From a bacterium (lineage in GTDB: Bacteria; Bacteroidota; Ignavibacteria; Kapaibacteriales; UBA2268): DNA of 64,000 bases. The stretch lies in contig JANJTB010000006.1 of assembly GCA_024711295.1 (NCBI GenBank), positions 124,001-188,000 on the forward strand, written 5' to 3'. The stretch's first letter is position 1; every line of letters begins with the position of its first letter. Under the pieces are notes generated by a model. The model did no database searches, was not told the DNA's origin, and saw only the letters and a list, made by a program, of their open reading frames with translations. The translations under genes and the position numbers were made by a program. Shown one piece after another: positions 1 to 64,000 of this stretch.

Positions 1-852
1 ACCTTCACCACCAGGAGCCGGTTGAGTGATGTGGAAAGCATCATCAGTAAGACCGATACCGGCAAATTCACAATAGATCTTTGCACCACGTTTTTTTGCG
101 TGTTCTTCAGTTTCAAGGATGAGGATACCAGCACCTTCGCCAATAACAAATCCATCTCTGTCTATATCAAATGGGCGACTTGCTTTTGAAGGTTCTTCAT
201 TCCTTGTTGATAATGCCTTCATTGCATTAAATCCACCAACACCCATCGGGCAAACAACAGCTTCGCTGCCTCCGGCAATAATCATATCTGCATCACCTCT
301 CTGGAGTATCATCAAAGCATCAGCCAAAGAATGGGAAGATGTAGCACAAGCTGAAACAGTAGCATAATTAGGACCTTTGAGACCCCACTTAATAGCTACA
401 TGACCTGCTGCTATATCTGAAATAAGCATAGGTACAAAAAATGGTGATATTCTATCAGGTTTGCCACCACGTTCGTATAGATTCTGTTGTTGATGGTGAT
501 ATGTCCACATACCGCCAATACCAGACCCAATTATTACGCCAATTCTTTCTTTGTCTAATTCATCAAAATTAATGTTTGCATCCTCGACAGCCATAGTTGC
601 AGAAGAAAGGGCATACTGTGTAAATAAGTCCATTCTTTGTGCTTCTTTTGCGTTAATATGTAGTGTCGGATCATAGTTCTTTACTTCACAGGCAAATTGA
701 GTTCGGAAGTCTGATGCATCAAACTTTGTGATTGGTGCACCACCGCTTCTTCCTTCAATAAGTCCATTCCAATATTCGGAAAGGCTGTTTCCAATAGGAG
801 TTACTGCTCCCATACCTGTAACAACAACCTTTGGGAAATTATATCTCGGCAT
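1..852 (-). CDS. fabF: Beta-ketoacyl-ACP synthase II (FabF), C-terminus cut by window edge
   Basis: Elongating condensing enzyme of type II fatty acid synthesis, joining malonyl-ACP to acyl-ACP in the cytoplasm. The reading frame is open from ATG at 852 to base 1, giving 284 of roughly 415 residues. The N-terminus starts MPRYNFPKVVVTGMGAVTPI, the classic thiolase-fold opening, and the nucleophile sits in VSACATSSHS at about Cys169. The last residues visible, ITQPAPGGEG, precede the region that holds the two catalytic histidines, so those cannot be checked. It lies directly downstream of acpP on the same strand, the usual acpP-fabF order. The reading is confident; only the 3' end is missing. 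Confidence 0.96.
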   Translation of the reverse strand, partial: MPRYNFPKVVVTGMGAVTPIGNSLSEYWNGLIEGRSGGAPITKFDASDFRTQFACEVKNYDPTLHINAKEAQRMDLFTQYALSSATMAVEDANINFDELDKERIGVIIGSGIGGMWTYHHQQQNLYERGGKPDRISPFFVPMLISDIAAGHVAIKWGLKGPNYATVSACATSSHSLADALMILQRGDADMIIAGGSEAVVCPMGVGGFNAMKALSTRNEEPSKASRPFDIDRDGFVIGEGAGILILETEEHAKKRGAKIYCEFAGIGLTDDAFHITQPAPGGEG

Positions 853-877
853 AGCCTACCCGTCGTTACTTAATAAA

Positions 878-1111
878 TTATTGACGTTGTTCTAAATATG
901 AAATAACCTGACCTACGGTCTGGATTTTTTCAGCATCGCTGTCTTCGATTGTTATATCGAACTCTTTTTCGAATTCCATGATGAGCTCAACTGTGTCTAA
1001 AGAGTCTGCACCCAAGTCTTTTGTGAATGAAGCTTCATCAGTAATCTGTGATTTTTCGACACCAAGTTTTTTTACTATGATATCTGTTACTCTGTTTCTG
1101 TAATCTGACAT
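878..1111 (-). CDS. acpP: Acyl carrier protein
   Basis: Carries growing acyl chains as phosphopantetheine thioesters for the surrounding fab enzymes. It encodes 77 acidic residues beginning [10 protein letters not shown]; the phosphopantetheine site is GADSLD with Ser37, followed by a typical acidic helix II ([13 protein letters not shown]). A longer in-frame start exists at 1138, but ATG 1111 has a GGAGA ribosome site six bases upstream and gives the standard ACP length, so it is chosen. It lies between fabG and fabF in one operon. Confidence 0.97.
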
Positions 1112-1156
1112 GTTTTCTCCAATAAAAAAATTAAACAAAAAAATATATAAAAAAAA

Positions 1157-1891
1157 TTACATTGCTAAGCCGCCATCAACGTGAAGTACTTGTCCGGTAA
1201 TGTATTTTGCACCATCACCTGCAAAAAATAATACTACATCAGCAATTTCATCAGTACTTGCTACACGTTTGAGTGGGATATTATTTACAAAAAATTCCTT
1301 TTGTTCATCAGTTAATTTACCGGTCATTTCTGTATCAACATAACCCGGAGATATTAAATTAACATTAATGTTTCTGGAAGCTAATTCTTTGGCTACAGAC
1401 TTGGTTAATCCTACCATTCCGGACTTAGATGCAGAATAATTAACCTGTCCGGGATTTCCTATTGTTCCAACGATAGAGCCGATATTGATTATTCTGCCTG
1501 AGCGTTGGCTCATCATTGTTCTTGATACTGCCTTAATGCAGTTAAATGAACCTTTGAGATTGATATCAATAACTGTATCCCAATCTGACTCTGTCATTCT
1601 AATCAAAAGGTTATCTTTGGTAACACCTGCATTATTCACCAATACATCAATTTTACCTTCTTTTTTTGCAATTTCACCAATTGCAGATGTAACTGATTCC
1701 AAATTGGATACATCAACTTGCATAAAATTGATTTTGTCTGTTAAATCATTATTTTCATGAAATTCGTTTTTGCTCTGTGGAATATTTCTGCCGAATGCAT
1801 ATACTATACAGCCCTGACCGGCAAAAGCCAAGCTTATTGCTTTTCCAATACCTCTTATTCCGCCTGTTACTATTATTACTTTATCTTTCAA
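1157..1891 (-). CDS. fabG: 3-oxoacyl-ACP reductase (FabG)
   Basis: NADPH-dependent reduction of 3-oxoacyl-ACP, the first reductive step of each elongation cycle. A 244-residue classical short-chain dehydrogenase: the dinucleotide loop is TGGIRGIG at residues 9-16, NNAG at 86-89, catalytic Ser139, Tyr152 and Lys156 (NYSASK), and SPGYVDTEM follows the active site. Length and motif spacing match FabG. Its position between fabD and acpP supports this assignment over other SDR enzymes. A small oddity is GIRG where most FabG proteins have ASRG. Confidence 0.95.
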   Translation of the reverse strand: MKDKVIIVTGGIRGIGKAISLAFAGQGCIVYAFGRNIPQSKNEFHENNDLTDKINFMQVDVSNLESVTSAIGEIAKKEGKIDVLVNNAGVTKDNLLIRMTESDWDTVIDINLKGSFNCIKAVSRTMMSQRSGRIINIGSIVGTIGNPGQVNYSASKSGMVGLTKSVAKELASRNINVNLISPGYVDTEMTGKLTDEQKEFFVNNIPLKRVASTDEIADVVLFFAGDGAKYITGQVLHVDGGLAM

Positions 1892-1938
1892 AATATTTAC
1901 CTTAAAATAAAATGTAAATTTAGCAAAAAAATCTCAAT

Positions 1939-2862
1939 TTAAAAATACTTTTCTACATCTTCGGGTTTATCGCACCCCAAAATTTCAATTTCTTGCAATG
2001 TTCGTTTAGCTAATCCTTGCAAAACATTTCCGGGACCGAGTTCAAAAAATGAATTAAAGCCATCTTCTTTTAATCTCGATAATGATTGAGCCCACTTAAC
2101 AGGTGATGTTAACTGATCAATTAACGCAGACTTTATTTCATCGGCTTTAGTCAGAGGCTTTGCATAAACATTTGAGTAAACAGGTACTTTTGCATCTTTA
2201 AAAGTGATACTGTTTATGGTTTCTGCAAGCATTTTCTTTGCCGGTTCCATCAATGGTGAGTGGAAAGCACCACTTACAACAAGTTCTGTGACCATTCTAG
2301 CGCCAGCTTCCTTAAATTTGATTGAGTTTTCTCTCAGAAAATCTTTTGAACCAGAGATGACAATTTGTCCAGGTGAATTATAATTTGCAGGTACAACAAC
2401 GTTTGGCTTTCCAATTTCATTTAGTTCATTGCAAAGGGCTTCGAGTTTGTCATCTGCTAAATTAATAACTGCAAACATAGTACCAGGTAGTACTTCACCT
2501 GCACTAAACATCAAATTACCTCTTTTGCTAACAAGCTTTAGTGCATCTTCAAATTCAATTACACCTGCTGCATAAAGGGCAGCATACTCACCTACGGAAT
2601 GACCGGCAGTTGCGCTAAATTCGAGTTTGTCCTTCAGCAAGTCGAAAAGAACAGCAGAGTGTAAGAAAATTGCAGGTTGAGTATATCGGGTTTCCTTAAG
2701 TATATCAATTGGACCATCAAAGCATATAGATTTTAGGTCAAATTCTAAAATTTCATTTGCTTTTTCAATAGTTGATTTAGCTGAGTCATATTTATCATAC
2801 AAACCCGCCATCATCCCAACATATTGAGATCCCTGACCGGAAAACATAATTACTCTTTTCAT
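1939..2862 (-). CDS. fabD: Malonyl-CoA:ACP transacylase (FabD)
   Basis: Transfers malonyl from CoA to ACP to supply the elongation substrate. It encodes 307 residues with GQGSQ at 9-13, the nucleophile elbow GHSVGEYAAL with Ser89, and the catalytic histidine in GAFHSPLM at about His201. Length is normal for FabD. It starts one base after the end of fabH and is followed by fabG, so translation is probably coupled along the operon. Confidence 0.96.
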   Translation of the reverse strand: MKRVIMFSGQGSQYVGMMAGLYDKYDSAKSTIEKANEILEFDLKSICFDGPIDILKETRYTQPAIFLHSAVLFDLLKDKLEFSATAGHSVGEYAALYAAGVIEFEDALKLVSKRGNLMFSAGEVLPGTMFAVINLADDKLEALCNELNEIGKPNVVVPANYNSPGQIVISGSKDFLRENSIKFKEAGARMVTELVVSGAFHSPLMEPAKKMLAETINSITFKDAKVPVYSNVYAKPLTKADEIKSALIDQLTSPVKWAQSLSRLKEDGFNSFFELGPGNVLQGLAKRTLQEIEILGCDKPEDVEKYF

Positions 2863-2863
2863 A

Positions 2864-3859
2864 TTATATTACTCCGTTTGTGTGCCATTTAAGATAAATA
2901 GCACCCCAGGTAAATCCTGCACCAAAACTTGATAATACCAGGTTGTCTCCATCTTTAATTTTTCCGTTCGATAGCCATTCAGATAAACATATTGGAATTG
3001 TACCGGCAGTAGTATTGCCATACTTGTCAATGTTTATCATTACTTTCTCGGGTCCTATGCCCATTCTGTTCGCTGTTGCAGATATAATTCTTAAATTAGC
3101 TTGATGAGGAACCAACCATGCAATATCTTCAGATGTCAGATTGTTCCTTTTCATTATTTCGGTTGAAACATCAGCCATACCAACAACTGCAGCTTTGAAT
3201 ACGGCTTGCCCGTCTTGATATATATAATGTTCCTGATTATCAACTGATTCATGGCTTGCAGGTTTAGCACTTCCACCGGCTTTTTGGTGTAAGTACTGCC
3301 CACCATTACCATCAATGAATAATAGTTGATCAAGCATACCTTTTGCTTCGTCATCTGATTTTTCTATCAGGCATACGCCGGCACCATCACCAAATAATAT
3401 TGCCTGAGCACGATCGTTGAAATTTACTATCGAGCTCATTTTATCACCACCACATAAAAGCACTTTCTTAGCAGCACCTGAATTAACAAGTGATGCTGCT
3501 GTTGCCATAGCAAACACAAAACCTGAACAAGCTGCGGAAATATCAAATCCCCAGCAGTTTTTAATACCTAGTTTGTGCTGAACAATTGCTGCAGTTGATG
3601 GGAAGTTATGGTCGGGAGTAACAGTTGCTACCAAAATACAATCAATTTCGTTTTTGTCTATGCCACGTTTTGCAATGCATTCTTCAGCGGCAGGAACTAT
3701 TAAGTCCGATGTTGCTCCTTCTTTGAGGAATCGCCTTTCGTGAATGCCTGTACGAGCTAATATCCATTCGTTACTTGTTTCAAGATATTTTTCAAAATAT
3801 TCATTTGTATAAATATCAGGGGGTAAGTAATGAGCTATAGAAGTTATTGTTGCTGACAT
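2864..3859 (-). CDS. fabH: Beta-ketoacyl-ACP synthase III (FabH)
   Basis: Initiates fatty acid synthesis by condensing acyl-CoA with malonyl-ACP. It encodes 331 residues with the Cys-His-Asn triad visible: Cys111 in ISAACSGF, His252 in VPHQANLRI and Asn282 in YGNTTAGTIP. ERRFLKEGATSD and the C-terminal GAGFTWGA are also typical FabH segments. It lies between plsX and fabD, the widespread bacterial order. The primer it uses (acetyl or branched acyl-CoA) cannot be read from sequence alone. Confidence 0.96.
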   Translation of the reverse strand: MSATITSIAHYLPPDIYTNEYFEKYLETSNEWILARTGIHERRFLKEGATSDLIVPAAEECIAKRGIDKNEIDCILVATVTPDHNFPSTAAIVQHKLGIKNCWGFDISAACSGFVFAMATAASLVNSGAAKKVLLCGGDKMSSIVNFNDRAQAILFGDGAGVCLIEKSDDEAKGMLDQLLFIDGNGGQYLHQKAGGSAKPASHESVDNQEHYIYQDGQAVFKAAVVGMADVSTEIMKRNNLTSEDIAWLVPHQANLRIISATANRMGIGPEKVMINIDKYGNTTAGTIPICLSEWLSNGKIKDGDNLVLSSFGAGFTWGAIYLKWHTNGVI

Positions 3860-3881
3860 AAAAATTCTTTTAAGTTCTAAA

Positions 3882-4892
3882 TTAGTTTATTAAAGCGTTT
3901 TCAATTTTCAGATTTATTTCTGAATTTATCATATCTCTTGCTGTAAGAATCATATTTTCTAAGGCTAAAGGAGAAGATTTGCCATGCCCGATTATCGAAA
4001 CTCCATTTACGCCTAATAGGGGGACGCCACCGTAATTCTGATAATCCAGATTCTTCAAAACATCTTTCAAAACAGGGAGCATCATACCTACTTTTAATTT
4101 ATTTGTTAAGGACTTATCTGCATAACCCTTAACTGTTGATTTAAGCAAGCCCAAAAAACTTTCGGCAAATTTAAGTACAACATTTCCTACAAAACCATCA
4201 CAAATTACTATGTCGGATTTTGCTTCGAAAATGTCTCTACCTTCTATATTCCCAATAAAATTCAATGAACTTTGTTTAAGAAGTGAATAAGTTTCTTTTA
4301 TTACTTCTGTTCCTTTTATTTCTTCTTCTCCAATATTGAGTAATCCTATAGTTGGATTATTCTTACCGATTATTTCCTTATAATAAATTGAACCCATTAC
4401 TGCAAATTCATACAAATATCTTGGTTTAGGTTCAATATTGGCACCAACATCAAGTATCAAAACAGGAGTATTTTGGGATGAAGGGAAAAACGAACCGATA
4501 GTTGGCCTTGCTACACCTTTTACTCTTCCCAATAAGACTGTCGAAACAGCTAACATTGCACCGGTATTTCCTGCAGAAACAAATGCATCGGCATTGCCAT
4601 TCTTATGATATTCCAATCCTTTGAATATTGAAGAATCCTTTTTATTCTTAATAGCGTCTGTTGGGTCATCATTCATGGTGATGACATCATTTGCTTCAAG
4701 GATACTAAATTTTTCGGTACTGACTTTTAAATCATTAAGACTCTTGGTAATTAAATCTTTTTTGCCGACCAAAATCAATTCAATTTCGTCACTGAACTTA
4801 CCTGAAACCGATAATGCTGCTTTCAACTCATTATGAGGGGCAAAATCACCCCCCATAACATCAAAAGCTATTTTTAGTTTTCTGTTTTTCAT
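3882..4892 (-). CDS. plsX: Phosphate acyltransferase PlsX
   Basis: Makes acyl-phosphate from acyl-ACP, linking fatty acid synthesis to phosphatidic acid formation. It encodes 336 residues with the family start FDVMGGDFAPHNELKAA and conserved segments SAGNTGAMLA, DVGANIEPKP and CDGFVGNVVLK. Length fits PlsX. It is flanked by rpmF upstream and fabH downstream, the canonical rpmF-plsX-fabH arrangement. Confidence 0.96.
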   Translation of the reverse strand: MKNRKLKIAFDVMGGDFAPHNELKAALSVSGKFSDEIELILVGKKDLITKSLNDLKVSTEKFSILEANDVITMNDDPTDAIKNKKDSSIFKGLEYHKNGNADAFVSAGNTGAMLAVSTVLLGRVKGVARPTIGSFFPSSQNTPVLILDVGANIEPKPRYLYEFAVMGSIYYKEIIGKNNPTIGLLNIGEEEIKGTEVIKETYSLLKQSSLNFIGNIEGRDIFEAKSDIVICDGFVGNVVLKFAESFLGLLKSTVKGYADKSLTNKLKVGMMLPVLKDVLKNLDYQNYGGVPLLGVNGVSIIGHGKSSPLALENMILTARDMINSEINLKIENALIN

Positions 4893-4915
4893 AAAATGAA
4901 AAATTTGCAGTTAAA

Positions 4916-5092
4916 CTACAATGATGCAACAACTTTACGACCGTTGTAATATCCGCATTCTGGACAAGCACTGTGAGATAATTTTGTAGCACCACACTGT
5001 GGACATACTGATGTCTGCATAGGTGTTGCTTTGTAATGCGTTCTTCTCTTGTTTCTTCTTGATTTAGAGAATTTTCTGGTTGGATTTGGCAT
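4916..5092 (-). CDS. rpmF: 50S ribosomal protein L32
   Basis: Small protein of the large ribosomal subunit, 58 residues, starting MPNPTRKFSKSRRNKRRTHY. A zinc-ribbon is formed by Cys30, Cys33, Cys43 and Cys46 (CPQC...CPEC), so this is the zinc-binding C+ form. The gene sits between yceD and plsX, as in many bacteria, and shares their promoter. Confidence 0.97.
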   Translation of the reverse strand: MPNPTRKFSKSRRNKRRTHYKATPMQTSVCPQCGATKLSHSACPECGYYNGRKVVASL

Positions 5093-5114
5093 GGATAATT
5101 CCTTATATAATATA

Positions 5115-5627
5115 TTAGTTAATTTTAAAATTTTTCAATTTTGACCAACGCTCATCAGCAGCGTTTTCTTTCATGATATTTTCTGAACTTAGTTCAGGAA
5201 ATATCTCGCTTATGTCTTTGTCGCGATATTCAGGTGCAACTCTTTTCATTGGGAGTTGTAAAGCTAAATTTTCGACAACTTCATCAGCGATATTTATGTA
5301 TTTATAATCTTCTTTAATAATAATTTCATTATCGTCTTCGTTATTTTTACCGCTTTCGAGAAATAATTTTGTGTCAGCAATAAATGCAAGGTCAAAATTA
5401 CTAACAATTTTTTCTTCAAAATCTTTCAAAGAACGATCGCAAATCATTTTTGCAAAACATTCAGCATGACATTTCAGATTGTATCTGTGTCCAAGTTTTA
5501 CAACCCGAACATTTAGTACTACATCTCCAAAAAATTCTTCAAATGCACATTCAGTCTGACTAATTGGAACATTTAAATCAATTTCATATTCGCCATCAGT
5601 CATACCGGATATATCTATCTTAATCAT
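5115..5627 (-). CDS. yceD: YceD/DUF177 family protein
   Basis: A 170-residue member of the YceD (DUF177) family, known for co-occurrence with rpmF and a proposed role in 23S rRNA accumulation. Visible features are the central LKCHAECFAKMICDRSL segment with three cysteines and the C-terminal LQLPMKRVAPEY stretch, which resembles the family signature around LPxxP. First gene of the fab operon, with a promoter about 28 bases upstream. Function is inferred from family and position. Confidence 0.85.
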   Translation of the reverse strand: MIKIDISGMTDGEYEIDLNVPISQTECAFEEFFGDVVLNVRVVKLGHRYNLKCHAECFAKMICDRSLKDFEEKIVSNFDLAFIADTKLFLESGKNNEDDNEIIIKEDYKYINIADEVVENLALQLPMKRVAPEYRDKDISEIFPELSSENIMKENAADERWSKLKNFKIN

Positions 5628-5655
5628 TTTTTCGTTTTTGTTCTGAAATAACTTA

Positions 5656-5687
5656 CAAATTTACGTATTAAAGTAAAAATAACCAAA
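5656..5687 (-). promoter_or_regulatory. Promoter of the yceD-rpmF-plsX-fab operon
   Basis: On the minus strand a TTTG (-33 box, 5687-5684), exactly 20 bases, then TAAATTTG (-7 box, 5663-5656). This matches the Bacteroidota primary sigma consensus TTTG-N19-21-TAnnTTTG in full. Transcription should begin near 5650, giving a short leader before the ATG at 5627. Confidence 0.7.
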
Positions 5688-5691
5688 AAAT

Positions 5692-5730
5692 ATAAAAAAA
5701 AAGAGGTCTCTTTGTTTGAGACCTCTTCAA
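5692..5730 (-). terminator. Rho-independent terminator after the TPR gene
   Basis: A perfect 10-bp stem (5701-5710 pairing with 5718-5727, AAGAGGTCTC and its complement) with a 7-base loop. On the minus strand it is followed directly by a run of T residues, and it lies just past the stop at 5746. It ends the Ton operon and borders the upstream promoter of the fab operon. Confidence 0.9.
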
Positions 5731-5745
5731 AAAATCAAAGGATAA

Positions 5746-7464
5746 TTATTGGCATTGACCTGCATCACTAAGTGATTTCAGGTTTTTTGATGCTGTGGCA
5801 TTTTTAGGATCAATTTTTAAAACTTTGCGATAATTTTCGCAGGCCTGCTTTCCATTATTCAAACTATGGTGTGCAATAGCTGCATATAAATATGGATAAA
5901 TTTCATTTTCGGAAACTTTTGCCCAACTATCTGCAAGCTTTACTAACTCATTGAACTTTTTCTTTTCAAGATATATACCTGCCAATTTTGAATAAGCCTG
6001 GATCAACACAAAATTATTTTTTTCGGGATCGGCAAGCGCTAATTGGATAGTCGCATTGAATAAACTGTCTGCAAGTTCAGGTTTTTGTGTTGCAGCATAG
6101 GCGTCAGCAAGTGATATTCTAGAATATAGAAACTCTCCATTGGATTCAATTGACTTCATCAATGGCTCTATTGACAAATCAGGTTTACCGGACTGCTGAT
6201 ATGATAAACCTAAATAGTAGTAAACTATGTGTTGATATTCATCTGTACAAGCGTTGGCTGATAATCTTTTTTGCAAAACAGCAATAGATTGTTCAAACAT
6301 CTGAAGTCTTTGGTATAAAATACCCATTTGATTCATTATTTTACAACTTTCTTCGGGACTTACTTCTACCGCTTTTTCCCAAATCTTAAGGGCATTCAAT
6401 GTATCGTTCAAAAATAAATACGACTGGCCCCATCTTTGAATATCTAATACATTAAGGTTAGTGTCAGCAGAAATTTTTGTAAACAAATCAATAGCTTTTG
6501 CATATTGTTTGGTGTCGAAGTAGCAGAGCGCCATCTGATAAGATGCTTGTTTTTTGACAGTATCAATCTCTTGCATTACAATTTCAAGATGCTTGATAGC
6601 AGAATCACAGGCACCGATTTTTTCGAGAGATTGGGCTAAATACCACCTTCCGAGAGAGCCGGAGGGACGTAATAGAATAAAATTGTTTAGTGACTTTGCA
6701 GCATTAAGATAATCACTTCCAAAAAACAGTAATCGTCCCTGTTCGTAAAATGCTCTAGCATTCTGAGGGTCTTGTTGAGTAATTTTGTTCCATTCGTCTA
6801 ATGACCGGTTATAAAGCTCACTTCTTAATTCTTCGTCTGTTTCCTGATTTGCTAATCTAAAATAAGCTGTTGCTAACTTGACACGAGCATCAACATTGTT
6901 TGCATTAATCAACAAGGCTTCTTCGAAGTTCATTCTTGCCAATTCATAAACTCTTTGCTTTAGGTATAGGTCACCAAGAGCAATAAATGCATCAGGAGAT
7001 TTTTTGTCAAGTTCTCTTGCTTGAGTAATTATAAGTTCGGCTTTGTTAAGGGAGTCTGTTCTCAGATAGCTGTTTGCAAGCTCTAATCTAACTTTTACAT
7101 CATTTGGATAACGCTTAACAGCATCATTGAAAAAGCTTAATGCCTCGTTATGTTTGCCTGTTATTGAAAGCAATCTGCCATACTTAAGCAAAGCTTCCAT
7201 ATTTTTCTTATCAACTTCGAAAGCTTGTTTATAAGCTGAAAATGCCTCAGCCGATTTGTCCATTTCAAGATAAACGTCGCCGGCTAGAATCAAAACTTGT
7301 TGATTCTCAGGATTTTCCTTTACGGCATCCGCAACCACAGTTATTGCTTTTTCGTAATCTTTTACACTTACAAATTGCTTTAGTTGATTAGCGGATTGAG
7401 ATTGTGAAAATAAATCTCCTAAGCTCAAAAATAAGATTAGTGTTATTAGATATTTGGTTTTCAT
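5746..7464 (-). CDS. Secreted tetratricopeptide-repeat protein
   Basis: A 572-residue protein with a cleavable signal peptide (MKTKYLITLILFLSLGDLFS) followed by TPR motifs almost throughout, seen as repeats such as DVYLEMDKSAEAFSAYKQAF and ALGDLYLKQRVYELARMNFE. It should be a periplasmic alpha-solenoid scaffold. It is the last gene of a minus-strand cluster with ExbB, two ExbD, TonB and a PstS-like lipoprotein, a recurring neighbourhood in Bacteroidota. The context suggests it organises or senses something for the Ton machinery; the partner is unknown. A strong terminator follows. Confidence 0.85.
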   Translation of the reverse strand: MKTKYLITLILFLSLGDLFSQSQSANQLKQFVSVKDYEKAITVVADAVKENPENQQVLILAGDVYLEMDKSAEAFSAYKQAFEVDKKNMEALLKYGRLLSITGKHNEALSFFNDAVKRYPNDVKVRLELANSYLRTDSLNKAELIITQARELDKKSPDAFIALGDLYLKQRVYELARMNFEEALLINANNVDARVKLATAYFRLANQETDEELRSELYNRSLDEWNKITQQDPQNARAFYEQGRLLFFGSDYLNAAKSLNNFILLRPSGSLGRWYLAQSLEKIGACDSAIKHLEIVMQEIDTVKKQASYQMALCYFDTKQYAKAIDLFTKISADTNLNVLDIQRWGQSYLFLNDTLNALKIWEKAVEVSPEESCKIMNQMGILYQRLQMFEQSIAVLQKRLSANACTDEYQHIVYYYLGLSYQQSGKPDLSIEPLMKSIESNGEFLYSRISLADAYAATQKPELADSLFNATIQLALADPEKNNFVLIQAYSKLAGIYLEKKKFNELVKLADSWAKVSENEIYPYLYAAIAHHSLNNGKQACENYRKVLKIDPKNATASKNLKSLSDAGQCQ

Positions 7465-7489
7465 TATAAATCCTTATGTTTATATTTAA

Positions 7490-8413
7490 TTAATTTTGTT
7501 CTACTTTAAGTTTAAATTTAACGTATTCAGGTACTATCCCCATATCTTTTAAGTATTTCATAACTACTGCTTCTTTCGAGATAAATGATGCGAACCAAAA
7601 TGCTCTGTTCTGCCTGTCCTCTCTGAGATAAACGGATATTTCGTTACAATATGGATATTTACCTTGTAATATGAATCCCTGATGTACTTCCTGTGGATAT
7701 ACCCTGTATCCTGATGCATCTGTAAAACCGATTTCTAAAGCTTTTAGTTCTTTATCACCAAATATTTGTGACAAATAAGCAACACCTAATGCATTTTTAC
7801 TGTTTTTTACAAAATTGATGACTGAGTCGGGTGAACTGAATGTTTTTAAGATTCTGCTGACTTGCTCACCATTCAATATTAATTGCTCGATATTTGAAAA
7901 TTCTGATGAATTGGTTGAGTTACATGCAATTATGGGTTCTTCAGGCAGATTAGTTGTAATTTGAGTAAAACTCAGCTCATTTTTAAATATTTGCTTAACC
8001 TGTAAGTCATTTAGAGTGTCAATCGGGAAATCTTTTTTTGAAAATAAAACAAGTGCATCAGTTGCAATTTTCATTTTTGGTCTTATTACTCCGAATTGTT
8101 TCATCAATGAATCTTCGTCCTTACGAAATCCACGTGATATCACAACTGCCTCGGCATTTCCAGATAAAAGCAGTTTCATTGCTTCTCTTGCATTTACGTT
8201 TTCCAAGCTGAAATTTACTTTAGTATATGCATTCTTGTACATCGAAAATGTAGAATCCATTAATCCAAAAACAGAGTCATCACAATAGATTTTCAGGTCA
8301 CCTGCATTTATGGAATTGTATTTTTCACCTTGGAAATCTTCTCTTTCGGCATTGCATGATAAAAATGTAAATGTAAGCATTGAAACAAAAATTATATATA
8401 ACTTGTTTTTCAT
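7490..8413 (-). CDS. PstS-like periplasmic binding lipoprotein
   Basis: A 307-residue predicted lipoprotein: hydrophobic N-terminus ending in the lipobox FLSC with Cys20. The rest resembles PstS-type phosphate-binding folds (domain starting GDLKIYCDDSVFGLMDSTF, later DALVLFSKKDFPIDTLNDLQ, and VHQGFILQGKYPYCNEISVY). No ABC permease or ATPase lies nearby, so classic phosphate uptake is unlikely. In Bacteroidota such proteins sit next to TonB/ExbBD and a TPR protein, as here. The ligand is unknown. Confidence 0.75.
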   Translation of the reverse strand: MKNKLYIIFVSMLTFTFLSCNAEREDFQGEKYNSINAGDLKIYCDDSVFGLMDSTFSMYKNAYTKVNFSLENVNAREAMKLLLSGNAEAVVISRGFRKDEDSLMKQFGVIRPKMKIATDALVLFSKKDFPIDTLNDLQVKQIFKNELSFTQITTNLPEEPIIACNSTNSSEFSNIEQLILNGEQVSRILKTFSSPDSVINFVKNSKNALGVAYLSQIFGDKELKALEIGFTDASGYRVYPQEVHQGFILQGKYPYCNEISVYLREDRQNRAFWFASFISKEAVVMKYLKDMGIVPEYVKFKLKVEQN

Positions 8414-8419
8414 GTTATG

Positions 8420-8809
8420 TCAACCTCTTAGTCTAAAAGTTATTGGAATGCTTACCCAAGCCAGTATGGGGGCACCATTCGAAATTGCAGGTTTGAATTT
8501 ACCACAATTCTTGATTGCATCGAGAGCTGATTGATTTAAAATTACATTATCAGAATATTCAATAAGATGCTTCTTCATTGCTCCTGATTTGTCTAATAAT
8601 ATTCTTACAATAACCTTACCCTCGATACCTGCTAATCTTGCCATCTCAGGATATACGATACATTCTGTAATTTCTTCAATATTTACTGATGGTTCTGCTT
8701 CAACAATACTCAAATTTGCCTTATTACCGGCGCAGGATGATATTATTATTGAAGCAAAAGCAAGTAATATTAAAGTTAAAGTAGAAAAATAATCAGTTAT
8801 CTTCATCAT
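8420..8809 (-). CDS. TonB C-terminal-domain lipoprotein
   Basis: A 129-residue protein with a lipoprotein signal (IIISSC, lipid Cys26) joined directly to a TonB C-terminal domain of about 90 residues (YPEMARLAGIEGKVIVRIL, ending WVSIPITFRLRG). The domain closely resembles that of the full TonB two genes upstream. It lacks the inner-membrane helix and periplasm-spanning linker that energised TonB proteins need. It may be an outer-membrane-tethered accessory or decoy. The stop of the 68-aa gene overlaps its start by 17 bases. Confidence 0.8.
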   Translation of the reverse strand: MMKITDYFSTLTLILLAFASIIISSCAGNKANLSIVEAEPSVNIEEITECIVYPEMARLAGIEGKVIVRILLDKSGAMKKHLIEYSDNVILNQSALDAIKNCGKFKPAISNGAPILAWVSIPITFRLRG

Positions 8810-8999
8810 TCTCTTCCAAAAATTTGTATCTTCTTTCTTGTGTGTAATACATTATAAGACGATATATTCCGAAAAGTATAAACACCACACCGAAAACAAT
8901 TCGCATTTGGGTGTCCATCTGTTCGAAAATGGTACTTGTAATTATAAGTAAACCCAAAATTACAATCATCGAACGAATTGTGTAATTGATAATTCTCAT
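8793..8999 (-). CDS. Small two-helix membrane protein
   Basis: An unrecognised 68-residue protein. Two hydrophobic stretches are visible (about residues 11-28 and 33-53, RIVFGVVFILFGIYRLIMYY), followed by a charged tail QERRYKFLEENDEDN. A TTG start at 9005 is possible, but the ATG at 8999 is preferred. It sits between tonB and the TonB-domain lipoprotein, overlapping the latter, so it is probably co-expressed with the Ton system. No function can be assigned. Confidence 0.6.
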   Translation of the reverse strand: MRIINYTIRSMIVILGLLIITSTIFEQMDTQMRIVFGVVFILFGIYRLIMYYTQERRYKFLEENDEDN

Positions 9000-9035
9000 C
9001 AGCAAAATAAATACTCCCTAAAAAGTAAGAAAATT

Positions 9036-9085
9036 AAAAAAAGGTATCACTCGTGAAATATAATTTCAATCAAGTAATACCTTTT
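9036..9085 (-). terminator. Stem-loop terminator after tonB
   Basis: A long hairpin with arms 9040-9051 (AAAGGTATCACT) and 9073-9085 (AGTAATACCTTTT); the one mismatch becomes a G-U pair in the minus-strand transcript. A U-run follows on that strand. It probably ends or attenuates the ExbB-TonB transcript before the downstream lipoprotein genes. Confidence 0.75.
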
Positions 9086-9124
9086 AATAAATTATTCATA
9101 TCTAATGAATTTTGTTATTATATT

Positions 9125-9919
9125 CTATCTCAACCTGAAAGTAATAGGAATACTTACCCAACAAGTTATAGGTTGACCATTTTGAACGGCAGGAGTAAAC
9201 AATCCGTAGTTATTGATTGCATTTACAGCTGCATCATTCAGCATAGGGTTGTCTGAGTCTTCGATTACTGTTCTTCTGGCTTTGCCGTCAGCACCCACAA
9301 GTACTCTAACAATTACTCTACCTTCGATACCTGCTCTACGTGCCATATCAGGGTAAACAATGCTTTTTTGAAGCTTAGCAAGGTCCACCTGCGGATCTTT
9401 TTCTACAGCTATGAATGCATCAATATCGGGCTCGTCTTCTACCTTTTGTTTGAATTCAACTTTTGCATTTCTGTTTAGGTCAATGTTAGGAGCAAAACCT
9501 CCAATATCTACACCATCACCACCTACTGAGGATGCTCTAGACAATTCGTCCATTTTAGCAAAGTCCTTCATATCGGCAGGGATTTGTGCGTCAGGAACTG
9601 CAATAGGTGTACCTGCACGTGATGCAGGGCCTGTATTAACAATCATCTGAGGTGGGGGAGTAGCTTCTAATGCTTCTTCCGATTGTGGTGGAAGATTTTC
9701 TAAACTTATTTTTTGGATTGGTGCAAGCAAAGGTTTAGCATTTCGTGCAGCTTCTTGGCTTTTTACAATGAAGTAGTAAGTCAAAAGGAATAATACCAAT
9801 ATCGAAATTGTTATAATGAAACCCTTGTATGTATTTTTTGCTATGAACTGTTTGAGTTCAATTGCACCGTAACCTGATGGTTCAGGTATATCAATTGCTA
9901 TATTTGCAGCTTTCGACAT
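9125..9919 (-). CDS. tonB: Energy transducer TonB
   Basis: A 264-residue TonB protein that couples the ExbB/ExbD proton channel to outer-membrane receptors. An inner-membrane helix lies at about residues 34-52 (GFIITISILVLFLLTYYFIV), then a long linker that is only modestly proline-rich, and a C-terminal TonB domain (YPDMARRAGIEGRVIVRVLV to VSIPITFRLR). It follows two exbD genes with a one-base gap. No TonB-dependent receptor lies in the window, so the substrate is unknown. Confidence 0.92.
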   Translation of the reverse strand: MSKAANIAIDIPEPSGYGAIELKQFIAKNTYKGFIITISILVLFLLTYYFIVKSQEAARNAKPLLAPIQKISLENLPPQSEEALEATPPPQMIVNTGPASRAGTPIAVPDAQIPADMKDFAKMDELSRASSVGGDGVDIGGFAPNIDLNRNAKVEFKQKVEDEPDIDAFIAVEKDPQVDLAKLQKSIVYPDMARRAGIEGRVIVRVLVGADGKARRTVIEDSDNPMLNDAAVNAINNYGLFTPAVQNGQPITCWVSIPITFRLR

Positions 9920-9920
9920 C

Positions 9921-10487
9921 TTATAAATCCTTTATTTTAGCAATTTCTTCTTCGTTCATTGGAGCTATGGTAAATCTACGTTCACGCTCCATTGGGTTAC
10001 CTTCCTTATCAACTTTCTTAACAACTTCAGCAGTGATTGCAATTTCAGCTAAATTTAATTCATCTAAAATAGACACTACAATTCCGTAATCAGCTTCGTC
10101 CGAAGGTTTGAGAGCTGTTATAAGTTCGTTGATAACTTCAGGTTTTAGATTTTCACGCTCAGCCAACCCTTTGATATTTTTTAATTCAATTTCAGATGGG
10201 TCTTCACTACCGTGAAAATAAAATATTTTATTGTCTTCTCTAACTAAAATAGTCAATAATTTTGATTCACCGACTTCAATTTCTGTTTTTTCAGGTGGAA
10301 CAGACATTTCCATTACCTGAGGAGTAGCCATTGTTGTAGTGAACATGAAAAATGTCAAGAGAAGAAAAGTAATGTCAACAAGTGGAGTCATATCGAGATG
10401 AAAACCCACTCTTTTCATTTTCTTTCTATTACTGGCTTTGCCTCTTTTTTGTCTTTCGACCTTTAGTTGACCACCGCCACCAGCCAT
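9921..10487 (-). CDS. exbD: ExbD/TolR biopolymer transport protein (first copy)
   Basis: A 188-residue ExbD subunit with basic cytoplasmic N-terminus, one membrane helix (about residues 34-55) and a periplasmic domain. The proton-relay aspartate is Asp38 in MTPLVDITF. The N-terminus is unusually rich in Gly, Lys and Arg (GGGGQLKVERQKRGKASNRK). Two exbD genes in a row are usual in Bacteroidota Ton clusters and may form a heteromeric stator. Confidence 0.92.
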   Translation of the reverse strand: MAGGGGQLKVERQKRGKASNRKKMKRVGFHLDMTPLVDITFLLLTFFMFTTTMATPQVMEMSVPPEKTEIEVGESKLLTILVREDNKIFYFHGSEDPSEIELKNIKGLAERENLKPEVINELITALKPSDEADYGIVVSILDELNLAEIAITAEVVKKVDKEGNPMERERRFTIAPMNEEEIAKIKDL

Positions 10488-10542
10488 TTTAATTTCTCCT
10501 TAATTTTGTCTTTATATATAGACGTTTGAATTGGTTAAAAAG

Positions 10543-11052
10543 TTACTGTTTCTTTTCAGTTACATAATTAAATTTGGTAGCATAATTTTTACGCAGCACA
10601 TCCATTGCGTCACTAATCCACTTAAATCTAAGTTTTTTGTCGGCATCAATGGCAAACTGTGTTTCGTTGCGTACCCGTTTAGTATTACCTACCAATTCAC
10701 TCAACATATCAAGATTAACAGGAAGCTGTGCTTTGGCTTTCAGTTCTTCGGGGATTGATTTTGACATACCCCAAACTTGTGCTCTGTCTGCTTCGTTAGT
10801 AACCTCAAAGTAGTATGTTGTATCATTAGTAACTGAGTCAACTGCAATTTTGATGATTGCAACATCTCTATCAGGAACTTTCGATGTGTCAGCTGATACC
10901 TTAGGCCTTTCAATAACAAATTTTTGTTCACTTTCGGCTTGAGATTTAAATTTTGCTGTGAACATAAAAAATGTCAATAACAGAAAAGTGATATCAACCA
11001 GTGGAGTCATGTCTATCACGAACCCCATTCTTTTTTTCTTTATTTTTGGCAC
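10543..11052 (-). CDS. exbD: ExbD/TolR biopolymer transport protein (second copy)
   Basis: A 169-residue paralogue of the neighbouring ExbD. The single helix carries Asp20 in MTPLVDITF, and the periplasmic part is longer and more charged than in the other copy (ending RKNYATKFNYVTEKKQ). It lies between exbB and the first exbD copy. The aspartate is intact, so both copies can take part in proton conduction. Confidence 0.92.
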   Translation of the reverse strand: MPKIKKKRMGFVIDMTPLVDITFLLLTFFMFTAKFKSQAESEQKFVIERPKVSADTSKVPDRDVAIIKIAVDSVTNDTTYYFEVTNEADRAQVWGMSKSIPEELKAKAQLPVNLDMLSELVGNTKRVRNETQFAIDADKKLRFKWISDAMDVLRKNYATKFNYVTEKKQ

Positions 11053-11092
11053 AGAGTTATCTCCTTCTGTGTGTTAATGTTCACAAAAAATA

Positions 11093-11875
11093 TTAGCTCT
11101 TAATTCTGATAGTGAAAATCTGAGTGATGCTAAGGATAGCTTCGTCAATCATATAAACAAAACCGTCAACTTTGGTAGTAAAGTAGTTGTATGCAACAAT
11201 AGAAATAATAGCACCAATCAAACCACCTGCTGTATTATAAAGAGCCTCAGAAATACCGATTGACAATTGAATAGCTGATACTGTGCCTGAAGCAGCAAGT
11301 GCCTGGAATGCACGAATCATACCTAATGTAGTACCCAAAAGTCCAACAAGTACCGCAATTGAAGCTACAGTTGACAATATTACAAGGTTTTTCTCCAACA
11401 ACGGTGTTTCTAGGTTCATTGACTCGTCAATAGCTCTCTGAACTTCGGATACTTTCTTTTCACCGGGGAATTCAGGGTCATTTTCGATTTCTTTAAATCT
11501 CAAAACTGCAGCTCTTAGCACATTTGCCATCGAGCCACGCTGTTTGTCGCACTCGGCGAGGGCGGAATCCAGATCACCTTTGGCTAGTAAATTGGTTACT
11601 TCTTTAATAAAATTAGCCGGATTGCCTTTGCCTTTGGCTTTGTTAATTGAGAAAGAACGTTCGAAAATAAAAGTAATGGCGATGATGATGAACGACATAA
11701 GCAAGCCTACCAGCGGTCCACCAGTATAGATTGTTCCGTAAATATTGCCATTCTTTGGCTCGTGTTTTGTTTCGGGATCGTTAAAATTGTCCGGATTACC
11801 TAAAACTGTGTAATATACAGTGTAAGCAACAAAAAGTGCAAGTGCTATAACTATAGCATTAAATAAATTTTTCAT
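11093..11875 (-). CDS. exbB: MotA/TolQ/ExbB proton channel protein
   Basis: A 260-residue ExbB-type channel protein. Membrane segments are visible at about residues 4-24, 55-72, 160-185 and 205-235; the last two hold the conserved VLVGLLGTTLGMIRAFQALA and YNTAGGLIGAIISIVAYNYF stretches. An N-terminal helix followed by a periplasmic loop (PDNFNDPETKHEPKNGN) precedes the usual ExbB core. First of the Ton genes after the STAS gene, giving the order STAS-exbB-exbD-exbD-tonB. Confidence 0.92.
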   Translation of the reverse strand: MKNLFNAIVIALALFVAYTVYYTVLGNPDNFNDPETKHEPKNGNIYGTIYTGGPLVGLLMSFIIIAITFIFERSFSINKAKGKGNPANFIKEVTNLLAKGDLDSALAECDKQRGSMANVLRAAVLRFKEIENDPEFPGEKKVSEVQRAIDESMNLETPLLEKNLVILSTVASIAVLVGLLGTTLGMIRAFQALAASGTVSAIQLSIGISEALYNTAGGLIGAIISIVAYNYFTTKVDGFVYMIDEAILSITQIFTIRIKS

Positions 11876-11913
11876 CTAATAAAACTCCATTTAAAAAAAT
11901 AAAAATATATTTC

Positions 11914-12255
11914 TTAGTTAAATAATTTCTTAGCATCTTCGATAGTGTCTGCTATTGTAAAAACAAGTGTAAGCTTAGTAATTACGAAAATATTCTCAAG
12001 TGATTTGCTTACGTTACAGAGAATGATTTTGCCGTTTCTTTTTACAAAACTTGCATGAGAAGATATCAGTACTCCTAATGCTGTTGAATTGAGATAAGTT
12101 ACATTCTCAAGGTTAATAATCAAATTATTTAAATTTTGATCCGAAAAGATCTTGAGGGCTTCTTTCAACTCATCAGTTTCTGGTCCGCCAATAAATTGGC
12201 CTTTAAGATGAAGTATTGCTCCACCTATTTGTTCTTCAATTCTGATTTGCGACAT
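11914..12255 (-). CDS. STAS-domain anti-sigma factor antagonist
   Basis: A 113-residue single STAS domain of the SpoIIAA/RsbV type. The phosphorylation site region reads NVTYLNSTALGVLIS, with Ser57 at the usual place, although the common DSSG is NSTA here. Such proteins switch partner anti-sigma kinases or other regulators. No kinase gene lies next to it. It is 38 bases upstream of exbB on the same strand, so it is probably in the same transcript. A -7-like element (TAATTTTG on the minus strand, 12311-12304) lies upstream, without a clear -33 box. Confidence 0.85.
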   Translation of the reverse strand: MSQIRIEEQIGGAILHLKGQFIGGPETDELKEALKIFSDQNLNNLIINLENVTYLNSTALGVLISSHASFVKRNGKIILCNVSKSLENIFVITKLTLVFTIADTIEDAKKLFN

Positions 12256-12417
12256 AACATTACTCCTAAAATAACAAATTAAAATTTTGAAATTTCACAA
12301 TTTCAAAATTAACATTTTTTTATCAATTATCAGTAACTAAATTTTGTTATTTACCTAAAAAACGAAAATTGTTTTATAATTATTTTTATGGTAATGTTAT
12401 AATTTTTAACATTTTAA

Positions 12418-13272
12418 CTAATTCTTAACATTTCCTTTCGCCATTCTTAATATTCCCTGAAAATCTTTTAAAAATTCAATATTGTATTTATTTTCAAACA
12501 AATTCCTGATTATGTTTTCTTGCCCAAAACCGAATTCAAAATAGAATTTGCCGTCCGGCAACAATAAATTATAAAATATTTGGCTGTATCTTCTATAAAA
12601 ACTAATACCGTCATTGTTGTCTGTGAGAGCAATTTTGGGCTCATAACTAAGCTCAGGGGCAAGTTCATTACTATACACATTACCGGGAATATAAGGTGGA
12701 TTAGATACAATTAAATCAAATTTTTTGTCAACTATTTGATTGATTATGTCAATATTGATAAATTCAATTCGGGATCCTACATTATTGATTGAACTGTTTT
12801 CTTTAGCTAATTTTAACGCATCCTCTGAAATATCAATAGCTGTGATTTTTGAATTATGGAATTTTCTTGCCAATGCAATTGAAATGCATCCGCTTCCTGT
12901 TCCAATATCTAATATTTCTAGATTATCAGAAGTATCATTATCAGTAATAATTAAATCAACGAGCTCCTCTGTCTCAGGCCTAGGTATCAATACGTGGTGA
13001 TTTAGATTGATATTGAAATCAAAAAAAGAAGTCTGACCAAGAATGTATTGCAGTGGCTCCCTTTTAACTCTTCTTATGATATATTCTTTAATAGATGCTA
13101 ATTCGTCTTTATTTAGGGGAAGGTCGTATCCAGTATAAAGTTGAATTCGGGATTTATTCAAAACTTTTGAAATGATGAGTTCAATATTTAATCTAGGAGA
13201 GTCAATCCCTTTTGAATCAAAATAATCTTTTCCCCATTCAATTACGTCAATAACTTTCCAGATTTCTTTCAA
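12418..13272 (-). CDS. prmC: Peptide chain release factor N5-glutamine methyltransferase (PrmC/HemK)
   Basis: Methylates the GGQ glutamine of release factors RF1/RF2. It encodes 284 residues: an N-terminal helical domain with REPLQYILGQ, the SAM-binding motif DIGTGSGC at 122-129, and the catalytic NPPY at 191-194 followed by IPGNVY. Length is normal. prfA is often adjacent in other bacteria but is absent here. A terminator for the upstream HU gene precedes it, so it may have its own promoter. Confidence 0.95.
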   Translation of the reverse strand: MKEIWKVIDVIEWGKDYFDSKGIDSPRLNIELIISKVLNKSRIQLYTGYDLPLNKDELASIKEYIIRRVKREPLQYILGQTSFFDFNINLNHHVLIPRPETEELVDLIITDNDTSDNLEILDIGTGSGCISIALARKFHNSKITAIDISEDALKLAKENSSINNVGSRIEFINIDIINQIVDKKFDLIVSNPPYIPGNVYSNELAPELSYEPKIALTDNNDGISFYRRYSQIFYNLLLPDGKFYFEFGFGQENIIRNLFENKYNIEFLKDFQGILRMAKGNVKN

Positions 13273-13293
13273 AATAACTCAATATTATTAATT

Positions 13294-13321
13294 AAAAAAA
13301 GCCGCTCTTCAAAAGAACGGC
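13294..13321 (-). terminator. Terminator after the HU gene
   Basis: Stem 13301-13309 (GCCGCTCTT) with 13313-13321 (AAGAACGGC), a three-base loop and one G-U pair, followed by a T-run on the minus strand. It lies 31 bases past the HU stop codon. Confidence 0.88.
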
Positions 13322-13351
13322 ATTTTAGAAAAATCATTGCAAATTAGAAAA

Positions 13352-13672
13352 TTATTTTTTCTTTGCAGCTTTTTTCTTAGCTGGAGCAACAACAGGATTA
13401 ACTGAAGTAGCAAGAGCTTTACCTGGTTTGAATTTTGCAACTTTCTTAGCTGCAATTTTGATGCTTGCTCCGGTTTGTGGATTCTTGCCCATACGTTCAC
13501 CTTTGTGAACTACTGAGAAAGTACCAAAACCAATAAGTGTTAAGCTACCACCGTTTGATAATTCGCCTGTAATAGCGTTTACAGTTGCTTTGATAGCTTT
13601 TTCGGCATTAATTTTTGTCATGCCTGTTTCTGCTGCAACAGCGTTGATTAAATCATTTTTGTTCATTGCCAT
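13352..13672 (-). CDS. hup: HU-family DNA-binding protein
   Basis: A 106-residue histone-like protein that bends and compacts DNA as a dimer. The N-terminus MAMNKNDLINAVAAETGMTK and the beta-arm segment GTFSVVHKGERMGKNPQTGA are diagnostic. ATG 13672 is chosen because AAGGAGAG lies seven bases upstream. Beyond the usual 90 or so residues there is a Lys/Ala/Pro tail (VVAPAKKKAAKKK), histone H1-like, which probably adds non-specific DNA contacts. Followed by a strong terminator, so monocistronic. Confidence 0.94.
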   Translation of the reverse strand: MAMNKNDLINAVAAETGMTKINAEKAIKATVNAITGELSNGGSLTLIGFGTFSVVHKGERMGKNPQTGASIKIAAKKVAKFKPGKALATSVNPVVAPAKKKAAKKK

Positions 13673-13863
13673 AAGCACTCTCCTTAAAAACAAAAAAATA
13701 TGATAAAAATAATAAATTAGAAAAAAAATTAAAAAATTTTCAGCTTGATTTACACAAATAATTGTAAATATATTGATTTAGTAAAAATTTCAAATGTGAA
13801 ATTAAGAAAAATTTTGTTTATCTGCAATTATTTTTTTCAATTTTTACTTTTTTTTACATTTTT

Positions 13864-14346
13864 TTATAAAAAATTTATCCAAAATGGTACAATTCTACTG
13901 AATACCTGCAATAATTGGATAAAAATCATTGTAAAAAGGGCTGCTGCTATGTCATCCAAAAACACAAAGTGTGAGCCAATTTTTTCATTAATTTTATTTA
14001 TTGGGAAGGGTTTTAGAATATCAAAAATTCTAAACAAAACAAACGAAACCAACACCCAAATTTCACTGATTTCCATATATGGATTCGAAAATATTATCAT
14101 CATACCTACAACTTCGTCAATCACAATTTTTGAATTATCATTTCCATGAATTTTTTCATACCTTTTTACTGAATTATAAGATATCAATATCAACAAAAAC
14201 GAAACTATCAATGAATACATCCATAAATCAAATTCGGGAGAAAATAGAATTAATAATCCACCCAATGAGCCAAAAGTTCCGGGCATTTTTGGTAATTTGC
14301 CTAAATAAAAAAAAGTAACTAAGAGTTCATCAAGTTTAGAGTTCAA
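13864..14346 (-). CDS. pgpA: Phosphatidylglycerophosphatase A
   Basis: Dephosphorylates phosphatidylglycerol phosphate to phosphatidylglycerol in the inner membrane. It encodes 160 residues with the PgpA motifs KMPGTFGSLGGLL near residue 25 and VIDEVVGMM near 80, and four hydrophobic segments. Its start overlaps the end of pgsA by four bases (ATGA), so the two consecutive steps of PG synthesis are translationally coupled. About 190 bases between this gene and HU are very AT-rich and hold no further gene. Confidence 0.9.
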   Translation of the reverse strand: MNSKLDELLVTFFYLGKLPKMPGTFGSLGGLLILFSPEFDLWMYSLIVSFLLILISYNSVKRYEKIHGNDNSKIVIDEVVGMMIIFSNPYMEISEIWVLVSFVLFRIFDILKPFPINKINEKIGSHFVFLDDIAAALFTMIFIQLLQVFSRIVPFWINFL

Positions 14347-14921
14347 CTTTGTTTATTTCCAAAATAACTTTTAGTATAATCAATAAGTGTCATCAATGAC
14401 AAAAAAACCGTTGCGAGCATAAAAGAGTAAACAAAATCAGAATATATAAGGTTTAATATTTTATCTTGAGAAAAAAAGTCAAACTTACACTTATGCAAAA
14501 AAAGTAACGTAAGAACAAATATTATAAAAATCATTTGTACAAATGTCTTGTATTTTGCGGAACGCGATGTAACCAAAGATTTCCCTTTTGAGTCAGGCAA
14601 AAATCTCATCGAAGTTGTAACAACATCTCTGAATATAACAATTAATGCCATCCAAAGTGGAATAATACTCAATACCGCAAAACCTAAAAAAGCAAAACCT
14701 GTTAAGAACTTATCTGCAAGCGGATCAAAAAAAGCTCCAAATTTTGATACGGACTTGTGCCTGCGAGCAAACCAACCGTCAAAGTAGTCAGTTATAGCAG
14801 CAATCAAAAAAACAGGGAATGATAGACAAACCATCATATCATCCCCTGATAAAAGTAAAAATAAAAATATTGGTGATAAAATTACACGTGATAAACTCAA
14901 TATGTTCGGCAGCTGTTTCAA
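14343..14921 (-). CDS. pgsA: CDP-diacylglycerol-glycerol-3-phosphate 3-phosphatidyltransferase
   Basis: Makes phosphatidylglycerol phosphate from CDP-diacylglycerol. A 192-residue polytopic membrane protein with the complete CDP-alcohol phosphatidyltransferase signature: Asp45, Asp48-Gly49, Ala52-Arg53, Gly62, Asp66 and Asp70. Placement immediately before pgpA supports PgsA over other family members such as PssA. It is one base downstream of tpiA. Confidence 0.92.
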   Translation of the reverse strand: MKQLPNILSLSRVILSPIFLFLLLSGDDMMVCLSFPVFLIAAITDYFDGWFARRHKSVSKFGAFFDPLADKFLTGFAFLGFAVLSIIPLWMALIVIFRDVVTTSMRFLPDSKGKSLVTSRSAKYKTFVQMIFIIFVLTLLFLHKCKFDFFSQDKILNLIYSDFVYSFMLATVFLSLMTLIDYTKSYFGNKQS

Positions 14922-14922
14922 C

Positions 14923-15687
14923 TTATTGAAATTTCTCTGCAGTCATAATAATTTTCACAAAAGAGGCAGCTTTGAGAGAAGCTCCACCTATCAATCCGCC
15001 GTCTATGTCTTCCTGCGAAAGTAATCCTTCACAATTTGCATCATTCATGCTTCCGCCGTATAAAATTCTGATATTTGATGCTCTATCACCAAATTCCTCT
15101 TTTAAGCATGTACGAATCCATCTGTGTGCTTCTGCAGCCTGTTCATTAGTCGCCGAAACACCTGTTCCGATTGCCCATACAGGTTCATAAGCAATAACTG
15201 TTTCTGAAATTTCATCATTTGATAAATTCTTGTAAGCACCTAGAATTTGAGTTTTCAGAATATCAAACGTTTTATTTTGATTTCTCTCATCAAGATTTTC
15301 CCCAATGCATAGAATTGGAGTCATTTTGTATGATAGTACAGTTTTAAGCTTTTGATTTACAATTACATCAGTTTCACCATATAACGTCCTTCTCTCAGAA
15401 TGTCCGATAATTACATATTGGCATCCAGCTTCGAAAAGCATTGGCGCCGAAACTTCTCCGGTGTATGCTCCGTTTATTCTATACTCACAGTTCTGTGCGC
15501 CAACACTTATGCCGGAATTCTTAGTATTAGCTACTGCAGCGACTATATTAACGAAAGGTGGACAAATCAATATTTCTGATTTGATTTCTAGATTTGATAT
15601 TTTCGATTTAATTTCTTCAATTAATTCTATTGATTCGGAAATTGTTGTATTCATTTTCCAATTTCCAGCAATTAATTTTCTTCTCAT
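14923..15687 (-). CDS. tpiA: Triosephosphate isomerase
   Basis: Interconverts glyceraldehyde-3-phosphate and dihydroxyacetone phosphate in glycolysis. It encodes 254 residues with Lys11 in GNWKMN, His96 in IIGHSERR, the catalytic Glu168 in AYEPVWAIGTG, and the phosphate loop ILYGGSMN. It is packed between lptC and pgsA in an envelope-lipid cluster; its product feeds glycerol-3-phosphate formation, which may explain the grouping. Confidence 0.97.
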   Translation of the reverse strand: MRRKLIAGNWKMNTTISESIELIEEIKSKISNLEIKSEILICPPFVNIVAAVANTKNSGISVGAQNCEYRINGAYTGEVSAPMLFEAGCQYVIIGHSERRTLYGETDVIVNQKLKTVLSYKMTPILCIGENLDERNQNKTFDILKTQILGAYKNLSNDEISETVIAYEPVWAIGTGVSATNEQAAEAHRWIRTCLKEEFGDRASNIRILYGGSMNDANCEGLLSQEDIDGGLIGGASLKAASFVKIIMTAEKFQ

Positions 15688-15689
15688 TA

Positions 15690-16247
15690 TTATTTATTCC
15701 TATAACTTGTTCCACTGACTTTATTTATCTTATAGTTCGAAAGGCTTTGGTCTGATTCAAACCCATAACCTATTATTATTTCATTAGCAGTTGTAATTCT
15801 GACAAACTCATTCGAAAAAATTCTCTGAGTCTGATTGTTCCAATCCAAAATTGATGTTTCTAACTTGTTCCCGCTACTGTCAGATTTTACAATAACATTG
15901 CCTCTGGCGGTCATATTTTTTGTAACATCATCAATCCTTACGCTATCAGCTGTCAGACGACTTATTCTATTACCATTGTATTTTGAAAAAAACTCAACTC
16001 TGACATTATCATCCAAAAAAGTTTCCTTTTGCTCTTGATAAATTCTTCCCTTATCAGAGTTTAGTATAGCTTTGGTATAACCTGAGTCAATAAATCGCAC
16101 TTCAATATCATTGCCAGATTGATCCGGTTCACGGAAAACGAATTTTTTATCAACCGGTTTAGCAATTCTCTCATCCAACAAATCACATGAGTTAATTAAC
16201 ATCAAACAAGGTAATAAAAACAGTAATATTTGATATGTATTATTCAA
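15690..16247 (-). CDS. lptC: LptC-like LPS export lipoprotein
   Basis: A 185-residue predicted lipoprotein (LMLINSC lipobox) followed by a beta-jellyroll-like domain with LptC/OstA-type sequence (EVRFIDSGYTKAILNSDKGR, RLTADSVRIDDVTKNMTARG, VIVKSDSSGNKLETSILDWN). LptC proteins pass lipopolysaccharide from LptBFG to LptA. Lipid anchoring, rather than a membrane helix, is common in Bacteroidota LptC proteins. The start is TTG at 16247. It lies 13 bases after kdsA, which makes the Kdo sugar of LPS, and that supports the call. Confidence 0.85.
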   Translation of the reverse strand: MNNTYQILLFLLPCLMLINSCDLLDERIAKPVDKKFVFREPDQSGNDIEVRFIDSGYTKAILNSDKGRIYQEQKETFLDDNVRVEFFSKYNGNRISRLTADSVRIDDVTKNMTARGNVIVKSDSSGNKLETSILDWNNQTQRIFSNEFVRITTANEIIIGYGFESDQSLSNYKINKVSGTSYRNK

Positions 16248-16260
16248 TTCTAAGTAATGT

Positions 16261-17040
16261 TTATAAATTATTTACAAATGTAAATAATTTATGTAGTTTA
16301 TGGATAAACTTTTCAACGTCTTTTAGTGGAAGCTGTGTAGCGGAGTCACTCATAGCTATTTTGGGATCAGGATGAGTCTCAAAAAAAATTCCGTCAGCAC
16401 CTGCAGCAATTGATGCTAATGCTAGCTTTTCAATAAATTCAGGTCTTCCACCTGATTGTTCTCCAATTGCAGGCAGCTGAACCGAATGAGTGGCATCATA
16501 AATTACGGGATATCTAGATTCTTTCATTATTGTTATCCCCCTGAAATCAACGACTAGGTCGTGATATCCAAAACTTGTACCTCTTTCTGTTACCATAATT
16601 GATTTATTACCTGTTGATTCGACTTTTCTGATTGCTTTTGCCATATCTTCAGGCGCCATAAACTGACCTTTCTTGATATTAACAGTTTTTTGAGTTTTGC
16701 CGGCTGCAGTTAGTAAGTCGGTTTGTCTTGCCAAAAAAGCAGGAATTTGCAATACATCAACATATTTTGCAGCTAAATCGGCCTCTTCAGGCAAATGTAT
16801 ATCAGTTAGAGTTCTTAGTCTAAACTTATTGGCTGCTGATGCTATAAGCTCTAAAGCATTTTGGTCGCCAATTCCTGAGAATGAATTTATGCTACTCCTA
16901 TTTGCCTTTCTGTATGATGCTTTGAAGTAAAAATCAACTTCAAGTTTATCAAAAATTCGGGATAACTCAGATGCTGTTTCATTAATAACACTTTCTGATT
17001 CTGCTAGGCATGGTCCTGCAATAAAAATTGGTTTGTTCAA
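16261..17040 (-). CDS. kdsA: 3-deoxy-8-phosphooctulonate synthase (KdsA)
   Basis: Condenses arabinose-5-phosphate with phosphoenolpyruvate to Kdo-8-phosphate for LPS inner core. It encodes 259 residues with FIAGPCLAES at the start, FKASYRKANRSS, and VTERGTSFGYHDLVVD. Cys11 in GPC is the residue that marks the metal-dependent KDO8P synthases; non-metal enzymes have Asn there. A -7-like box (17081-17074, minus strand) lies 34 bases upstream of the ATG without a good -33. It heads the kdsA-lptC-tpiA-pgsA-pgpA cluster. Confidence 0.95.
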   Translation of the reverse strand: MNKPIFIAGPCLAESESVINETASELSRIFDKLEVDFYFKASYRKANRSSINSFSGIGDQNALELIASAANKFRLRTLTDIHLPEEADLAAKYVDVLQIPAFLARQTDLLTAAGKTQKTVNIKKGQFMAPEDMAKAIRKVESTGNKSIMVTERGTSFGYHDLVVDFRGITIMKESRYPVIYDATHSVQLPAIGEQSGGRPEFIEKLALASIAAGADGIFFETHPDPKIAMSDSATQLPLKDVEKFIHKLHKLFTFVNNL

Positions 17041-17247
17041 TTTTCAGTTCCGATATGTAAAATACTACAACTCCAAAAATAAAACTTTTTTTCGAATTCA
17101 TAATACTTATTAATGATAACTAAATTAATTTATCTGTATGTCAGAAAAAATTATTAATTTTAAATGCAGCAAAATGACAAATTTTAAAAAATATCTTTCA
17201 GAATTTATGTGCACGAAATAATAAATTCTACTAAGAGGAAGTTACTG

Positions 17248-18012
17248 ATGAATATACATATTGATACTTTTTTAACTCCATTTTTCCCTGAGCCGGAAAG
17301 TCTGTTCGACAACAGTATTGTTGTTATGATTGACGTATTAAGAGCCAGCTCAACTGTAGCAATGGCTCTCAGTAATGGTGCTAAAGAAGTCATTCCTGCT
17401 GATTCTTTAGAAAAAGCAGTCAAGATTTTCGGTTCATTAAGTAGAGAGGTAAGGTTTCTTGGAGGTGAAAGAAATGCAGTAATGCCTTCAGGATTTGATG
17501 CTGGAAACTCTCCATTTGAATATACAAGCAATAATGTAGCAGGTAAGTCTGTAATTCTTACAACGACAAATGGAGCAAGAATTTTCCTTAAAGCCAGAAA
17601 TGTAAAGTACAAAATTATTTGCGGATTTGTAAACATTGGTTTAGTAAGCAACTTTATTATTTCCAAACTTGCAAATGTTGATGAAAAACTGAACAAGGTT
17701 CAAATTCTTTGCGCTGGAAATGACGGAAACTTATCTTACGAAGATTCTTTATGTGCCGGTATGTTGATTGATAATATCCTGAATTCTGATAATGATTACA
17801 TTTTATCTGATTCTTCTTTTGCTGCTCACAATCTTTATGAAGCAAATTCAGGTGATTTACAAACTATGCTCAAAGTACGCGAACATGCTTCAAAATTGTC
17901 AAAATTAGGTTTCGAAAAAGATATTGATTATTGCCTGTCTATTAATTCATGTCCTGTATTACCAATAATGGACAATTCATCTATTAAAAAAATAGATTTT
18001 CCAAAATTATAA
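17248..18012 (+). CDS. comB: 2-phosphosulfolactate phosphatase (ComB) family protein
   Basis: A 254-residue ComB-family protein; the family dephosphorylates 2-phosphosulfolactate on the way to sulfolactate or coenzyme M in organisms that make them. Conserved stretches: VVMIDVLRASSTVAMALSNG, FLGGERN, GFDAGNSPFEY and a TTTNGA segment. ATG 17248 is preferred over the in-frame upstream start at 17209 because AGAGGAAG lies just before it. No other coenzyme M or sulfolactate gene is nearby, so the true substrate is uncertain. It is followed within eight bases by ftsK. Confidence 0.82.
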   Translation: MNIHIDTFLTPFFPEPESLFDNSIVVMIDVLRASSTVAMALSNGAKEVIPADSLEKAVKIFGSLSREVRFLGGERNAVMPSGFDAGNSPFEYTSNNVAGKSVILTTTNGARIFLKARNVKYKIICGFVNIGLVSNFIISKLANVDEKLNKVQILCAGNDGNLSYEDSLCAGMLIDNILNSDNDYILSDSSFAAHNLYEANSGDLQTMLKVREHASKLSKLGFEKDIDYCLSINSCPVLPIMDNSSIKKIDFPKL

Positions 18013-18020
18013 TTTGTAAT

Positions 18021-20804
18021 ATGAAAGAAAAGAAAAAAAATACCGGCAAAGGAAGAAAGTATGATAAGCAATACAAGGTTATGGCTATATTACTTATGTT
18101 CTTTTCTATTCTGTTTTTACTTGCTCTGATCTCTTATACAAAATTTGATGAAGAGAATGCGCGTGTAGGATTATTTGACTTGTTTGGATTATTAACCGGC
18201 AATCCTGAAATTGAAGCAAAATCTGCTACAACACAAAATTGGCTGGGACTCATCGGTGCGTGGATCTCTTTTCTCTTTTATCAAAAAACTGTTGGTTTTG
18301 CATTTCTTCCAATTCCAATGTTTATCTTTGCCTGGTCAAGGTATTTATTCACTGGTAAAAAAGTTTCAGATACCTTAATTAGGTATACATCACTATATCT
18401 TTTTGTATCAATACTGTTTGCGGGATTAATGGGTTCTCTGAACACTCTGCCTGTTTTAAGTGACATACAAAAAGAATGGAGTGGTTCTGTTGGGCAGTTT
18501 CTTGCATCAGTCAGCACTGATTTACTTGGCTCAATTGGTTCTGTTATATTGTATGTTTTATTAATTTTAGTTTCCGTTTACCTTGGTTCAGATGTGAAGC
18601 TTAAGCCATTGATTGATGCTATAAACAATTCATCAATTACATTTATTGAATCATTCAGGAAAAAGAAATCTAATGCTGAAGAAGTTGATAATGATATTTT
18701 AGAACCTGATGAGATAGAAACAGCTAATCAAATAAATGATGACAAAGAAGCAAAGTCATATACCGTAAAACCAGAATCTGTAAAAATTATTAAAAGATCT
18801 CAACCTGTAATTAACATCAGGAAGAATGATAAAAGTACTGTTGAAAATAAAAGTGATATTGATGAAAATGACCAATCGAAGAATCAGAGTGGTATAATTA
18901 ATATTGAATCAGATGATTTTGAAGATAATTTATTGAAAGGTTTCAAACCGGTTTTTAAAGAATTTGAAGAAGAAGACACTTTTTCAAGCACAGACTTTAC
19001 AAAAGACCAAGTTGTAGAAGATTTAGTAGAAGAACAACATGTTGAAGATAATACAAAAAGCGAAATTGTTGATGATTATGTGAGGCTTAATTCAGAAAAT
19101 AATGTTGATTTCGAGAAAGTTGTTGACTCGAGCTTAGAAAAAATTAAAAGAAATATTAACCAACGTAAATCACAAGGGTCGCATATAGAAGAAAAAACTA
19201 AAACTGCTGCTTTTTCTGATAAAGCTGAAGAAAATGTTCCTAAAAAACAGTTGAACGTTGTTGTCAATAAGGTTGCTGAAGTAGCAAAAGATCCTGTTTA
19301 TTTAATTGGTACATCTGTTTTGGATGAAGAAATTAATTACAAATTTCCAAGCTCTGAACTTTTAATTAGTGAAGTTTCTCATTCATTTGTAGATGATGAA
19401 GAATTAAAAATAAACGCTCAGATTTTGCAGGAGAAATTGGAAACTTTTAAAATATATATTGAAAACCTTAGTGTTACGCCGGGTCCGGTAGTAACTCAGT
19501 ATGAATTTGTGCCTGCTGCAGGTATCAAAATCAGTAAAATTGAGAGTTTGAGCGATGACTTGGCTATGGCACTCAAAGCAAAAGGCATAAGAATAATTGC
19601 TCCTATTCCGGGCAAAGGAACCATCGGTGTAGAAATACCTAATGCAAATCCTGCTGTTGTGAGATTTGGTGAAACAATATTATCATCAAAATTTAAAACA
19701 ACAGAGGCAAAACTTCCATTGGTAATGGGGAAGACTATTTCTGGTGATATTTATATTGTTGATTTGGCAAAGATGCCACACTTATTAATTGCAGGTTCAA
19801 CCGGTTCTGGTAAATCTGTCGGAATCAACACTATCATTGCTTCGTTAATCTACAAGCTACACCCGCGAGAGCTTAAATTTGTAATGATTGATCCTAAAAA
19901 GGTAGAACTTCAATCTTTCAATAAGCTTAAGAAACACTATATGGCTTCATCTCCTGACATTAAGGATACAATTATCACCAAACCTGAGGATGCTGTATCA
20001 ATACTTAAGTCTGCTGTTGCTGAAATGGAGCTGAGATATGATATATTAGCATCAGTTCGTCAAAAAAATATTGCTGATTATAATGTGAAGGTTAAGCAAG
20101 GGGCATTCAAGGATATTCAGGACATTGCTCATAAACCTATGCCTTATATAGTTATTATAATAGATGAGCTGGCTGATTTAATGCTTACAGCTTCCAAGGA
20201 AATTGAAGAACCGATAACCAGACTTGCACAAATGGCGCGAGCCGTTGGAATTCATCTGGTGATTGCTACTCAAAGGCCTTCTGTAGATGTAATTACCGGT
20301 ATAATCAAGGCGAATTTCCCGGCCAGAATTGCTTATCTTGTTGCTTCTAAAATTGATTCACGTACTATTTTGGATATGCAAGGAGCAGAGCAGTTACTTG
20401 GTCAGGGTGATATGTTGTGCTTGCCTCCGGGTTCTCCAAAGCCGGTTAGAATCCAGAATTCATTTATAACTACTGACGAAGTTGAAGCTGTTTGTGATTT
20501 TATTGGCGCCCAAAAAGGGTATTCAGAGCCTTATTATTTGCCAAGTATAAATGAGAAAAGTGATAATCAAACACTTTATGACCCATCTGACAGAGATCCC
20601 TTATTCGAAGAAGCTGCAAGATTAATCGTTCGTCATCAGCAGGGCTCGGTTTCTTTGATTCAGAGAAGGTTAAAAGTTGGGTATGCGCGAGCCGGCAGAA
20701 TAGTTGATGAACTCGAAAACGCAGGAGTAATAGGACCATTTGATGGTAGCAAAGCCAGGTTGGTTCTGATTGAGAGCGAAGCAGATTTAGAAAGAATCTT
20801 ATAA
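18021..20804 (+). CDS. ftsK: DNA translocase FtsK/SpoIIIE
   Basis: Septal DNA pump that clears the chromosome terminus and aids XerCD dimer resolution. It encodes 927 residues: four or so membrane helices in the first 190 residues, an acidic low-complexity linker to about 430, then the motor with Walker A GSTGSGKS (about 592-599) and Walker B IVIIIDELADLM, and a C-terminal gamma winged-helix domain (VRHQQGSVSLIQRRLKVGYA onward) that reads KOPS-type polarity sequences. All parts are present and full length. Confidence 0.97.
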   Translation: MKEKKKNTGKGRKYDKQYKVMAILLMFFSILFLLALISYTKFDEENARVGLFDLFGLLTGNPEIEAKSATTQNWLGLIGAWISFLFYQKTVGFAFLPIPMFIFAWSRYLFTGKKVSDTLIRYTSLYLFVSILFAGLMGSLNTLPVLSDIQKEWSGSVGQFLASVSTDLLGSIGSVILYVLLILVSVYLGSDVKLKPLIDAINNSSITFIESFRKKKSNAEEVDNDILEPDEIETANQINDDKEAKSYTVKPESVKIIKRSQPVINIRKNDKSTVENKSDIDENDQSKNQSGIINIESDDFEDNLLKGFKPVFKEFEEEDTFSSTDFTKDQVVEDLVEEQHVEDNTKSEIVDDYVRLNSENNVDFEKVVDSSLEKIKRNINQRKSQGSHIEEKTKTAAFSDKAEENVPKKQLNVVVNKVAEVAKDPVYLIGTSVLDEEINYKFPSSELLISEVSHSFVDDEELKINAQILQEKLETFKIYIENLSVTPGPVVTQYEFVPAAGIKISKIESLSDDLAMALKAKGIRIIAPIPGKGTIGVEIPNANPAVVRFGETILSSKFKTTEAKLPLVMGKTISGDIYIVDLAKMPHLLIAGSTGSGKSVGINTIIASLIYKLHPRELKFVMIDPKKVELQSFNKLKKHYMASSPDIKDTIITKPEDAVSILKSAVAEMELRYDILASVRQKNIADYNVKVKQGAFKDIQDIAHKPMPYIVIIIDELADLMLTASKEIEEPITRLAQMARAVGIHLVIATQRPSVDVITGIIKANFPARIAYLVASKIDSRTILDMQGAEQLLGQGDMLCLPPGSPKPVRIQNSFITTDEVEAVCDFIGAQKGYSEPYYLPSINEKSDNQTLYDPSDRDPLFEEAARLIVRHQQGSVSLIQRRLKVGYARAGRIVDELENAGVIGPFDGSKARLVLIESEADLERIL

Positions 20805-20851
20805 TTGATATGTTAGAAATCATTAAATCAAGCACATATCGTCTTTAAAAT

Positions 20852-22012
20852 ATGAATAAATTATTTAGAAATCGATTTATAACCTATTTGGGTATTTTGA
20901 TTATTTTGACTGTTTCCATTTTCTTCCTTTTTGAATTAGGGCATGAAGATTTCGAAGATTTTGGAATATCAGTTGCTGATGCCATGTCCGGCGATAACAA
21001 TTCCAATTTTACAAAAGCAGATTCGGTTATTGATTTTGTATTTCCTAAAGACCATGGTTCACACGACAACTATAAAATTGAATGGTGGTATTTTACTGGA
21101 AATTTGAAAGATGAGAATGGTAATCATTTTGGATATCAATTTACAATATTTCGTAATGCGTTAAGTTCAGATTCGATGAAATCAAAAAATGACTTTGCTA
21201 CTAATCAACTCTATTTCGCTCACTTGGGTTTAACTGATGTAAATAATAACAAACATTACTCTTTTGAGAAATTTTCTAGGGGTGCAAAAGGTTTAGCTTT
21301 CGCAAATTCCAATCCTTTAGAAATAAGAGTAGAGGATTGGTATTGTAAGGGGTTTTATTATAATGATGACTTTAAAAATCCTGAATTTAAAATTTATGCA
21401 AAAACTGACGAAATTGAAATTGACTTTGACCTTAAGCCAAACAAAAACATTGTTTTTCATGGTAATAAAGGTTTGAGTGCAAAAAGTAATGAAAAGGGGA
21501 ATGCATCATATTACTACTCATTTACTAACCTGGGTTCATCCGGGAGAATCATAATTAATGAAAAGAGTTATTTAGTAAAGGGTAAATCATGGATGGACAG
21601 AGAATGGAGTACAAGTGCTTTATCAAAGAATCAAAAAGGATGGGATTGGTTCTCGTTGCAACTTGATGATAATTCGGAACTTATGTTTTTTAGATTAAGA
21701 GATACTAATTCTAACACTGATTTTTGCAAAGGTACATATATAGATAAAAATGGTACTTATGAAAACCTCGATTGTGGAAAGTTTGACTTTCAAACAAAAG
21801 ATTATGTAAAATTGGACAACGGAAAAAAATATCCTTCAAAATGGAAACTTTTAATACCTTCTAAAAATTTGAATATTGAAGCAGAAACACAAATTGATGA
21901 CCAGGAAATGAAACTTTCTGTAAAATATTACGAAGGTACAATTAAAGTAAAAGCCAAAAAAAATGGTATTAATTTAAATGGCTTTGGGTATGTTGAATTA
22001 ACTGGCTATTAG
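20852..22012 (+). CDS. AttH/CrtC-like lipocalin-fold protein (predicted secreted hydrolase)
   Basis: A 386-residue protein with an N-terminal membrane anchor or uncleaved signal (about residues 10-29, YLGILIILTVSIFFLFELG). The body matches the AttH/carotenoid 1,2-hydratase-like family (COG5621): EWWYFTGNLKDENGNHFGYQ, then KGKSWMDREWSTSAL with the conserved WxDREW, and WDWFSLQLDDNSELM. The family has a double-lipocalin fold; its substrate is generally unknown and may be a lipid or isoprenoid. It lies between ftsK and a small membrane protein with short gaps. Confidence 0.82.
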   Translation: MNKLFRNRFITYLGILIILTVSIFFLFELGHEDFEDFGISVADAMSGDNNSNFTKADSVIDFVFPKDHGSHDNYKIEWWYFTGNLKDENGNHFGYQFTIFRNALSSDSMKSKNDFATNQLYFAHLGLTDVNNNKHYSFEKFSRGAKGLAFANSNPLEIRVEDWYCKGFYYNDDFKNPEFKIYAKTDEIEIDFDLKPNKNIVFHGNKGLSAKSNEKGNASYYYSFTNLGSSGRIIINEKSYLVKGKSWMDREWSTSALSKNQKGWDWFSLQLDDNSELMFFRLRDTNSNTDFCKGTYIDKNGTYENLDCGKFDFQTKDYVKLDNGKKYPSKWKLLIPSKNLNIEAETQIDDQEMKLSVKYYEGTIKVKAKKNGINLNGFGYVELTGY

Positions 22013-22019
22013 TATTTAT

Positions 22020-22223
22020 ATGAAAATCTTGCTGATATTGGGAATAATTTTTGGAGTATTTGTAATCGGGACTGCCGTTTTAATTAGGAAAGTAAAGAAG
22101 TTCTTCACTTTTAATTTTAATAATAACTTCAATACCGTTAATAATAAAGTCGAACCAGATATTATTTATCAAAAAGATGATGTGGTTGTACTAAAAGGTG
22201 ATGCAAAAAAACAGGGTGATTAA
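22020..22223 (+). CDS. Small single-pass membrane protein
   Basis: Unrecognised 67-residue protein: one hydrophobic helix at residues 2-22, a basic stretch RKVKKFF, an Asn-rich segment (NFNNNFNTVNN) and a charged tail ending VVLKGDAKKQGD. It starts eight bases after the AttH-like gene and its stop overlaps the convergent truA stop by four bases. It resembles the many short anchored proteins of Bacteroidota with no known role. Confidence 0.55.
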   Translation: MKILLILGIIFGVFVIGTAVLIRKVKKFFTFNFNNNFNTVNNKVEPDIIYQKDDVVVLKGDAKKQGD

Positions 22224-22957
22224 TAAATTACTTTGTTCAAGAAAAGTCCGTTGGGTTTCACAAGTGGGCTGTTTAAATTTCGGTCTTTTTGAGCTAATGA
22301 TTCCATCACATTTTCGATTGAACGCTTACCTTTTGCTACATCAAGCATAACACCAACAAGTGATCTTACCATTCCATACAAAAAATGATTTGCACGAACT
22401 TTGTAAATCATCTTATTATCATCTAAGTGTTCCCATTGACTAAGAGTTATGTCGCATACTGGATTAACATTGTCAGGATTATACTTAGAGAATGACGTAA
22501 AATCATCTTTTCTCATAAAAACTTTAGCAGATTCGATCAGAGCTTGTTTATCGAAAGGAAATTTAATAAAAGTGGTATAATTTCTTGAAAAAATATCGTA
22601 TTTATTGCTCAAAAAGTAAACATATTCACGATTTTTTGCATCAAACCTTGCATGAAATGGATGATCTAATACATCGCATTCAATTATTCTTATATCTTTT
22701 GGTAACTTTGAGTTAAAAGAGTATAATATCCTTTTCTCGGGAATTTTGAAGTTGTCATCAATTGCAACTGAAACAACTTGACCAAAGGCGTGTACACCAG
22801 CATCAGTCCTTCCTGCAGCTATTGTATTGTAGTAAGAACCGGTTGTTGCGAATATTGCAATTTCGAGTACTTCCTGAATGGTACATGAATTCTTTTGAAT
22901 TTGCCATCCAGAGTAATTAGTCCCATCATACTGAATAATTAACTTTAGTGTCCGCAT
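22220..22957 (-). CDS. truA: tRNA pseudouridine38-40 synthase (TruA)
   Basis: Isomerises uridines 38-40 in the tRNA anticodon arm. From ATG 22957 it encodes 245 residues: MRTLKLIIQYDGTNYSGWQI is the family start, and the catalytic Asp52 lies in AAGRTDAGVHAFGQV. The C-terminal RANHFLYGMVRSLVGVMLDV is also diagnostic. A longer start at 22978 would add MINNLFI and looks less likely. A TAATTTTG -7-like box (22994-22987) lies about 30 bases upstream. Confidence 0.95.
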   Translation of the reverse strand: MRTLKLIIQYDGTNYSGWQIQKNSCTIQEVLEIAIFATTGSYYNTIAAGRTDAGVHAFGQVVSVAIDDNFKIPEKRILYSFNSKLPKDIRIIECDVLDHPFHARFDAKNREYVYFLSNKYDIFSRNYTTFIKFPFDKQALIESAKVFMRKDDFTSFSKYNPDNVNPVCDITLSQWEHLDDNKMIYKVRANHFLYGMVRSLVGVMLDVAKGKRSIENVMESLAQKDRNLNSPLVKPNGLFLNKVIY

Positions 22958-23036
22958 TATAAATAAATTGTTTATCAAAAAACATGCAAAATTACAAAGA
23001 ATTAATGATAATAAAAACTTGTTTTTATTAAAAGAT

Positions 23037-23068
23037 TTTGCTTATAAATGCAAAAACACCTATTTTTG
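23037..23068 (+). promoter_or_regulatory. Promoter of the atp operon
   Basis: TTTG (23037-23040), 20 bases, then TATTTTTG (23061-23068): an exact fit to TTTG-N20-TAnnTTTG. Transcription would start near 23075, leaving a leader of only about ten bases before the ATG at 23084. Confidence 0.7.
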
Positions 23069-23083
23069 TATTTTAGTTTTTTG

Positions 23084-23337
23084 ATGATTCAAAAAATATA
23101 CCAATAATCAAAAATAAAGAACAAGATAGGCATAAATTAATAAGAGAAAGTGCTCAGTATCTGACCCTAGGTACTGAAACTTTTCTTCCTATCGTTATTG
23201 GAGCTTTAATAGGACATTACTTGATTGATGAAAAATACGGCACAACACCTTTGTGGACAGTTGTTTTGTCTTTATTAGGTTTTTTATCAGGTATGTACAA
23301 CTTATTCAAAACAGTATTAAAAATTAAAAAGAAATAA
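23084..23337 (+). CDS. atpZ: AtpZ/AtpI family protein with apparent frameshift near its start
   Basis: A two-helix protein of the AtpZ/AtpI family, thought to aid Fo assembly or ion supply. The body is clear: SAQYLTLGTETFLPIVIGAL, GHYLIDEKYGTTPLW, GFLSGMYNLFKTVLKIKKK, stop at 23335-23337. The frame of this body has a TAG at 23074-23076 and no ATG, GTG or TTG before the conserved region. ATG 23084, right after the promoter, is in another frame, reading MIQKIYQ then stop. A slip of -1 on the A6 run at 23091-23096, or one extra A, joins them into an 84-residue protein starting MIQKNIPIIKNKEQ. So this is a sequence error, a mutation, a recoding site, or a rare non-AUG start. Confidence 0.7.
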
Positions 23338-23339
23338 AC

Positions 23340-23660
23340 TTGGAATTAATTTCGGTACTGTCAGCATTATTGGTCAACTTGATAAATCTTTTAGTATCTA
23401 TATTATATACTAATAGAATTATGAAGTATAAATGGCGTGATTTCATCAAAAAATTCTATCTTATGATGTTGTTGAGATTTACAATTATACTTTCATTGTT
23501 CTTTTATTTTCTGAAGATTCTCAAAATGGATGAGTTGGCTTTATCTCTAACATTCATTTTGTCATATTTTATTGTTTTAATTATTGAAATATTGTATTTA
23601 AACAAACGTTATAACCGTTTATTTCAAAAGCAAGCCAAGGAAATTACTAAGGAAAACTGA
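23340..23660 (+). CDS. Hypothetical membrane protein in the atp operon
   Basis: A 106-residue membrane protein with a TTG start at 23340, two bases after the atpZ stop. Three hydrophobic segments are visible (about 3-22, 40-61 and 66-87) and a basic C-terminus (NKRYNRLFQKQAKEITKEN). Its stop overlaps the atpB start (TGATG). Position between atpZ and atpB matches the poorly conserved AtpI/AtpR-like small proteins that assist c-ring or a-subunit insertion. This role is inferred from place and topology only. Confidence 0.6.
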   Translation: MELISVLSALLVNLINLLVSILYTNRIMKYKWRDFIKKFYLMMLLRFTIILSLFFYFLKILKMDELALSLTFILSYFIVLIIEILYLNKRYNRLFQKQAKEITKEN

Positions 23661-24727
23661 TGATTCCAAACGAACTGATTGAAAAAGATGTTATCGCCAA
23701 AGCTGACGGATATCAAAACATTGAGAAACCTGAGCAGCCAACCGACCAAACTCACACACCTAATCACGAAAATCATTCTGCCGATGGTGACAGAAGTGAA
23801 ATTTTTATGCAATTATTAGGAAAACTTACTGACCACGATGCTTTTTATTTTGGTGCTTATAAAGTTTGTGATTTACCAAAAATTTATATTGATGAAGGAT
23901 TTGATTTCTATTGGAACACCGAGCAAGCTGTTGCATCCGGCAAATATCTGGTAGAAGAACATCATGGTCATAAACAAATCGTGAAATCATCTAATGGTAT
24001 GAAACCCGAAATTGATTTATCTATTACCAATTTTGTTCTATTCCAATGGTTTGCTATAATTATTGGTGCTTTTATTTTTAAAGCAGCTTTTTCAAAATAT
24101 AAGAAAAATCCCGATAAAGCACCCAAAGGATTTCAAAATGCTATCGAGTCACTTATTCTATATGTAAGAGATGAAGTAGTAAGGCCAAACATCCCTTCAA
24201 GGAAAACTGCTGATGGTTTGTTGCCGTATTTTTTATCTTTGTTTTTCTTTATATTAATCATGAATCTTACTGGGTTGATCCCTGGAGCACATACTGCTAC
24301 AGGTGCAATACCAGTAACTGCATCGTTGGCTATAACGGCATTCCTTGTTATCAATATAACTGCAATGAGAGTTTCCGGTGTTGGCGCTTGGTTCCATCAC
24401 TTATTGGGTGGAGCACCCTGGTGGTTAGCTTTTATTATGATACCGATCGAAATAATAGGTTTATTGGTTAAGCCATTTGCACTCACTATTCGTTTGTTTG
24501 CAAATATGACCGCTGGACACGTAATTTTATTATCATTACTTGGAGTTTTGTTCTTCTTTAACTCTGTTGCTCTCTCACCTGCAATTACTGCCTTTTCGCT
24601 ATTTATATATGCTTTGGAGCTTTTGGTGGCATTCATTCAGGCATATCTGTTTACTATATTGACAGCAATATTTGTGGGATTAGCAATCGGTCATCATGAT
24701 GACCACGAACAAGCCCACGCACATTAA
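23660..24727 (+). CDS. atpB: ATP synthase Fo subunit a
   Basis: Proton half-channel subunit of the Fo motor. It encodes 355 residues, with a hydrophilic N-terminal extension of about 110 residues before the first helix (LSITNFVLFQWFAIIIGAFI), as is usual in Bacteroidota. The essential arginine lies in KPFALTIRLFANMTAGHVIL, and the final helices include FIQAYLFTILTAIFVGLAIG. A His-rich C-terminus (HHDDHEQAHAH) ends it. About 60 bases separate it from atpE. Confidence 0.96.
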   Translation: MIPNELIEKDVIAKADGYQNIEKPEQPTDQTHTPNHENHSADGDRSEIFMQLLGKLTDHDAFYFGAYKVCDLPKIYIDEGFDFYWNTEQAVASGKYLVEEHHGHKQIVKSSNGMKPEIDLSITNFVLFQWFAIIIGAFIFKAAFSKYKKNPDKAPKGFQNAIESLILYVRDEVVRPNIPSRKTADGLLPYFLSLFFFILIMNLTGLIPGAHTATGAIPVTASLAITAFLVINITAMRVSGVGAWFHHLLGGAPWWLAFIMIPIEIIGLLVKPFALTIRLFANMTAGHVILLSLLGVLFFFNSVALSPAITAFSLFIYALELLVAFIQAYLFTILTAIFVGLAIGHHDDHEQAHAH

Positions 24728-24788
24728 TTTGTAATTTACTAATTTTTAAAAATATTTTTTTATATTTTCGGATTATTTGGAGTATATA

Positions 24789-25016
24789 ATGGATTCAACA
24801 GCATTAGCATTCTTAGGCGCTGGTTTAGGCGCTGGTTTCACAGTTTTTGGTGCAGGTATGGGTATTGGTAGATTAGCTGCAGCAGCTCTCGAAGCGAGCG
24901 GCCGTCAACCTGAAGCTGCAGGCGATATTAGAACTACAATGATTATTGCTGCTGCACTTATCGAAGGTGTTGCGATGTTTGCCGCAGTTATTTGCTTATT
25001 ATTGGCAATCAAGTAA
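24789..25016 (+). CDS. atpE: ATP synthase Fo subunit c
   Basis: Rotor ring subunit. 75 residues from ATG 24789, which has a TTTGGAG ribosome site at 24778-24782; an upstream TTG (24777) would lengthen it by four residues. Two helices flank the polar loop ASGRQPEAAGDIR; the ion-binding glutamate lies in AALIEGVAMFAAV. The residue after it is Gly rather than Ser/Thr, so the Na+-binding signature is absent and a proton-driven ring is expected. Confidence 0.96.
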   Translation: MDSTALAFLGAGLGAGFTVFGAGMGIGRLAAAALEASGRQPEAAGDIRTTMIIAAALIEGVAMFAAVICLLLAIK

Positions 25017-25034
25017 TATTCTAATAATAATTAA

Positions 25035-25068
25035 GGGACTGTTGTTACTCTTAAATTATAACAGTCCC
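25035..25068 (+). promoter_or_regulatory. Intercistronic hairpin between atpE and atpF
   Basis: A perfect 9-bp stem, GGGACTGTT (25035-25043) and AACAGTCCC (25060-25068), with a 16-base loop. No T-run follows on the plus strand, so it is not a full terminator. It could protect the atpE 3' end or slow read-through, helping make more subunit c than the other subunits. Confidence 0.6.
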
Positions 25069-25104
25069 AATATTTAAAAACAATATTTATTATTTAGGGA
25101 AAAA

Positions 25105-25599
25105 ATGGATTCGATTCTTAATATTCCTCATGGATTAATGTTTTGGACTATCGTCAATTTCGGTATCTTCCTTTTTATTGTGATTAAATTTGGTGGCAAA
25201 GGTATTGTAAATGCTATCAACCAAAGAGAAGAGAATATTCAAAATGCTATTGATGCAGCAAAGAATGCAGAAAAATCAGCACGCGAGTTGATGGCTAAAA
25301 GTCAGGAACAATTTGATACGGCACAGAATCAAATTAATGAGATGATTAATAAGGGACGTGAACAAGCTGATGCTCAACTTAGAAAAGCTGCAGAACAAGC
25401 CGAAAATGTAAAGAAAGCTAAAGTTGAAGAAGCACTCAAAGAAATTGAAAGAAGCAAAGAACAAGCTTTGATGCAACTAAGAACCGAAGTTGCTGATTTG
25501 GTTGTAATGGCTACTGAAAAAGTTTTGAATGAAAAACTCGATAAAGAAAAAGATTTTCAATTAGTTGAAAATTATATTCAAAAAATAAATAAGAATTAG
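25105..25599 (+). CDS. atpF: ATP synthase Fo subunit b
   Basis: Peripheral stalk subunit, 164 residues: one N-terminal membrane helix (about 9-28, MFWTIVNFGIFLFIVIKFGG) and a long, charged, Ala/Glu/Lys/Gln-rich helical domain (EENIQNAIDAAKNAEKSARE) typical of the coiled-coil stalk. Only one b gene is present. Eight bases precede atpH. Confidence 0.94.
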   Translation: MDSILNIPHGLMFWTIVNFGIFLFIVIKFGGKGIVNAINQREENIQNAIDAAKNAEKSARELMAKSQEQFDTAQNQINEMINKGREQADAQLRKAAEQAENVKKAKVEEALKEIERSKEQALMQLRTEVADLVVMATEKVLNEKLDKEKDFQLVENYIQKINKN

Positions 25600-25606
25600 A
25601 AGATTA

Positions 25607-26155
25607 ATGACAGAGCAAAGAGTTTCACTCCGTTATGCACGAGCTGTTTTCGATACTGCCAAGAAAACGGGGTTTGTTGATACTGTGTATAATGATTTTA
25701 ATATTATCTCAAGCTATTTCAAAGTTTCGAGAGATTTAATTGTATTTTTGAAAAGTCCTGTAATTCAAGGGTGGAAAAAGAAGCAACTTCTTAAGGAATT
25801 ATTCTCAGGTAAAATTAATGAACTAACTTTTAATTTTATCATTTTAGTTACTGAAAAACAAAGAGAAAATTTCTTACCTGATATTATTGCAGTTTACGAA
25901 AGACTTTATTTTAAAGAAAAAAATATAGTTAAAGCCGAAATAACAACTTCTCGTGAACTTGACGAAAATATGAAATTGAAAATTAAAAATGAGCTTGAAT
26001 CTAAACTAATTAAAACCATCATTCCAAGCTTTAAAATTGATGCCGACCTGAAAGGTGGCATTACAATCCGTGTTGATGACTGGGTATATGATGCATCAGT
26101 TCGCAACCAACTAATACAGCTTAGGAATACACTTATCGAAGGTAAGTTGGTTTAA
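25607..26155 (+). CDS. atpH: ATP synthase F1 subunit delta
   Basis: Links the peripheral stalk to the top of F1 (OSCP-like). It encodes 182 residues with the family opening VSLRYARAVFDTAKKTG, the middle ELTFNFIILVTEKQRENFLPDI, and the C-terminal DLKGGITIRVDDWVYDASVR. Length and position between atpF and atpA are standard. Confidence 0.94.
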   Translation: MTEQRVSLRYARAVFDTAKKTGFVDTVYNDFNIISSYFKVSRDLIVFLKSPVIQGWKKKQLLKELFSGKINELTFNFIILVTEKQRENFLPDIIAVYERLYFKEKNIVKAEITTSRELDENMKLKIKNELESKLIKTIIPSFKIDADLKGGITIRVDDWVYDASVRNQLIQLRNTLIEGKLV

Positions 26156-26203
26156 CAATCAGAAAATTATATTAAACATAATAAAATTTAAAGGTAATTA
26201 TTT

Positions 26204-27757
26204 ATGGCAGACGTTCGTCCGGAAGAGATATCGGCTATATTACGCCGTCAATTATCAGGATTCGAAAACGAAGCAGACATCTACGAAGTTGGAACTGTTC
26301 TCCAAATAGGTGATGGTGTTGCTCGTGTTTATGGTCTTAACAAAGTAATGGCATCAGAGCTAGTTGAGTTTCCTAACGGTGTATTCGGTATGGTTCTTAA
26401 CCTCGAAGAAGATAACGTAGGTGTAATGTTGTTTGGTGATGACAGTCTTGTTAAAGAGGGTGACATTGTTCGTAGAACTAACAGAGTTGCATCTGTTCCA
26501 GTCGGGAAAGAACTATTAGGCAGAGTTGTTAACCCACTTGGTATTCCAATTGACGGTAAAGGTCCGCTTGATATCAAAAATTACTTCCCAATTGAAAGAA
26601 AAGCACCAGGTGTAATTTTCCGCCAACCTGTAAAAGAGCCATTACAGACAGGTATAAAAGCTATTGATGCACTTATTCCTATTGGAAGAGGCCAAAGAGA
26701 ATTGATTATTGGAGACAGACAAACCGGTAAAACTATTGTGGCGCTGGATACAATTATCAATCAAAAATATACACATACTGAAGAAGCCCAAAAACGTGGT
26801 ATTCAACCGGTATATTGTATATATGTTGCTGTTGGTCAAAAAGGATCTACTGTAGCTAACGTAGTTTCATATTTAGAAGAATACGGAGCTATGGATTATA
26901 CTATTGTTGTAGCAGCAAATGCATCTGACCCTGCACCATTGCAATTTATTGCACCATATTGCGGTGCTTCGATGGGTGAATATTTCAGGGATAATGGTAT
27001 GCATTCACTAATTATTTATGATGATTTATCAAAACAAGCTGCTGCTTACAGACAGGTTTCATTGCTTTTGAGAAGACCTCCTGGACGTGAAGCTTATCCT
27101 GGTGATATTTTCTATCTTCACTCAAGATTGCTTGAGAGAGCAGCAAAATTCTCAGATGATATGGGTGGTGGTTCGATGACTGCATTGCCTGTTATTGAGA
27201 CTCAGGCAGGTGACGTTTCTGCATATATCCCAACAAACGTAATTTCTATTACCGATGGTCAGATTTATCTCGAACCGAACTTGTTCAATGCTGGTGTTCG
27301 TCCTGCGCTCAATGTTGGTATTTCGGTATCTCGTGTAGGTGGTTCAGCTCAAATCAAGGCTATGAAAAAGATTGCCGGTCCTCTGAAACTTGAATTAGCT
27401 ATGTTCCGTGAGCTTGAAGCGTTTGCAAAGTTTGGCTCAGATTTAGATAAATCTACTCAACAAAAATTAAAGAGAGGTGCTTTGCTTACCGAAATCCTAA
27501 AGCAAAAGCAGTTTTCACCACTTTCTGTTGATAAACAAATTGTATTGATTTATGCTGCTACTAACAGCTACCTTGATGATATTTCATTAGATCATATTGC
27601 TAGATTTGAAAAAGAATTTTTCGAATTTATGGATAATATGCACTCAGATGTTCTTAGTGATATTCTTGATAAAAAAGAAATTACCAAAGAAAATAATGAG
27701 AAGTTAGCCGCAGCTGTTAAAAGCTTTGTTGATTCATTCAAAAAATCAATTGGTTAA
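26204..27757 (+). CDS. atpA: ATP synthase F1 subunit alpha
   Basis: Non-catalytic nucleotide-binding subunit of the F1 hexamer. It encodes 517 residues: N-terminal [20 protein letters not shown], the P-loop GDRQTGKT at 170-177, [20 protein letters not shown], and [20 protein letters not shown]. Full length and normal. It is followed after six bases by hldD instead of atpG. Confidence 0.97.
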
Positions 27758-27763
27758 TTTATC

Positions 27764-28726
27764 ATGATTCTACTTACCGGTGGTGCCGGATTCATTGGTT
27801 CGTGTTTTCTTAAAACTCTTAACAACAAGGGCATATTTGATGTCCTTGTTGTTGATCATTTAGGAAGTGGATCCAAATGGAAAAACCTGATAGGTAAAAA
27901 ATTTAGTGCTTACACCGGTAAAAATGAGTTTATAGCTGACATCAAAAAAGGGAAGTATAAAGGTAAAATTGAAGCTATATTTCATTTCGGAGCTTGTTCG
28001 ACAACAACTGAATTGAATGCTGATTATCTAATGGATAATAACTTCAATTATTCTGTTGAATTAGCAAAATTTGCAATTGAGGAGAAAATTAAATTTGTTT
28101 ATGCTAGTTCAGCTGCTACTTATGGTAATGGAGAAAACGGATACTCAGATTATGCCTTTGATAACCTGATACCTCTGAATGGTTACGGTTTTTCAAAACA
28201 TATTTTCGATTTGTGGGTTTTGCAGAATAAATTTGAATCAAAATTTGTAGGTATTAAATTTTTCAATGTGTTCGGACCCAATGAATATCACAAAAATGAA
28301 ATGTCAAGTATGGTATTCAAGTCCTTCAATCAGATAATGAATACAGGTAAAGTCAGACTTTTCAAGTCTAATTCACCTGAATTTCAGGATGGAGGACAAG
28401 TAAGAGACTTTGTCTATGTTAAAGATACTTGCGAAACTATTTGGCAAATGTATATAAATAACATTTATGGTATTTACAACTTAGGTACAGGATGTGCTCG
28501 TTCTTGGAATGACTTAGCTAATGCCGTGTTTGCAGCATTAGGAAAAGAGCCCGAAATTGAGTATATTGATATGCCCGAATCACTTGTATCACAATACCAA
28601 AACTATACTAAAGCAGACATGTCAAAACTGATAAGTACAGGAATCAGTTATAAACCAGGTATATTGGAAGATTCTGTAAATGATTATGTCAATAATTATC
28701 TTGTAAAAAATAACTTAATATATTAA
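27764..28726 (+). CDS. hldD: ADP-L-glycero-D-manno-heptose-6-epimerase
   Basis: Last step of ADP-heptose synthesis for the LPS inner core. A 320-residue extended SDR: NADP-binding TGGAGFIGS at 5-13, ASSAATYGNG with the catalytic Ser at about 116, and YGFSK with Tyr141 and Lys145. KFFNVFGPNEYHKNEMSSMV is characteristic of HldD. It sits inside the atp operon between atpA and atpG with short gaps on both sides (6 and 13 bases), so it is very likely co-transcribed with them. No other heptose gene is in the window. Confidence 0.93.
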   Translation: MILLTGGAGFIGSCFLKTLNNKGIFDVLVVDHLGSGSKWKNLIGKKFSAYTGKNEFIADIKKGKYKGKIEAIFHFGACSTTTELNADYLMDNNFNYSVELAKFAIEEKIKFVYASSAATYGNGENGYSDYAFDNLIPLNGYGFSKHIFDLWVLQNKFESKFVGIKFFNVFGPNEYHKNEMSSMVFKSFNQIMNTGKVRLFKSNSPEFQDGGQVRDFVYVKDTCETIWQMYINNIYGIYNLGTGCARSWNDLANAVFAALGKEPEIEYIDMPESLVSQYQNYTKADMSKLISTGISYKPGILEDSVNDYVNNYLVKNNLIY

Positions 28727-28739
28727 AGACGGAATATAA

Positions 28740-29642
28740 ATGGCTACTCTAAGAGATATCAGAAATAGAATAAAAGGCGTTAAAAATACATCAAAAATCA
28801 CTTCTGCAATGAAGATGGTTTCGACGGCTAAGCTTAAAAGAGCTCAAACAGCTATTGAATCTGCACGCCCTTATTTTGAAAAACTTGATATGATACTCAC
28901 CAATTTAACTACCGGACTAAGCGGGTATTCAAATCCTATGCTCAGGCAGGTTACAACCGTTAAAAATATCTTACTGATTGTCGTTACTGCTGATAGAGGT
29001 TTGTGTGGAAGTTTCAACTCAAATTTATTGAAGGAAGCTGTTGTAACAATTAATGAAAAGTTTAAAGTAGAATTTCCTGATGCTGAGATAAAAGTTGTTC
29101 CGGTTGGAAAAAAAGCTGTGTCATTTTTCAAAAAAAGACATTTTGAAGTTGTAGCTGAGTTCCAGGGTATATTCAGTCCTCTTCAGTTCGAAACAGCACA
29201 AGAAATTGTTGAATCTTTCGAATTTGGATTCATTGATGGTAAATTCGACAGGGTATATATTCTAGGTAATGAATTTATAAATGTGATGAAGCAAGAGCCT
29301 CGTTTGAGAAGTATTTTACCAATGGATGCTACTGAAGCTTTAACAATAGGAAAATCAAAGCATACTGATGCAGTTGCGGTAGATTATATTTTCGAACCTG
29401 ACAAAAAATCAATTTTGGACGACCTACTACCTAAGCTGGTAAATATAAAAGTATGGCGCTCGTTGCTTGAATCAAACGCTGCTGAGCATGCAGCAAGAAG
29501 ATTTGCTATGGATAATGCAACAAGAAATGCAAAAGAATTGATCCAATCTCTTGAGTTACAATATAACAAAGCAAGGCAAGCCTCGATTACAACGGAAATG
29601 TTGGAGATTGTTGGTGGTGCTGAAGCATTAAAATCTAACTAA
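28740..29642 (+). CDS. atpG: ATP synthase F1 subunit gamma
   Basis: Central rotor shaft, 300 residues. N-terminal MATLRDIRNRIKGVKNTSKI and ITSAMKMVSTAKLKRAQ form the first shaft helix; VVTADRGLCGSFNSNLL is the conserved core; the C-terminal RNAKELIQSLELQYNKARQA followed by ITTEMLEIVGGAEAL forms the second helix. The operon ends here with a terminator; atpD and atpC are not in the window, as expected where beta and epsilon are encoded elsewhere. Confidence 0.96.
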   Translation: MATLRDIRNRIKGVKNTSKITSAMKMVSTAKLKRAQTAIESARPYFEKLDMILTNLTTGLSGYSNPMLRQVTTVKNILLIVVTADRGLCGSFNSNLLKEAVVTINEKFKVEFPDAEIKVVPVGKKAVSFFKKRHFEVVAEFQGIFSPLQFETAQEIVESFEFGFIDGKFDRVYILGNEFINVMKQEPRLRSILPMDATEALTIGKSKHTDAVAVDYIFEPDKKSILDDLLPKLVNIKVWRSLLESNAAEHAARRFAMDNATRNAKELIQSLELQYNKARQASITTEMLEIVGGAEALKSN

Positions 29643-29662
29643 AACATAAATTATCTTTTCTG

Positions 29663-29696
29663 AGCTCTCTGTAAATTATGTAGAGAGCTTTTTTTA
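29663..29696 (+). terminator. Terminator of the atp operon
   Basis: Perfect 8-bp stem AGCTCTCT (29663-29670) with AGAGAGCT (29682-29689), an 11-base loop and a run of seven T residues. It lies 20 bases after the atpG stop. Confidence 0.92.
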
Positions 29697-29697
29697 T

Positions 29698-29728
29698 TTT
29701 GTTAAGTCATAATTTATTATTAAATTAG
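29698..29728 (+). promoter_or_regulatory. Candidate promoter of the STAS gene
   Basis: TTTG at 29698-29701, 19 bases, then TAAATTAG at 29721-29728, one mismatch from TAnnTTTG. It begins right behind the atp terminator and about 37 bases before the STAS ATG. Confidence 0.4.
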
Positions 29729-29765
29729 CTTTTTATCAGTTAAATAATCACAAAAAAGAAAAATC

Positions 29766-30122
29766 ATGAATTTAAAAATTGAAAATCAAGGTGAAATAGT
29801 CATTATAAGTCTCAATGAAATGAGATTTACAAATCTGTATGCATCTGAATTCCGAGACAAAGTTCAGTCATTGATTGATGATGGAAATATAAAATTGATA
29901 TTGAATTTATCAAAAGTGAATTACATGGATAGCTCAGGTCTTGGTGCAATTATATCTTGTTATAATCACTTAAATGATTATAACAAAGTGAATGAAACAT
30001 CAGGAAAAATTGTAGTTTGCTCTTTATCTACAGCAGTAGCAAGTTTATTCTCTATGCTTCGTGCAAATGAATTTATTAGCATGTATAATGATATCAATGA
30101 TGCCAAAAGCACTTTCATCTAA
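29766..30122 (+). CDS. STAS-domain anti-sigma factor antagonist
   Basis: A 118-residue SpoIIAA-like STAS domain with the classic phosphoserine motif NYMDSSGLGAIIS (residues 52-64). It is closer to the canonical form than the STAS protein ahead of exbB. No kinase or phosphatase partner lies beside it. Its 3' end is 10 bases before the AlkD-like gene, suggesting co-transcription. Confidence 0.88.
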   Translation: MNLKIENQGEIVIISLNEMRFTNLYASEFRDKVQSLIDDGNIKLILNLSKVNYMDSSGLGAIISCYNHLNDYNKVNETSGKIVVCSLSTAVASLFSMLRANEFISMYNDINDAKSTFI

Positions 30123-30132
30123 CAGGTATAAC

Positions 30133-30840
30133 ATGAGCTTTGAAGAAATTATGAAACAACTTGAGTTGTTGGGTAATCCCAGTACCAAAAAAACTTTGAT
30201 GAATCATGGTGCTAGAGAACCATTCTTTGGAGTTAGAATTTCAGATATGAAGCCTATCCAAAAGTCTGTAAAGAAGAATTATGATTTGTCACTCAATCTA
30301 TATAATACAGGTATTTCTGATGCAATGTATCTTGCTGGTTTAATTGCTGATGAGAAAAGAATGACTAAGAAGGACTTGCATCATTGGGTTGAAAATGCAT
30401 ATTGGCACATGATTAGCGACTATACGGTTGCATGGGTAGCCGCTGAGTCAAACTTTGGTTGGGAATTATCATTAGAATGGATAGAATCAGACTCTGATTT
30501 GATTGCCAGTGCCGGATGGTCAACTTTATCTTTTTTATTCTCACTAAGGGACGAGAATGAATTCGACCTTTCAAAAATAAATTCATTGCTTGATTTTGTA
30601 AATCATAACATTCATAATTCAATGAATAGAACTCGTTATTCAATGAATGGATTTGTGATTTCAGTTGCAACAAATCTGCCTGTTATGAGAGAAAAAGCAA
30701 TTAATGTTGCAAACGCTATAGGAGAAATTAGTGTTGATTTAGGAGGGACATCATGCAAGGTTCCGAATGCTTCTGAATATATTCAGAAAACTTTAGAAAG
30801 AAACCCTGTACCTAAGAAAAAGAAAACAGTCAGGTGCTAG
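30133..30840 (+). CDS. DNA alkylation repair protein (AlkD-like)
   Basis: A 235-residue helical-repeat protein of the AlkC/AlkD group, which excises alkylated bases without base flipping. Sequence typical of Bacteroidota members: GVRISDMKPIQKSVKKNYDL, LYNTGISDAMYLAGLIADEK, and SDYTVAWVAAESNFGWELSL. ATG 30133 is used; an earlier in-frame start at 30061 would run over the STAS gene. The C-terminus is lysine-rich (PVPKKKKTVRC). Activity of this subgroup is less well characterised than that of Bacillus AlkD. Confidence 0.82.
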   Translation: MSFEEIMKQLELLGNPSTKKTLMNHGAREPFFGVRISDMKPIQKSVKKNYDLSLNLYNTGISDAMYLAGLIADEKRMTKKDLHHWVENAYWHMISDYTVAWVAAESNFGWELSLEWIESDSDLIASAGWSTLSFLFSLRDENEFDLSKINSLLDFVNHNIHNSMNRTRYSMNGFVISVATNLPVMREKAINVANAIGEISVDLGGTSCKVPNASEYIQKTLERNPVPKKKKTVRC

Positions 30841-30853
30841 ATTATTTAATTAC

Positions 30854-30894
30854 AAAAAAAAAACTGCTCCTCGCAAGAAAAGCAGTTTTTTTTT
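30854..30894. terminator. Bidirectional terminator between convergent genes
   Basis: AAACTGCT (30861-30868) pairs with AGCAGTTT (30881-30888) around a 12-base loop. An A-run precedes and a T-run follows, so it can stop transcripts from both the AlkD-like gene and secG. Confidence 0.9.
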
Positions 30895-30906
30895 AATATT
30901 TTGTAT

Positions 30907-31323
30907 TTACTTGCCTTGTTGTTCAGTTGCAGGTGCTTGTTGCTGAGCAGGTGCATCTTGTTGTACAGGTGCTTGCTGTTGAGCAGGCGCGTTTTCAGGA
31001 ACAGGAATTTGAGTTTGATTTGGTGAAGTAGGGATTGTTTTAGGAATCACTGCACCTTCGGTTATAGGTTTTGGTCCTTCTGCACCGGTATTGCCAACAA
31101 AAAATTTATTAGTAACAAGTGATAATATCAAAATTGCAGCAGCTAATCCAATAGTGATTTTTGATAATAGGTCGGTTGCGCGTCTCGAACCGAGCATGTT
31201 TGAGAATGTTCCACCCAAACCACTCATTCCTGTGATCATATCTCCTTTCCCGGGTTGAAGTAACACGACACCAATTAAAAGAAGCGAAATTAAAATCATA
31301 ATAATGCTGATTGCTACAAACAT
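30907..31323 (-). CDS. secG: Preprotein translocase subunit SecG
   Basis: Small accessory subunit of the SecYEG channel. It encodes 138 residues with two membrane helices (about 1-22 and 55-75) and the conserved loop VVLLQPGKGDMITGMSGLGG. The C-terminal 50 residues form a Gln/Ala/Pro-rich tail with repeated QQAPVQQDAPAQQQAP units, a low-complexity extension common in this phylum. Monocistronic, with a strong promoter upstream and a shared terminator downstream. Confidence 0.93.
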   Translation of the reverse strand: MFVAISIIMILISLLLIGVVLLQPGKGDMITGMSGLGGTFSNMLGSRRATDLLSKITIGLAAAILILSLVTNKFFVGNTGAEGPKPITEGAVIPKTIPTSPNQTQIPVPENAPAQQQAPVQQDAPAQQQAPATEQQGK

Positions 31324-31355
31324 AGTTTATCCAATATTTAAATTTTACGTAATTA

Positions 31356-31387
31356 CAAAAATAATATATTTTTGCTTACTATTCAAA
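31356..31387 (-). promoter_or_regulatory. Promoter of secG
   Basis: On the minus strand TTTG (31387-31384), exactly 20 bases, then TATTTTTG (31363-31356). The match to the Bacteroidota consensus is complete, with about 32 bases to the secG ATG. Confidence 0.7.
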
Positions 31388-31403
31388 ATAAATTCTATTT
31401 TAG
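31371..31403 (+). promoter_or_regulatory. Candidate divergent promoter for the M1 aminopeptidase gene
   Basis: TTTG (31371-31374), 21 bases, then TATTTTAG (31396-31403), one mismatch from consensus. It overlaps the secG promoter on the other strand, so the two could compete. Confidence 0.35.
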
Positions 31404-31463
31404 TGATGAATTTTCAAAAAAATATATTATATTAGATTTTTAATTATCTTGTAAATGTGAATT

Positions 31464-33449
31464 ATGAAAAATCACTTTAAAAAATTGCTGATTATTCAAC
31501 TAATTATTATTAGTTTCTGCAATCTTCAATCTCAAGAAAATTTAATCGTACCAGATCCCTTAGAAGCAAAAACTTTTAATTTTGATGTCTTGAACTATGA
31601 TGTTAAATTAGACCTTTCTGATTACAGGAATAAGAATGTTGTCGGAGTATGTAAAATTTTGGTCAAGCGGAACAGCTTTGCAAAGGAAGATATTTTTCCG
31701 GTTCATATTAAATATCTACAAATAAATGATGTAACCGTTGGAGAGACTAAAATAAGTTATAAATTGTATTTCCCCGAAAACTCTAGATTATCATTTTATG
31801 GATTAAGCTACCCTGATGACACATCTAGTATTGTTGAATTTACAATTAATTACTCCGGAACGATGATTGCTGAACAAGAGGGTACAATGGCATGGGGAGG
31901 TGTGCATTATCAAGAGGGAACATTATACAGCATGGGTGTTGGTTTTAATGCACCTTACGTTTCAACAACTCGTCATTGGATGCCTTGTTTTGATCACCCT
32001 CAGGATAAGGCAACTTTTAGGGGTACCTTTGTTGTACCATCAAATCTTACTATAGCTTCAAATGGTTTACAAATAAGTGAAAAAGAATTGGATAATAATC
32101 TTAAAGAATTTGTGTGGGAACAAAAACTTCCTTCAGCTACATACTTAATGAATTTTTCTGCAGGTCCATATAAAAAAATCAATTTAGATTATAAATTACC
32201 TGTTGAAATTTACTGCTTACCGGCTGATTCTATAGCAAGTGTGTTTTCTTACAGTGAAGTACCTGCAATGAATGATTGTTTTGAAAGTTTATTTGGGGAT
32301 TATCCTTTCGAAAAAATAGGTTATTGTAATACTACAAAAGGTGCAATGGAACACCAAACAATGATTTCAATGCCACGCAGCTTGATAATAAATCTACATA
32401 CTTTCAAAAATACGAATAATGTAACAGCTGCTCATGAATTAGCTCATCAGTGGTTTGGTAATATGGTAACACCTATGGATTTCAGAGATGCATGGCTAAA
32501 CGAATCTTTTGCAACATTTTGTGAATCATTATGGATGAAATGTAGAAATGGAGAAGAAGCATATTTTGTGGATCAGATACAAAAAAAGAACGATTATATT
32601 AAGCAAGTAGCTCCGATCGAGGGTATTTTGCCTTTGTATGATTTTGACAGAGAGTCACCATCATCAAACTATCCTACTACAATTTATTACAAAGGAGCAG
32701 TAGTACTGGGCATGATGAAGTATTATTCTGAAAGTGTCGGGGTTGATTTTATTAAATACCTGAAGTCTTATCTTGATAAATTCAGATTAAATCAAAACTA
32801 TGGGAATTCAGATATTATTACTTTTCTGAATGACTTAAAATTGAATATTCCAAATATAAATTGGGATAACTTTTTTGAATCATGGGTATATTCTGCAGGT
32901 TGGCCTAAAATTCATATTGAGTTTGCTGATTCTTTGGATGGTAAATTTTCTTCAAATTTTAGAATAACTCAAATCCAATCAAGTAAAATATTTTCTTACG
33001 TTCCTGTTGAAATAATTTTTTACAAGTCAGATGGAACAAATCATATTCAGGTATTTGATTTGAATCTACAGGTATTGGACGCTGATTTAGGATCATTATT
33101 CAATTATGCAATTGATTCAATAAAGATTAATTTAGGCAAGGAAGTTGTAGGACTATTTGAGTTGTCAAAGGTTTCGGTTGCAACAAGTATTGAAAACGAA
33201 AATATTAAATTTTTTGAGTATTGGCAATCAGATAAAAATATGAATATTTCCTATGAATCAAGAGGAGATTTTGCTATTTTAGAAATTTGTGACTTACTTG
33301 GCAATATAGTTCATAGTCAAGTTTATAAAGCAGGAGAAAATTTCAACAACATTAATATTAATTTGGACAATTTTCATAGTAATGTATATTTTGTTAAATT
33401 TGTAGTTGATGGTAAAGTACATTATAAAAAAATTAATATTGTTAAGTAG
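31464..33449 (+). CDS. Secreted M1-family aminopeptidase with type IX sorting domain
   Basis: A 661-residue zinc metallopeptidase that removes N-terminal residues from peptides. Signal peptide (LLIIQLIIISFCNLQSQ), an N-terminal beta-domain, the exopeptidase motif GAMEH at 293-297, and HELAH at 324-328 with third ligand Glu347 in NESFATF. The last 85 or so residues form a beta-rich domain ending YFVKFVVDGKVHYKKINIVK, the form of a type IX secretion C-terminal signal, so the enzyme is probably exported across the outer membrane. GAMEH replaces the more usual GAMEN. Confidence 0.88.
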   Translation: MKNHFKKLLIIQLIIISFCNLQSQENLIVPDPLEAKTFNFDVLNYDVKLDLSDYRNKNVVGVCKILVKRNSFAKEDIFPVHIKYLQINDVTVGETKISYKLYFPENSRLSFYGLSYPDDTSSIVEFTINYSGTMIAEQEGTMAWGGVHYQEGTLYSMGVGFNAPYVSTTRHWMPCFDHPQDKATFRGTFVVPSNLTIASNGLQISEKELDNNLKEFVWEQKLPSATYLMNFSAGPYKKINLDYKLPVEIYCLPADSIASVFSYSEVPAMNDCFESLFGDYPFEKIGYCNTTKGAMEHQTMISMPRSLIINLHTFKNTNNVTAAHELAHQWFGNMVTPMDFRDAWLNESFATFCESLWMKCRNGEEAYFVDQIQKKNDYIKQVAPIEGILPLYDFDRESPSSNYPTTIYYKGAVVLGMMKYYSESVGVDFIKYLKSYLDKFRLNQNYGNSDIITFLNDLKLNIPNINWDNFFESWVYSAGWPKIHIEFADSLDGKFSSNFRITQIQSSKIFSYVPVEIIFYKSDGTNHIQVFDLNLQVLDADLGSLFNYAIDSIKINLGKEVVGLFELSKVSVATSIENENIKFFEYWQSDKNMNISYESRGDFAILEICDLLGNIVHSQVYKAGENFNNININLDNFHSNVYFVKFVVDGKVHYKKINIVK

Positions 33450-33458
33450 GAGATTGCC

Positions 33459-34184
33459 ATGGATTCAGAACTTACATGCCTGGAAATAAAAAAAAATTAT
33501 GAAGATATTTTTAGTAGATTGCTCAAGGCTGCTGAGAAATCAGGAAGAAATCCATCTGATATTAATATTATACCTGTTTCAAAGACACATGCCTCTAAGG
33601 TATTGGAATGTGCATATAAGACTGGAATTAAGGTTTTTGGAGAGAATTATGTTCAGGAAATGGCTGATAAACACGAAATATTAAATAAAAAAGGATTTGA
33701 TGACATCCAATGGCACTTTATTGGTCATTTGCAAACTAATAAAGTTAAGTATATTGCACCGTTTGTCAACTATATACATTCTGTTGATTCATTCAAATTA
33801 GCTTCAGAAATCAGTAAACGAGCTACTAATCTGAATAGGACAATTAATATTATGTTGCAAGTTAATACTAGCGGCGAACCAAATAAATCTGGCTGTGATC
33901 CAGATTACTTGATTGATTTAGCTGCAGAATCATCAGAACTTTCAAATATCAATATCGAAGGATTAATGACTATTGGAACTTTTACGGATGACGAATATAT
34001 TCAACGTAAGGAATTTTCTTTGCTAAGAGAAATGCTTAATGATGTTAACAATCAGTTGGATAAGAATTGGAGTCACCTTTCAATGGGTATGACCGGCGAT
34101 TTTGAGGTTGCAATTGACGAGGGTGCAACTATGATAAGAGTTGGAACAGCGATTTTTGGTTCAAGAATATATGTTCAACATTAA
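33459..34184 (+). CDS. YggS/PROSC-family pyridoxal phosphate protein
   Basis: A 241-residue PLP homeostasis protein of the YggS family. The cofactor lysine is Lys42 in IPVSKTHASKVL; GENYVQEMADKHE, WHFIGHLQTNKVKYI, SVDSFKLASEISKRA and LSMGMTGDFEVAIDEGAT are family hallmarks. A TAGGAG site precedes ATG 33459. Its stop overlaps the convergent trmD stop by four bases. Confidence 0.93.
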   Translation: MDSELTCLEIKKNYEDIFSRLLKAAEKSGRNPSDINIIPVSKTHASKVLECAYKTGIKVFGENYVQEMADKHEILNKKGFDDIQWHFIGHLQTNKVKYIAPFVNYIHSVDSFKLASEISKRATNLNRTINIMLQVNTSGEPNKSGCDPDYLIDLAAESSELSNINIEGLMTIGTFTDDEYIQRKEFSLLREMLNDVNNQLDKNWSHLSMGMTGDFEVAIDEGATMIRVGTAIFGSRIYVQH

Positions 34185-34873
34185 TCCAATAGATAAGGTT
34201 TCCGGGATTTTGTTTTATTAATGGACTGTTCATTTTCCCATTCTTTAATTTTTTTAGGATCACCTGAAAGAAGTACTTCAGGGACCTTCATTCCTCTAAA
34301 TTCAGCAGGACGTGTATATCTGGGTGGTTCGAGCATACCATCCTGATAAGAATCTTCAAGCGCAGAGCTTAAATCACCTAATACACCAGGTAATAACCTT
34401 ACTATGCTATCAGTCAATACTATGGCGGGTAATTCTCCTCCGCTGAGCACATAATCACCGATTGATATTTCACGTGTAACAAAGTAATCACGTATTCTCT
34501 GATCAATTCCTTTGTAACGACCTGCTATAATGATTATATTTCGTTTTAGTGATAATTCGTTTGAAATGCTTTGGTTTAAATTCTGACCATCTGCACTCAT
34601 ATAGATGATTTCATCATAATCGCGCTCGGATCTTAATTTCTCGATACAGTCAAACACGGGTTGACACTTAATAAGCATTCCTGCTGCACCACCAAAAGGA
34701 TAGTCATCAATATGTCTAAATTTATTATCCGAGTAATCATGAAGGTTGTGCAAGTTGATTTTTGCGATACCCTTTTCCTGAGCAATTTTTATTATACTTG
34801 CATTAATGGCAGATACCATAATGTCCGGTACTGCTGATAATATATCAATTCTAATCAAAGGAGTTGGGCTCAT
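34181..34873 (-). CDS. trmD: tRNA (guanine37-N1)-methyltransferase TrmD
   Basis: Methylates G37 of tRNAs to prevent frameshifting. It encodes 230 residues with the SPOUT trefoil-knot motifs YMSADGQNLNQSISNEL, IIIAGRYKGIDQRIRD and GDYVLSGGELPAIVLTDSIV, then PPRYTRPAEFRGMKVPEVLL. Overlaps the end of rimM by four bases, so translation is coupled. Confidence 0.96.
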   Translation of the reverse strand: MSPTPLIRIDILSAVPDIMVSAINASIIKIAQEKGIAKINLHNLHDYSDNKFRHIDDYPFGGAAGMLIKCQPVFDCIEKLRSERDYDEIIYMSADGQNLNQSISNELSLKRNIIIIAGRYKGIDQRIRDYFVTREISIGDYVLSGGELPAIVLTDSIVRLLPGVLGDLSSALEDSYQDGMLEPPRYTRPAEFRGMKVPEVLLSGDPKKIKEWENEQSINKTKSRKPYLLD

Positions 34874-35391
34874 TTTTTCATCTCAGTTAGCTCTTCGTAA
34901 CCTTCAGGTAAAATTATTCTAATGATTTTTTCTGATGAATTAATTTCTACAACAAAGTCTTCAACCAAGGGAATATTTAACAATTTATCACCCATATCAA
35001 TTACAAGAACATCATTTGCAGGTAAGTACATTAAATCTGAAACTTGACCAATTTCTGAGTTATCAATATTATCAACAACTGTCATTCCAATTAAGTCATG
35101 CACAAAAGTAGCATCAGGATTGGACTCTTTTAATTTATCCTCCTCTACAAAAATTCCTTTTTCCATCAAATCACTTGCTTGTTTTTCATTGTCAACTCCC
35201 CAAATTCTGACTTTGGCTGACTTTTTACCACCACGCCAAGATTTAATTTTGTAGTTTTTGCAAAAATTTGGTGAATATCCTACCATAATTTCAGCATCAT
35301 TAGGTAAGGTTACATTTTCTTTAATCAAGTTAGTAACAACAATTTCACCGACAAATCCTCTGACATCAGTGCATACTCCAACCATTACCAT
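34870..35391 (-). CDS. rimM: 16S rRNA processing protein RimM
   Basis: 30S maturation factor, 173 residues. The N-terminal barrel begins VGVCTDVRGFVGEIVVTNLI and the C-terminal PRC-barrel includes DLIGMTVVDNIDNSEIGQVS and VLVIDMGDKLLNIPLVEDFV. A GGAGAA site lies before the ATG. It is followed by trmD, but the usual rpsP partner upstream is replaced by a UPF0316 gene, and rplS is absent downstream. Confidence 0.93.
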   Translation of the reverse strand: MVMVGVCTDVRGFVGEIVVTNLIKENVTLPNDAEIMVGYSPNFCKNYKIKSWRGGKKSAKVRIWGVDNEKQASDLMEKGIFVEEDKLKESNPDATFVHDLIGMTVVDNIDNSEIGQVSDLMYLPANDVLVIDMGDKLLNIPLVEDFVVEINSSEKIIRIILPEGYEELTEMKK

Positions 35392-35985
35392 TTATTTTCT
35401 CCTAAGCAAAAATCTAAAATATTTATCACTGATGAATGGATTTGTTTGCTCGGGAAATACCCCACCACTGACAAATTTAACATCTTCAATCGTATAAAAT
35501 GCATTGGGATTAAATTCCTTAATCTTTCTAATTAAAGATTCACTATTGCTTCTTTTCAGGACAATGAAAATGACTTTGACCATCCCATTTTGCCCTTCAG
35601 CATCAATCACTGTTGCAGGCTGATTTGCCTCTCGCAAATGCTGTACAAGTGCAGATGCTTCTCTGTAGGTAATTACCCTGATTATTACATAGCCCAGCGA
35701 CAATTTGCTTTCTAAAACAATCCCTACGTAAGTACCTGTTGCAAAACCCATTGAGTAAGCTATATAATAATAAAAATTGTTTAGATTTAGCATTATCTGA
35801 CTTACAGCAATAATCCATACAAAAGACTCAATAAATCCCAAAATAGGTGCAATTTTCTTAAGTCCTTTAGCAATTAAAATAATTCTGATAGTTCCAATTC
35901 CAACATCAAGTATTCTTGCAGAGAATATCAATAAAGGAATAATAAACCAAACTGTAAGTGTTGTCCCGAATATTTCTGTAAGCAT
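35392..35985 (-). CDS. UPF0316/DUF2179 membrane protein
   Basis: A 197-residue membrane protein of the UPF0316 family: three helices in the first 110 residues (including RILDVGIGTIRIILIAKGL and AYSMGFATGTYVGIVLESKL) and a C-terminal soluble DUF2179 domain (VIVLK-like region KVIFIVLKRSNSESLIRKIK). Function of the family is unknown; DUF2179 domains occur in proteins suspected of nucleotide sensing. It abuts rimM with no gap, which suggests one transcript. Confidence 0.85.
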   Translation of the reverse strand: MLTEIFGTTLTVWFIIPLLIFSARILDVGIGTIRIILIAKGLKKIAPILGFIESFVWIIAVSQIMLNLNNFYYYIAYSMGFATGTYVGIVLESKLSLGYVIIRVITYREASALVQHLREANQPATVIDAEGQNGMVKVIFIVLKRSNSESLIRKIKEFNPNAFYTIEDVKFVSGGVFPEQTNPFISDKYFRFLLRRK

Positions 35986-36120
35986 TAAAAAATTATTTTT
36001 TATTTTTGTAACAAAACGAATTGTAAACTTAATTAAAAATGCTTATTTTTCAAATTCGTTTATAGACAAATTTCAAAATTATTATTTAAATTTGCAATAA
36101 AGTATAAAATAGAGTAAATT

Positions 36121-37452
36121 ATGAGCGGAAATTACCCGAAACTTTTGTTACCAGATATACCTAATTTACATAAATTAGATGTTTATGTTGCTAATGGTGG
36201 TTATGAGCAGTTTAGAAAAGCTGTAAAAATGACTTCTGATGAAGTAATTAACGAAGTAAAAGCATCAAAACTCCGAGGTAGAGGTGGAGCTTGTTTCCCT
36301 ACAGGGCTTAAATGGAGTTTTATGCCAAAGGGTAATGATAAACCGAAATATTTGGCAATAAACGGAGATGAATCCGAACCTGGTTCTTTCAAAGATAGGC
36401 AAATATTTGAATATAATCCACATCAGTTGATAGAAGGAATTCTGATTGCCGGTTATGCTATGGGCATTAAATCTGCATATATTTACATACGCGGAGAGTA
36501 CCACAAATGGGTAAACCTGATGCAAGAAGCTGTCAATGAGGCATACTCAGCTGGATATGTAGGCGAAAAGATGAAAGAGAAATTTGGATGTAACTATTCT
36601 GTTGATATATACGTTCACAAGGGTGCTGGTGCTTATATTTGTGGTGAAGAAACTTCTCTGATGAATTCATTGGAAGGGGACAGAGGATACCCAAGATTTA
36701 AACCACCTTTTCCGGCTCAGGTAGGTCTCTGGAAAATGCCTACAACAATTAACAATGTTGAGACAATTGCAACAGTGCCTGCAATTTTTAGAATTGGACC
36801 TTCAGAATTTGCTAAAATCGGTGCAGCAGGGCATCCGGGAACTTTACTTTTTGGTGTTAGTGGGCACGTTAATAAGCCTGGTGTTTATGAACTTCCGACA
36901 GGATTTCCACTAAAAGATTTAATTTATGATATTTGTGGTGGTGTTCCAGGTAATAAAAATATTAAGGCTATTATTCCAGGCGGATCATCCATGCCACCAC
37001 TTCGTGGTGACGAGATTGAAGGAGTATTGATGGATGAAGAATTCCTCAAAACAATAGGGACTCACATTGGTACTGGTGGTGTAATGGTGATGGATGAAGA
37101 CACTGATATTGTCGCTGTTACCAGAAGAATTGCTCATTTTTATCATCATGAGTCATGTGGACAGTGTACTCCATGTCGTGAGGGCTGCGGTTGGATGGAA
37201 AAAATTCTCAAAAGGATTGAAAAAGGTGATGGAACAAGACAAGATTTAGATTTATTATTGTCAGTTTGTGACAACATCGAAGGAAATACCATTTGTGCAC
37301 TTGGAGATGCAGCTGCTTGGCCTGTTAGGGGATTTGTCAAAAAATTCCGGGATGAATTTGAGTCCAGAGTACAAGATAACAGAACTTTTCAAGCTTTGAA
37401 TGTTGTACATGGCAAAAGAGATACAGCGGACTCACTTGTTTTTGCTAATTAA
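36121..37452 (+). CDS. nuoF: NADH-quinone oxidoreductase subunit F (NuoF)
   Basis: The NADH- and FMN-binding subunit of complex I, 443 residues. LRGRGGACFPTGLKWSFMP and NGDESEPGSFKDR form the FMN/NADH site, GAGAYICGEETSLMNSLEG follows, and ESCGQCTPCREGC with a later cysteine binds the N3 4Fe-4S cluster. All sites are intact. No other nuo gene is near. A TAAATTTG -7-like box (36087-36094) lies 26 bases upstream without a clear -33, and a terminator follows, so it appears monocistronic. Confidence 0.94.
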   Translation: MSGNYPKLLLPDIPNLHKLDVYVANGGYEQFRKAVKMTSDEVINEVKASKLRGRGGACFPTGLKWSFMPKGNDKPKYLAINGDESEPGSFKDRQIFEYNPHQLIEGILIAGYAMGIKSAYIYIRGEYHKWVNLMQEAVNEAYSAGYVGEKMKEKFGCNYSVDIYVHKGAGAYICGEETSLMNSLEGDRGYPRFKPPFPAQVGLWKMPTTINNVETIATVPAIFRIGPSEFAKIGAAGHPGTLLFGVSGHVNKPGVYELPTGFPLKDLIYDICGGVPGNKNIKAIIPGGSSMPPLRGDEIEGVLMDEEFLKTIGTHIGTGGVMVMDEDTDIVAVTRRIAHFYHHESCGQCTPCREGCGWMEKILKRIEKGDGTRQDLDLLLSVCDNIEGNTICALGDAAAWPVRGFVKKFRDEFESRVQDNRTFQALNVVHGKRDTADSLVFAN

Positions 37453-37470
37453 TTTTTAGGAATTAAAATA

Positions 37471-37507
37471 GGAGATTTTAGGATTAAGTTCCTTATCTCC
37501 TTTTTTT
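37471..37507 (+). terminator. Terminator after nuoF
   Basis: GGAGAT...AGGA (37471-37482) pairs with TCCT..ATCTCC (37490-37500) with small internal bulges, followed by seven T residues. Twenty bases past the nuoF stop. Confidence 0.75.
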
Positions 37508-37519
37508 ATTTTAAATAAT

Positions 37520-38017
37520 ATGCCAAACAAAAAGAAGATTATTGCTTTAACAAAATTCCTGACAATTTATATTGGCATAATTATATTATATTATGTTTTT
37601 ATTAGTTTCGATAATAATCCTATACTTGAAATCTACATTAATATAACATCAAAGATAAGTGCTCTTATATTGAGCATATTTGATTCTTCCATTATTGCGG
37701 ATAAGCAACTAATATCCGGTAGTAAATTTTCTGTAATTTTATCATTTGGTTGCGAAGGGTCCGAGCCGTTAGCAATTTTCTTTGCAGGTGTGATGTCATA
37801 CCCTTCAGTTATTAAGTATAAGCTCCAAGGTTTAGTGATTGGCCTTCCTGCATTATATTTACTTAATATTATAAGGATTATACTACTTTACTTTATTGGT
37901 GTTAATTTTAATACACTGTTTGATTTTGCTCATACAACTTTATTTCCAATCATTTTTATATTAATCGCCCTTGCTTTTTGGATGCTATGGATAAACAGAA
38001 GCAATATAAAATTTTAA
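37520..38017 (+). CDS. Exosortase/archaeosortase family protein
   Basis: A 165-residue polytopic membrane protein with the catalytic triad pattern of exosortases: Cys78 in FGCEGSEPLAIFFAG, Arg119 in LLNIIRIILLYF and His138 in FDFAHTTLF. These transpeptidases cleave C-terminal sorting signals of exported proteins and attach them to an envelope carrier. The short length and motif spacing fit the Bacteroidota branch (XrtF-like) better than PEP-CTERM XrtA. No protein with a recognisable sorting tail was found in the window, so the target is unknown. It overlaps the next gene. Confidence 0.8.
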   Translation: MPNKKKIIALTKFLTIYIGIIILYYVFISFDNNPILEIYINITSKISALILSIFDSSIIADKQLISGSKFSVILSFGCEGSEPLAIFFAGVMSYPSVIKYKLQGLVIGLPALYLLNIIRIILLYFIGVNFNTLFDFAHTTLFPIIFILIALAFWMLWINRSNIKF

Positions 38018-38646
38018 ATACAATCAAATCACTTCGTGAGTCAAAGCCCATCATAAGCTTTTTAATAAGTTTTATCATTATTTTTTCTATTATGCATATA
38101 GTTTTAAGTTTATTCTCCAAACCTATTTCAGTAATGCACTATTCTTTTGCGGAAAGTAAAGTTGATGAGTATGTAAACAATCTTATGAATAGTGGTAAGC
38201 AAGCATCTTTTGATTATAATCCCGATACTGAAATATTGTCTTTGGTGACCAATTTCTATACTAAACTTGATGAAAATGGGAACGTGATTCAAAAATCAAT
38301 AACAGTCAATATGTATCAGGAATCCTATATTCCTTTCGTTTTTTTGTTTTCACTTCTAATAATTGATTACAAGAACTTAAAATCATTCTCATTATCAACT
38401 ATTGCTGGAATGACTATTCTAAATTTCTATATTATAATTAAGATAGCGTGTATATTCTTTGATAATTACAGCTATCCTGAATTTGCTATTTATGGATTTG
38501 ACAGCATTATTGGTGTTATTGTCTTTTATTTCAATAAATTGCTTAAATCTACCGGTAACAGCTTAAATTATATAGTAGTAGCGGTTATTTGGGTTGCTGT
38601 AAGCAAAACTGCAAAAGAACTACTCATATCAAAAATTAAAATCTGA
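37987..38646 (+). CDS. Exosortase-associated membrane protein, unknown function
   Basis: A 219-residue membrane protein starting at ATG 37987, inside the last codons of the exosortase gene. One helix at about residues 22-45, an external domain of about 70 residues (including YSFAESKVDEYVNNLMNSGK), then four helices. This layout (single helix, soluble domain, helical bundle) resembles exosortase-coupled partner proteins in Bacteroidota. The 31-base overlap with the exosortase indicates tight co-expression. No catalytic motif is visible. Confidence 0.6.
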   Translation: MDKQKQYKILNTIKSLRESKPIISFLISFIIIFSIMHIVLSLFSKPISVMHYSFAESKVDEYVNNLMNSGKQASFDYNPDTEILSLVTNFYTKLDENGNVIQKSITVNMYQESYIPFVFLFSLLIIDYKNLKSFSLSTIAGMTILNFYIIIKIACIFFDNYSYPEFAIYGFDSIIGVIVFYFNKLLKSTGNSLNYIVVAVIWVAVSKTAKELLISKIKI

Positions 38647-38650
38647 TTTA

Positions 38651-40246
38651 CTACTTAATTATCTTCAAAGGTACAACAAATTGATTAAAAGAAGAGTTCA
38701 CAGAAACAAAATAATTACCTTGTATCCCAATTTGTACATTGAAATTATATTGTCCAAATTCTAAATATCCTCGATGCAATACAGAAATACTTTTCCCTTC
38801 TAAATTATAAATATTGATTTCATAAACATCCGGTTTATCAATAAAGAGCTTTAAGTTGACGTTGCCAAATGAAGGATTAGGATATACATTCAAGTCAAAT
38901 TGATTAGTGTAATTTCGTGCAGAACTCATCCTGCTCTTAAGAATACCCAATGGTAAGTATTGTTGGCCAAATACTGATTTTGTGTCAGCTGGTAATGCTC
39001 CTAACCAAGTTTCCAGAAAGTCAGCATATATTCTTCTGAAATCATAATCATGGCGAATGTTACCATATTGGTCCAGGTCAAGTAAATCAGGTTTGCCGTC
39101 AACTCGGTAATAGCCACCCTCGATATTTTCGTCAGAACCTGCAAAAACGAACTGCATTGAGCCGGCGCCATGATCGGTTCCTCTACTACCATTATCATAA
39201 GCTCTTCGACCAAATTCAGATATAGTCATTCCGGCAACTCTTCTATGAAAACCCTGCTTCACTGCATCATCAAGAAATTCTGATACTGATGCTGCAAGTT
39301 GGCTTAGTAATGTAGCGTGTGCTCCTTTATAATCTGCCTGCATTTGCTGTGCATGTGAGTCAAAATTACTTAAATTAATATAGTAAATTTTTGTCTTCAG
39401 TCCACCTGCAATCAATTGTGAAATCAGTTTGAATTTTTGTGATAAACCATCAGAATATTGAACCTGAATCTTATCCTTACCTTTTTGATATGCCTCGTAA
39501 ACTGCCTTTGAATATAACTCACTTTGCTCAGCAATAACATGTATGAAGTTAAATTCCTTCTCATAATTATTTTTAACTGGTTTAGGAAATCTATCAACAC
39601 TGGGCGTTAATCCTGCACCTGACTTAGCAAAATTTTCGGGAGAATTAAGAGCAATTGCCAGGTGTCCTAAATTAGTTTTAAATAATAAAGGCAAACTTGC
39701 ACCCAAAGCTATTGCAAATGGATGTTCAGGAATTCCATCAGGGTAGTTTGGTAGCTTCGATGCAAGGTATCTTCCTATCCATCCTTCAAGGAGTTTTTCG
39801 TTAGGATCAGATGAATTAATTCCGCTATGCCATATATCTCTCGATCTGAAATGCGACTGATTTGGTGAATCATATCCAATTCCTTGAACAATTGCCATTT
39901 TGCCTTCATCAAGCAACCTAATAAATCCATTGTTATGTATATTCTCGACTAATGCAGAGTTAATCCATAGATCTGATGTTCCATATCTCGTTGCATTTTC
40001 CTGAGGGATATACAAAGAAGGTCTCAATTTGCGATATTCATCTTCCTGAGCGTAGGGAATTACTGTATTTATTCCATCATTACCACCAAAAAGTTCGATA
40101 ATAATCATGACATTATCATCAGACTCTTCCAAAAAATGTTCATTTGGAATTACTTTGGTTTGTTGGCTTGAGTTTAATAAACTTGGTGCCAGTGATAACC
40201 CAGCAATACCTGCTGCAGTAGTTTTTATAAAGCTTCTTCTTCTCAT
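38651..40246 (-). CDS. DUF1501 protein with Tat signal and type IX sorting domain
   Basis: A 531-residue exported protein. N-terminus MRRRSFIKTTAAGIAGLSLA is a twin-arginine signal. The DUF1501 core is recognisable (IELFGGNDGINTVIPYAQED, SNFDSHAQQMQADYKGAHAT, SEFGRRAYDNGSRGTDHGAG), related to alkaline phosphatase/sulfatase-fold proteins. The last 85 residues form a type IX secretion domain (LNVYPNPSFGNVNLKLF onward, ending VVPLKIIK). It follows a DUF1800 gene, its standard partner. Combining Tat export with a type IX tail is notable. Confidence 0.88.
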   Translation of the reverse strand: MRRRSFIKTTAAGIAGLSLAPSLLNSSQQTKVIPNEHFLEESDDNVMIIIELFGGNDGINTVIPYAQEDEYRKLRPSLYIPQENATRYGTSDLWINSALVENIHNNGFIRLLDEGKMAIVQGIGYDSPNQSHFRSRDIWHSGINSSDPNEKLLEGWIGRYLASKLPNYPDGIPEHPFAIALGASLPLLFKTNLGHLAIALNSPENFAKSGAGLTPSVDRFPKPVKNNYEKEFNFIHVIAEQSELYSKAVYEAYQKGKDKIQVQYSDGLSQKFKLISQLIAGGLKTKIYYINLSNFDSHAQQMQADYKGAHATLLSQLAASVSEFLDDAVKQGFHRRVAGMTISEFGRRAYDNGSRGTDHGAGSMQFVFAGSDENIEGGYYRVDGKPDLLDLDQYGNIRHDYDFRRIYADFLETWLGALPADTKSVFGQQYLPLGILKSRMSSARNYTNQFDLNVYPNPSFGNVNLKLFIDKPDVYEINIYNLEGKSISVLHRGYLEFGQYNFNVQIGIQGNYFVSVNSSFNQFVVPLKIIK

Positions 40247-40265
40247 TTACATTTCCCCATTTTTG

Positions 40266-41855
40266 CTAACAAAGACTAAAATCAGGCATTAAGAAAATTG
40301 ACTCGATTATTTTTTTTATTGCCATAAGTGCTTTAGGTGCACCTTGCTCAATTTCTGTTTGCCATTGGCTACCTGACAAAATTGTTTCAACCTCATTCAT
40401 ATGATATAAAACCCTTTCATTGTCTGCGCTTACGGGCATTAAAAGCGTGTATAACCATTGAATTGTAGATTCAATGCTGATGTAATCAGGATTTTCTTTT
40501 ACTATTTCCAATAGTTTTTGATTAGTAACCAAGTTCAATATTTCTTTTGCATAGATTATTCTTTGGGGGTAAGTAGTAGTACTTATCCAATTTCTATAAC
40601 CTATCCATGAGCCAACATTTGGTGGATTATACAATTCCATTTCTAGCTGATTGCAAGCTTCACGTGATTTCTTGTATGTGCCAATTTTGTATTCTGTTTC
40701 AAATAGTCTTTCTAAGCCAACGATAAATTCAGGAGGTGTCTTAATTTGTGAACCTACAACATTAGTATCGTAAAAATGTTGACTTGTAAAAAGAAGTTTA
40801 TATACACTTTTTAAGTCGAAATTTGATTTTTCAAACACTTCGGCTAATTCACTTACTACAGCTGAAGGTACATCCCCTGGTGAACTATATACAAAATATC
40901 TGTAAATTTTTTCGCAAATAAAAAGTGCAATTTGTTTTGGTCTTTGCTCAAATAATATATTTATCAGACCACCAACTTCCTGCTCCTTAACCTGAAACTC
41001 ACTATTATCGAATTCACTTCTTGCCTGAATTGTAACGCCCATAATTTGTTTGGCTTGTGTGTCATGGTTATTAGGTGAAAAGTAAGTTTTGAACGGACCA
41101 TTTGGTGCAGGTTGATATTTGTAAGCTGCTGTTCTCCAACCGGTCAGTGTTCTGGCACCTTCCCTTATGTCACCTTCCGAATATTGGCCAATACCCATTG
41201 TAAAGAGCTCTAATAATTCTCTCATATAATTTTCATTAGGAGCTTTTGCTGTGCTGAAATTTAAGCTTTGGTACAAAAGCATTGCACCGTCAAGAGTCAT
41301 TTCAAAAGCTAAATCTTTATAGTTACCCGTTCGGTATTTTCGTAATAACTCATTATTCTGATATATAAGTGGAGGGGGTATAAGTGATAATGTGTCATAA
41401 TTGAACTCAATGCACCATATTGTGGATAGAAAAAGTGTAAACTTCTCTTGAAAATAAGTTTCTTCTTTTCTCATCGAATCGAGCCACCAATCAACAAAAT
41501 TTCTATATCTGGAATTTAATCTACCTTCAATTTCAAATCTGATATCGAGAGGTAAGCCATCCAAAGGGTCTTCTTCCTGAATGTCAAGCCAATTAAGGGA
41601 GCTTTTTCCATTATTCAAAGGGTCATTACTTTTACCTAGTATTAAGTCAACAGCATCATCAACGCTCATACCGTTAATTTTCTTTAGCATAGCAATGTTG
41701 GAACCTAATGTAGTTCTTTTTAATAAATGAGCCGCTGTTTTATAATCCAGCGGCTTATCATATTTATCCAGTGATAGTGTTTTGAAATTATTATTGGAAT
41801 CTAATGAATTAGCTCTTTTGCTAAAATTCCCAGTTAAGAAATCTCTTCTTTCCAT
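40266..41855 (-). CDS. DUF1800 family protein
   Basis: A 529-residue DUF1800 protein: AAHLLKRTTLGSNIAMLKKI near the N-terminus, NYMRELLELFTMGIGQYSEG and EGARTLTGWRT in the centre, and PPNVGSWIGYRNWISTTTYP near the end are family signatures. No clear signal peptide, though it begins MERRDFLTGNF, and RR-containing starts are frequent in the family. The neighbouring DUF1501 gene starts 20 bases downstream. The pair is widespread and exported in many bacteria, with unknown biochemical role. Confidence 0.87.
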   Translation of the reverse strand: MERRDFLTGNFSKRANSLDSNNNFKTLSLDKYDKPLDYKTAAHLLKRTTLGSNIAMLKKINGMSVDDAVDLILGKSNDPLNNGKSSLNWLDIQEEDPLDGLPLDIRFEIEGRLNSRYRNFVDWWLDSMRKEETYFQEKFTLFLSTIWCIEFNYDTLSLIPPPLIYQNNELLRKYRTGNYKDLAFEMTLDGAMLLYQSLNFSTAKAPNENYMRELLELFTMGIGQYSEGDIREGARTLTGWRTAAYKYQPAPNGPFKTYFSPNNHDTQAKQIMGVTIQARSEFDNSEFQVKEQEVGGLINILFEQRPKQIALFICEKIYRYFVYSSPGDVPSAVVSELAEVFEKSNFDLKSVYKLLFTSQHFYDTNVVGSQIKTPPEFIVGLERLFETEYKIGTYKKSREACNQLEMELYNPPNVGSWIGYRNWISTTTYPQRIIYAKEILNLVTNQKLLEIVKENPDYISIESTIQWLYTLLMPVSADNERVLYHMNEVETILSGSQWQTEIEQGAPKALMAIKKIIESIFLMPDFSLC

Positions 41856-41876
41856 GAGAATCCCTTAAATTAAAAT

Positions 41877-42806
41877 TTATAAAATTGCACCTAATAACAA
41901 ACCAATAGAATATAGTAAACCAAACAACAAATTATGTTGTGCAGTCTTAACGTCGCCAATCATAATTTCTTCGGGAGTTGAATTCTCAGCTTTTGAAATA
42001 AATTTGAGATTATCAATGGCAGGTTTTATTGAAATAAAAACCAATAGAGTCCAGGGTGAAATGAATTGAAGTGTAACCATAATTACAACACTAACAAATG
42101 CTCCAATGATTAAGAAATAGTATTCGAATACTGATGACTTGATTCCCATTAAAGTTGCCATTGTATTAATATTGGCATCTTTGTCATGTTGAATATCTCT
42201 GATGTTGTTTGCGTTAAGGATAGCAACTGTAAGCAAACCAATAGGAATACTTATAAAAAATGTATTATAATCCAATTGGCCGGTTAAAGCTGTGAATGTG
42301 CCAAGCACCATCATCGGACCAAACATAAGGAATACAAATAAGTCACCTAAAGCATAATACTTGTAAGCAACATTAAATCCGGTATATAAAGCACCGCCCA
42401 ATAAACCAATTATACCTATGATAAATATTGGAAGACCATGATAGTATACTAATACCATACCCAGTGCGAATCCTATAGCAAACATCAAAAGACCACCTTT
42501 ATATACTGATTCCGGTTTAAGATGTCCCTCAACCAAAACACGGCTAGAGCCGTAAGTATCTATTTTATCTACTCCTTTTTTGTAATCGAAGTAGTCATTA
42601 AGCATATTTGTACCTGCATGAAACAAAACTCCTGCAAGTAAAATGAGGGGAGTAAGTTCCCAGTAAACTTTTCCTGTATATGAGCCAAGAGTCCACATTA
42701 TTCCAACTAACATTGGAACCACGGATGCCGGAAAAGAGAAAGTTCTAGCAGATTGAATCCACAAGCTTACAGAACTGCGATCTGATGTAGTAATTGAAGC
42801 TGACAT
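41877..42806 (-). CDS. menA: MenA-type 1,4-dihydroxy-2-naphthoate polyprenyltransferase
   Basis: A 309-residue UbiA-family membrane prenyltransferase that attaches an isoprenoid chain to the menaquinone ring. The first aspartate motif is NDYFDYKKGVD (70-80) and the second lies in NNIRDIQHDKDANINTMATL, both binding Mg-diphosphate. Around eight helices are visible. The NDYFDYKKG form is typical of MenA rather than UbiA or heme O synthase. No other men gene is nearby. It is probably transcribed with the DUF1800/DUF1501 genes. Confidence 0.88.
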   Translation of the reverse strand: MSASITTSDRSSVSLWIQSARTFSFPASVVPMLVGIMWTLGSYTGKVYWELTPLILLAGVLFHAGTNMLNDYFDYKKGVDKIDTYGSSRVLVEGHLKPESVYKGGLLMFAIGFALGMVLVYYHGLPIFIIGIIGLLGGALYTGFNVAYKYYALGDLFVFLMFGPMMVLGTFTALTGQLDYNTFFISIPIGLLTVAILNANNIRDIQHDKDANINTMATLMGIKSSVFEYYFLIIGAFVSVVIMVTLQFISPWTLLVFISIKPAIDNLKFISKAENSTPEEIMIGDVKTAQHNLLFGLLYSIGLLLGAIL

Positions 42807-43102
42807 ATAATTCCTTATTTAATCTAAACAAAAAAATATTTAAATGATAACAATATAGTATTTTTTTTATTGTAAAGAATTACTAATTTGATAATCATGA
42901 ATTTAATATTTTGGTATAAATCAATTTTAAATAACAAACTATAATGAAGGGATTGATTTTTTTGCTCAATAAAATCATTAGTTGTCAAGTGCATAAACTT
43001 AGTTATTTAAAAAAAAATGCTATTTGTAAAATGGCACTTGATTAAGGTATTAGAAAATTACTATTTTGCATACTAACATTTCTCAAAAAAGAAACAAATA
43101 TT
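42807..43102. other. AT-rich divergent intergenic region
   Basis: About 296 bases between menA (minus) and the anchored winged-helix gene (plus). No ORF of note. It contains a spaced inverted repeat TCAAGTGC (42985-42992) and GCACTTGA (43034-43041), 41 bases apart, which may be a protein-binding or hairpin site. Promoters for both flanking genes should lie here, but no full TTTG-N20-TAnnTTTG match was found. Confidence 0.4.
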
Positions 43103-43453
43103 ATGAATAAGCTTAATTATTTACTAAGCAGTAATTATTACGTAACAAATAATAATGAAATATATTTATACATGTTTTTTCTGATTTTTTGCACTAATTT
43201 TTTGCTATTATTTACTTATTTTTTTATACTCAAAATTAAGCATCGAACAATACAATCCTACCTTAATCAGGCTTTTTATGAGTTATTGGCTCTAAATTCA
43301 GGTAAAATCAGTGTAGTTGAATTTGCAGAAGTAACTGATATTTCAGTGGAATCTGCTGTAGATTTTATTTCTGAAAAAGCTTCTAAATATGAGGCTATTT
43401 CGGATATAGACTATGATGGTAATTTACGGTATTATTTCCATAAAATCCATTAA
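43103..43453 (+). CDS. Membrane-anchored winged-helix-like protein
   Basis: Unrecognised 116-residue protein. One hydrophobic helix at about residues 21-44, then a 65-residue soluble part reading like a winged helix: YELLALNSGKISVVEFAEVT, DISVESAVDFISEKASK, and a wing ending GNLRYYFHKIH. This pattern is common in short bacterial membrane proteins whose domain could bind DNA or another protein. It lies upstream of the MarR/cytochrome operon, separated by 121 bases, so it may be regulatory. Confidence 0.55.
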   Translation: MNKLNYLLSSNYYVTNNNEIYLYMFFLIFCTNFLLLFTYFFILKIKHRTIQSYLNQAFYELLALNSGKISVVEFAEVTDISVESAVDFISEKASKYEAISDIDYDGNLRYYFHKIH

Positions 43454-43521
43454 GTAATAATTCACCATTATTAAACTGTTGGAAAAATACTTTTCTTCAA
43501 TGATAAATTCTTTGATAATAT

Positions 43522-43552
43522 TTTGTTATTTAACAAAAAAATAATATTTTAG
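43522..43552 (+). promoter_or_regulatory. Promoter with overlapping palindromic operator before marR
   Basis: The palindrome TTTGTTA-TT-TAACAAA spans 43522-43537. Its first four bases are also the -33 box: TTTG (43522-43525), 19 bases, then TATTTTAG (43545-43552), near-consensus. A regulator bound to the palindrome would block the promoter. The marR ATG lies 22 bases past the -7 box. Confidence 0.55.
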
Positions 43553-43574
43553 AGTATAAAATAATTGGTGATTT

Positions 43575-44024
43575 ATGAAAAATAAATTGAATGAATACGA
43601 AATCTTAGCAGGGTTGATCTGCGAATTAACTCGTAACTGCAATCAAAAGGAAGATTTTTTTGCAGCAAGTTTTAATTTGACACCTGCTGAAGTACGATTG
43701 CTGATGCTATTTTCATTCGAAAACACATACAGTATTAAGCATCTTCGCGAAACTCTCAACCTTACTCCCGGGCGAATAACTCATATTGTGGAGTCACTAG
43801 AAAAGAAAAAGCTTGTAGAAAGGTTTCAAGATGCTGATGACAAAAGAAATGTGTTTGTAAGATTACTTCCAAAAGCTAATATATTTATCCAAAATTTAAA
43901 AGATAATTATAGTCTATTGCACCAAAATTTGCTAAAAAATGTTAATAAAGAAGATATTGAGAAAATCTTTGAATCTTTAAAAGTTCTGATTGATACATTT
44001 AAAAAATGGACACAAGAAAAATAG
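43575..44024 (+). CDS. MarR-family transcriptional regulator
   Basis: A 149-residue winged-helix repressor: LTPAEVRLLMLFSFENTYSI, recognition helix LTPGRITHIVESLEKKKLVE and the wing motif DADDKRNVFVRLLPKA (DxxDxR form). MarR proteins bind short palindromes as dimers and respond to small molecules or oxidation. Two cysteines near the N-terminus (Cys15 and Cys22) could sense redox state or sulfur species; this is conjecture. A palindrome overlaps its promoter, and the octaheme cytochrome operon starts 34 bases downstream. Confidence 0.9.
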   Translation: MKNKLNEYEILAGLICELTRNCNQKEDFFAASFNLTPAEVRLLMLFSFENTYSIKHLRETLNLTPGRITHIVESLEKKKLVERFQDADDKRNVFVRLLPKANIFIQNLKDNYSLLHQNLLKNVNKEDIEKIFESLKVLIDTFKKWTQEK

Positions 44025-44058
44025 TTTATATTATAAAACAATTTAAGTATTTATGTAA

Positions 44059-45642
44059 ATGAAAAAAATATTTCTAATCATCGCGCTATTTGGATTAGTA
44101 ACTCTGCTGGCGATTGGTTTTCTATCTCAAAAAGACTATGAGCCTGATAACCAAATGAAACTAAAAGAGAAATATTCCAAAAAAGGCAAAAAGGCGGTTG
44201 ACCATAGTCAATTCTCAGTTTTGCAGCAGGATTTTAATAATCCTAAACAAGTTACACAAGCATGTGTTTCATGCCATAATATGACAGCTCATCAGGTAAT
44301 GAATTCTAATCATTGGAATTGGGAAAGAGAGGAGTATGTTGAAGGAAGAGGCATTGTTTATCTTGGAAAGAAAAATGCATTAAACAATTTTTGTATTGGT
44401 TCACATGGTAACGAGCAATCGTGCGCCAAATGCCATGTAGGGCTTGGTTATGATGAAAATGGGAAATTATTTGCAGATTCCTCCAACATTGATTGTATGG
44501 TTTGTCACGATAACACAGGTACTTATGTAAAAGCAACTGAAAAAGCTGGAGAACCTGTTAGCACATTAAATTTTAATGAAATAGCTTTTAGTTCCGGTAA
44601 ACCCACCCGTAGTAACTGCGGAGTATGTCATTTTTATGGTGGTGGGGGTAATAATGTAAAGCATGGGGATTTGGAAGAAGCGATGTTTGAACCCACAAAG
44701 GAAATTGATGTACACATGGGTACGGATGGGGTAAATATGCAGTGTGTTGCATGTCATAAGACCGAACAGCACAATATTGCCGGGAAACTATATTCTTTAT
44801 CATCAATGAACCGAAATAGAGCTTATTGTGAGGATTGTCATACATCTACACCTCATGCTGATGATATATTGAACGAACATAACCTGAAAGTTGCCTGCCA
44901 GACATGTCATATTCCAACTTATGCAAAAGCAAATTCTACCAAGATGTATTGGGATTGGTCAACTGCAGGAAAATTGAAAAATGGCGAGCCATATCATGAA
45001 GAGGACAGCTTAGGGAATCATACCTACTTGTCAATCAAAGGTTCATTTGAATGGGATAGAAATGTTAAGCCAGATTATGTTTGGTTTAATGGTACTGCTT
45101 CACATTATTTGAAAGGCGATATTATTAATGACACTACAAAGCCGTTGATTCTAAACAAGCTTCACGGTTCTTATGCAGATGATGAATCAAAAATTTATCC
45201 TACTAAAATACATGTTGCAAAACAACCCTACGACCCAATTAATAAGATGTTGATTCAGCCAAAACTTTTCTCTGAAAAAAAAGGAGAAGGAGCATTTTGG
45301 AAGGATTTTGATTGGTATAAAGCTGCTGAAGTAGGTATGAAAGAGTCAGGACTTCCTTTCAGCGGTAAAATATCATTCCTGGAGACTGAAATGTATTGGC
45401 CTGTTAATCACATGGTTTCTTCTAAGGAAAATGCGCTTTCATGTAATGAATGCCATACAAGAAGTGAAAATGGCAGATTAAGCAAACTAACCGACTTTTA
45501 TCTTCCGGGTAGAGACTATAATGCAGCAGTTGATACTGGTGCCATAATTATGCTAATACTATCATTTCTTGGCATAGTAACTCATTCAATTGTCAGATTT
45601 CTAAGCAAACGAAAAAATAAAGGAGAAGTGAATAATGGCTAA
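44059..45642 (+). CDS. Octaheme c-type cytochrome, tetrathionate reductase family
   Basis: A 527-residue exported cytochrome with eight CxxCH heme sites, at Cys69, 122, 146, 187, 229, 257, 280 and one near 460. The arrangement, with NSNHWNW after the first heme and NNFCIGSHGNEQSCAKCH before the second, matches the tetrathionate reductase-type octaheme cytochromes (Shewanella OTR), which reduce tetrathionate and also nitrite or hydroxylamine in vitro. An N-terminal helix (4-22) and a C-terminal helix (about 495-515) anchor it in the membrane. Overlaps the cytochrome b gene by eight bases. Physiological substrate is inferred. Confidence 0.88.
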   Translation: MKKIFLIIALFGLVTLLAIGFLSQKDYEPDNQMKLKEKYSKKGKKAVDHSQFSVLQQDFNNPKQVTQACVSCHNMTAHQVMNSNHWNWEREEYVEGRGIVYLGKKNALNNFCIGSHGNEQSCAKCHVGLGYDENGKLFADSSNIDCMVCHDNTGTYVKATEKAGEPVSTLNFNEIAFSSGKPTRSNCGVCHFYGGGGNNVKHGDLEEAMFEPTKEIDVHMGTDGVNMQCVACHKTEQHNIAGKLYSLSSMNRNRAYCEDCHTSTPHADDILNEHNLKVACQTCHIPTYAKANSTKMYWDWSTAGKLKNGEPYHEEDSLGNHTYLSIKGSFEWDRNVKPDYVWFNGTASHYLKGDIINDTTKPLILNKLHGSYADDESKIYPTKIHVAKQPYDPINKMLIQPKLFSEKKGEGAFWKDFDWYKAAEVGMKESGLPFSGKISFLETEMYWPVNHMVSSKENALSCNECHTRSENGRLSKLTDFYLPGRDYNAAVDTGAIIMLILSFLGIVTHSIVRFLSKRKNKGEVNNG

Positions 45643-46303
45643 GAAATTAGTATATATTTATCCAGGATTTGAGAGATTTTGGCACTGGATGCAAGCAATA
45701 TTAATATTCTTTCTTGCTTTTACAGGTTTCGAAATTCACGGTTCAGTTGAGTTCTTTGGATTCAGAGAAGCGGTCAGATATCATAATATAGCTGCTTATA
45801 TGTTTTTAGGACTGATCATTTTTGCAATATTTTGGCACTTGACTACAGGGCAATGGAAACAGTATATTCCTACATTCGAAAACATCAAGGGGCAGTTGAA
45901 TTATTACTTATTTGATATTTTCAAAAATGCACCACATCCTACTAAGAAAACAGTGATAAGTAAATTAAACCCACTTCAAAAAATTGTATATTTCGGACTG
46001 AAAATTCTTGTAATACCGATGAGTGTTACATCAGGACTTTTATACATGTTTTACAGATATCCGTCCAAATATGGGGTAGAAGCAATAAATATTCAATCAT
46101 TGGAGTTCATCGCAGTATTTCATACGATAGCAGCATTCCTCCTGATTAGTTTTATAATGATGCATTTATATTTAATTACTACAGGCGAAACAATAACTTC
46201 TAATCTTCAGGCTATGTTAACAGGTTATGAGGAGTTAGATGTTGCTGATGAAGAAAAAACAGAAACAAATCAAGTTCAATTAAAAGTTGAGGCGAATAAA
46301 TGA
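45635..46303 (+). CDS. Di-heme cytochrome b membrane subunit
   Basis: A 222-residue cytochrome b561-type protein with four helices. Candidate heme ligands are histidines in FERFWHWMQAIL, FAIFWHLTTGQW, FHTIAAFLLISF and IMMHLYLITTGE. It should pass electrons between the quinone pool and the octaheme cytochrome, whose gene it overlaps. A charged soluble tail (DVADEEKTETNQ) ends it. Overlaps the next gene by four bases. Confidence 0.87.
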   Translation: MAKKLVYIYPGFERFWHWMQAILIFFLAFTGFEIHGSVEFFGFREAVRYHNIAAYMFLGLIIFAIFWHLTTGQWKQYIPTFENIKGQLNYYLFDIFKNAPHPTKKTVISKLNPLQKIVYFGLKILVIPMSVTSGLLYMFYRYPSKYGVEAINIQSLEFIAVFHTIAAFLLISFIMMHLYLITTGETITSNLQAMLTGYEELDVADEEKTETNQVQLKVEANK

Positions 46304-46833
46304 ATTTAGAACATAATAATCAACCTGCTCCATATATGAATTCTTATTTAGCAGGAGCATTACTGGGCATTCTACTGATTGCGACAATTTATATTACAGG
46401 CAGAGGATTAGGTGCCAGCGGAGCAATTAAGAGTTATGCTGTAGCAACAGTAGAAACGGTTACTCCTACACACGCCGAGAATACAAAATTCTACAAGGAA
46501 TATTCAAAAGAGCACTCCGGTTCGCCACTTATGAATTGGTTAGTGTTCGAGGTAACAGGCGTATTAATTGGTGCATTTTTATCCGGATTAATTGCTAACA
46601 GATTGAATTTTAAGATGGAAATGGGACCAAATTCTACAAGTAAAATAAGAATTGCAGGTGCTTTAATTGGAGGGATTCTATGGGGAATAGGGTCTCAGCT
46701 TGGCAGAGGTTGTACCAGCGGTGCAGCTCTTAGCGGACTCGCAGTTCTATCTACAGGTGGAATACTTACTATGATGGCAATATTTGCAGGAGCATATATC
46801 TTTGCTTACTTTTTTAGAAAAATGTGGATTTAA
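46300..46833 (+). CDS. YeeE/YedE-family sulfur compound transporter, half unit
   Basis: A 177-residue membrane protein of the YeeE/YedE family (TsuA/SoxT-like), members of which import thiosulfate. The signature RGCTSGAALSGLAVLSTGG includes the conserved cysteine. It has four or five helices, half the size of a full YeeE, and carries a periplasmic loop of about 40 residues (AVATVETVTPTHAENTKFYK onward). The partner half is the next gene, 19 bases downstream, so the two may form one channel. Confidence 0.85.
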   Translation: MNLEHNNQPAPYMNSYLAGALLGILLIATIYITGRGLGASGAIKSYAVATVETVTPTHAENTKFYKEYSKEHSGSPLMNWLVFEVTGVLIGAFLSGLIANRLNFKMEMGPNSTSKIRIAGALIGGILWGIGSQLGRGCTSGAALSGLAVLSTGGILTMMAIFAGAYIFAYFFRKMWI

Positions 46834-46852
46834 ATAGGGGAGATTTTAAAAA

Positions 46853-48037
46853 ATGGGACCATTAGTACCTGATATTATTAGTACGAATCTAAATTACATA
46901 GTTGCTCTTGTTTTAGGAATATTTTTTGGAGCAATATTAGAGCAAGCAGGTTTTTCAACTTCTAAAAAGCTTGTTGGGTTATTTTATGGATATGACTTTA
47001 CTGTGCTCAGAGTTTTTTTTACTGCGGGCGTAGTAGCAATGATTGGAGTAATGGGTTTGAGTTACTTTGGGTTGCTCGATATTAATCTTGTTTATATCAA
47101 TCCTACATTTTTTTGGTCAGCAGTAGTAGGTGGTGTAATTATGGGATTAGGATTCGTTGTAGGAGGATTCTGTCCCGGTACAAGTGTATGTGCTGCAGCA
47201 ATAGGTAAAATTGATGCTATGATTTTTATTGCAGGTGCATTTATCGGTGTATTGATTTTTGGAGAGGGATATGAAATGTTCGAACCTCTATATAAAGCGA
47301 CAAATTGGGGTGCACCAAGGATTTTCGATTCTTTAGGGTTATCACAGTCAGTATTCGCATTTTTAATGACATCTGTAGCTTTATTTGCTTTCTGGATGAC
47401 ATCAATCATTGAGAATAAAGTAAATAAGGTAAGCAAACCACCAATCAGATTTACTCCATATTATGTATCTTTGGGTGTGCTAGGATTGGTAATAGCATTG
47501 TCAGCATTTGCGTTTCCTGATAGGAAGTCTGATCTACTAGAATTAAATCTTCAAAGTGAAAACATCAAAATTGATAAGATGTCGGTTGATGAATTTGCAT
47601 ACAGGATTATGGATGAATATGATAACAAATTGCAGGTGATAGATTTTAGAAAAGATAAAGAGTTTAAGAAAATGTCTTTACCAAAGTCCACTCAATTTAC
47701 CATTGATAATTTATTCGAGAAAGAACCAAACAGATTGCTGGCATTAAAACACAAAATTAATGTATTTATAGCCGAAGATGAAGCAACGGCAATAAAATAT
47801 GCGGCAATTGCAAAAGAATTGGGGTATAAAAGAATTAAAGTTCTGGATGGTGGCTTGGATAAATTTAAACAAGAGATATTAAATTATCAAATTAAAAACG
47901 TATTCAACTCAGTTGATGAAGAAAATACTAATCGATTCAGACTTAAAGCAAAAGAAATCATCCCTGTAATGATTTCTCAAAACAAAATTTCAGGTCCTGT
48001 GGTGAAGAAGCAAAAGCGAGTTGTTGGCGGTTGTTGA
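46853..48037 (+). CDS. YeeE/YedE transporter fused to a cysteine-less rhodanese domain
   Basis: A 394-residue protein. Residues 1-220 are a YeeE/YedE membrane part with the signature GGFCPGTSVCAAAIGKIDAM. Residues 245-350 look like a rhodanese domain: VIDFRKDKEFKKMSLPKSTQ at its start and RIKVLDGGLDKFKQEIL at its end. Where the catalytic Cys loop should be, the sequence is VFIAEDEATAIKY, so persulfide transfer by this loop is impossible. The C-terminus ends RVVGGC, a terminal cysteine on a flexible tail that might substitute. A GGGGAG site precedes the start; a terminator follows. Confidence 0.85.
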   Translation: MGPLVPDIISTNLNYIVALVLGIFFGAILEQAGFSTSKKLVGLFYGYDFTVLRVFFTAGVVAMIGVMGLSYFGLLDINLVYINPTFFWSAVVGGVIMGLGFVVGGFCPGTSVCAAAIGKIDAMIFIAGAFIGVLIFGEGYEMFEPLYKATNWGAPRIFDSLGLSQSVFAFLMTSVALFAFWMTSIIENKVNKVSKPPIRFTPYYVSLGVLGLVIALSAFAFPDRKSDLLELNLQSENIKIDKMSVDEFAYRIMDEYDNKLQVIDFRKDKEFKKMSLPKSTQFTIDNLFEKEPNRLLALKHKINVFIAEDEATAIKYAAIAKELGYKRIKVLDGGLDKFKQEILNYQIKNVFNSVDEENTNRFRLKAKEIIPVMISQNKISGPVVKKQKRVVGGC

Positions 48038-48061
48038 AAAAACTTTCATTTGTAATAAACT

Positions 48062-48100
48062 AAAAGAGCCGGTATAATAATCTATAACCGGCTCTTTTTT
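48062..48100. terminator. Terminator between convergent genes
   Basis: AAAAGAGCCGGT (48062-48073) pairs with ACCGGCTCTTTT, ending near 48098, with one bulged A near the loop, followed by a T-run on the plus strand. It ends the octaheme operon and may also stop the LRR gene from the other side, where the T-run is shorter. Confidence 0.88.
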
Positions 48101-48115
48101 TAAATTAAAATCAGA

Positions 48116-49546
48116 TTAAAAAATTAGTCTGGTGTTGGGTAAGCTGCCTTTGATTGACTCTTTAGTGGAATCACTGATATTATTACCTTTGAGAATTATT
48201 ACTCTCAGGTTTTTCATTGACTCCATTCCGGTTGGAAGTGCTTGAATTTGATTGTCGGTCAAAGTTAGTGTTTTCAATTCAGTAAGTTCAACTAATTCTT
48301 TAGGTAAATTAACTATTTGATTATGACTAAGATTCAACGTCTGCAATTTTGAATTTTTAGAAATAGAATTACTGATGTTAGAAATTTTATTACCTGTAAG
48401 ATCTACTTGTCTGAGATTTTCAATTTTCCCTAAGCTATTAGGGTAATCAGTAAATTGATTATTCTTAAGACTTATTACTTTTAAATTTTTCATATTTTCG
48501 ATCGATGCAGGTAATGAGCTAAGTGAATTGTCATTTATATGCAATTCTGATATAGAAGATAATTCACAAATCATTGGTGGAAGTTGCTTCAAATCGTTGT
48601 TTGAAAAATGTAAAGTTCTTAAACTACTTAGTTTAGAAAGATTTTTTGGTAATGATTTAATATGTGTCTCACTTAAATCTAAAATATTCAAATTTGGTAA
48701 ATTACAGATTTCATCCGACAAAGAATCCAAAGAGTTTTGCCCTATAGATAAATGTCTTAGTTCTGTCATTTTTGAAATCTCTTTTGGGAGTGATTTGAGT
48801 TTATTACCATCAAGTTTAAGAATATTTACTGATTTACTATCGAAAAGCTTTGGATTAATTGTACTTAGACTGTTTGCCGATAGATCAAGCAAACTTAATG
48901 ATCTCATATTCGAAAATGATTCAGGAACTGCATTAATTTGATTGTGCGATAAATTTATATCTTTTAACTCAGTTAACTTGCTCCAATCAAAATTAATATT
49001 TGAAATTTTGTTATTGTTCAATACAAGTTTTCTTAAACTTGCCATTGAAATAATCTCACTACCTACTGATGTAATATTATTTTCAGCAATTTCCAAAATT
49101 TGTAATTTTTTTAATTTGAAAATTACAGCTGGAATTTTGCTGAAATTATTTTTATTCAATCTTAGTTCCTGCAAATTTTGTAATTCTGCTAATTCATTAG
49201 GCAAGTCAGTAAGTAGGTTAAAACTTATGTCAAGTCTTTCCAGTTCTGTTAGTTCTTTAATACGGGGGCTTAAAGTTGTTAATGAGTCATTTCTTAAAAC
49301 TAAATTTTTGATCGAGGTTGGGTTAGCAAGAGCATCTTCGAAAGAATTAAAGCCACCACGCTGCTTTTTTAGATTTTGCATTCTTTGCAACCTTTGTTGC
49401 ATCATTTGTTGCATATCAACTTTGCCATCATCAGGTGTTGATTGTTTAGTATGCTTTGGTTGCGAAATTAACTGATTTAAACCTATTCCAAAACTAAGAA
49501 ATAATACTATTACAAAACCGAATGTTTTCAATTTAGTTCTTACCAT
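48116..49546 (-). CDS. Secreted leucine-rich repeat protein
   Basis: A 476-residue LRR protein. Signal peptide (FGFVIVLFLSFGIGLNQLIS), a short Gln/Met-rich linker (QQMMQQRLQRMQNLKKQRG), then about sixteen 23-residue repeats of the form LxxLxLxxNxLxxLPxxIxxL from about residue 75 to the end. A C-terminal cap reads IKGSLPNTRLIF, much like the second LRR protein in the window. LRR surfaces bind proteins, so it could be an adhesin or scaffold. ATG 49546 is preferred to 49561 because it gives a normal signal peptide. Confidence 0.85.
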   Translation of the reverse strand: MVRTKLKTFGFVIVLFLSFGIGLNQLISQPKHTKQSTPDDGKVDMQQMMQQRLQRMQNLKKQRGGFNSFEDALANPTSIKNLVLRNDSLTTLSPRIKELTELERLDISFNLLTDLPNELAELQNLQELRLNKNNFSKIPAVIFKLKKLQILEIAENNITSVGSEIISMASLRKLVLNNNKISNINFDWSKLTELKDINLSHNQINAVPESFSNMRSLSLLDLSANSLSTINPKLFDSKSVNILKLDGNKLKSLPKEISKMTELRHLSIGQNSLDSLSDEICNLPNLNILDLSETHIKSLPKNLSKLSSLRTLHFSNNDLKQLPPMICELSSISELHINDNSLSSLPASIENMKNLKVISLKNNQFTDYPNSLGKIENLRQVDLTGNKISNISNSISKNSKLQTLNLSHNQIVNLPKELVELTELKTLTLTDNQIQALPTGMESMKNLRVIILKGNNISDSTKESIKGSLPNTRLIF

Positions 49547-49619
49547 TATTAATAAATACATCTATTTAAATTTAGAGACGATAGTAATATGAATTTGTTA
49601 ATTATAATTTCACTATTAA

Positions 49620-50756
49620 TTAAATTTTATGTATAAATACTCCAATTCTTGAATGCGAACCCTTGAAGTTGAATGAAGTTGACTTGAGCAAGCTTTCTTC
49701 AATTTTACCATAGAATGAATCGTATCTCCAATTGTATATTTCGCTGTATAAATTTTTCACATACTTGCCGGCATCTTCCCCGCTTACCAATACATAAGGA
49801 TATGTTTGTTCATCATTTTTGTCTGGAACATAAATATCTAAGTTATTGACTGTAAATCTTCTAGTCTCAATTCTTAAGTCAGGTGGTTTAGATTCTCCGT
49901 AATAGGTTCTTTCCACTTTGTAAAATTCGTATTTCAATTCAACAATTATTGAACCATCCTTTGATACTGTTCCATTAATAACCTCAATAGTTGAATCGGG
50001 TAAAGTCGGATACTCGGTTATCCAATCTTTAGGTGAAATTTTCTCATTCAAAAGAGTAAAATTATTACCTTTCCAAACTATGTTCCTTACACCAGCTGGA
50101 TATTCAAGATCCCATTCCATATCTTCGTCAGAGGATCCATCATCGTAATAAATGTTACTTGTTACAAATGCTCTGAAATATGTATATCTAGCGAGCGGAT
50201 TATCACTTTGTCCTGTGTCTGTGGTTGTATATCCGTCACCAATTATAATCTCGTCGTCAGCCATCAATACCGGTTCGTCCTTGAGACTTGAAGAGCTCAG
50301 ATTATTAATGTTGAAAATGATTTTTGAATTGACTTTATCAATCTCAAAATTTGCTTCCTTCCAGGTTCCGTTTGAGTAAATCATACCTTTTACTGATTGC
50401 TCAGGAGTTTTTCCTGATTCAATCTTTGAAGGGTCGTATTTCAAATAAATATTTACGGTTTTTGCAAAACTTTGGAAACCTTTGAATGAAAGCTTATAAA
50501 GGTTACTTCCCAATTTCATATTTGATAATGAAAAAGTAGGAGCAGATGACTCTTTTTTAACCTTCATCTCAATATTTTGGTTAACCGCATTGGGTGGGAA
50601 AACAATCTTGAAATCGTTTCCGGCTTCAAATACTTGCTCTTCGCTTGTAGCGATTACACTTTTTTCAATTACATAATCAGAACTGGGATTAAGCAGCTCA
50701 TCACAAGAAGTAAATAGTATTAAGATAATAATTACAGACAGAATTATCTTTGTCAT
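49620..50756 (-). CDS. Lipoprotein of a tandem paralogous family, member 1
   Basis: A 378-residue lipoprotein (LFTSC lipobox). Residues 15-182 carry the module shared with the next two genes: EEQVFEAGNDFKIVFPPNAV, SAPTFSLSNMKLGSNLYKLS and MADDEIIIGDGYTTTD are near-identical in all. The IVFPPNAV stretch recalls ZU5-like beta domains, a weak resemblance only. The C-terminal 190 residues (from about DNPLARYTYFRAFVTSNIYY) differ from those of the neighbours. Encoded last in a minus-strand run. Function unknown. Confidence 0.75.
   Translation of the reverse strand: MTKIILSVIIILILFTSCDELLNPSSDYVIEKSVIATSEEQVFEAGNDFKIVFPPNAVNQNIEMKVKKESSAPTFSLSNMKLGSNLYKLSFKGFQSFAKTVNIYLKYDPSKIESGKTPEQSVKGMIYSNGTWKEANFEIDKVNSKIIFNINNLSSSSLKDEPVLMADDEIIIGDGYTTTDTGQSDNPLARYTYFRAFVTSNIYYDDGSSDEDMEWDLEYPAGVRNIVWKGNNFTLLNEKISPKDWITEYPTLPDSTIEVINGTVSKDGSIIVELKYEFYKVERTYYGESKPPDLRIETRRFTVNNLDIYVPDKNDEQTYPYVLVSGEDAGKYVKNLYSEIYNWRYDSFYGKIEESLLKSTSFNFKGSHSRIGVFIHKI
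50209..50712 (-). repeat. Tandem paralogue module, copy 1 (504 bp)
   Basis: A 504-bp segment that aligns without any gap to 51282-51785 and 52434-52937. Between copies 1 and 2 only scattered substitutions are seen; it covers codons from just after the lipobox to the GYTTTD motif. Confidence 0.85.
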
Positions 50757-50773
50757 GACTCATTCCTTTTTGA

Positions 50774-51829
50774 TTAATAATGCATAAATTCAATCTCTAC
50801 CCATGAATTCTTTGAATAATCGGTAGATAAATATTCTTCCTCTTTTGTGCCTTGATAGTTTTTATATACTTTTTTAAACTGAATATACTTAACCATATTT
50901 TTTATGTTATTTCCACCTCCGTCTTTTCCGAATTTAAAAAACATTCCCATTCTATCATAATCGTAAGGAACATTTTCGAGATGCAGAACAGCTTCAATTG
51001 ATGTAGTATCATCCCATATTTTTGTAATATCGCAAGTAGCTTGCAAATTTAACGTTTTGTTATTGGAATTTATAGTGCCTGAAATATTACCACCCTCCAG
51101 TTCAGCTACAAACTTATTACCATCCCAGGTTAGATTATCTGTAAATGTTTCACTACCAAAATTAAAATATAGCGGAAAATGAATTGAATACCAATTACCT
51201 TCATTTAGGCCCTGATGATAACCTGAAAAATCTACACTTATAAACTTTGAAGTTTTCATTTTAGCTAAAAAATCGTCATCTTGTCCTGTGTCTGTGGTTG
51301 TATATCCGTCACCAATTATAATCTCGTCGTCAGCCATGAATACCGGTTCATCCTTGAGACTTGAAGAGCTCAGATTATTAATGTTGAATATGATTCTTGA
51401 ATTGACTTTATCAATCTCAAAATTTGCTTCTTTCCAGGTACCGTTTGAGTAAATCATACCTTTAACAGATTGTTCCGGTGTTTTGCCTGATTCAATCTTG
51501 GAAGGGTCGTATTTCAGATAAATATTTACGGTTTTAGCAAAACTTTGGAATCCTTTAAATGAAAGCTTGTAAAGGTTACTTCCCAATTTCATATTTGATA
51601 ATGAAAAAGTAGGAGCAGATGACTCTTTTTTAACCTTCAACTCAATATTTTGGTTAACTGCATTGGGTGGGAAAATAATTTTAAAATCGTTTCCGGCTTC
51701 AAATACCTGTTCTTCGCTTGTAGCGATTACACTTTTTTCAATTACATAATCAGAACTGGGATTAAGCAGCTCATCACAAGAAGTAATAATGAACATAATC
51801 GCAGATAAGAAAATTATATTTTTCATCAT
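50774..51829 (-). CDS. Lipoprotein of a tandem paralogous family, member 2
   Basis: A 351-residue lipoprotein (FIITSC lipobox) whose shared module differs at only a handful of residues from that of member 1. The C-terminal half, from about FLAKMKTSKFISVDFSGYHQ, is unrelated to the other members at sequence level and looks beta-rich (FGSETFTDNLTWDGNKFVAE). ATG 51829 is taken, since the upstream in-frame TTG (51838) would abut the preceding stop. It lies 17 bases before member 1 in the same transcript. Confidence 0.75.
   Translation of the reverse strand: MMKNIIFLSAIMFIITSCDELLNPSSDYVIEKSVIATSEEQVFEAGNDFKIIFPPNAVNQNIELKVKKESSAPTFSLSNMKLGSNLYKLSFKGFQSFAKTVNIYLKYDPSKIESGKTPEQSVKGMIYSNGTWKEANFEIDKVNSRIIFNINNLSSSSLKDEPVFMADDEIIIGDGYTTTDTGQDDDFLAKMKTSKFISVDFSGYHQGLNEGNWYSIHFPLYFNFGSETFTDNLTWDGNKFVAELEGGNISGTINSNNKTLNLQATCDITKIWDDTTSIEAVLHLENVPYDYDRMGMFFKFGKDGGGNNIKNMVKYIQFKKVYKNYQGTKEEEYLSTDYSKNSWVEIEFMHY
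51282..51785 (-). repeat. Tandem paralogue module, copy 2 (504 bp)
   Basis: Collinear with copies 1 and 3 with no insertions or deletions. It is nearly identical to copy 1 along the whole length, including the first 65 codons where copy 3 diverges. Confidence 0.85.
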
Positions 51830-51838
51830 ATACCTCAA

Positions 51839-52978
51839 CTATGGATTACTCCTCATACTAAGACTAAATTTGTTAACCTTTGGATTATCGTTAAGTTGCT
51901 TCATTGTATAAATTTCAACAGTATTACCATCCTGTGTAAATGTTAGAGTAAAACTTACCTCTTCGGCATGCTTGATCAAGTCGTGGTCGTATTTTCCTTG
52001 TTCAAAAGTTTTGTATGTATCAATATCCAAACTTGCTAACTGACCCCAGAAGTCTTTATAAAAGGATAAAATTGGTTTCAGTTTGATTTTTATATCAACG
52101 ATTTTAACCTGCTTATCTGCCATTTGCATTTCATTACTATATTGATAAATTAAATTGCTGCAAATCCAAGTTTGCTTGTTGATTTCACCGGAAATTGTCA
52201 TATTAATATTATTGTAACTATCTTTAAATGCTCTGTTCATACTGAATTTTGTACCGTTCCACTTCACGAATACTGTGTCAAGTTCGCCGGGTCCATTTTC
52301 AAAATAACTTGTAGATGATAGTGATGGGTACTCAAAATGTATTTCCTGCTGGGTACTTTGTTTTACAACGATAAAATCCCCCAACTCAACCTTGCATAAA
52401 TAGTATTTTAATTTAGCTAACTGATCATCACTTTGGCCTTCATCTGTGGTTGTATATCCGTCACCAATTATAATCTCGTCGTCAGCCATCAGTATTGGAC
52501 CATCTTTTGTATTTGAAGAGCTCAGATTATTAATGTTGAATATGATTTTTGAATTGACTTTATCAATCTCAAAATTTGCTTCTTTCCAGGTACCGTTTGA
52601 GTAAATCATACCTTTTACTGATTGCTCAGGTGTTTTTCCTGATTCAATCTTGGAAGGATCGTATTTCAAATAAATATTTACGGTTTTAGCAAAACTTTGG
52701 AAACCTTTGAATGAAAGCTTATAAAGGTTACTTCCCAATTTCATATTTGATAATGAAAAAGTAGGAGCTGATGACTCTTTCTTAACCTTCAGTTCAAAAT
52801 TGTTGTTTGTTGAATTAGGTGGGAAGACTATTCTGAAATCAGAGCCAGACTCGAAAACTTGCTCTTCAGAGCTGGGTTTAACCTCTTTTTCAATTAGATA
52901 GTCAGTGCTAGGATTTAGTATTTCATCGCATGATGATACAATAATCATCACAATTAAAATTATAGTAATTTTTTTCAT
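51839..52978 (-). CDS. Lipoprotein of a tandem paralogous family, member 3
   Basis: A 379-residue lipoprotein (IIVSSC lipobox), first of the three in transcription order. Residues 14-70 differ noticeably from the others (STDYLIEKEVKPSSEEQVFE, FPPNSTNNNFELKVKK), then the module becomes almost identical (SAPTFSLSNMKLGSNLYKLS to IIIGDGYTTTD). The C-terminal half (KYYLCKVELGDFIVVKQSTQ onward) is its own. The mosaic pattern suggests gene conversion between copies. Function unknown. Confidence 0.75.
   Translation of the reverse strand: MKKITIILIVMIIVSSCDEILNPSTDYLIEKEVKPSSEEQVFESGSDFRIVFPPNSTNNNFELKVKKESSAPTFSLSNMKLGSNLYKLSFKGFQSFAKTVNIYLKYDPSKIESGKTPEQSVKGMIYSNGTWKEANFEIDKVNSKIIFNINNLSSSNTKDGPILMADDEIIIGDGYTTTDEGQSDDQLAKLKYYLCKVELGDFIVVKQSTQQEIHFEYPSLSSTSYFENGPGELDTVFVKWNGTKFSMNRAFKDSYNNINMTISGEINKQTWICSNLIYQYSNEMQMADKQVKIVDIKIKLKPILSFYKDFWGQLASLDIDTYKTFEQGKYDHDLIKHAEEVSFTLTFTQDGNTVEIYTMKQLNDNPKVNKFSLSMRSNP
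52434..52937 (-). repeat. Tandem paralogue module, copy 3 (504 bp)
   Basis: Same length and frame as copies 1 and 2. Identity is high in the central part and drops sharply over the last 150 bases or so (the start of the coding module) and at the DNA near 52490-52510. Confidence 0.8.
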
Positions 52979-52998
52979 AAATCACCATCTTTTTTAGA

Positions 52999-53023
52999 GC
53001 TGCAATTATTACTTAACTGCAGC
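52999..53023 (-). promoter_or_regulatory. Intercistronic hairpin upstream of lipoprotein member 3
   Basis: GCTGCA (52999-53004) pairs with TGCAGC (53018-53023), extendable by a pair or two, with a 13-base loop and no T-run. It lies between the phospholipase C-like gene and the lipoprotein trio, and may attenuate or process the transcript. Confidence 0.4.
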
Positions 53024-53063
53024 CCTATATTTTATTATTAAATATGTTATTACAATGAACAAA

Positions 53064-54878
53064 TTATTTATTACCCAGACTAAAAATTTCATCTGTATCA
53101 AGGTTATTTTTTACTTTCGAGCTAAGCGGCTTTCTACTGCCGGATGAGCTGTATTTTCTGTAATAATCATTTGTACCAGACTTATAATTCGAACTGGTTT
53201 GTGCTGTCCACTTTTCCTGATCCGAACTCACGCTGCCGCTTTGAGAATAGGACTGGGTAGAATTTGAACCGGAAATTGTAAATGACAATCCGGAGTTATC
53301 AATTTTAAGTTGCATAAGCCCACTTCCATCGAGATTTGTGATTTTTACGTATCCATTACTCAATACCTGATAGAACTTTGTGCCTGAAAAGACTGTTCCT
53401 TTCTTCGGAGCTGCTGGATCGTTCGAATCATCTAATACTTCTTTAATATACCACACACCCCAAAGCGGATTCATTTTGATTCTCAATTCTTTTTCAGTAG
53501 AAATTCTAAATCCAGGCATGATGATCATTGCTGAAATCATGTCATTATTCTTGATCTGAAAAGGTAAAACACCTTTGAATTTTCCTTTTTCAATTATAAG
53601 TACTGAATCGTGCATTTTGTTATTTACTTTGAAATAAATAGGACCGGCATACAACACTGAATTGGGATATTCGCTGTCAGTATTATGTTTAACATTTATC
53701 TCAACAGTATCAGAAATTTCGTCTGTCTTTTTCATTTCAATTTCTAAGTGAGGAATAAAAAGCCTCATTACATTTACTCCGGCATGAATTATATTGGGAA
53801 CTAATTCAGTTGCTTGTGAATGAGCAGCTTTTTTATCTACATACGGATATCCTCTAAATCTAAAATAGGATTGATCGCGAGCTAATATTACTTCTCTTCC
53901 ACTAGGAAATTTCTTGACAAAGCTAAAACTTTCGGGTAAGTACTCAAGGTTTTGAAGTAATGGGGCTGCATATTTGCCATCTTTATTGATTGATGTATAA
54001 CTCTCCAAACCGTTGCCGTTGATTGTCTCGTTAGTAAAGAAATTTGAGTTGGTAAATTGAGCGAGTCTTTGATTTATACTTCTAACTGTTTGGCTTGAAT
54101 TAAAGTAAGATTCTAAGTTAGGATCAGGAATATTGTCTTTATTACTTTCTGTAACAGAAGGATTAAATAATTCTTCGTATGGATCAGGACTACCTAAAAT
54201 CCAACCTCCCGAATAGCCAAGGGGTGCAGCATGGCTATCATTCCTTGTATGCGGCGGACAGCCCATATCTGCTGTATTATGAAGAGTCTCTCCGAGGCAT
54301 CTGTAAGCAGAAGCAAGATGCTCTTTTCTTTTGTTGGTATCTTTTTCGGTTAAGGCCAAAATCATACTTGCTTTGCCTATTCTCATAGACCAAATATTGC
54401 TTTCACCCTTGTAAGTATCACCTAATGCCCATTCAATCGCATCTGTCCGGGGATTGGGATATACTCCCTCCCAATAAGTGCCTCTATTAGTTAAGTGCCT
54501 TGAGCCTTCTGCTTTTGTTGGGTCATAAAAATGCCTTACTGCAGCTTGAAGCTCTGGTTCGTCTGCTGAATAACCCCCATGTTCAATCCACTCATCTACA
54601 TACTTTGATGCTTCAGAGTTAGTTGTGCTACCCTCGATATATCCGGGATTAGTTAATGCTAATCCGGTAAGCTTAGTCATATCTGTTGAAAAATTGAAGC
54701 TATAGTTCTTGAACTTTTCAATCTTGGCATCGTAATTATAATAATTGTTGAATTTTTCAATTATTGCTTTATTTATTGATGGGTGTGATTCTGTATGTTC
54801 GTAGCCACGCAATACTAATTGCAAAGCAAAATAGGTTGAGAAACCTAACATGACAATTAAAATATTCTTAATTTTCAT
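53064..54878 (-). CDS. Secreted zinc phospholipase C/P1 nuclease-like protein
   Basis: A 604-residue exported protein with signal peptide (LIVMLGFSTYFALQLVLRG) and a strong GGAGGAGG ribosome site. Residues 25-270 resemble the zinc-dependent phospholipase C/S1-P1 nuclease fold: ESHPSINKAIIEKF near the N-terminus and CLGETLHNTADMGCPPHTRN with the HxxxD...PxH ligands. A middle beta region (370-470) follows and then a C-terminal domain (LWGVWYIKEVLDDSNDPAAP onward) like a lipocalin-type calycin domain. Substrate could be phospholipid or nucleic acid; this is inferred. It lies between a small lipoprotein and the paralogue trio. Confidence 0.65.
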   Translation of the reverse strand: MKIKNILIVMLGFSTYFALQLVLRGYEHTESHPSINKAIIEKFNNYYNYDAKIEKFKNYSFNFSTDMTKLTGLALTNPGYIEGSTTNSEASKYVDEWIEHGGYSADEPELQAAVRHFYDPTKAEGSRHLTNRGTYWEGVYPNPRTDAIEWALGDTYKGESNIWSMRIGKASMILALTEKDTNKRKEHLASAYRCLGETLHNTADMGCPPHTRNDSHAAPLGYSGGWILGSPDPYEELFNPSVTESNKDNIPDPNLESYFNSSQTVRSINQRLAQFTNSNFFTNETINGNGLESYTSINKDGKYAAPLLQNLEYLPESFSFVKKFPSGREVILARDQSYFRFRGYPYVDKKAAHSQATELVPNIIHAGVNVMRLFIPHLEIEMKKTDEISDTVEINVKHNTDSEYPNSVLYAGPIYFKVNNKMHDSVLIIEKGKFKGVLPFQIKNNDMISAMIIMPGFRISTEKELRIKMNPLWGVWYIKEVLDDSNDPAAPKKGTVFSGTKFYQVLSNGYVKITNLDGSGLMQLKIDNSGLSFTISGSNSTQSYSQSGSVSSDQEKWTAQTSSNYKSGTNDYYRKYSSSGSRKPLSSKVKNNLDTDEIFSLGNK

Positions 54879-54890
54879 TGGTGCCTCCTC

Positions 54891-55301
54891 CTAAAACCTA
54901 TGCAACTTCCAATCGCCTTCTCCCGAGTTGGAGTAAGCAATTGTATAAATCTGACCCTCAATGGTGATCTCATATTCGGCATACATTTCGTTTGCATATA
55001 TCAACTTTCTGTCCTTAAGAGCATTTGCAAATGCTTGCATTTGACCGGGAGTTGCATTTAGCTCTTGTGAATATATTTCTTTATATTCGTCATACATCAA
55101 ATCAATTACTGACTGTTTATTACCACTCTCAAAAGCAGTAATAACATCAATATTGAATTGCTTAACCTGTTCAGTTTCTTCTCCGGGATCGTCTATGGGT
55201 CCCGATGGATTTTGCTCAGGGCAGTGAGTTAATAGTGATGAAAATGTGGCAAGGACTATGCCAATAACGAAAAGTTTGACATAATTACTAAATTCTTTCA
55301 T
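54891..55301 (-). CDS. Small lipoprotein, unknown function
   Basis: A 136-residue lipoprotein: FSSLLTHC lipobox, a Pro/Glu/Asp linker (PEQNPSGPIDDPGEETEQ), then a compact domain of about 90 residues (DVITAFESGNKQSVIDLMYD to IAYSNSGEGDWKLHRF). This helix-then-sheet layout resembles the NTF2-like or DUF4878-type small lipoprotein folds, a tentative guess. ATG 55301 is used rather than TTG 55319. It is the first gene of the minus-strand island transcript, 12 bases before the phospholipase-like gene. Confidence 0.6.
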   Translation of the reverse strand: MKEFSNYVKLFVIGIVLATFSSLLTHCPEQNPSGPIDDPGEETEQVKQFNIDVITAFESGNKQSVIDLMYDEYKEIYSQELNATPGQMQAFANALKDRKLIYANEMYAEYEITIEGQIYTIAYSNSGEGDWKLHRF

Positions 55302-55489
55302 TTTTTTAACCCTTTTCAAAGGTTCGTAAAATATTTCATCACTAACTTATTGAATTTATAGTAAAAAAGCAAATATTTTTTATCATTTTGATTCAAAAAT
55401 TAATAAATAAATTTAGTTGAAATTCTAAAAAATTAGGCATAATATTTGATAAGATTTAACTAATTAGTTTAAAAATTAAGGAATTAGCT

Positions 55490-56590
55490 ATGATAAAGAA
55501 AATAATGTTTCTATTGTTTCTGAGCTCCTTGAGTCTATTTGCTGCTAAACCAATTGTCGAAGTTGGCGATTTACCAAGAAATTCAGAACTTGAATTGTAC
55601 GAAGAAAGTGAAGGTTTGTTTGCAAATAAACTCCTGGAATTATACAAAATGGGAATAGCATTGGAATCCCAAATCAGGATTTCCGGTCATGTACCTGAAG
55701 TAACTTTGGATAAACCAACATTTGAAGAAATAGAAGACATGGATATCAAAACTCTGAAGAAGTTTTACAAGAATGTTAAAACACTGGAGTCACAGGTTAT
55801 TAACATGCCCGATTCAGACAGGCAGATACTGCTTGATAAGATAAGTGACCTCGAAAACAGACTCCGAGATACTATCGCAATATATACAATTGAGAAAGGC
55901 GCAATCAGAAACCAAATGTTAGATTTGATGCTTCAAAGACTTAGAGAAATAGAAAAGCAAAACAGTGAAAATATTGAGTTGGTAATTAATCAGAATTACG
56001 TAAACTGCATGGATTACAATACATGGTTCTCTATTGCCGGTGTGTCGAAAGTATTAATATCAGATGGCTTGGGAATTGTAACCAATGATCCGGGTATAGG
56101 TGCACAATTTTCTGTGAACATAGGCAAAATAACTGGATTTTGGAATGGATTCGAGTTGAAGTATGAGTATCTCTCTCCAAAATTATTTACCGAATATGAT
56201 TATGGTGTAACACCTATTGTTAGAGATCAATGGAATTCGAATCTTAACTCTGTTATGGGTGGCGGAAAAATCGAGATTAACAAAACTAAAGATCTGATCC
56301 AAGCTTTTAATTTATTCGTTGGATATTTTTGGACTGACGGAAGAATATACAATAAATCCGGTAGTTACATGAATTGGGACGGTGGAGTATTCTCTCTTGA
56401 TTACTCATTAGCTGTTCCAAGTTGCAAGTTCCCTTTGGAATTGTTTGGAGGAATTTCGATTTATCATTCATTTTCAAGAAAACTTCTTCTACAGACACCG
56501 GTATCAGGGTTTGAGAATATTGAGCTAAATAAGACTCATGTTGCTTTAAATATCGGATTAAAATATAATTTATGGCGTACACCATTCTAA
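55490..56590 (+). CDS. Exported coiled-coil/beta-barrel-like protein
   Basis: Unrecognised 366-residue protein. Signal peptide (MFLLFLSSLSLFAAKP), an N-terminal helical region with likely coiled coil (about 85-165, DRQILLDKISDLENRLRDTI), and a C-terminal 190 residues of alternating aromatic/polar strands (GFWNGFELKYEYLSPKLFTE, FNLFVGYFWTDGRIYNKSGS) ending in Phe, as outer-membrane barrels do. It is divergent to the lipoprotein island and followed by an LRR gene 24 bases later. Confidence 0.55.
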   Translation: MIKKIMFLLFLSSLSLFAAKPIVEVGDLPRNSELELYEESEGLFANKLLELYKMGIALESQIRISGHVPEVTLDKPTFEEIEDMDIKTLKKFYKNVKTLESQVINMPDSDRQILLDKISDLENRLRDTIAIYTIEKGAIRNQMLDLMLQRLREIEKQNSENIELVINQNYVNCMDYNTWFSIAGVSKVLISDGLGIVTNDPGIGAQFSVNIGKITGFWNGFELKYEYLSPKLFTEYDYGVTPIVRDQWNSNLNSVMGGGKIEINKTKDLIQAFNLFVGYFWTDGRIYNKSGSYMNWDGGVFSLDYSLAVPSCKFPLELFGGISIYHSFSRKLLLQTPVSGFENIELNKTHVALNIGLKYNLWRTPF

Positions 56591-56614
56591 AAACTAATTG
56601 AGAGAAATTCAAAA

Positions 56615-57505
56615 ATGAAAAAGATAATTTTGTTCCTGTTGATTTTTCTTATTACTGATGGTTTATCCCAAAGGAATGAGCTTTCACTGGCGATTAGGAA
56701 TATTAAACTGGGAAATACATATAGAGAAGGTAAAGATTTTGATAATGCTGCAAAGTTCATTAGTGAAGGCATGAAACAAACCAGAAAATTCAAAGGTTTT
56801 GATGCAATGTACTGGACTGCGGTAGGCCACGAATCTTTAGGTTATCTCTATCGTGATATGAGTATGTTTGATGAATCCCAAAATAATTTTAAACAAGCTT
56901 TAGAGATTTATAAAAAAATTATTCGTCAGGAAGATGGCTCTCAATATGCCATGATTGATGTTTTAAATAAAATTGCAGGATTATCAAACGACGAAACTGC
57001 TGCCAAGGCAGGTAACATAGGTACAAATGATAATACTGTATCATTAGTTGGGCGAAAGCTAAAGTCTTTACCACAATCACTACCGTCAGGACTAAAAAGT
57101 TTGATATTAAAGAACAATCGCTTCAGGCAATTCCCTGATGAGTTAACTACATTTAAAAAAATTGAATATCTTGATTTGTCAGAAAATAGGATCAGAGATT
57201 TATCAAATTCGATCGGAGTATTGAAAAATTTACATTACTTAGATTTAAGCAATAACAAAATTCAGGAATTACCACCATCGGTTATTAACCTTCAAAGTCT
57301 TAAAGAACTAAATCTTGAAGGTAACAAACTTAAAAGTTTGAATTATAATTTATGTGGTCTAAAGAACCTAGAAATTCTTAATTTAAGAAATAATAAACTG
57401 AATTTTCAAGAAGTACTTAGAATAATCAAATGCTTACCAAATACCAATATTATATTTGACAAGTACGAAAAAGTAGAAGATGAGAACGAAGAAGAAGCAG
57501 AATAA
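56615..57505 (+). CDS. Secreted TPR plus leucine-rich repeat protein
   Basis: A 296-residue exported protein. Signal peptide (IILFLLIFLITDGLSQ), then two or three TPR-like helices pairs (about 25-110, AKFISEGMKQ and DESQNNFKQALEIYKK), and six or so LRRs from about 145 (LVGRKLKSLPQSLPSGLKSL). The last repeat and cap read IIKCLPNTNIIF, matching the cap of the larger LRR protein at the other side of the island. An acidic tail (EKVEDENEEEAE) ends it. Probably co-transcribed with the preceding gene. Confidence 0.75.
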   Translation: MKKIILFLLIFLITDGLSQRNELSLAIRNIKLGNTYREGKDFDNAAKFISEGMKQTRKFKGFDAMYWTAVGHESLGYLYRDMSMFDESQNNFKQALEIYKKIIRQEDGSQYAMIDVLNKIAGLSNDETAAKAGNIGTNDNTVSLVGRKLKSLPQSLPSGLKSLILKNNRFRQFPDELTTFKKIEYLDLSENRIRDLSNSIGVLKNLHYLDLSNNKIQELPPSVINLQSLKELNLEGNKLKSLNYNLCGLKNLEILNLRNNKLNFQEVLRIIKCLPNTNIIFDKYEKVEDENEEEAE

Positions 57506-57513
57506 GGTGATTT

Positions 57514-58092
57514 TTATTCTGCTTCTTTAACTATTTTTCCGTTTAGGATATACTTTTTATTTGATTTTTCACAATACGCTATTCCGTTCTGATCAAATTT
57601 TAATTTAATACCAGAAGCGCTTACCCAAGCTCGGATTTTGGCAGGGACTCCAATTACTAGGGCGTAATCAGGAACATCTTTGGTAACTAAAGCTCCTGCT
57701 CCAATAAATGAGTGCCTACCTATATTTATTCCACATAAAATAGTGGCATTTGCTCCTATTATTGCGCCATAGCTTACTCTTGTTTTTATAAATTCTTTAC
57801 CTGTAGCATCAGGGAATTTAAAGGTAGGTATTTTTAAATTAGTAAATACAACAGAAGGACCACAAAAAACATTATCTTCCAGTACGACACCTTCGTAAAT
57901 TGAAACATTATTTTGGACTCTGCAATTATTACCAATTATTACATTCGACCCTACATAAACATTTTGACCGATAACACAATTGTTGCCAATTTGTGAATTG
58001 GATTGAATATGGCAAAAATGCCATATTCTTGTATTACTGCCAATAGAACAATTATCATCAATGACAGAACTATTATGGGCAAAATAATCCAA
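57514..58092 (-). CDS. wlbB: Hexapeptide-repeat N-acetyltransferase, WlbB/WbpD type
   Basis: A 192-residue left-handed beta-helix acyltransferase. Hexapeptide repeats run from about residue 8 to 145 (DDNCSIGSNTRIWHFCHIQS, IGNNCRVQNNVSIYEGVVLE). The CxPSxVFTN and GANATILCGI segments match WbpD/WlbB, which acetylates UDP-3-amino glucuronate sugars. Paired with wlbA seven bases away. The aminotransferase that would act between them is not in the window. Confidence 0.82.
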   Translation of the reverse strand: MDYFAHNSSVIDDNCSIGSNTRIWHFCHIQSNSQIGNNCVIGQNVYVGSNVIIGNNCRVQNNVSIYEGVVLEDNVFCGPSVVFTNLKIPTFKFPDATGKEFIKTRVSYGAIIGANATILCGINIGRHSFIGAGALVTKDVPDYALVIGVPAKIRAWVSASGIKLKFDQNGIAYCEKSNKKYILNGKIVKEAE

Positions 58093-58099
58093 GTAACCT

Positions 58100-59047
58100 C
58101 TACTTATGATACATCAACAAAAGTGGGTGAGCTGTTTCCAGATCAATTGATGGCTTAGAAAGACTAATATTATATACAAGTTCTAACGAGGACCTAGCTT
58201 CGTTTATTCCATTGCCACCACCATTCAGTATGTCTTGATAGACTGCTGTATGCAAATCCGTGAAGCCCTCAGAAAACTCAATCTCTTGGTTGTCTATTGT
58301 TATTGATCTAAATGTACGCTGACCTTTCGATAAAGACTCTGTTGGTAAGTCATTAGAATCAATTGATAAATACCATGTTATATACGCATTATCAAGCTCA
58401 ATAAATCCTGATGCCTTAGTTTCTGTAAACAAATGAACGTCACTTCTTTGTACTTTACCAAAAATCCACATCAACATATCAAAAAAATGTACTCCAATAT
58501 TCGTTGCAATACCACCTGATTTTTCATAACTTCCCTTCCACGAAAACTTATACCATGGTCCACGCGAGGTGATATAGCTCAACACAATGTTATGTTTTTT
58601 GTTGCTCTTTTTGAATTTATTCTTCAAGTCAATAATTTTTTCATGTTTTCTTAGCTGTAATATTGTGAAAACCCTTTGATTATATTCAATTTCCAGTTCT
58701 TGCAAAGCATCTAAATTGTGTGGCTTAATAACTAGGGGTTTTTCGCAGATTGCATCTGAGTGTAACCTGAATGCATGCCTTATGTGGGCATCATGCAAAT
58801 GATTGGGGGAGCATATTGAAATATAATTTATCGAATTAGACTTATCTTCTCTTCTAAGCTTATCCAAATATCTGTCAAATCTTTCAAATTCTGTAAAGAA
58901 ACTGGCTTCGGGGAAATATCTGTCAATAATACCTACTGAGTCATGTGGATCAACCGCGGCTATTAAATTATTTCCTGTATCTCGTATTGCTTGCAAGTGC
59001 CTTGGCGCAATATATCCTGCAACACCTGTTATGGCAAAATTTTTCAT
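58100..59047 (-). CDS. wlbA: UDP-GlcNAcA 3-dehydrogenase, WlbA/WbpB type
   Basis: A 315-residue Gfo/Idh/MocA oxidoreductase. The start MKNFAITGVAGYIAPRHLQA and YFPEASFFTEFERFDRYL are strongly characteristic of WlbA/WbpB, and the central CEKPLVIKP carries the catalytic lysine. It oxidises UDP-N-acetylglucosaminuronate at C3 in the path to diacetylated mannuronate-type O-antigen sugars. ATG 59047 replaces the TTG at 59056. The product, with WlbB, would go into surface polysaccharide. Confidence 0.88.
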   Translation of the reverse strand: MKNFAITGVAGYIAPRHLQAIRDTGNNLIAAVDPHDSVGIIDRYFPEASFFTEFERFDRYLDKLRREDKSNSINYISICSPNHLHDAHIRHAFRLHSDAICEKPLVIKPHNLDALQELEIEYNQRVFTILQLRKHEKIIDLKNKFKKSNKKHNIVLSYITSRGPWYKFSWKGSYEKSGGIATNIGVHFFDMLMWIFGKVQRSDVHLFTETKASGFIELDNAYITWYLSIDSNDLPTESLSKGQRTFRSITIDNQEIEFSEGFTDLHTAVYQDILNGGGNGINEARSSLELVYNISLSKPSIDLETAHPLLLMYHK

Positions 59048-59250
59048 GATTCCCAACTTAAAAATAAAATGTCAAGTAGTTTGGTTAAATTAATTTTTTA
59101 ACTCAGTAGAGACAAACTTCATAGCAAATAATAATGTTTTTTTATATTTTATGCAAATAATTATTATCTTTTTGTTAAATTTGAAAACTATTGAGTTTTA
59201 AAAATATAAAAAAAAAGATGAATTGTAAAATAAATTAAGAAAATGCTATT

Positions 59251-61029
59251 ATGAATGTTAAAGAAAAACTTTTAGCTCTGAGAAATGAGATGTCCAAAAA
59301 TGGTATTGATGCATATATTATTCCAAGTACAGACCCTCATATCAGTGAGTATGTTGCAGACTGCTGGACATCTAGAACATGGATTAGCGGTTTTACAGGT
59401 TCTGCAGGTACTGTAGTTGTCACATCAAATACAGCAGGACTTTTTACTGACTCAAGATACTTTTTACAGGCAGAGCAAGAACTTAGTGGTACAGGAATTT
59501 TACTTCACAAGGTAGGATTGCCCGATGTCCTTGACTATCCTGAATGGTTGAGGGACAATATGGAAACCGGAAAAACTGTAGGTTTTGATGGTAAAGTACT
59601 TACAGTAGCCCTTGCCAAAAAATTATCCAATTTGTTCAGGATTAAGGATATTAAAATTAATGCTGATAATGATTTAGTATCAAAAATATGGTCTGATAGA
59701 AATACCATACCTATGAATAAAGTTTTTGAGCATGAATTAAAGTTTGCCGGGAAGTCAAGAGTCGAGAAAATAAACGAAATTCAATCAAAAATGAAATATC
59801 AAGGTGCTGATTATCACATAATCGCAACATTGGACGATCTTAATTGGATTTTTAACATACGAGGAAAGGATGTTGCATTCAACCCTGTTGCAATAGCTTA
59901 TGCAATAATAACTGAGTCGCACGCTGAACTATTTATTTATAATGATAAACTTTCTTTTGAATTGAAAAGTCAACTAGAAAGTGATGGCATAAGAATTTTT
60001 GATTATGAGAAAATAGCGGAAAGAATATCTCAGTTCGAGACCGGAAAGAATGTACTTGTTGATATAAATAAGATAAATCTTTGGCTTTACAATTCAATTC
60101 CGGGTCATTGTAAAATTATCGAAGGCAGTAACATATCAACTTTGCTGAAGGCGTGTAAAAATTCCACTGAAATCGGTGGTATGAAAAATGCTCTCAGAAG
60201 AGACGCTGTTGCAATGATAAAATTCCAATATTGGTTAGAAAATTCTGTAGGTAAAGATGAGATTTCTGAGTTGACGACAATGAGTAAAATCAGAGAATTA
60301 AGATCAGAGTTGCCATTATTCTTCGGTGAAAGTTTTAACACAATCGCAGGATATCTTGGTAATGGTGCAATTGTTCACTATGGAGCTTCGGAAGATTCTG
60401 ATAAACAAATTAATCCTTATGGATTTTTCTTGTTTGATTCCGGTGGACAATACTTTGATGGAACTACAGATATTACCAGAATGTACCATTTAGGACAACC
60501 TACTGAGCAGGAAAAGATTGACTACACTCTTGTTCTAAAAGGTCATATTAATTTGGCTATGGCTCAATTCCCATTAAAAACAAGAGGATCTCAATTAGAT
60601 ATTTTAGCTCGAAAAGCACTTTGGGATCTTGGAATGAATTATATGCATGGGACAGGTCATGGTGTCGGCTGTTTTATGAATGTCCATGAAGGTCCACAAA
60701 ATATCAGAATGGATGAGAACCCTACCACTCTTGAAGTTGGTATGATAATTTCGAATGAGCCGGGATTATATCGTTCTAATGAGTATGGTATTCGTATTGA
60801 GAATTTGATTTTGGTAGTAGAAGGTGACAAAACAGAATTCGGGCAATACCTGAAATTCGAAACTTTGACACTTTGTCCTATCGATACCAAACCTGTCAAT
60901 AAATCTTTATTGACTGATAATGAAGTTGAATGGTTAAACAATTACCATAAAAGAGTTTACGATGAAGTATCTCCTTTGTTGGATGATGAACTAAAATCAT
61001 GGTTGTCAAATAAGACTAAAGCTATATAA
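59251..61029 (+). CDS. pepP: Xaa-Pro aminopeptidase (M24B)
   Basis: Cleaves N-terminal residues before proline. A 592-residue three-part enzyme: creatinase N-domain (MSKNGIDAYIIPSTDPHISE), a middle domain, and the pita-bread catalytic domain with dimetal ligands Asp396, Asp407 (SGGQYFDGTTDITR), His470 (GTGHGVG), Glu503 (SNEPG) and Glu517 (IRIENL). The long form resembles eukaryotic cytosolic APP1 and is common in Bacteroidota. A -7-like TAAATTTG lies at 59176-59183. No signal peptide, so cytoplasmic. Confidence 0.93.
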   Translation: MNVKEKLLALRNEMSKNGIDAYIIPSTDPHISEYVADCWTSRTWISGFTGSAGTVVVTSNTAGLFTDSRYFLQAEQELSGTGILLHKVGLPDVLDYPEWLRDNMETGKTVGFDGKVLTVALAKKLSNLFRIKDIKINADNDLVSKIWSDRNTIPMNKVFEHELKFAGKSRVEKINEIQSKMKYQGADYHIIATLDDLNWIFNIRGKDVAFNPVAIAYAIITESHAELFIYNDKLSFELKSQLESDGIRIFDYEKIAERISQFETGKNVLVDINKINLWLYNSIPGHCKIIEGSNISTLLKACKNSTEIGGMKNALRRDAVAMIKFQYWLENSVGKDEISELTTMSKIRELRSELPLFFGESFNTIAGYLGNGAIVHYGASEDSDKQINPYGFFLFDSGGQYFDGTTDITRMYHLGQPTEQEKIDYTLVLKGHINLAMAQFPLKTRGSQLDILARKALWDLGMNYMHGTGHGVGCFMNVHEGPQNIRMDENPTTLEVGMIISNEPGLYRSNEYGIRIENLILVVEGDKTEFGQYLKFETLTLCPIDTKPVNKSLLTDNEVEWLNNYHKRVYDEVSPLLDDELKSWLSNKTKAI

Positions 61030-61518
61030 ATGGATCAAATTACTCCTGTAGAAAAAAAAGGTTCTAAACACATGTTGCTATGGGGCATTGTTATTTTAAT
61101 AACTTTGCTTGTTTTGACCTTAATTGGTCTTTTGGTATTCAAAACTAATCCTCAGAATGATGACAGCACAATTGAACAAGCTGATATCAGGACAGAAAAA
61201 TCTGAAAGTGCGAAGGTCATTGTTAAATTTGAACAACTCGCTGGTTTTTTTACCGGTACCAGAGAAGGACTAGATGGTACTGTTGAACCTGTCCTTGTTG
61301 AGTTCAATAGCCTTAATTATGAGGAAAATACCTTCAAGATTGTCGTCAATATTGGAGTAAATACTAAATTGAACGGATTTGGCAAATTCTATGTTGAATC
61401 TGGCATGATTGAATCTGATATACTATCTAATCTTATATGCTTTTATGATGATAATAATAAAATGGTTATTAAATCATCAGGCGAATCAAATAATATATAT
61501 AAATTAATGAAGGAGTAA
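61030..61518 (+). CDS. Single-pass membrane protein, unknown function
   Basis: Unrecognised 162-residue protein whose ATG directly follows the aminopeptidase stop codon. One helix at about residues 13-38 (HMLLWGIVILITLLVLTLIG) and an exported beta-rich domain (FEQLAGFFTGTREGLDGTVE, YEENTFKIVVNIGVNTKLNG). It is two bases ahead of the coiled-coil lipoprotein, so the pair is likely co-expressed. Confidence 0.6.
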   Translation: MDQITPVEKKGSKHMLLWGIVILITLLVLTLIGLLVFKTNPQNDDSTIEQADIRTEKSESAKVIVKFEQLAGFFTGTREGLDGTVEPVLVEFNSLNYEENTFKIVVNIGVNTKLNGFGKFYVESGMIESDILSNLICFYDDNNKMVIKSSGESNNIYKLMKE

Positions 61519-61520
61519 GA

Positions 61521-62393
61521 ATGAAAAAGTTTTTACTTTTATTACTAGTCATTTTAGCTGTATCTTGTTCGGAGAATAACGATACACCTATTGTTGACGG
61601 AAATAATCAAGCTGATAAAGTACAAACAAAATCCGAAAGTGAGTTTCTAAGAATACAAGACAGCATCCTAAAAAATTATTCATCTGCCGTAAAATTGATT
61701 AATCAGATTGACGGGGAATTAAGCAAATTGGCTAAAACACCTAATTTGAACGAATCATATAATTACGAATTAGATATACTCAAAAAAATTGATTATCTTT
61801 CTTTTCAGCTTAAAACAAACAACGAAGTCATTGATAAGTTGCAAGGTAAATTGAAGAGATTAACCAAAGAAAATAACGAGTTTAAAGAGAAATTCATTGT
61901 TTTGGAAAATATAATTGCTGAAAAAGACGAGATTATAGCTAACCAGAACATTCGAATATCAGATTTAGAAAAAGAACTCAATATCACTAAAGCTGAACGA
62001 GATGTTGCACTTGTGGAGAAGCAACAATTCGAGCAACTAGCTCAAGAAAAGGAAATTCAAAAAAATACCGCATTTTATGTGATAGGTAAAGAAAAGAATT
62101 TGAAGCAAGACAATATTATTAAGATGGAAGGTGAAGGATTTTTGGGTATAGGTGGTAAATATGTACCTTCGACAGAAGCAGACCTAAAGTATTTCACTAA
62201 AATTGATATTTACAAAGATACTCTAATTCCTTTGCCGTCGAATTCAAAAGTTGCTGAAATAGTATCAACTCATAACAAAAGAATGATTGAGTATCATAAT
62301 CCTGCGTCGGGTTCTGATATGCTGAAAATAAAGTCTCCCGAGAGTTTTTGGAGGACTGATAAATTATTAATAATTATAGTAGAAGACAAGTAA
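61521..62393 (+). CDS. Coiled-coil lipoprotein, unknown function
   Basis: A 290-residue lipoprotein (LAVSC lipobox). Residues 25-180 are strongly helical with heptad-like patterns (VIDKLQGKLKRLTKENNEFK, DEIIANQNIRISDLEKELNI), and residues 180-290 form a compact domain (TAFYVIGKEKNLKQDNIIKM, GFLGIGGKYVPSTEADLKYF) seen in Bacteroidota proteins of unknown role. The coiled coil could span periplasm or tether partners. Confidence 0.65.
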   Translation: MKKFLLLLLVILAVSCSENNDTPIVDGNNQADKVQTKSESEFLRIQDSILKNYSSAVKLINQIDGELSKLAKTPNLNESYNYELDILKKIDYLSFQLKTNNEVIDKLQGKLKRLTKENNEFKEKFIVLENIIAEKDEIIANQNIRISDLEKELNITKAERDVALVEKQQFEQLAQEKEIQKNTAFYVIGKEKNLKQDNIIKMEGEGFLGIGGKYVPSTEADLKYFTKIDIYKDTLIPLPSNSKVAEIVSTHNKRMIEYHNPASGSDMLKIKSPESFWRTDKLLIIIVEDK

Positions 62394-62424
62394 TTTAATA
62401 ACAATTTATTTAAAGGTTTAAAAT

Positions 62425-63333
62425 ATGAAAAAAAATATTATTTATTTATTATTGATATTTGTAATTTATAACACAGCAATTTCTAATGATACAACAACAA
62501 CCCACAAGTTGCTATGGAAAAAAGGTGGTTTAACGGGATTGAATTTTTCAAATGTTGGTTTGCAGAATTGGGCAGGTGGTGGTTCAGATATGGTATCTGT
62601 TACAGGTCTTGCACAACTTTATGCTAATTACAAAACAGATAATATGTCTTGGGATAATTCTCTTGATATGGGCTATGGTTTGGTAAAACAAGGTAAAGAA
62701 GACTTACGAAAAAGTGACGACAGATTGATTTTTCTTTCCAAATTTGGTTATAACGCCACACCAAAATTATTTTATACTGCTCTTTTGGATTTCAGAACCC
62801 AATTTGATTTAGGTTATGACTACAGTAAAAGAGAACCAAATTCTGATAGGGCACTTTTAATATCTGATTTTATGTCACCTGCATACTTAAACTTAGGTTT
62901 GGGTATGAATTACAAACCTGATGAATTTTGGCAAATGTTTATTTCAGCTGTATCCAACCGTCTGATAATTGTTCTGAATGAACAACTTTCAAATCAGGGG
63001 GCCTATGGTGTCAATCCCGGAGAAAACATATTCAGCCAGCTTGGTGCTTCTGCAAACATTGTTTTTCAAAAAGATATATTTGATAATGTGAATTTCAGGT
63101 CACGATTAAATTTGTTCTCTGCCTATAACAGGTTCACATCTGTTGTGGTCACTTCAGAAACAGCTATCAATATGAAAGTAAACAGCTTTATACAAGCTTC
63201 AGTAGCTTTAGACCTTATTTATGATGATAAGGTTATGATTAACAGAAATGATGGGACTATTGGACCTGATACACAAATAAGACACGTTATAGGTGTTGGT
63301 ATAGCATACAAATTTGGTGATGACAGAAACTAA
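62425..63333 (+). CDS. DUF3078 family outer-membrane-like protein
   Basis: A 302-residue exported protein of the DUF3078 family, typical of Bacteroidota. Signal peptide (NIIYLLLIFVIYNTAISN), then WKKGGLTGLNFSNVGLQNWA and GGSDMVSVTGLAQLYANYKT at the start and aromatic beta-strands to the end (HVIGVGIAYKFGDDRN). Probably an outer-membrane barrel. Function is unknown. Confidence 0.82.
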   Translation: MKKNIIYLLLIFVIYNTAISNDTTTTHKLLWKKGGLTGLNFSNVGLQNWAGGGSDMVSVTGLAQLYANYKTDNMSWDNSLDMGYGLVKQGKEDLRKSDDRLIFLSKFGYNATPKLFYTALLDFRTQFDLGYDYSKREPNSDRALLISDFMSPAYLNLGLGMNYKPDEFWQMFISAVSNRLIIVLNEQLSNQGAYGVNPGENIFSQLGASANIVFQKDIFDNVNFRSRLNLFSAYNRFTSVVVTSETAINMKVNSFIQASVALDLIYDDKVMINRNDGTIGPDTQIRHVIGVGIAYKFGDDRN

Positions 63334-63357
63334 TTCTGTTTTAATTTATTCAATTGA

Positions 63358-63434
63358 TTAAGGGGCTATCAATAATTTTCACTCTACATGAAAGTTAATG
63401 GAATATAAATTTTGAGATATTAATAGCCCCTTAA
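63358..63434. terminator. Long inverted repeat between DUF3078 and HAD genes
   Basis: TTAAGGGGCTAT (63358-63369) pairs with ATAGCCCCTTAA (63423-63434), and the stem extends several more pairs inward (CAATA with TATTA). Loop of about 45 bases. The two flanking genes converge, so it probably serves as a shared terminator, though the T-runs are weak. Confidence 0.6.
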
Positions 63435-63439
63435 AATAA

Positions 63440-64000
63440 TTAAATTGAATTTTCAATTTCTACAAGTGTACTTTCAAATTCGTTCCAATTGAAAATTTCT
63501 GAGTCTGCCAAAGTGATTTTATTATTATCCTTATTTAAAACAGCGGTTTGGTCGCCACTAAATCTAATAGCGCGCATCCCAACTTTTTTTGCTCCTACAA
63601 TATCAGTCTTTTCAATATCGCCAATGTGCAAAGAATTCATGGGTTCGATAGATAATTGATCTAAAATTGTTGTATAGGCTTTTTCATGTGGTTTAGAAAC
63701 ACCGGTTTCATCACTAAAGCTAAATGCATCGAACAGATCTAAAACACCCGCATTTTGCATTACCATTTTAAGAATTGAACCGGGAGTAAATCCTGTATCA
63801 GATATTAATCCAAGTTTATATCCTCTGCTTTTAAGATTACTAAGTGTTTCGAACGAATTTTCCATTAAGCTTGGTGGATAATCCAAAATTGACTCTGCAA
63901 ACGATTTGGCAACCCTTTGTATCGAATTATCATTATGAGGCAAATTTAAATATGACCACAAATACCCGATTGTTTCAATTGTTTCAGGGGTCCTTTGTTG
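63440..64000 (-). CDS. HAD-superfamily hydrolase, N-terminus cut by window edge
   Basis: C-terminal 186 residues of a haloacid dehalogenase-type phosphatase. The frame runs open to base 64000, and a TTG at 63961 that could look like a start is internal. Motif II is seen in LGLISDTGFTPG, the motif III lysine in GVSKPHEKAYTTILDQL, and motif IV in LHIGDIEKTDIVGAKKVG. The nucleophile aspartate of motif I lies off the edge. A sub-class with alpha-helical cap (subfamily I) is likely; substrate unknown. Confidence 0.88.
   Translation of the reverse strand, partial: QQRTPETIETIGYLWSYLNLPHNDNSIQRVAKSFAESILDYPPSLMENSFETLSNLKSRGYKLGLISDTGFTPGSILKMVMQNAGVLDLFDAFSFSDETGVSKPHEKAYTTILDQLSIEPMNSLHIGDIEKTDIVGAKKVGMRAIRFSGDQTAVLNKDNNKITLADSEIFNWNEFESTLVEIENSI

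Follow-up and report, generated by a model that had tools for sequence, protein, structure and literature searches.

Five genes on the forward strand of the window (the whole 64,000-nucleotide stretch of DNA that was analysed) form an operon at positions 43575-48037 that probably encodes one periplasm-facing, quinone-linked sulfur oxidoreductase, in which a cysteine at the end of a flexible arm carries sulfur, most likely for its reduction. The genes encode a MarR-type regulator, an octaheme cytochrome c of the octaheme tetrathionate reductase (OTR) family, a cytochrome b561 and two YeeE proteins, YeeEa and YeeEb, the second of which bears the arm. A broader proposal is more tentative, and we rate it a little below an even chance: a portable sulfur-relay module, composed of a split YeeE pore and a dead periplasmic rhodanese with a cysteine arm, may serve PsrABC, OTR and sulfurtransferases, with OTR reducing protein-bound sulfur and not free tetrathionate or nitrite. 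The physiological substrate of OTR is unsettled; in vitro, tetrathionate, nitrite and hydroxylamine are all reduced by the Shewanella enzyme. The exchange of OTR and cytochrome b561 for PsrABC beside a common transporter, a common arm and partly a common regulator argues independently, on genomic grounds, for sulfur in this lineage, and it singles out one residue, the terminal cysteine, that is directly testable. If the arm carries sulfur, a covalent carrier connects sulfur transport across the membrane with respiratory catalysis, a role that to our knowledge has so far been known from soluble carriers such as SoxYZ. A literature search, largely outside the subscription journals, found neither the cysteine arm nor the exchange of partners described, nor a MerR regulator common to both operon types.

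The MarR gene (43575..44024; PF01047, 6e-9), whose product has an N-terminal cysteine pair (ICELTRNC), is followed by the genes for OTR (44059..45642), the cytochrome b561 or PhsC-like membrane subunit (45635..46303), YeeEa (46300..46833) and YeeEb (46853..48037). The successive intergenic gaps are 34, -8, -4 and 19 bp, so that the cytochrome b gene shares 8 bp with OTR upstream and 4 bp with YeeEa downstream, and the two YeeE genes lie 19 bp apart. An earlier, sequence-only reading had described an operon of overlapping or closely spaced genes for an octaheme cytochrome, a cytochrome b and YeeE proteins, and all of these four genes were found at that place and strand; the first gene inside the same boundaries, the MarR regulator, had gone unmentioned. 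The four genes from OTR to YeeEb keep their order in 78 of 80 related loci, a count that shows gene order and not frequency because YeeEb was the query that retrieved the loci, which were read out of 478 related stretches. In the remaining two, a contig end or frame breaks interrupt the set. The arrangement is therefore not due to chance. Besides the core genes and regulators, no position-conserved neighbours were found among the related loci. All counts refer to loci and not to independent events, and a few loci entered twice from different collections.

The OTR protein belongs to the family modelled by TIGR04315 (572 bits; curated cut-off 375). Its CXXCH motifs number eight, and its match to the Shewanella structure 1SP3 has an E value of 4e-126. 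The protein has an N-terminal anchor and a C-terminal membrane tail. Its C112 and K201 correspond to Cys64 and Lys153 in 1SP3 numbering, which we take to be active-site residues of the Shewanella enzyme, the lysine as a haem ligand; both are present in 90/90 sequences of the four-gene operon type. The family, the eight haems, Cys64 and the Lys153 ligand are thus common to the window protein and the octahaem tetrathionate reductase of Shewanella oneidensis, whereas the window OTR is membrane-tailed, is tied to cytochrome b561, the YeeE halves and the arm, and has Asn at the position of Asp150, as do 89 of the 90 sequences. The transmembrane tail (45541..45606) contains His509 and Arg513, invariant in 94/94 tail OTRs, and plausibly these residues contact cytochrome b561; short OTRs lack the tail. 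The cytochrome b561 (PF01292, 4e-26) has seven conserved histidines. Its best NCBIfam match, NF011582, reaches 101 bits, below the cut-off of 204 for a PhsC-type thiosulfate reductase cytochrome b. This subunit, along with OTR's own transmembrane tail, supports the quinone link suggested earlier. The menaquinone gene MenA adjoins the operon.

The two YeeE genes had been taken for two transporters. Both are YeeE genes, but YeeEa covers positions 177-310 of PF04143 (7e-21) and YeeEb positions 4-159 (6e-12), so they are two halves of one transporter. YeeEb is also more than the plain transporter assumed before: its YeeE half is followed by an extra membrane helix, a rhodanese-like domain (47570..47887; PF00581, 1e-8) and a tail ending in GGC. 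In the AlphaFold2 model, the rhodanese domain has a pLDDT of about 80-95 and is followed by a helix at residues 354-376 and a disordered end (pLDDT<50 at 385-394). A Foldseek fold search with the domain returned rhodaneses, and a sequence search with YeeEb against the PDB gave no match. The domain is degenerate, with no active-loop cysteine in the window protein or in 25 other aligned carriers (26 in total). The flexible arm of 18 residues (47981..48034) ends in KRVVGGC. Among 77 complete fused relatives the tail ends in GGC in 75, in VGC in one and in GGCG in one. Conservation in 66 non-redundant sequences (below 80% identity) is 100% for C394 and G393 and 98% for G392; besides the last cysteine, only C107 and C113 of the YeeE half are widely conserved. 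None of 1,242 background ORFs of at least 200 aa from the same loci ends in GGC, and five end in a cysteine.

The rhodanese-like domain is predicted to face the periplasm, the side on which the c-type haems of OTR are attached. This placement follows from the charge distribution under the positive-inside rule, with 4.0 lysines and arginines in the loop that precedes the last helix and 0.06 at the N-terminus. Rhodaneses encoded as separate proteins have a net charge of +2.5 before the anchor and +0.2 after it.

Screening 395 genomes of the phylum with the YeeEb alignment led to a second kind of locus, PsrA-PsrB-PsrC-YeeEa-YeeEb-rhodanese (27 loci counted). Its rhodanese is encoded on its own, as an anchored protein with EGC or GGC at the C-terminus. 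The PsrA of these loci matches the polysulfide/thiosulfate reductase of Thermus thermophilus (2VPW) over its full length at E 3e-228; its best NCBIfam model is PhsA, below the cut-off of that model. In five more loci the YeeE pair and cysteine arm stand behind an exported rhodanese-type sulfurtransferase, with tails MGC or FQC. The OTR and Psr versions occur side by side in two loci (L070 and L130). Another locus (L245) has PsrABC and two GGC rhodaneses and no YeeE, so it is the enzyme that the arm accompanies. Thirteen OTR operons and 14 Psr operons are preceded by a MerR regulator in which nine cysteines are conserved, with 49-74% identity between the OTR-linked and the Psr-linked forms; the regex count of upstream regulators underestimates MerR relative to clustering. 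The PsrABC system and, as proposed, the OTR system each combine a quinone-linked periplasmic sulfur enzyme with a rhodanese-type sulfur binder, and they have the YeeE/arm module, and in some loci also MerR, in common; the catalyst is a molybdoenzyme in PsrABC and an octahaem cytochrome in the OTR operons. Sud of Wolinella, a periplasmic rhodanese, uses a cysteine in its rhodanese site, whereas the cysteine here is on a terminal arm. The arm, the PsrABC swap and the shared regulator are the strongest evidence for sulfur and were absent from the sequence-only reading; together with the sulfurtransferase loci they support its suggestion of a sulfur substrate, and from this genomic context sulfur is likely the substrate of OTR in these bacteria.

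We propose that cytochrome b561, with help from the membrane tail of OTR, shuttles electrons from menaquinone to the octaheme cytochrome or back. Together, the YeeE halves could make up a single pore through which sulfane sulfur or thiosulfate crosses the membrane, and the rhodanese-like domain could be a docking scaffold from which the flexible arm presents its terminal cysteine. Loaded with sulfur as a persulfide or thiosulfonate, this cysteine would swing to and fro, meeting the pore cysteines on one side and the active site of OTR, at the lysine-ligated haem next to Cys64, on the other. In the reductive direction, electrons from menaquinol would cleave the S-S bond. In the simplest view, OTR and cytochrome b561 may do here what PsrABC does elsewhere, that is, quinone-linked turnover of carrier-offered sulfur, because the enzyme changes while the pore, the arm and partly the regulator stay. 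We infer the arm chemistry, the formation of a complex and the exact substrate, as well as the direction, which is most likely reductive because PsrABC is a reductase and MenA adjoins the operon.

Multihaem enzymes are able to run both ways, and the opposite direction, with OTR taking electrons from arm-bound sulfur in the manner of SoxCD acting on SoxY and passing them through cytochrome b561 to menaquinone, deserves consideration but is unlikely: transfer of electrons from sulfane sulfur to menaquinone is hard, and the swapped partner is a PsrABC-type reductase. The terminal GGC(G) does resemble the GGCGG arm of SoxY, and a flexible C-terminal Gly-Gly-Cys arm, predicted in the periplasm here, is a trait of both proteins. 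The likeness is limited to the arm and does not make YeeEb a SoxY, since the SoxY domain PF13501 has no match in YeeEb and the arm here belongs to a rhodanese-like domain linked to a transporter. The SoxY search had no match in the genome itself, nor in any control genome. In lucinid symbionts otr adjoins soxY-S3 and soxZ (PMC11237559), so that OTR is paired there, independently, with a carrier that has a cysteine arm.

The transporter can be assigned more closely. YeeEb is 42-71% identical to 69 relatives, and its C107 is present in 100% of the 66 non-redundant sequences (<80% identity). YeeEa aligns to TsuA (6LEO), and its pore Cys138 is present in 133/133. PmpA and PmpB are two genes for two transporter halves (PMC11582611), and for PmpAB/YedE1E2, with one conserved cysteine per half, transport of zero-valent sulfur was proposed (PMC11582611, PMC10812762). 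The window pair likewise consists of a PmpB-like N-terminal half and a PmpA-like C-terminal half of Sulf_transp, encoded by two genes and with one conserved cysteine each, but the halves are longer, an anchored rhodanese and an arm are fused to one of them, and the pair belongs to a respiratory operon. As a one-chain TsuA/YeeE thiosulfate importer it scores 46 bits against an NCBIfam cut-off of 400, and no TusA/YeeD-family partner was found in its own genome by a search that detected TusA in 11 of 14 control genomes. Plain TsuA-like import is thus unlikely, as E. coli YeeE requires YeeD (PMC11582611, PMC11073785). The model that follows from the sequence-only reading, an ordinary thiosulfate importer that happens to be co-expressed with an OTR active on tetrathionate or thiosulfate, would leave the arm unimportant; it draws on YeeE homology and on the known transport of thiosulfate by TsuA (PMC11582611). 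We consider it improbable, in view of the invariance of the arm cysteine across a large divergence, the genome without TusA/YeeD and the split PmpAB form of the transporter, which is not that of TsuA.

Instead of carrying sulfur, the terminal cysteine might sense redox state, bind a metal or undergo disulfide exchange in regulating the transporter. The adjoining regulators are indeed cysteine-rich, and a SoxT paralogue acts in signalling (PMC11582611), but this explanation appears very unlikely, because the arm also accompanies PsrABC without YeeE in L245 and because the rhodanese domain has no second cysteine in 100 of 132 carriers and hence no intramolecular disulfide or metal site within the domain. 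A role of OTR as a nitrite or hydroxylamine reductase beside incidental or regulatory sulfur genes, modelled on the in vitro activities of Shewanella OTR (PMC4484225), is hardly to be expected here and is the least probable of these explanations, since the genome already encodes a full NrfA (578 bits) that makes a nitrite role less needed, the module is common to PsrABC and sulfurtransferase loci, and YeeE is kept in 78/80 loci (again order and not frequency, YeeEb being the query).

By their record titles, among which some MAGs are possibly misassigned, the loci belong mostly to Ignavibacteria and other Bacteroidota/Chlorobiota, with a few in Acidobacteriota, Armatimonadetes and others. Among 60 relatives, wherever the region downstream of a long OTR could be read, it contains cytochrome b and in nearly all cases both YeeE halves, while no short OTR has cytochrome b or YeeE downstream. 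Most OTRs that lack the membrane tail are encoded on their own. The survey of OTR/YeeE neighbourhoods, suggested earlier as a check, therefore supports the sulfur reading for the tail subtype, which in Ignavibacteria/Kapabacteria nearly always occurs with YeeE; short soluble OTRs nearly never do, so no inference extends to OTRs in general. A group of small genomes (presumed Chlorobiaceae) has a tail OTR and cytochrome b with no YeeE nearby, so that OTR and cytochrome b may work without the arm or may have had an earlier role. These Chlorobia-type tail OTRs, the activity of Shewanella OTR on nitrite and hydroxylamine, and the failure of Caldithrix abyssi, which bears an OTR of unspecified type, to respire sulfur, polysulfide or thiosulfate (PMC5317091) count against the sulfur-relay reading.

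In the OTR tree, the four-gene type forms one clade (100/98). Two short OTRs accompanied by YeeE (L176 and L177, tails GGLCS) group with the short OTRs (97/89); therefore the module was recruited separately there, and these loci also carry their own multihaem-cytochrome b561 fusion gene. The YeeE tree requires at least two separate OTR partnerships, the branch of L176 being long and its exact place unsure. A cluster of Otr and cytochrome b561 was noted earlier in Ignavibacteriae Ch128a (PMC7509429). The Ch128a chromosome is one of our loci (L115) and contains the same operon type with all four genes and the GGC tail; the passages of that article consulted here mention neither the YeeE halves nor the arm.

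In about 21 other loci a relative of the MarR regulator immediately precedes OTR, and the second cysteine of these relatives is nearly invariant. Besides the OTR operons with the nine-cysteine MerR, there are others that have a MarR with a conserved N-terminal cysteine or an ArsR-type regulator. A scan for sigma-70 promoters found 25 against 21.3 expected and gave no signal, and a terminator scan found one against 1.9 expected. An 18-bp perfect palindrome at 43521-43538 was considered as the MarR operator and rejected, as it is not conserved in relatives. The probable operator is TATTTTAGNNTATAAAA (43545..43561), 13 nt before marR on the forward strand, and a match to this motif precedes marR in 13 of 20 loci, the window among them (shuffle p<=0.01).

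The OTR-YeeE-arm and PsrABC-YeeE-arm operons adjoin each other within one genome at each of two loci, L070 (2292-12447) and L130 (5236-17188). At loci L176 (3756-5654) and L177 (11179-12954), the separate cytochrome b gives way to a fusion protein, encoded beside a short OTR and YeeE, that combines a cytochrome of nine or eight haems with a b561 membrane domain. Multihaem cytochromes with 11-12 CXXCH motifs border the PsrABC-rhodanese-arm operons of loci L215 (11954-13858), L217 (48-2150) and L245 (5367-7265).

The genome that holds the window encodes a second OTR on a second contig (locus L033, 4252-5658); it is of the short, tail-less type and stands alone, with neither cytochrome b nor YeeE. 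The same genome has a separate enzyme for nitrite ammonification, a full-length NrfA (locus L249, G000:C5:25652-26932), near which lies a small multihaem-type frame of 203 aa.

An 18-bp perfect palindrome, TTTTGTTATTTAACAAAA, is located upstream of marR at 43521-43538; it is not conserved in the relatives in which it was looked for. The quinone-linked operon is neighboured by a menaquinone synthesis gene on the opposite strand, encoding a MenA-type prenyltransferase (41877-42806; TIGR00751, 119 bits, cut-off 102).

Elsewhere in the window, three lipoprotein-like genes lie in tandem (49620-52978); their N-terminal halves, ~190 aa long, are almost the same, as if homogenised through recombination, whereas their C-terminal halves differ. 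The gene at 37520-38017, which has another membrane gene after it, encodes a small membrane protein with multiple helices that resembles the exosortase/archaeosortase type.
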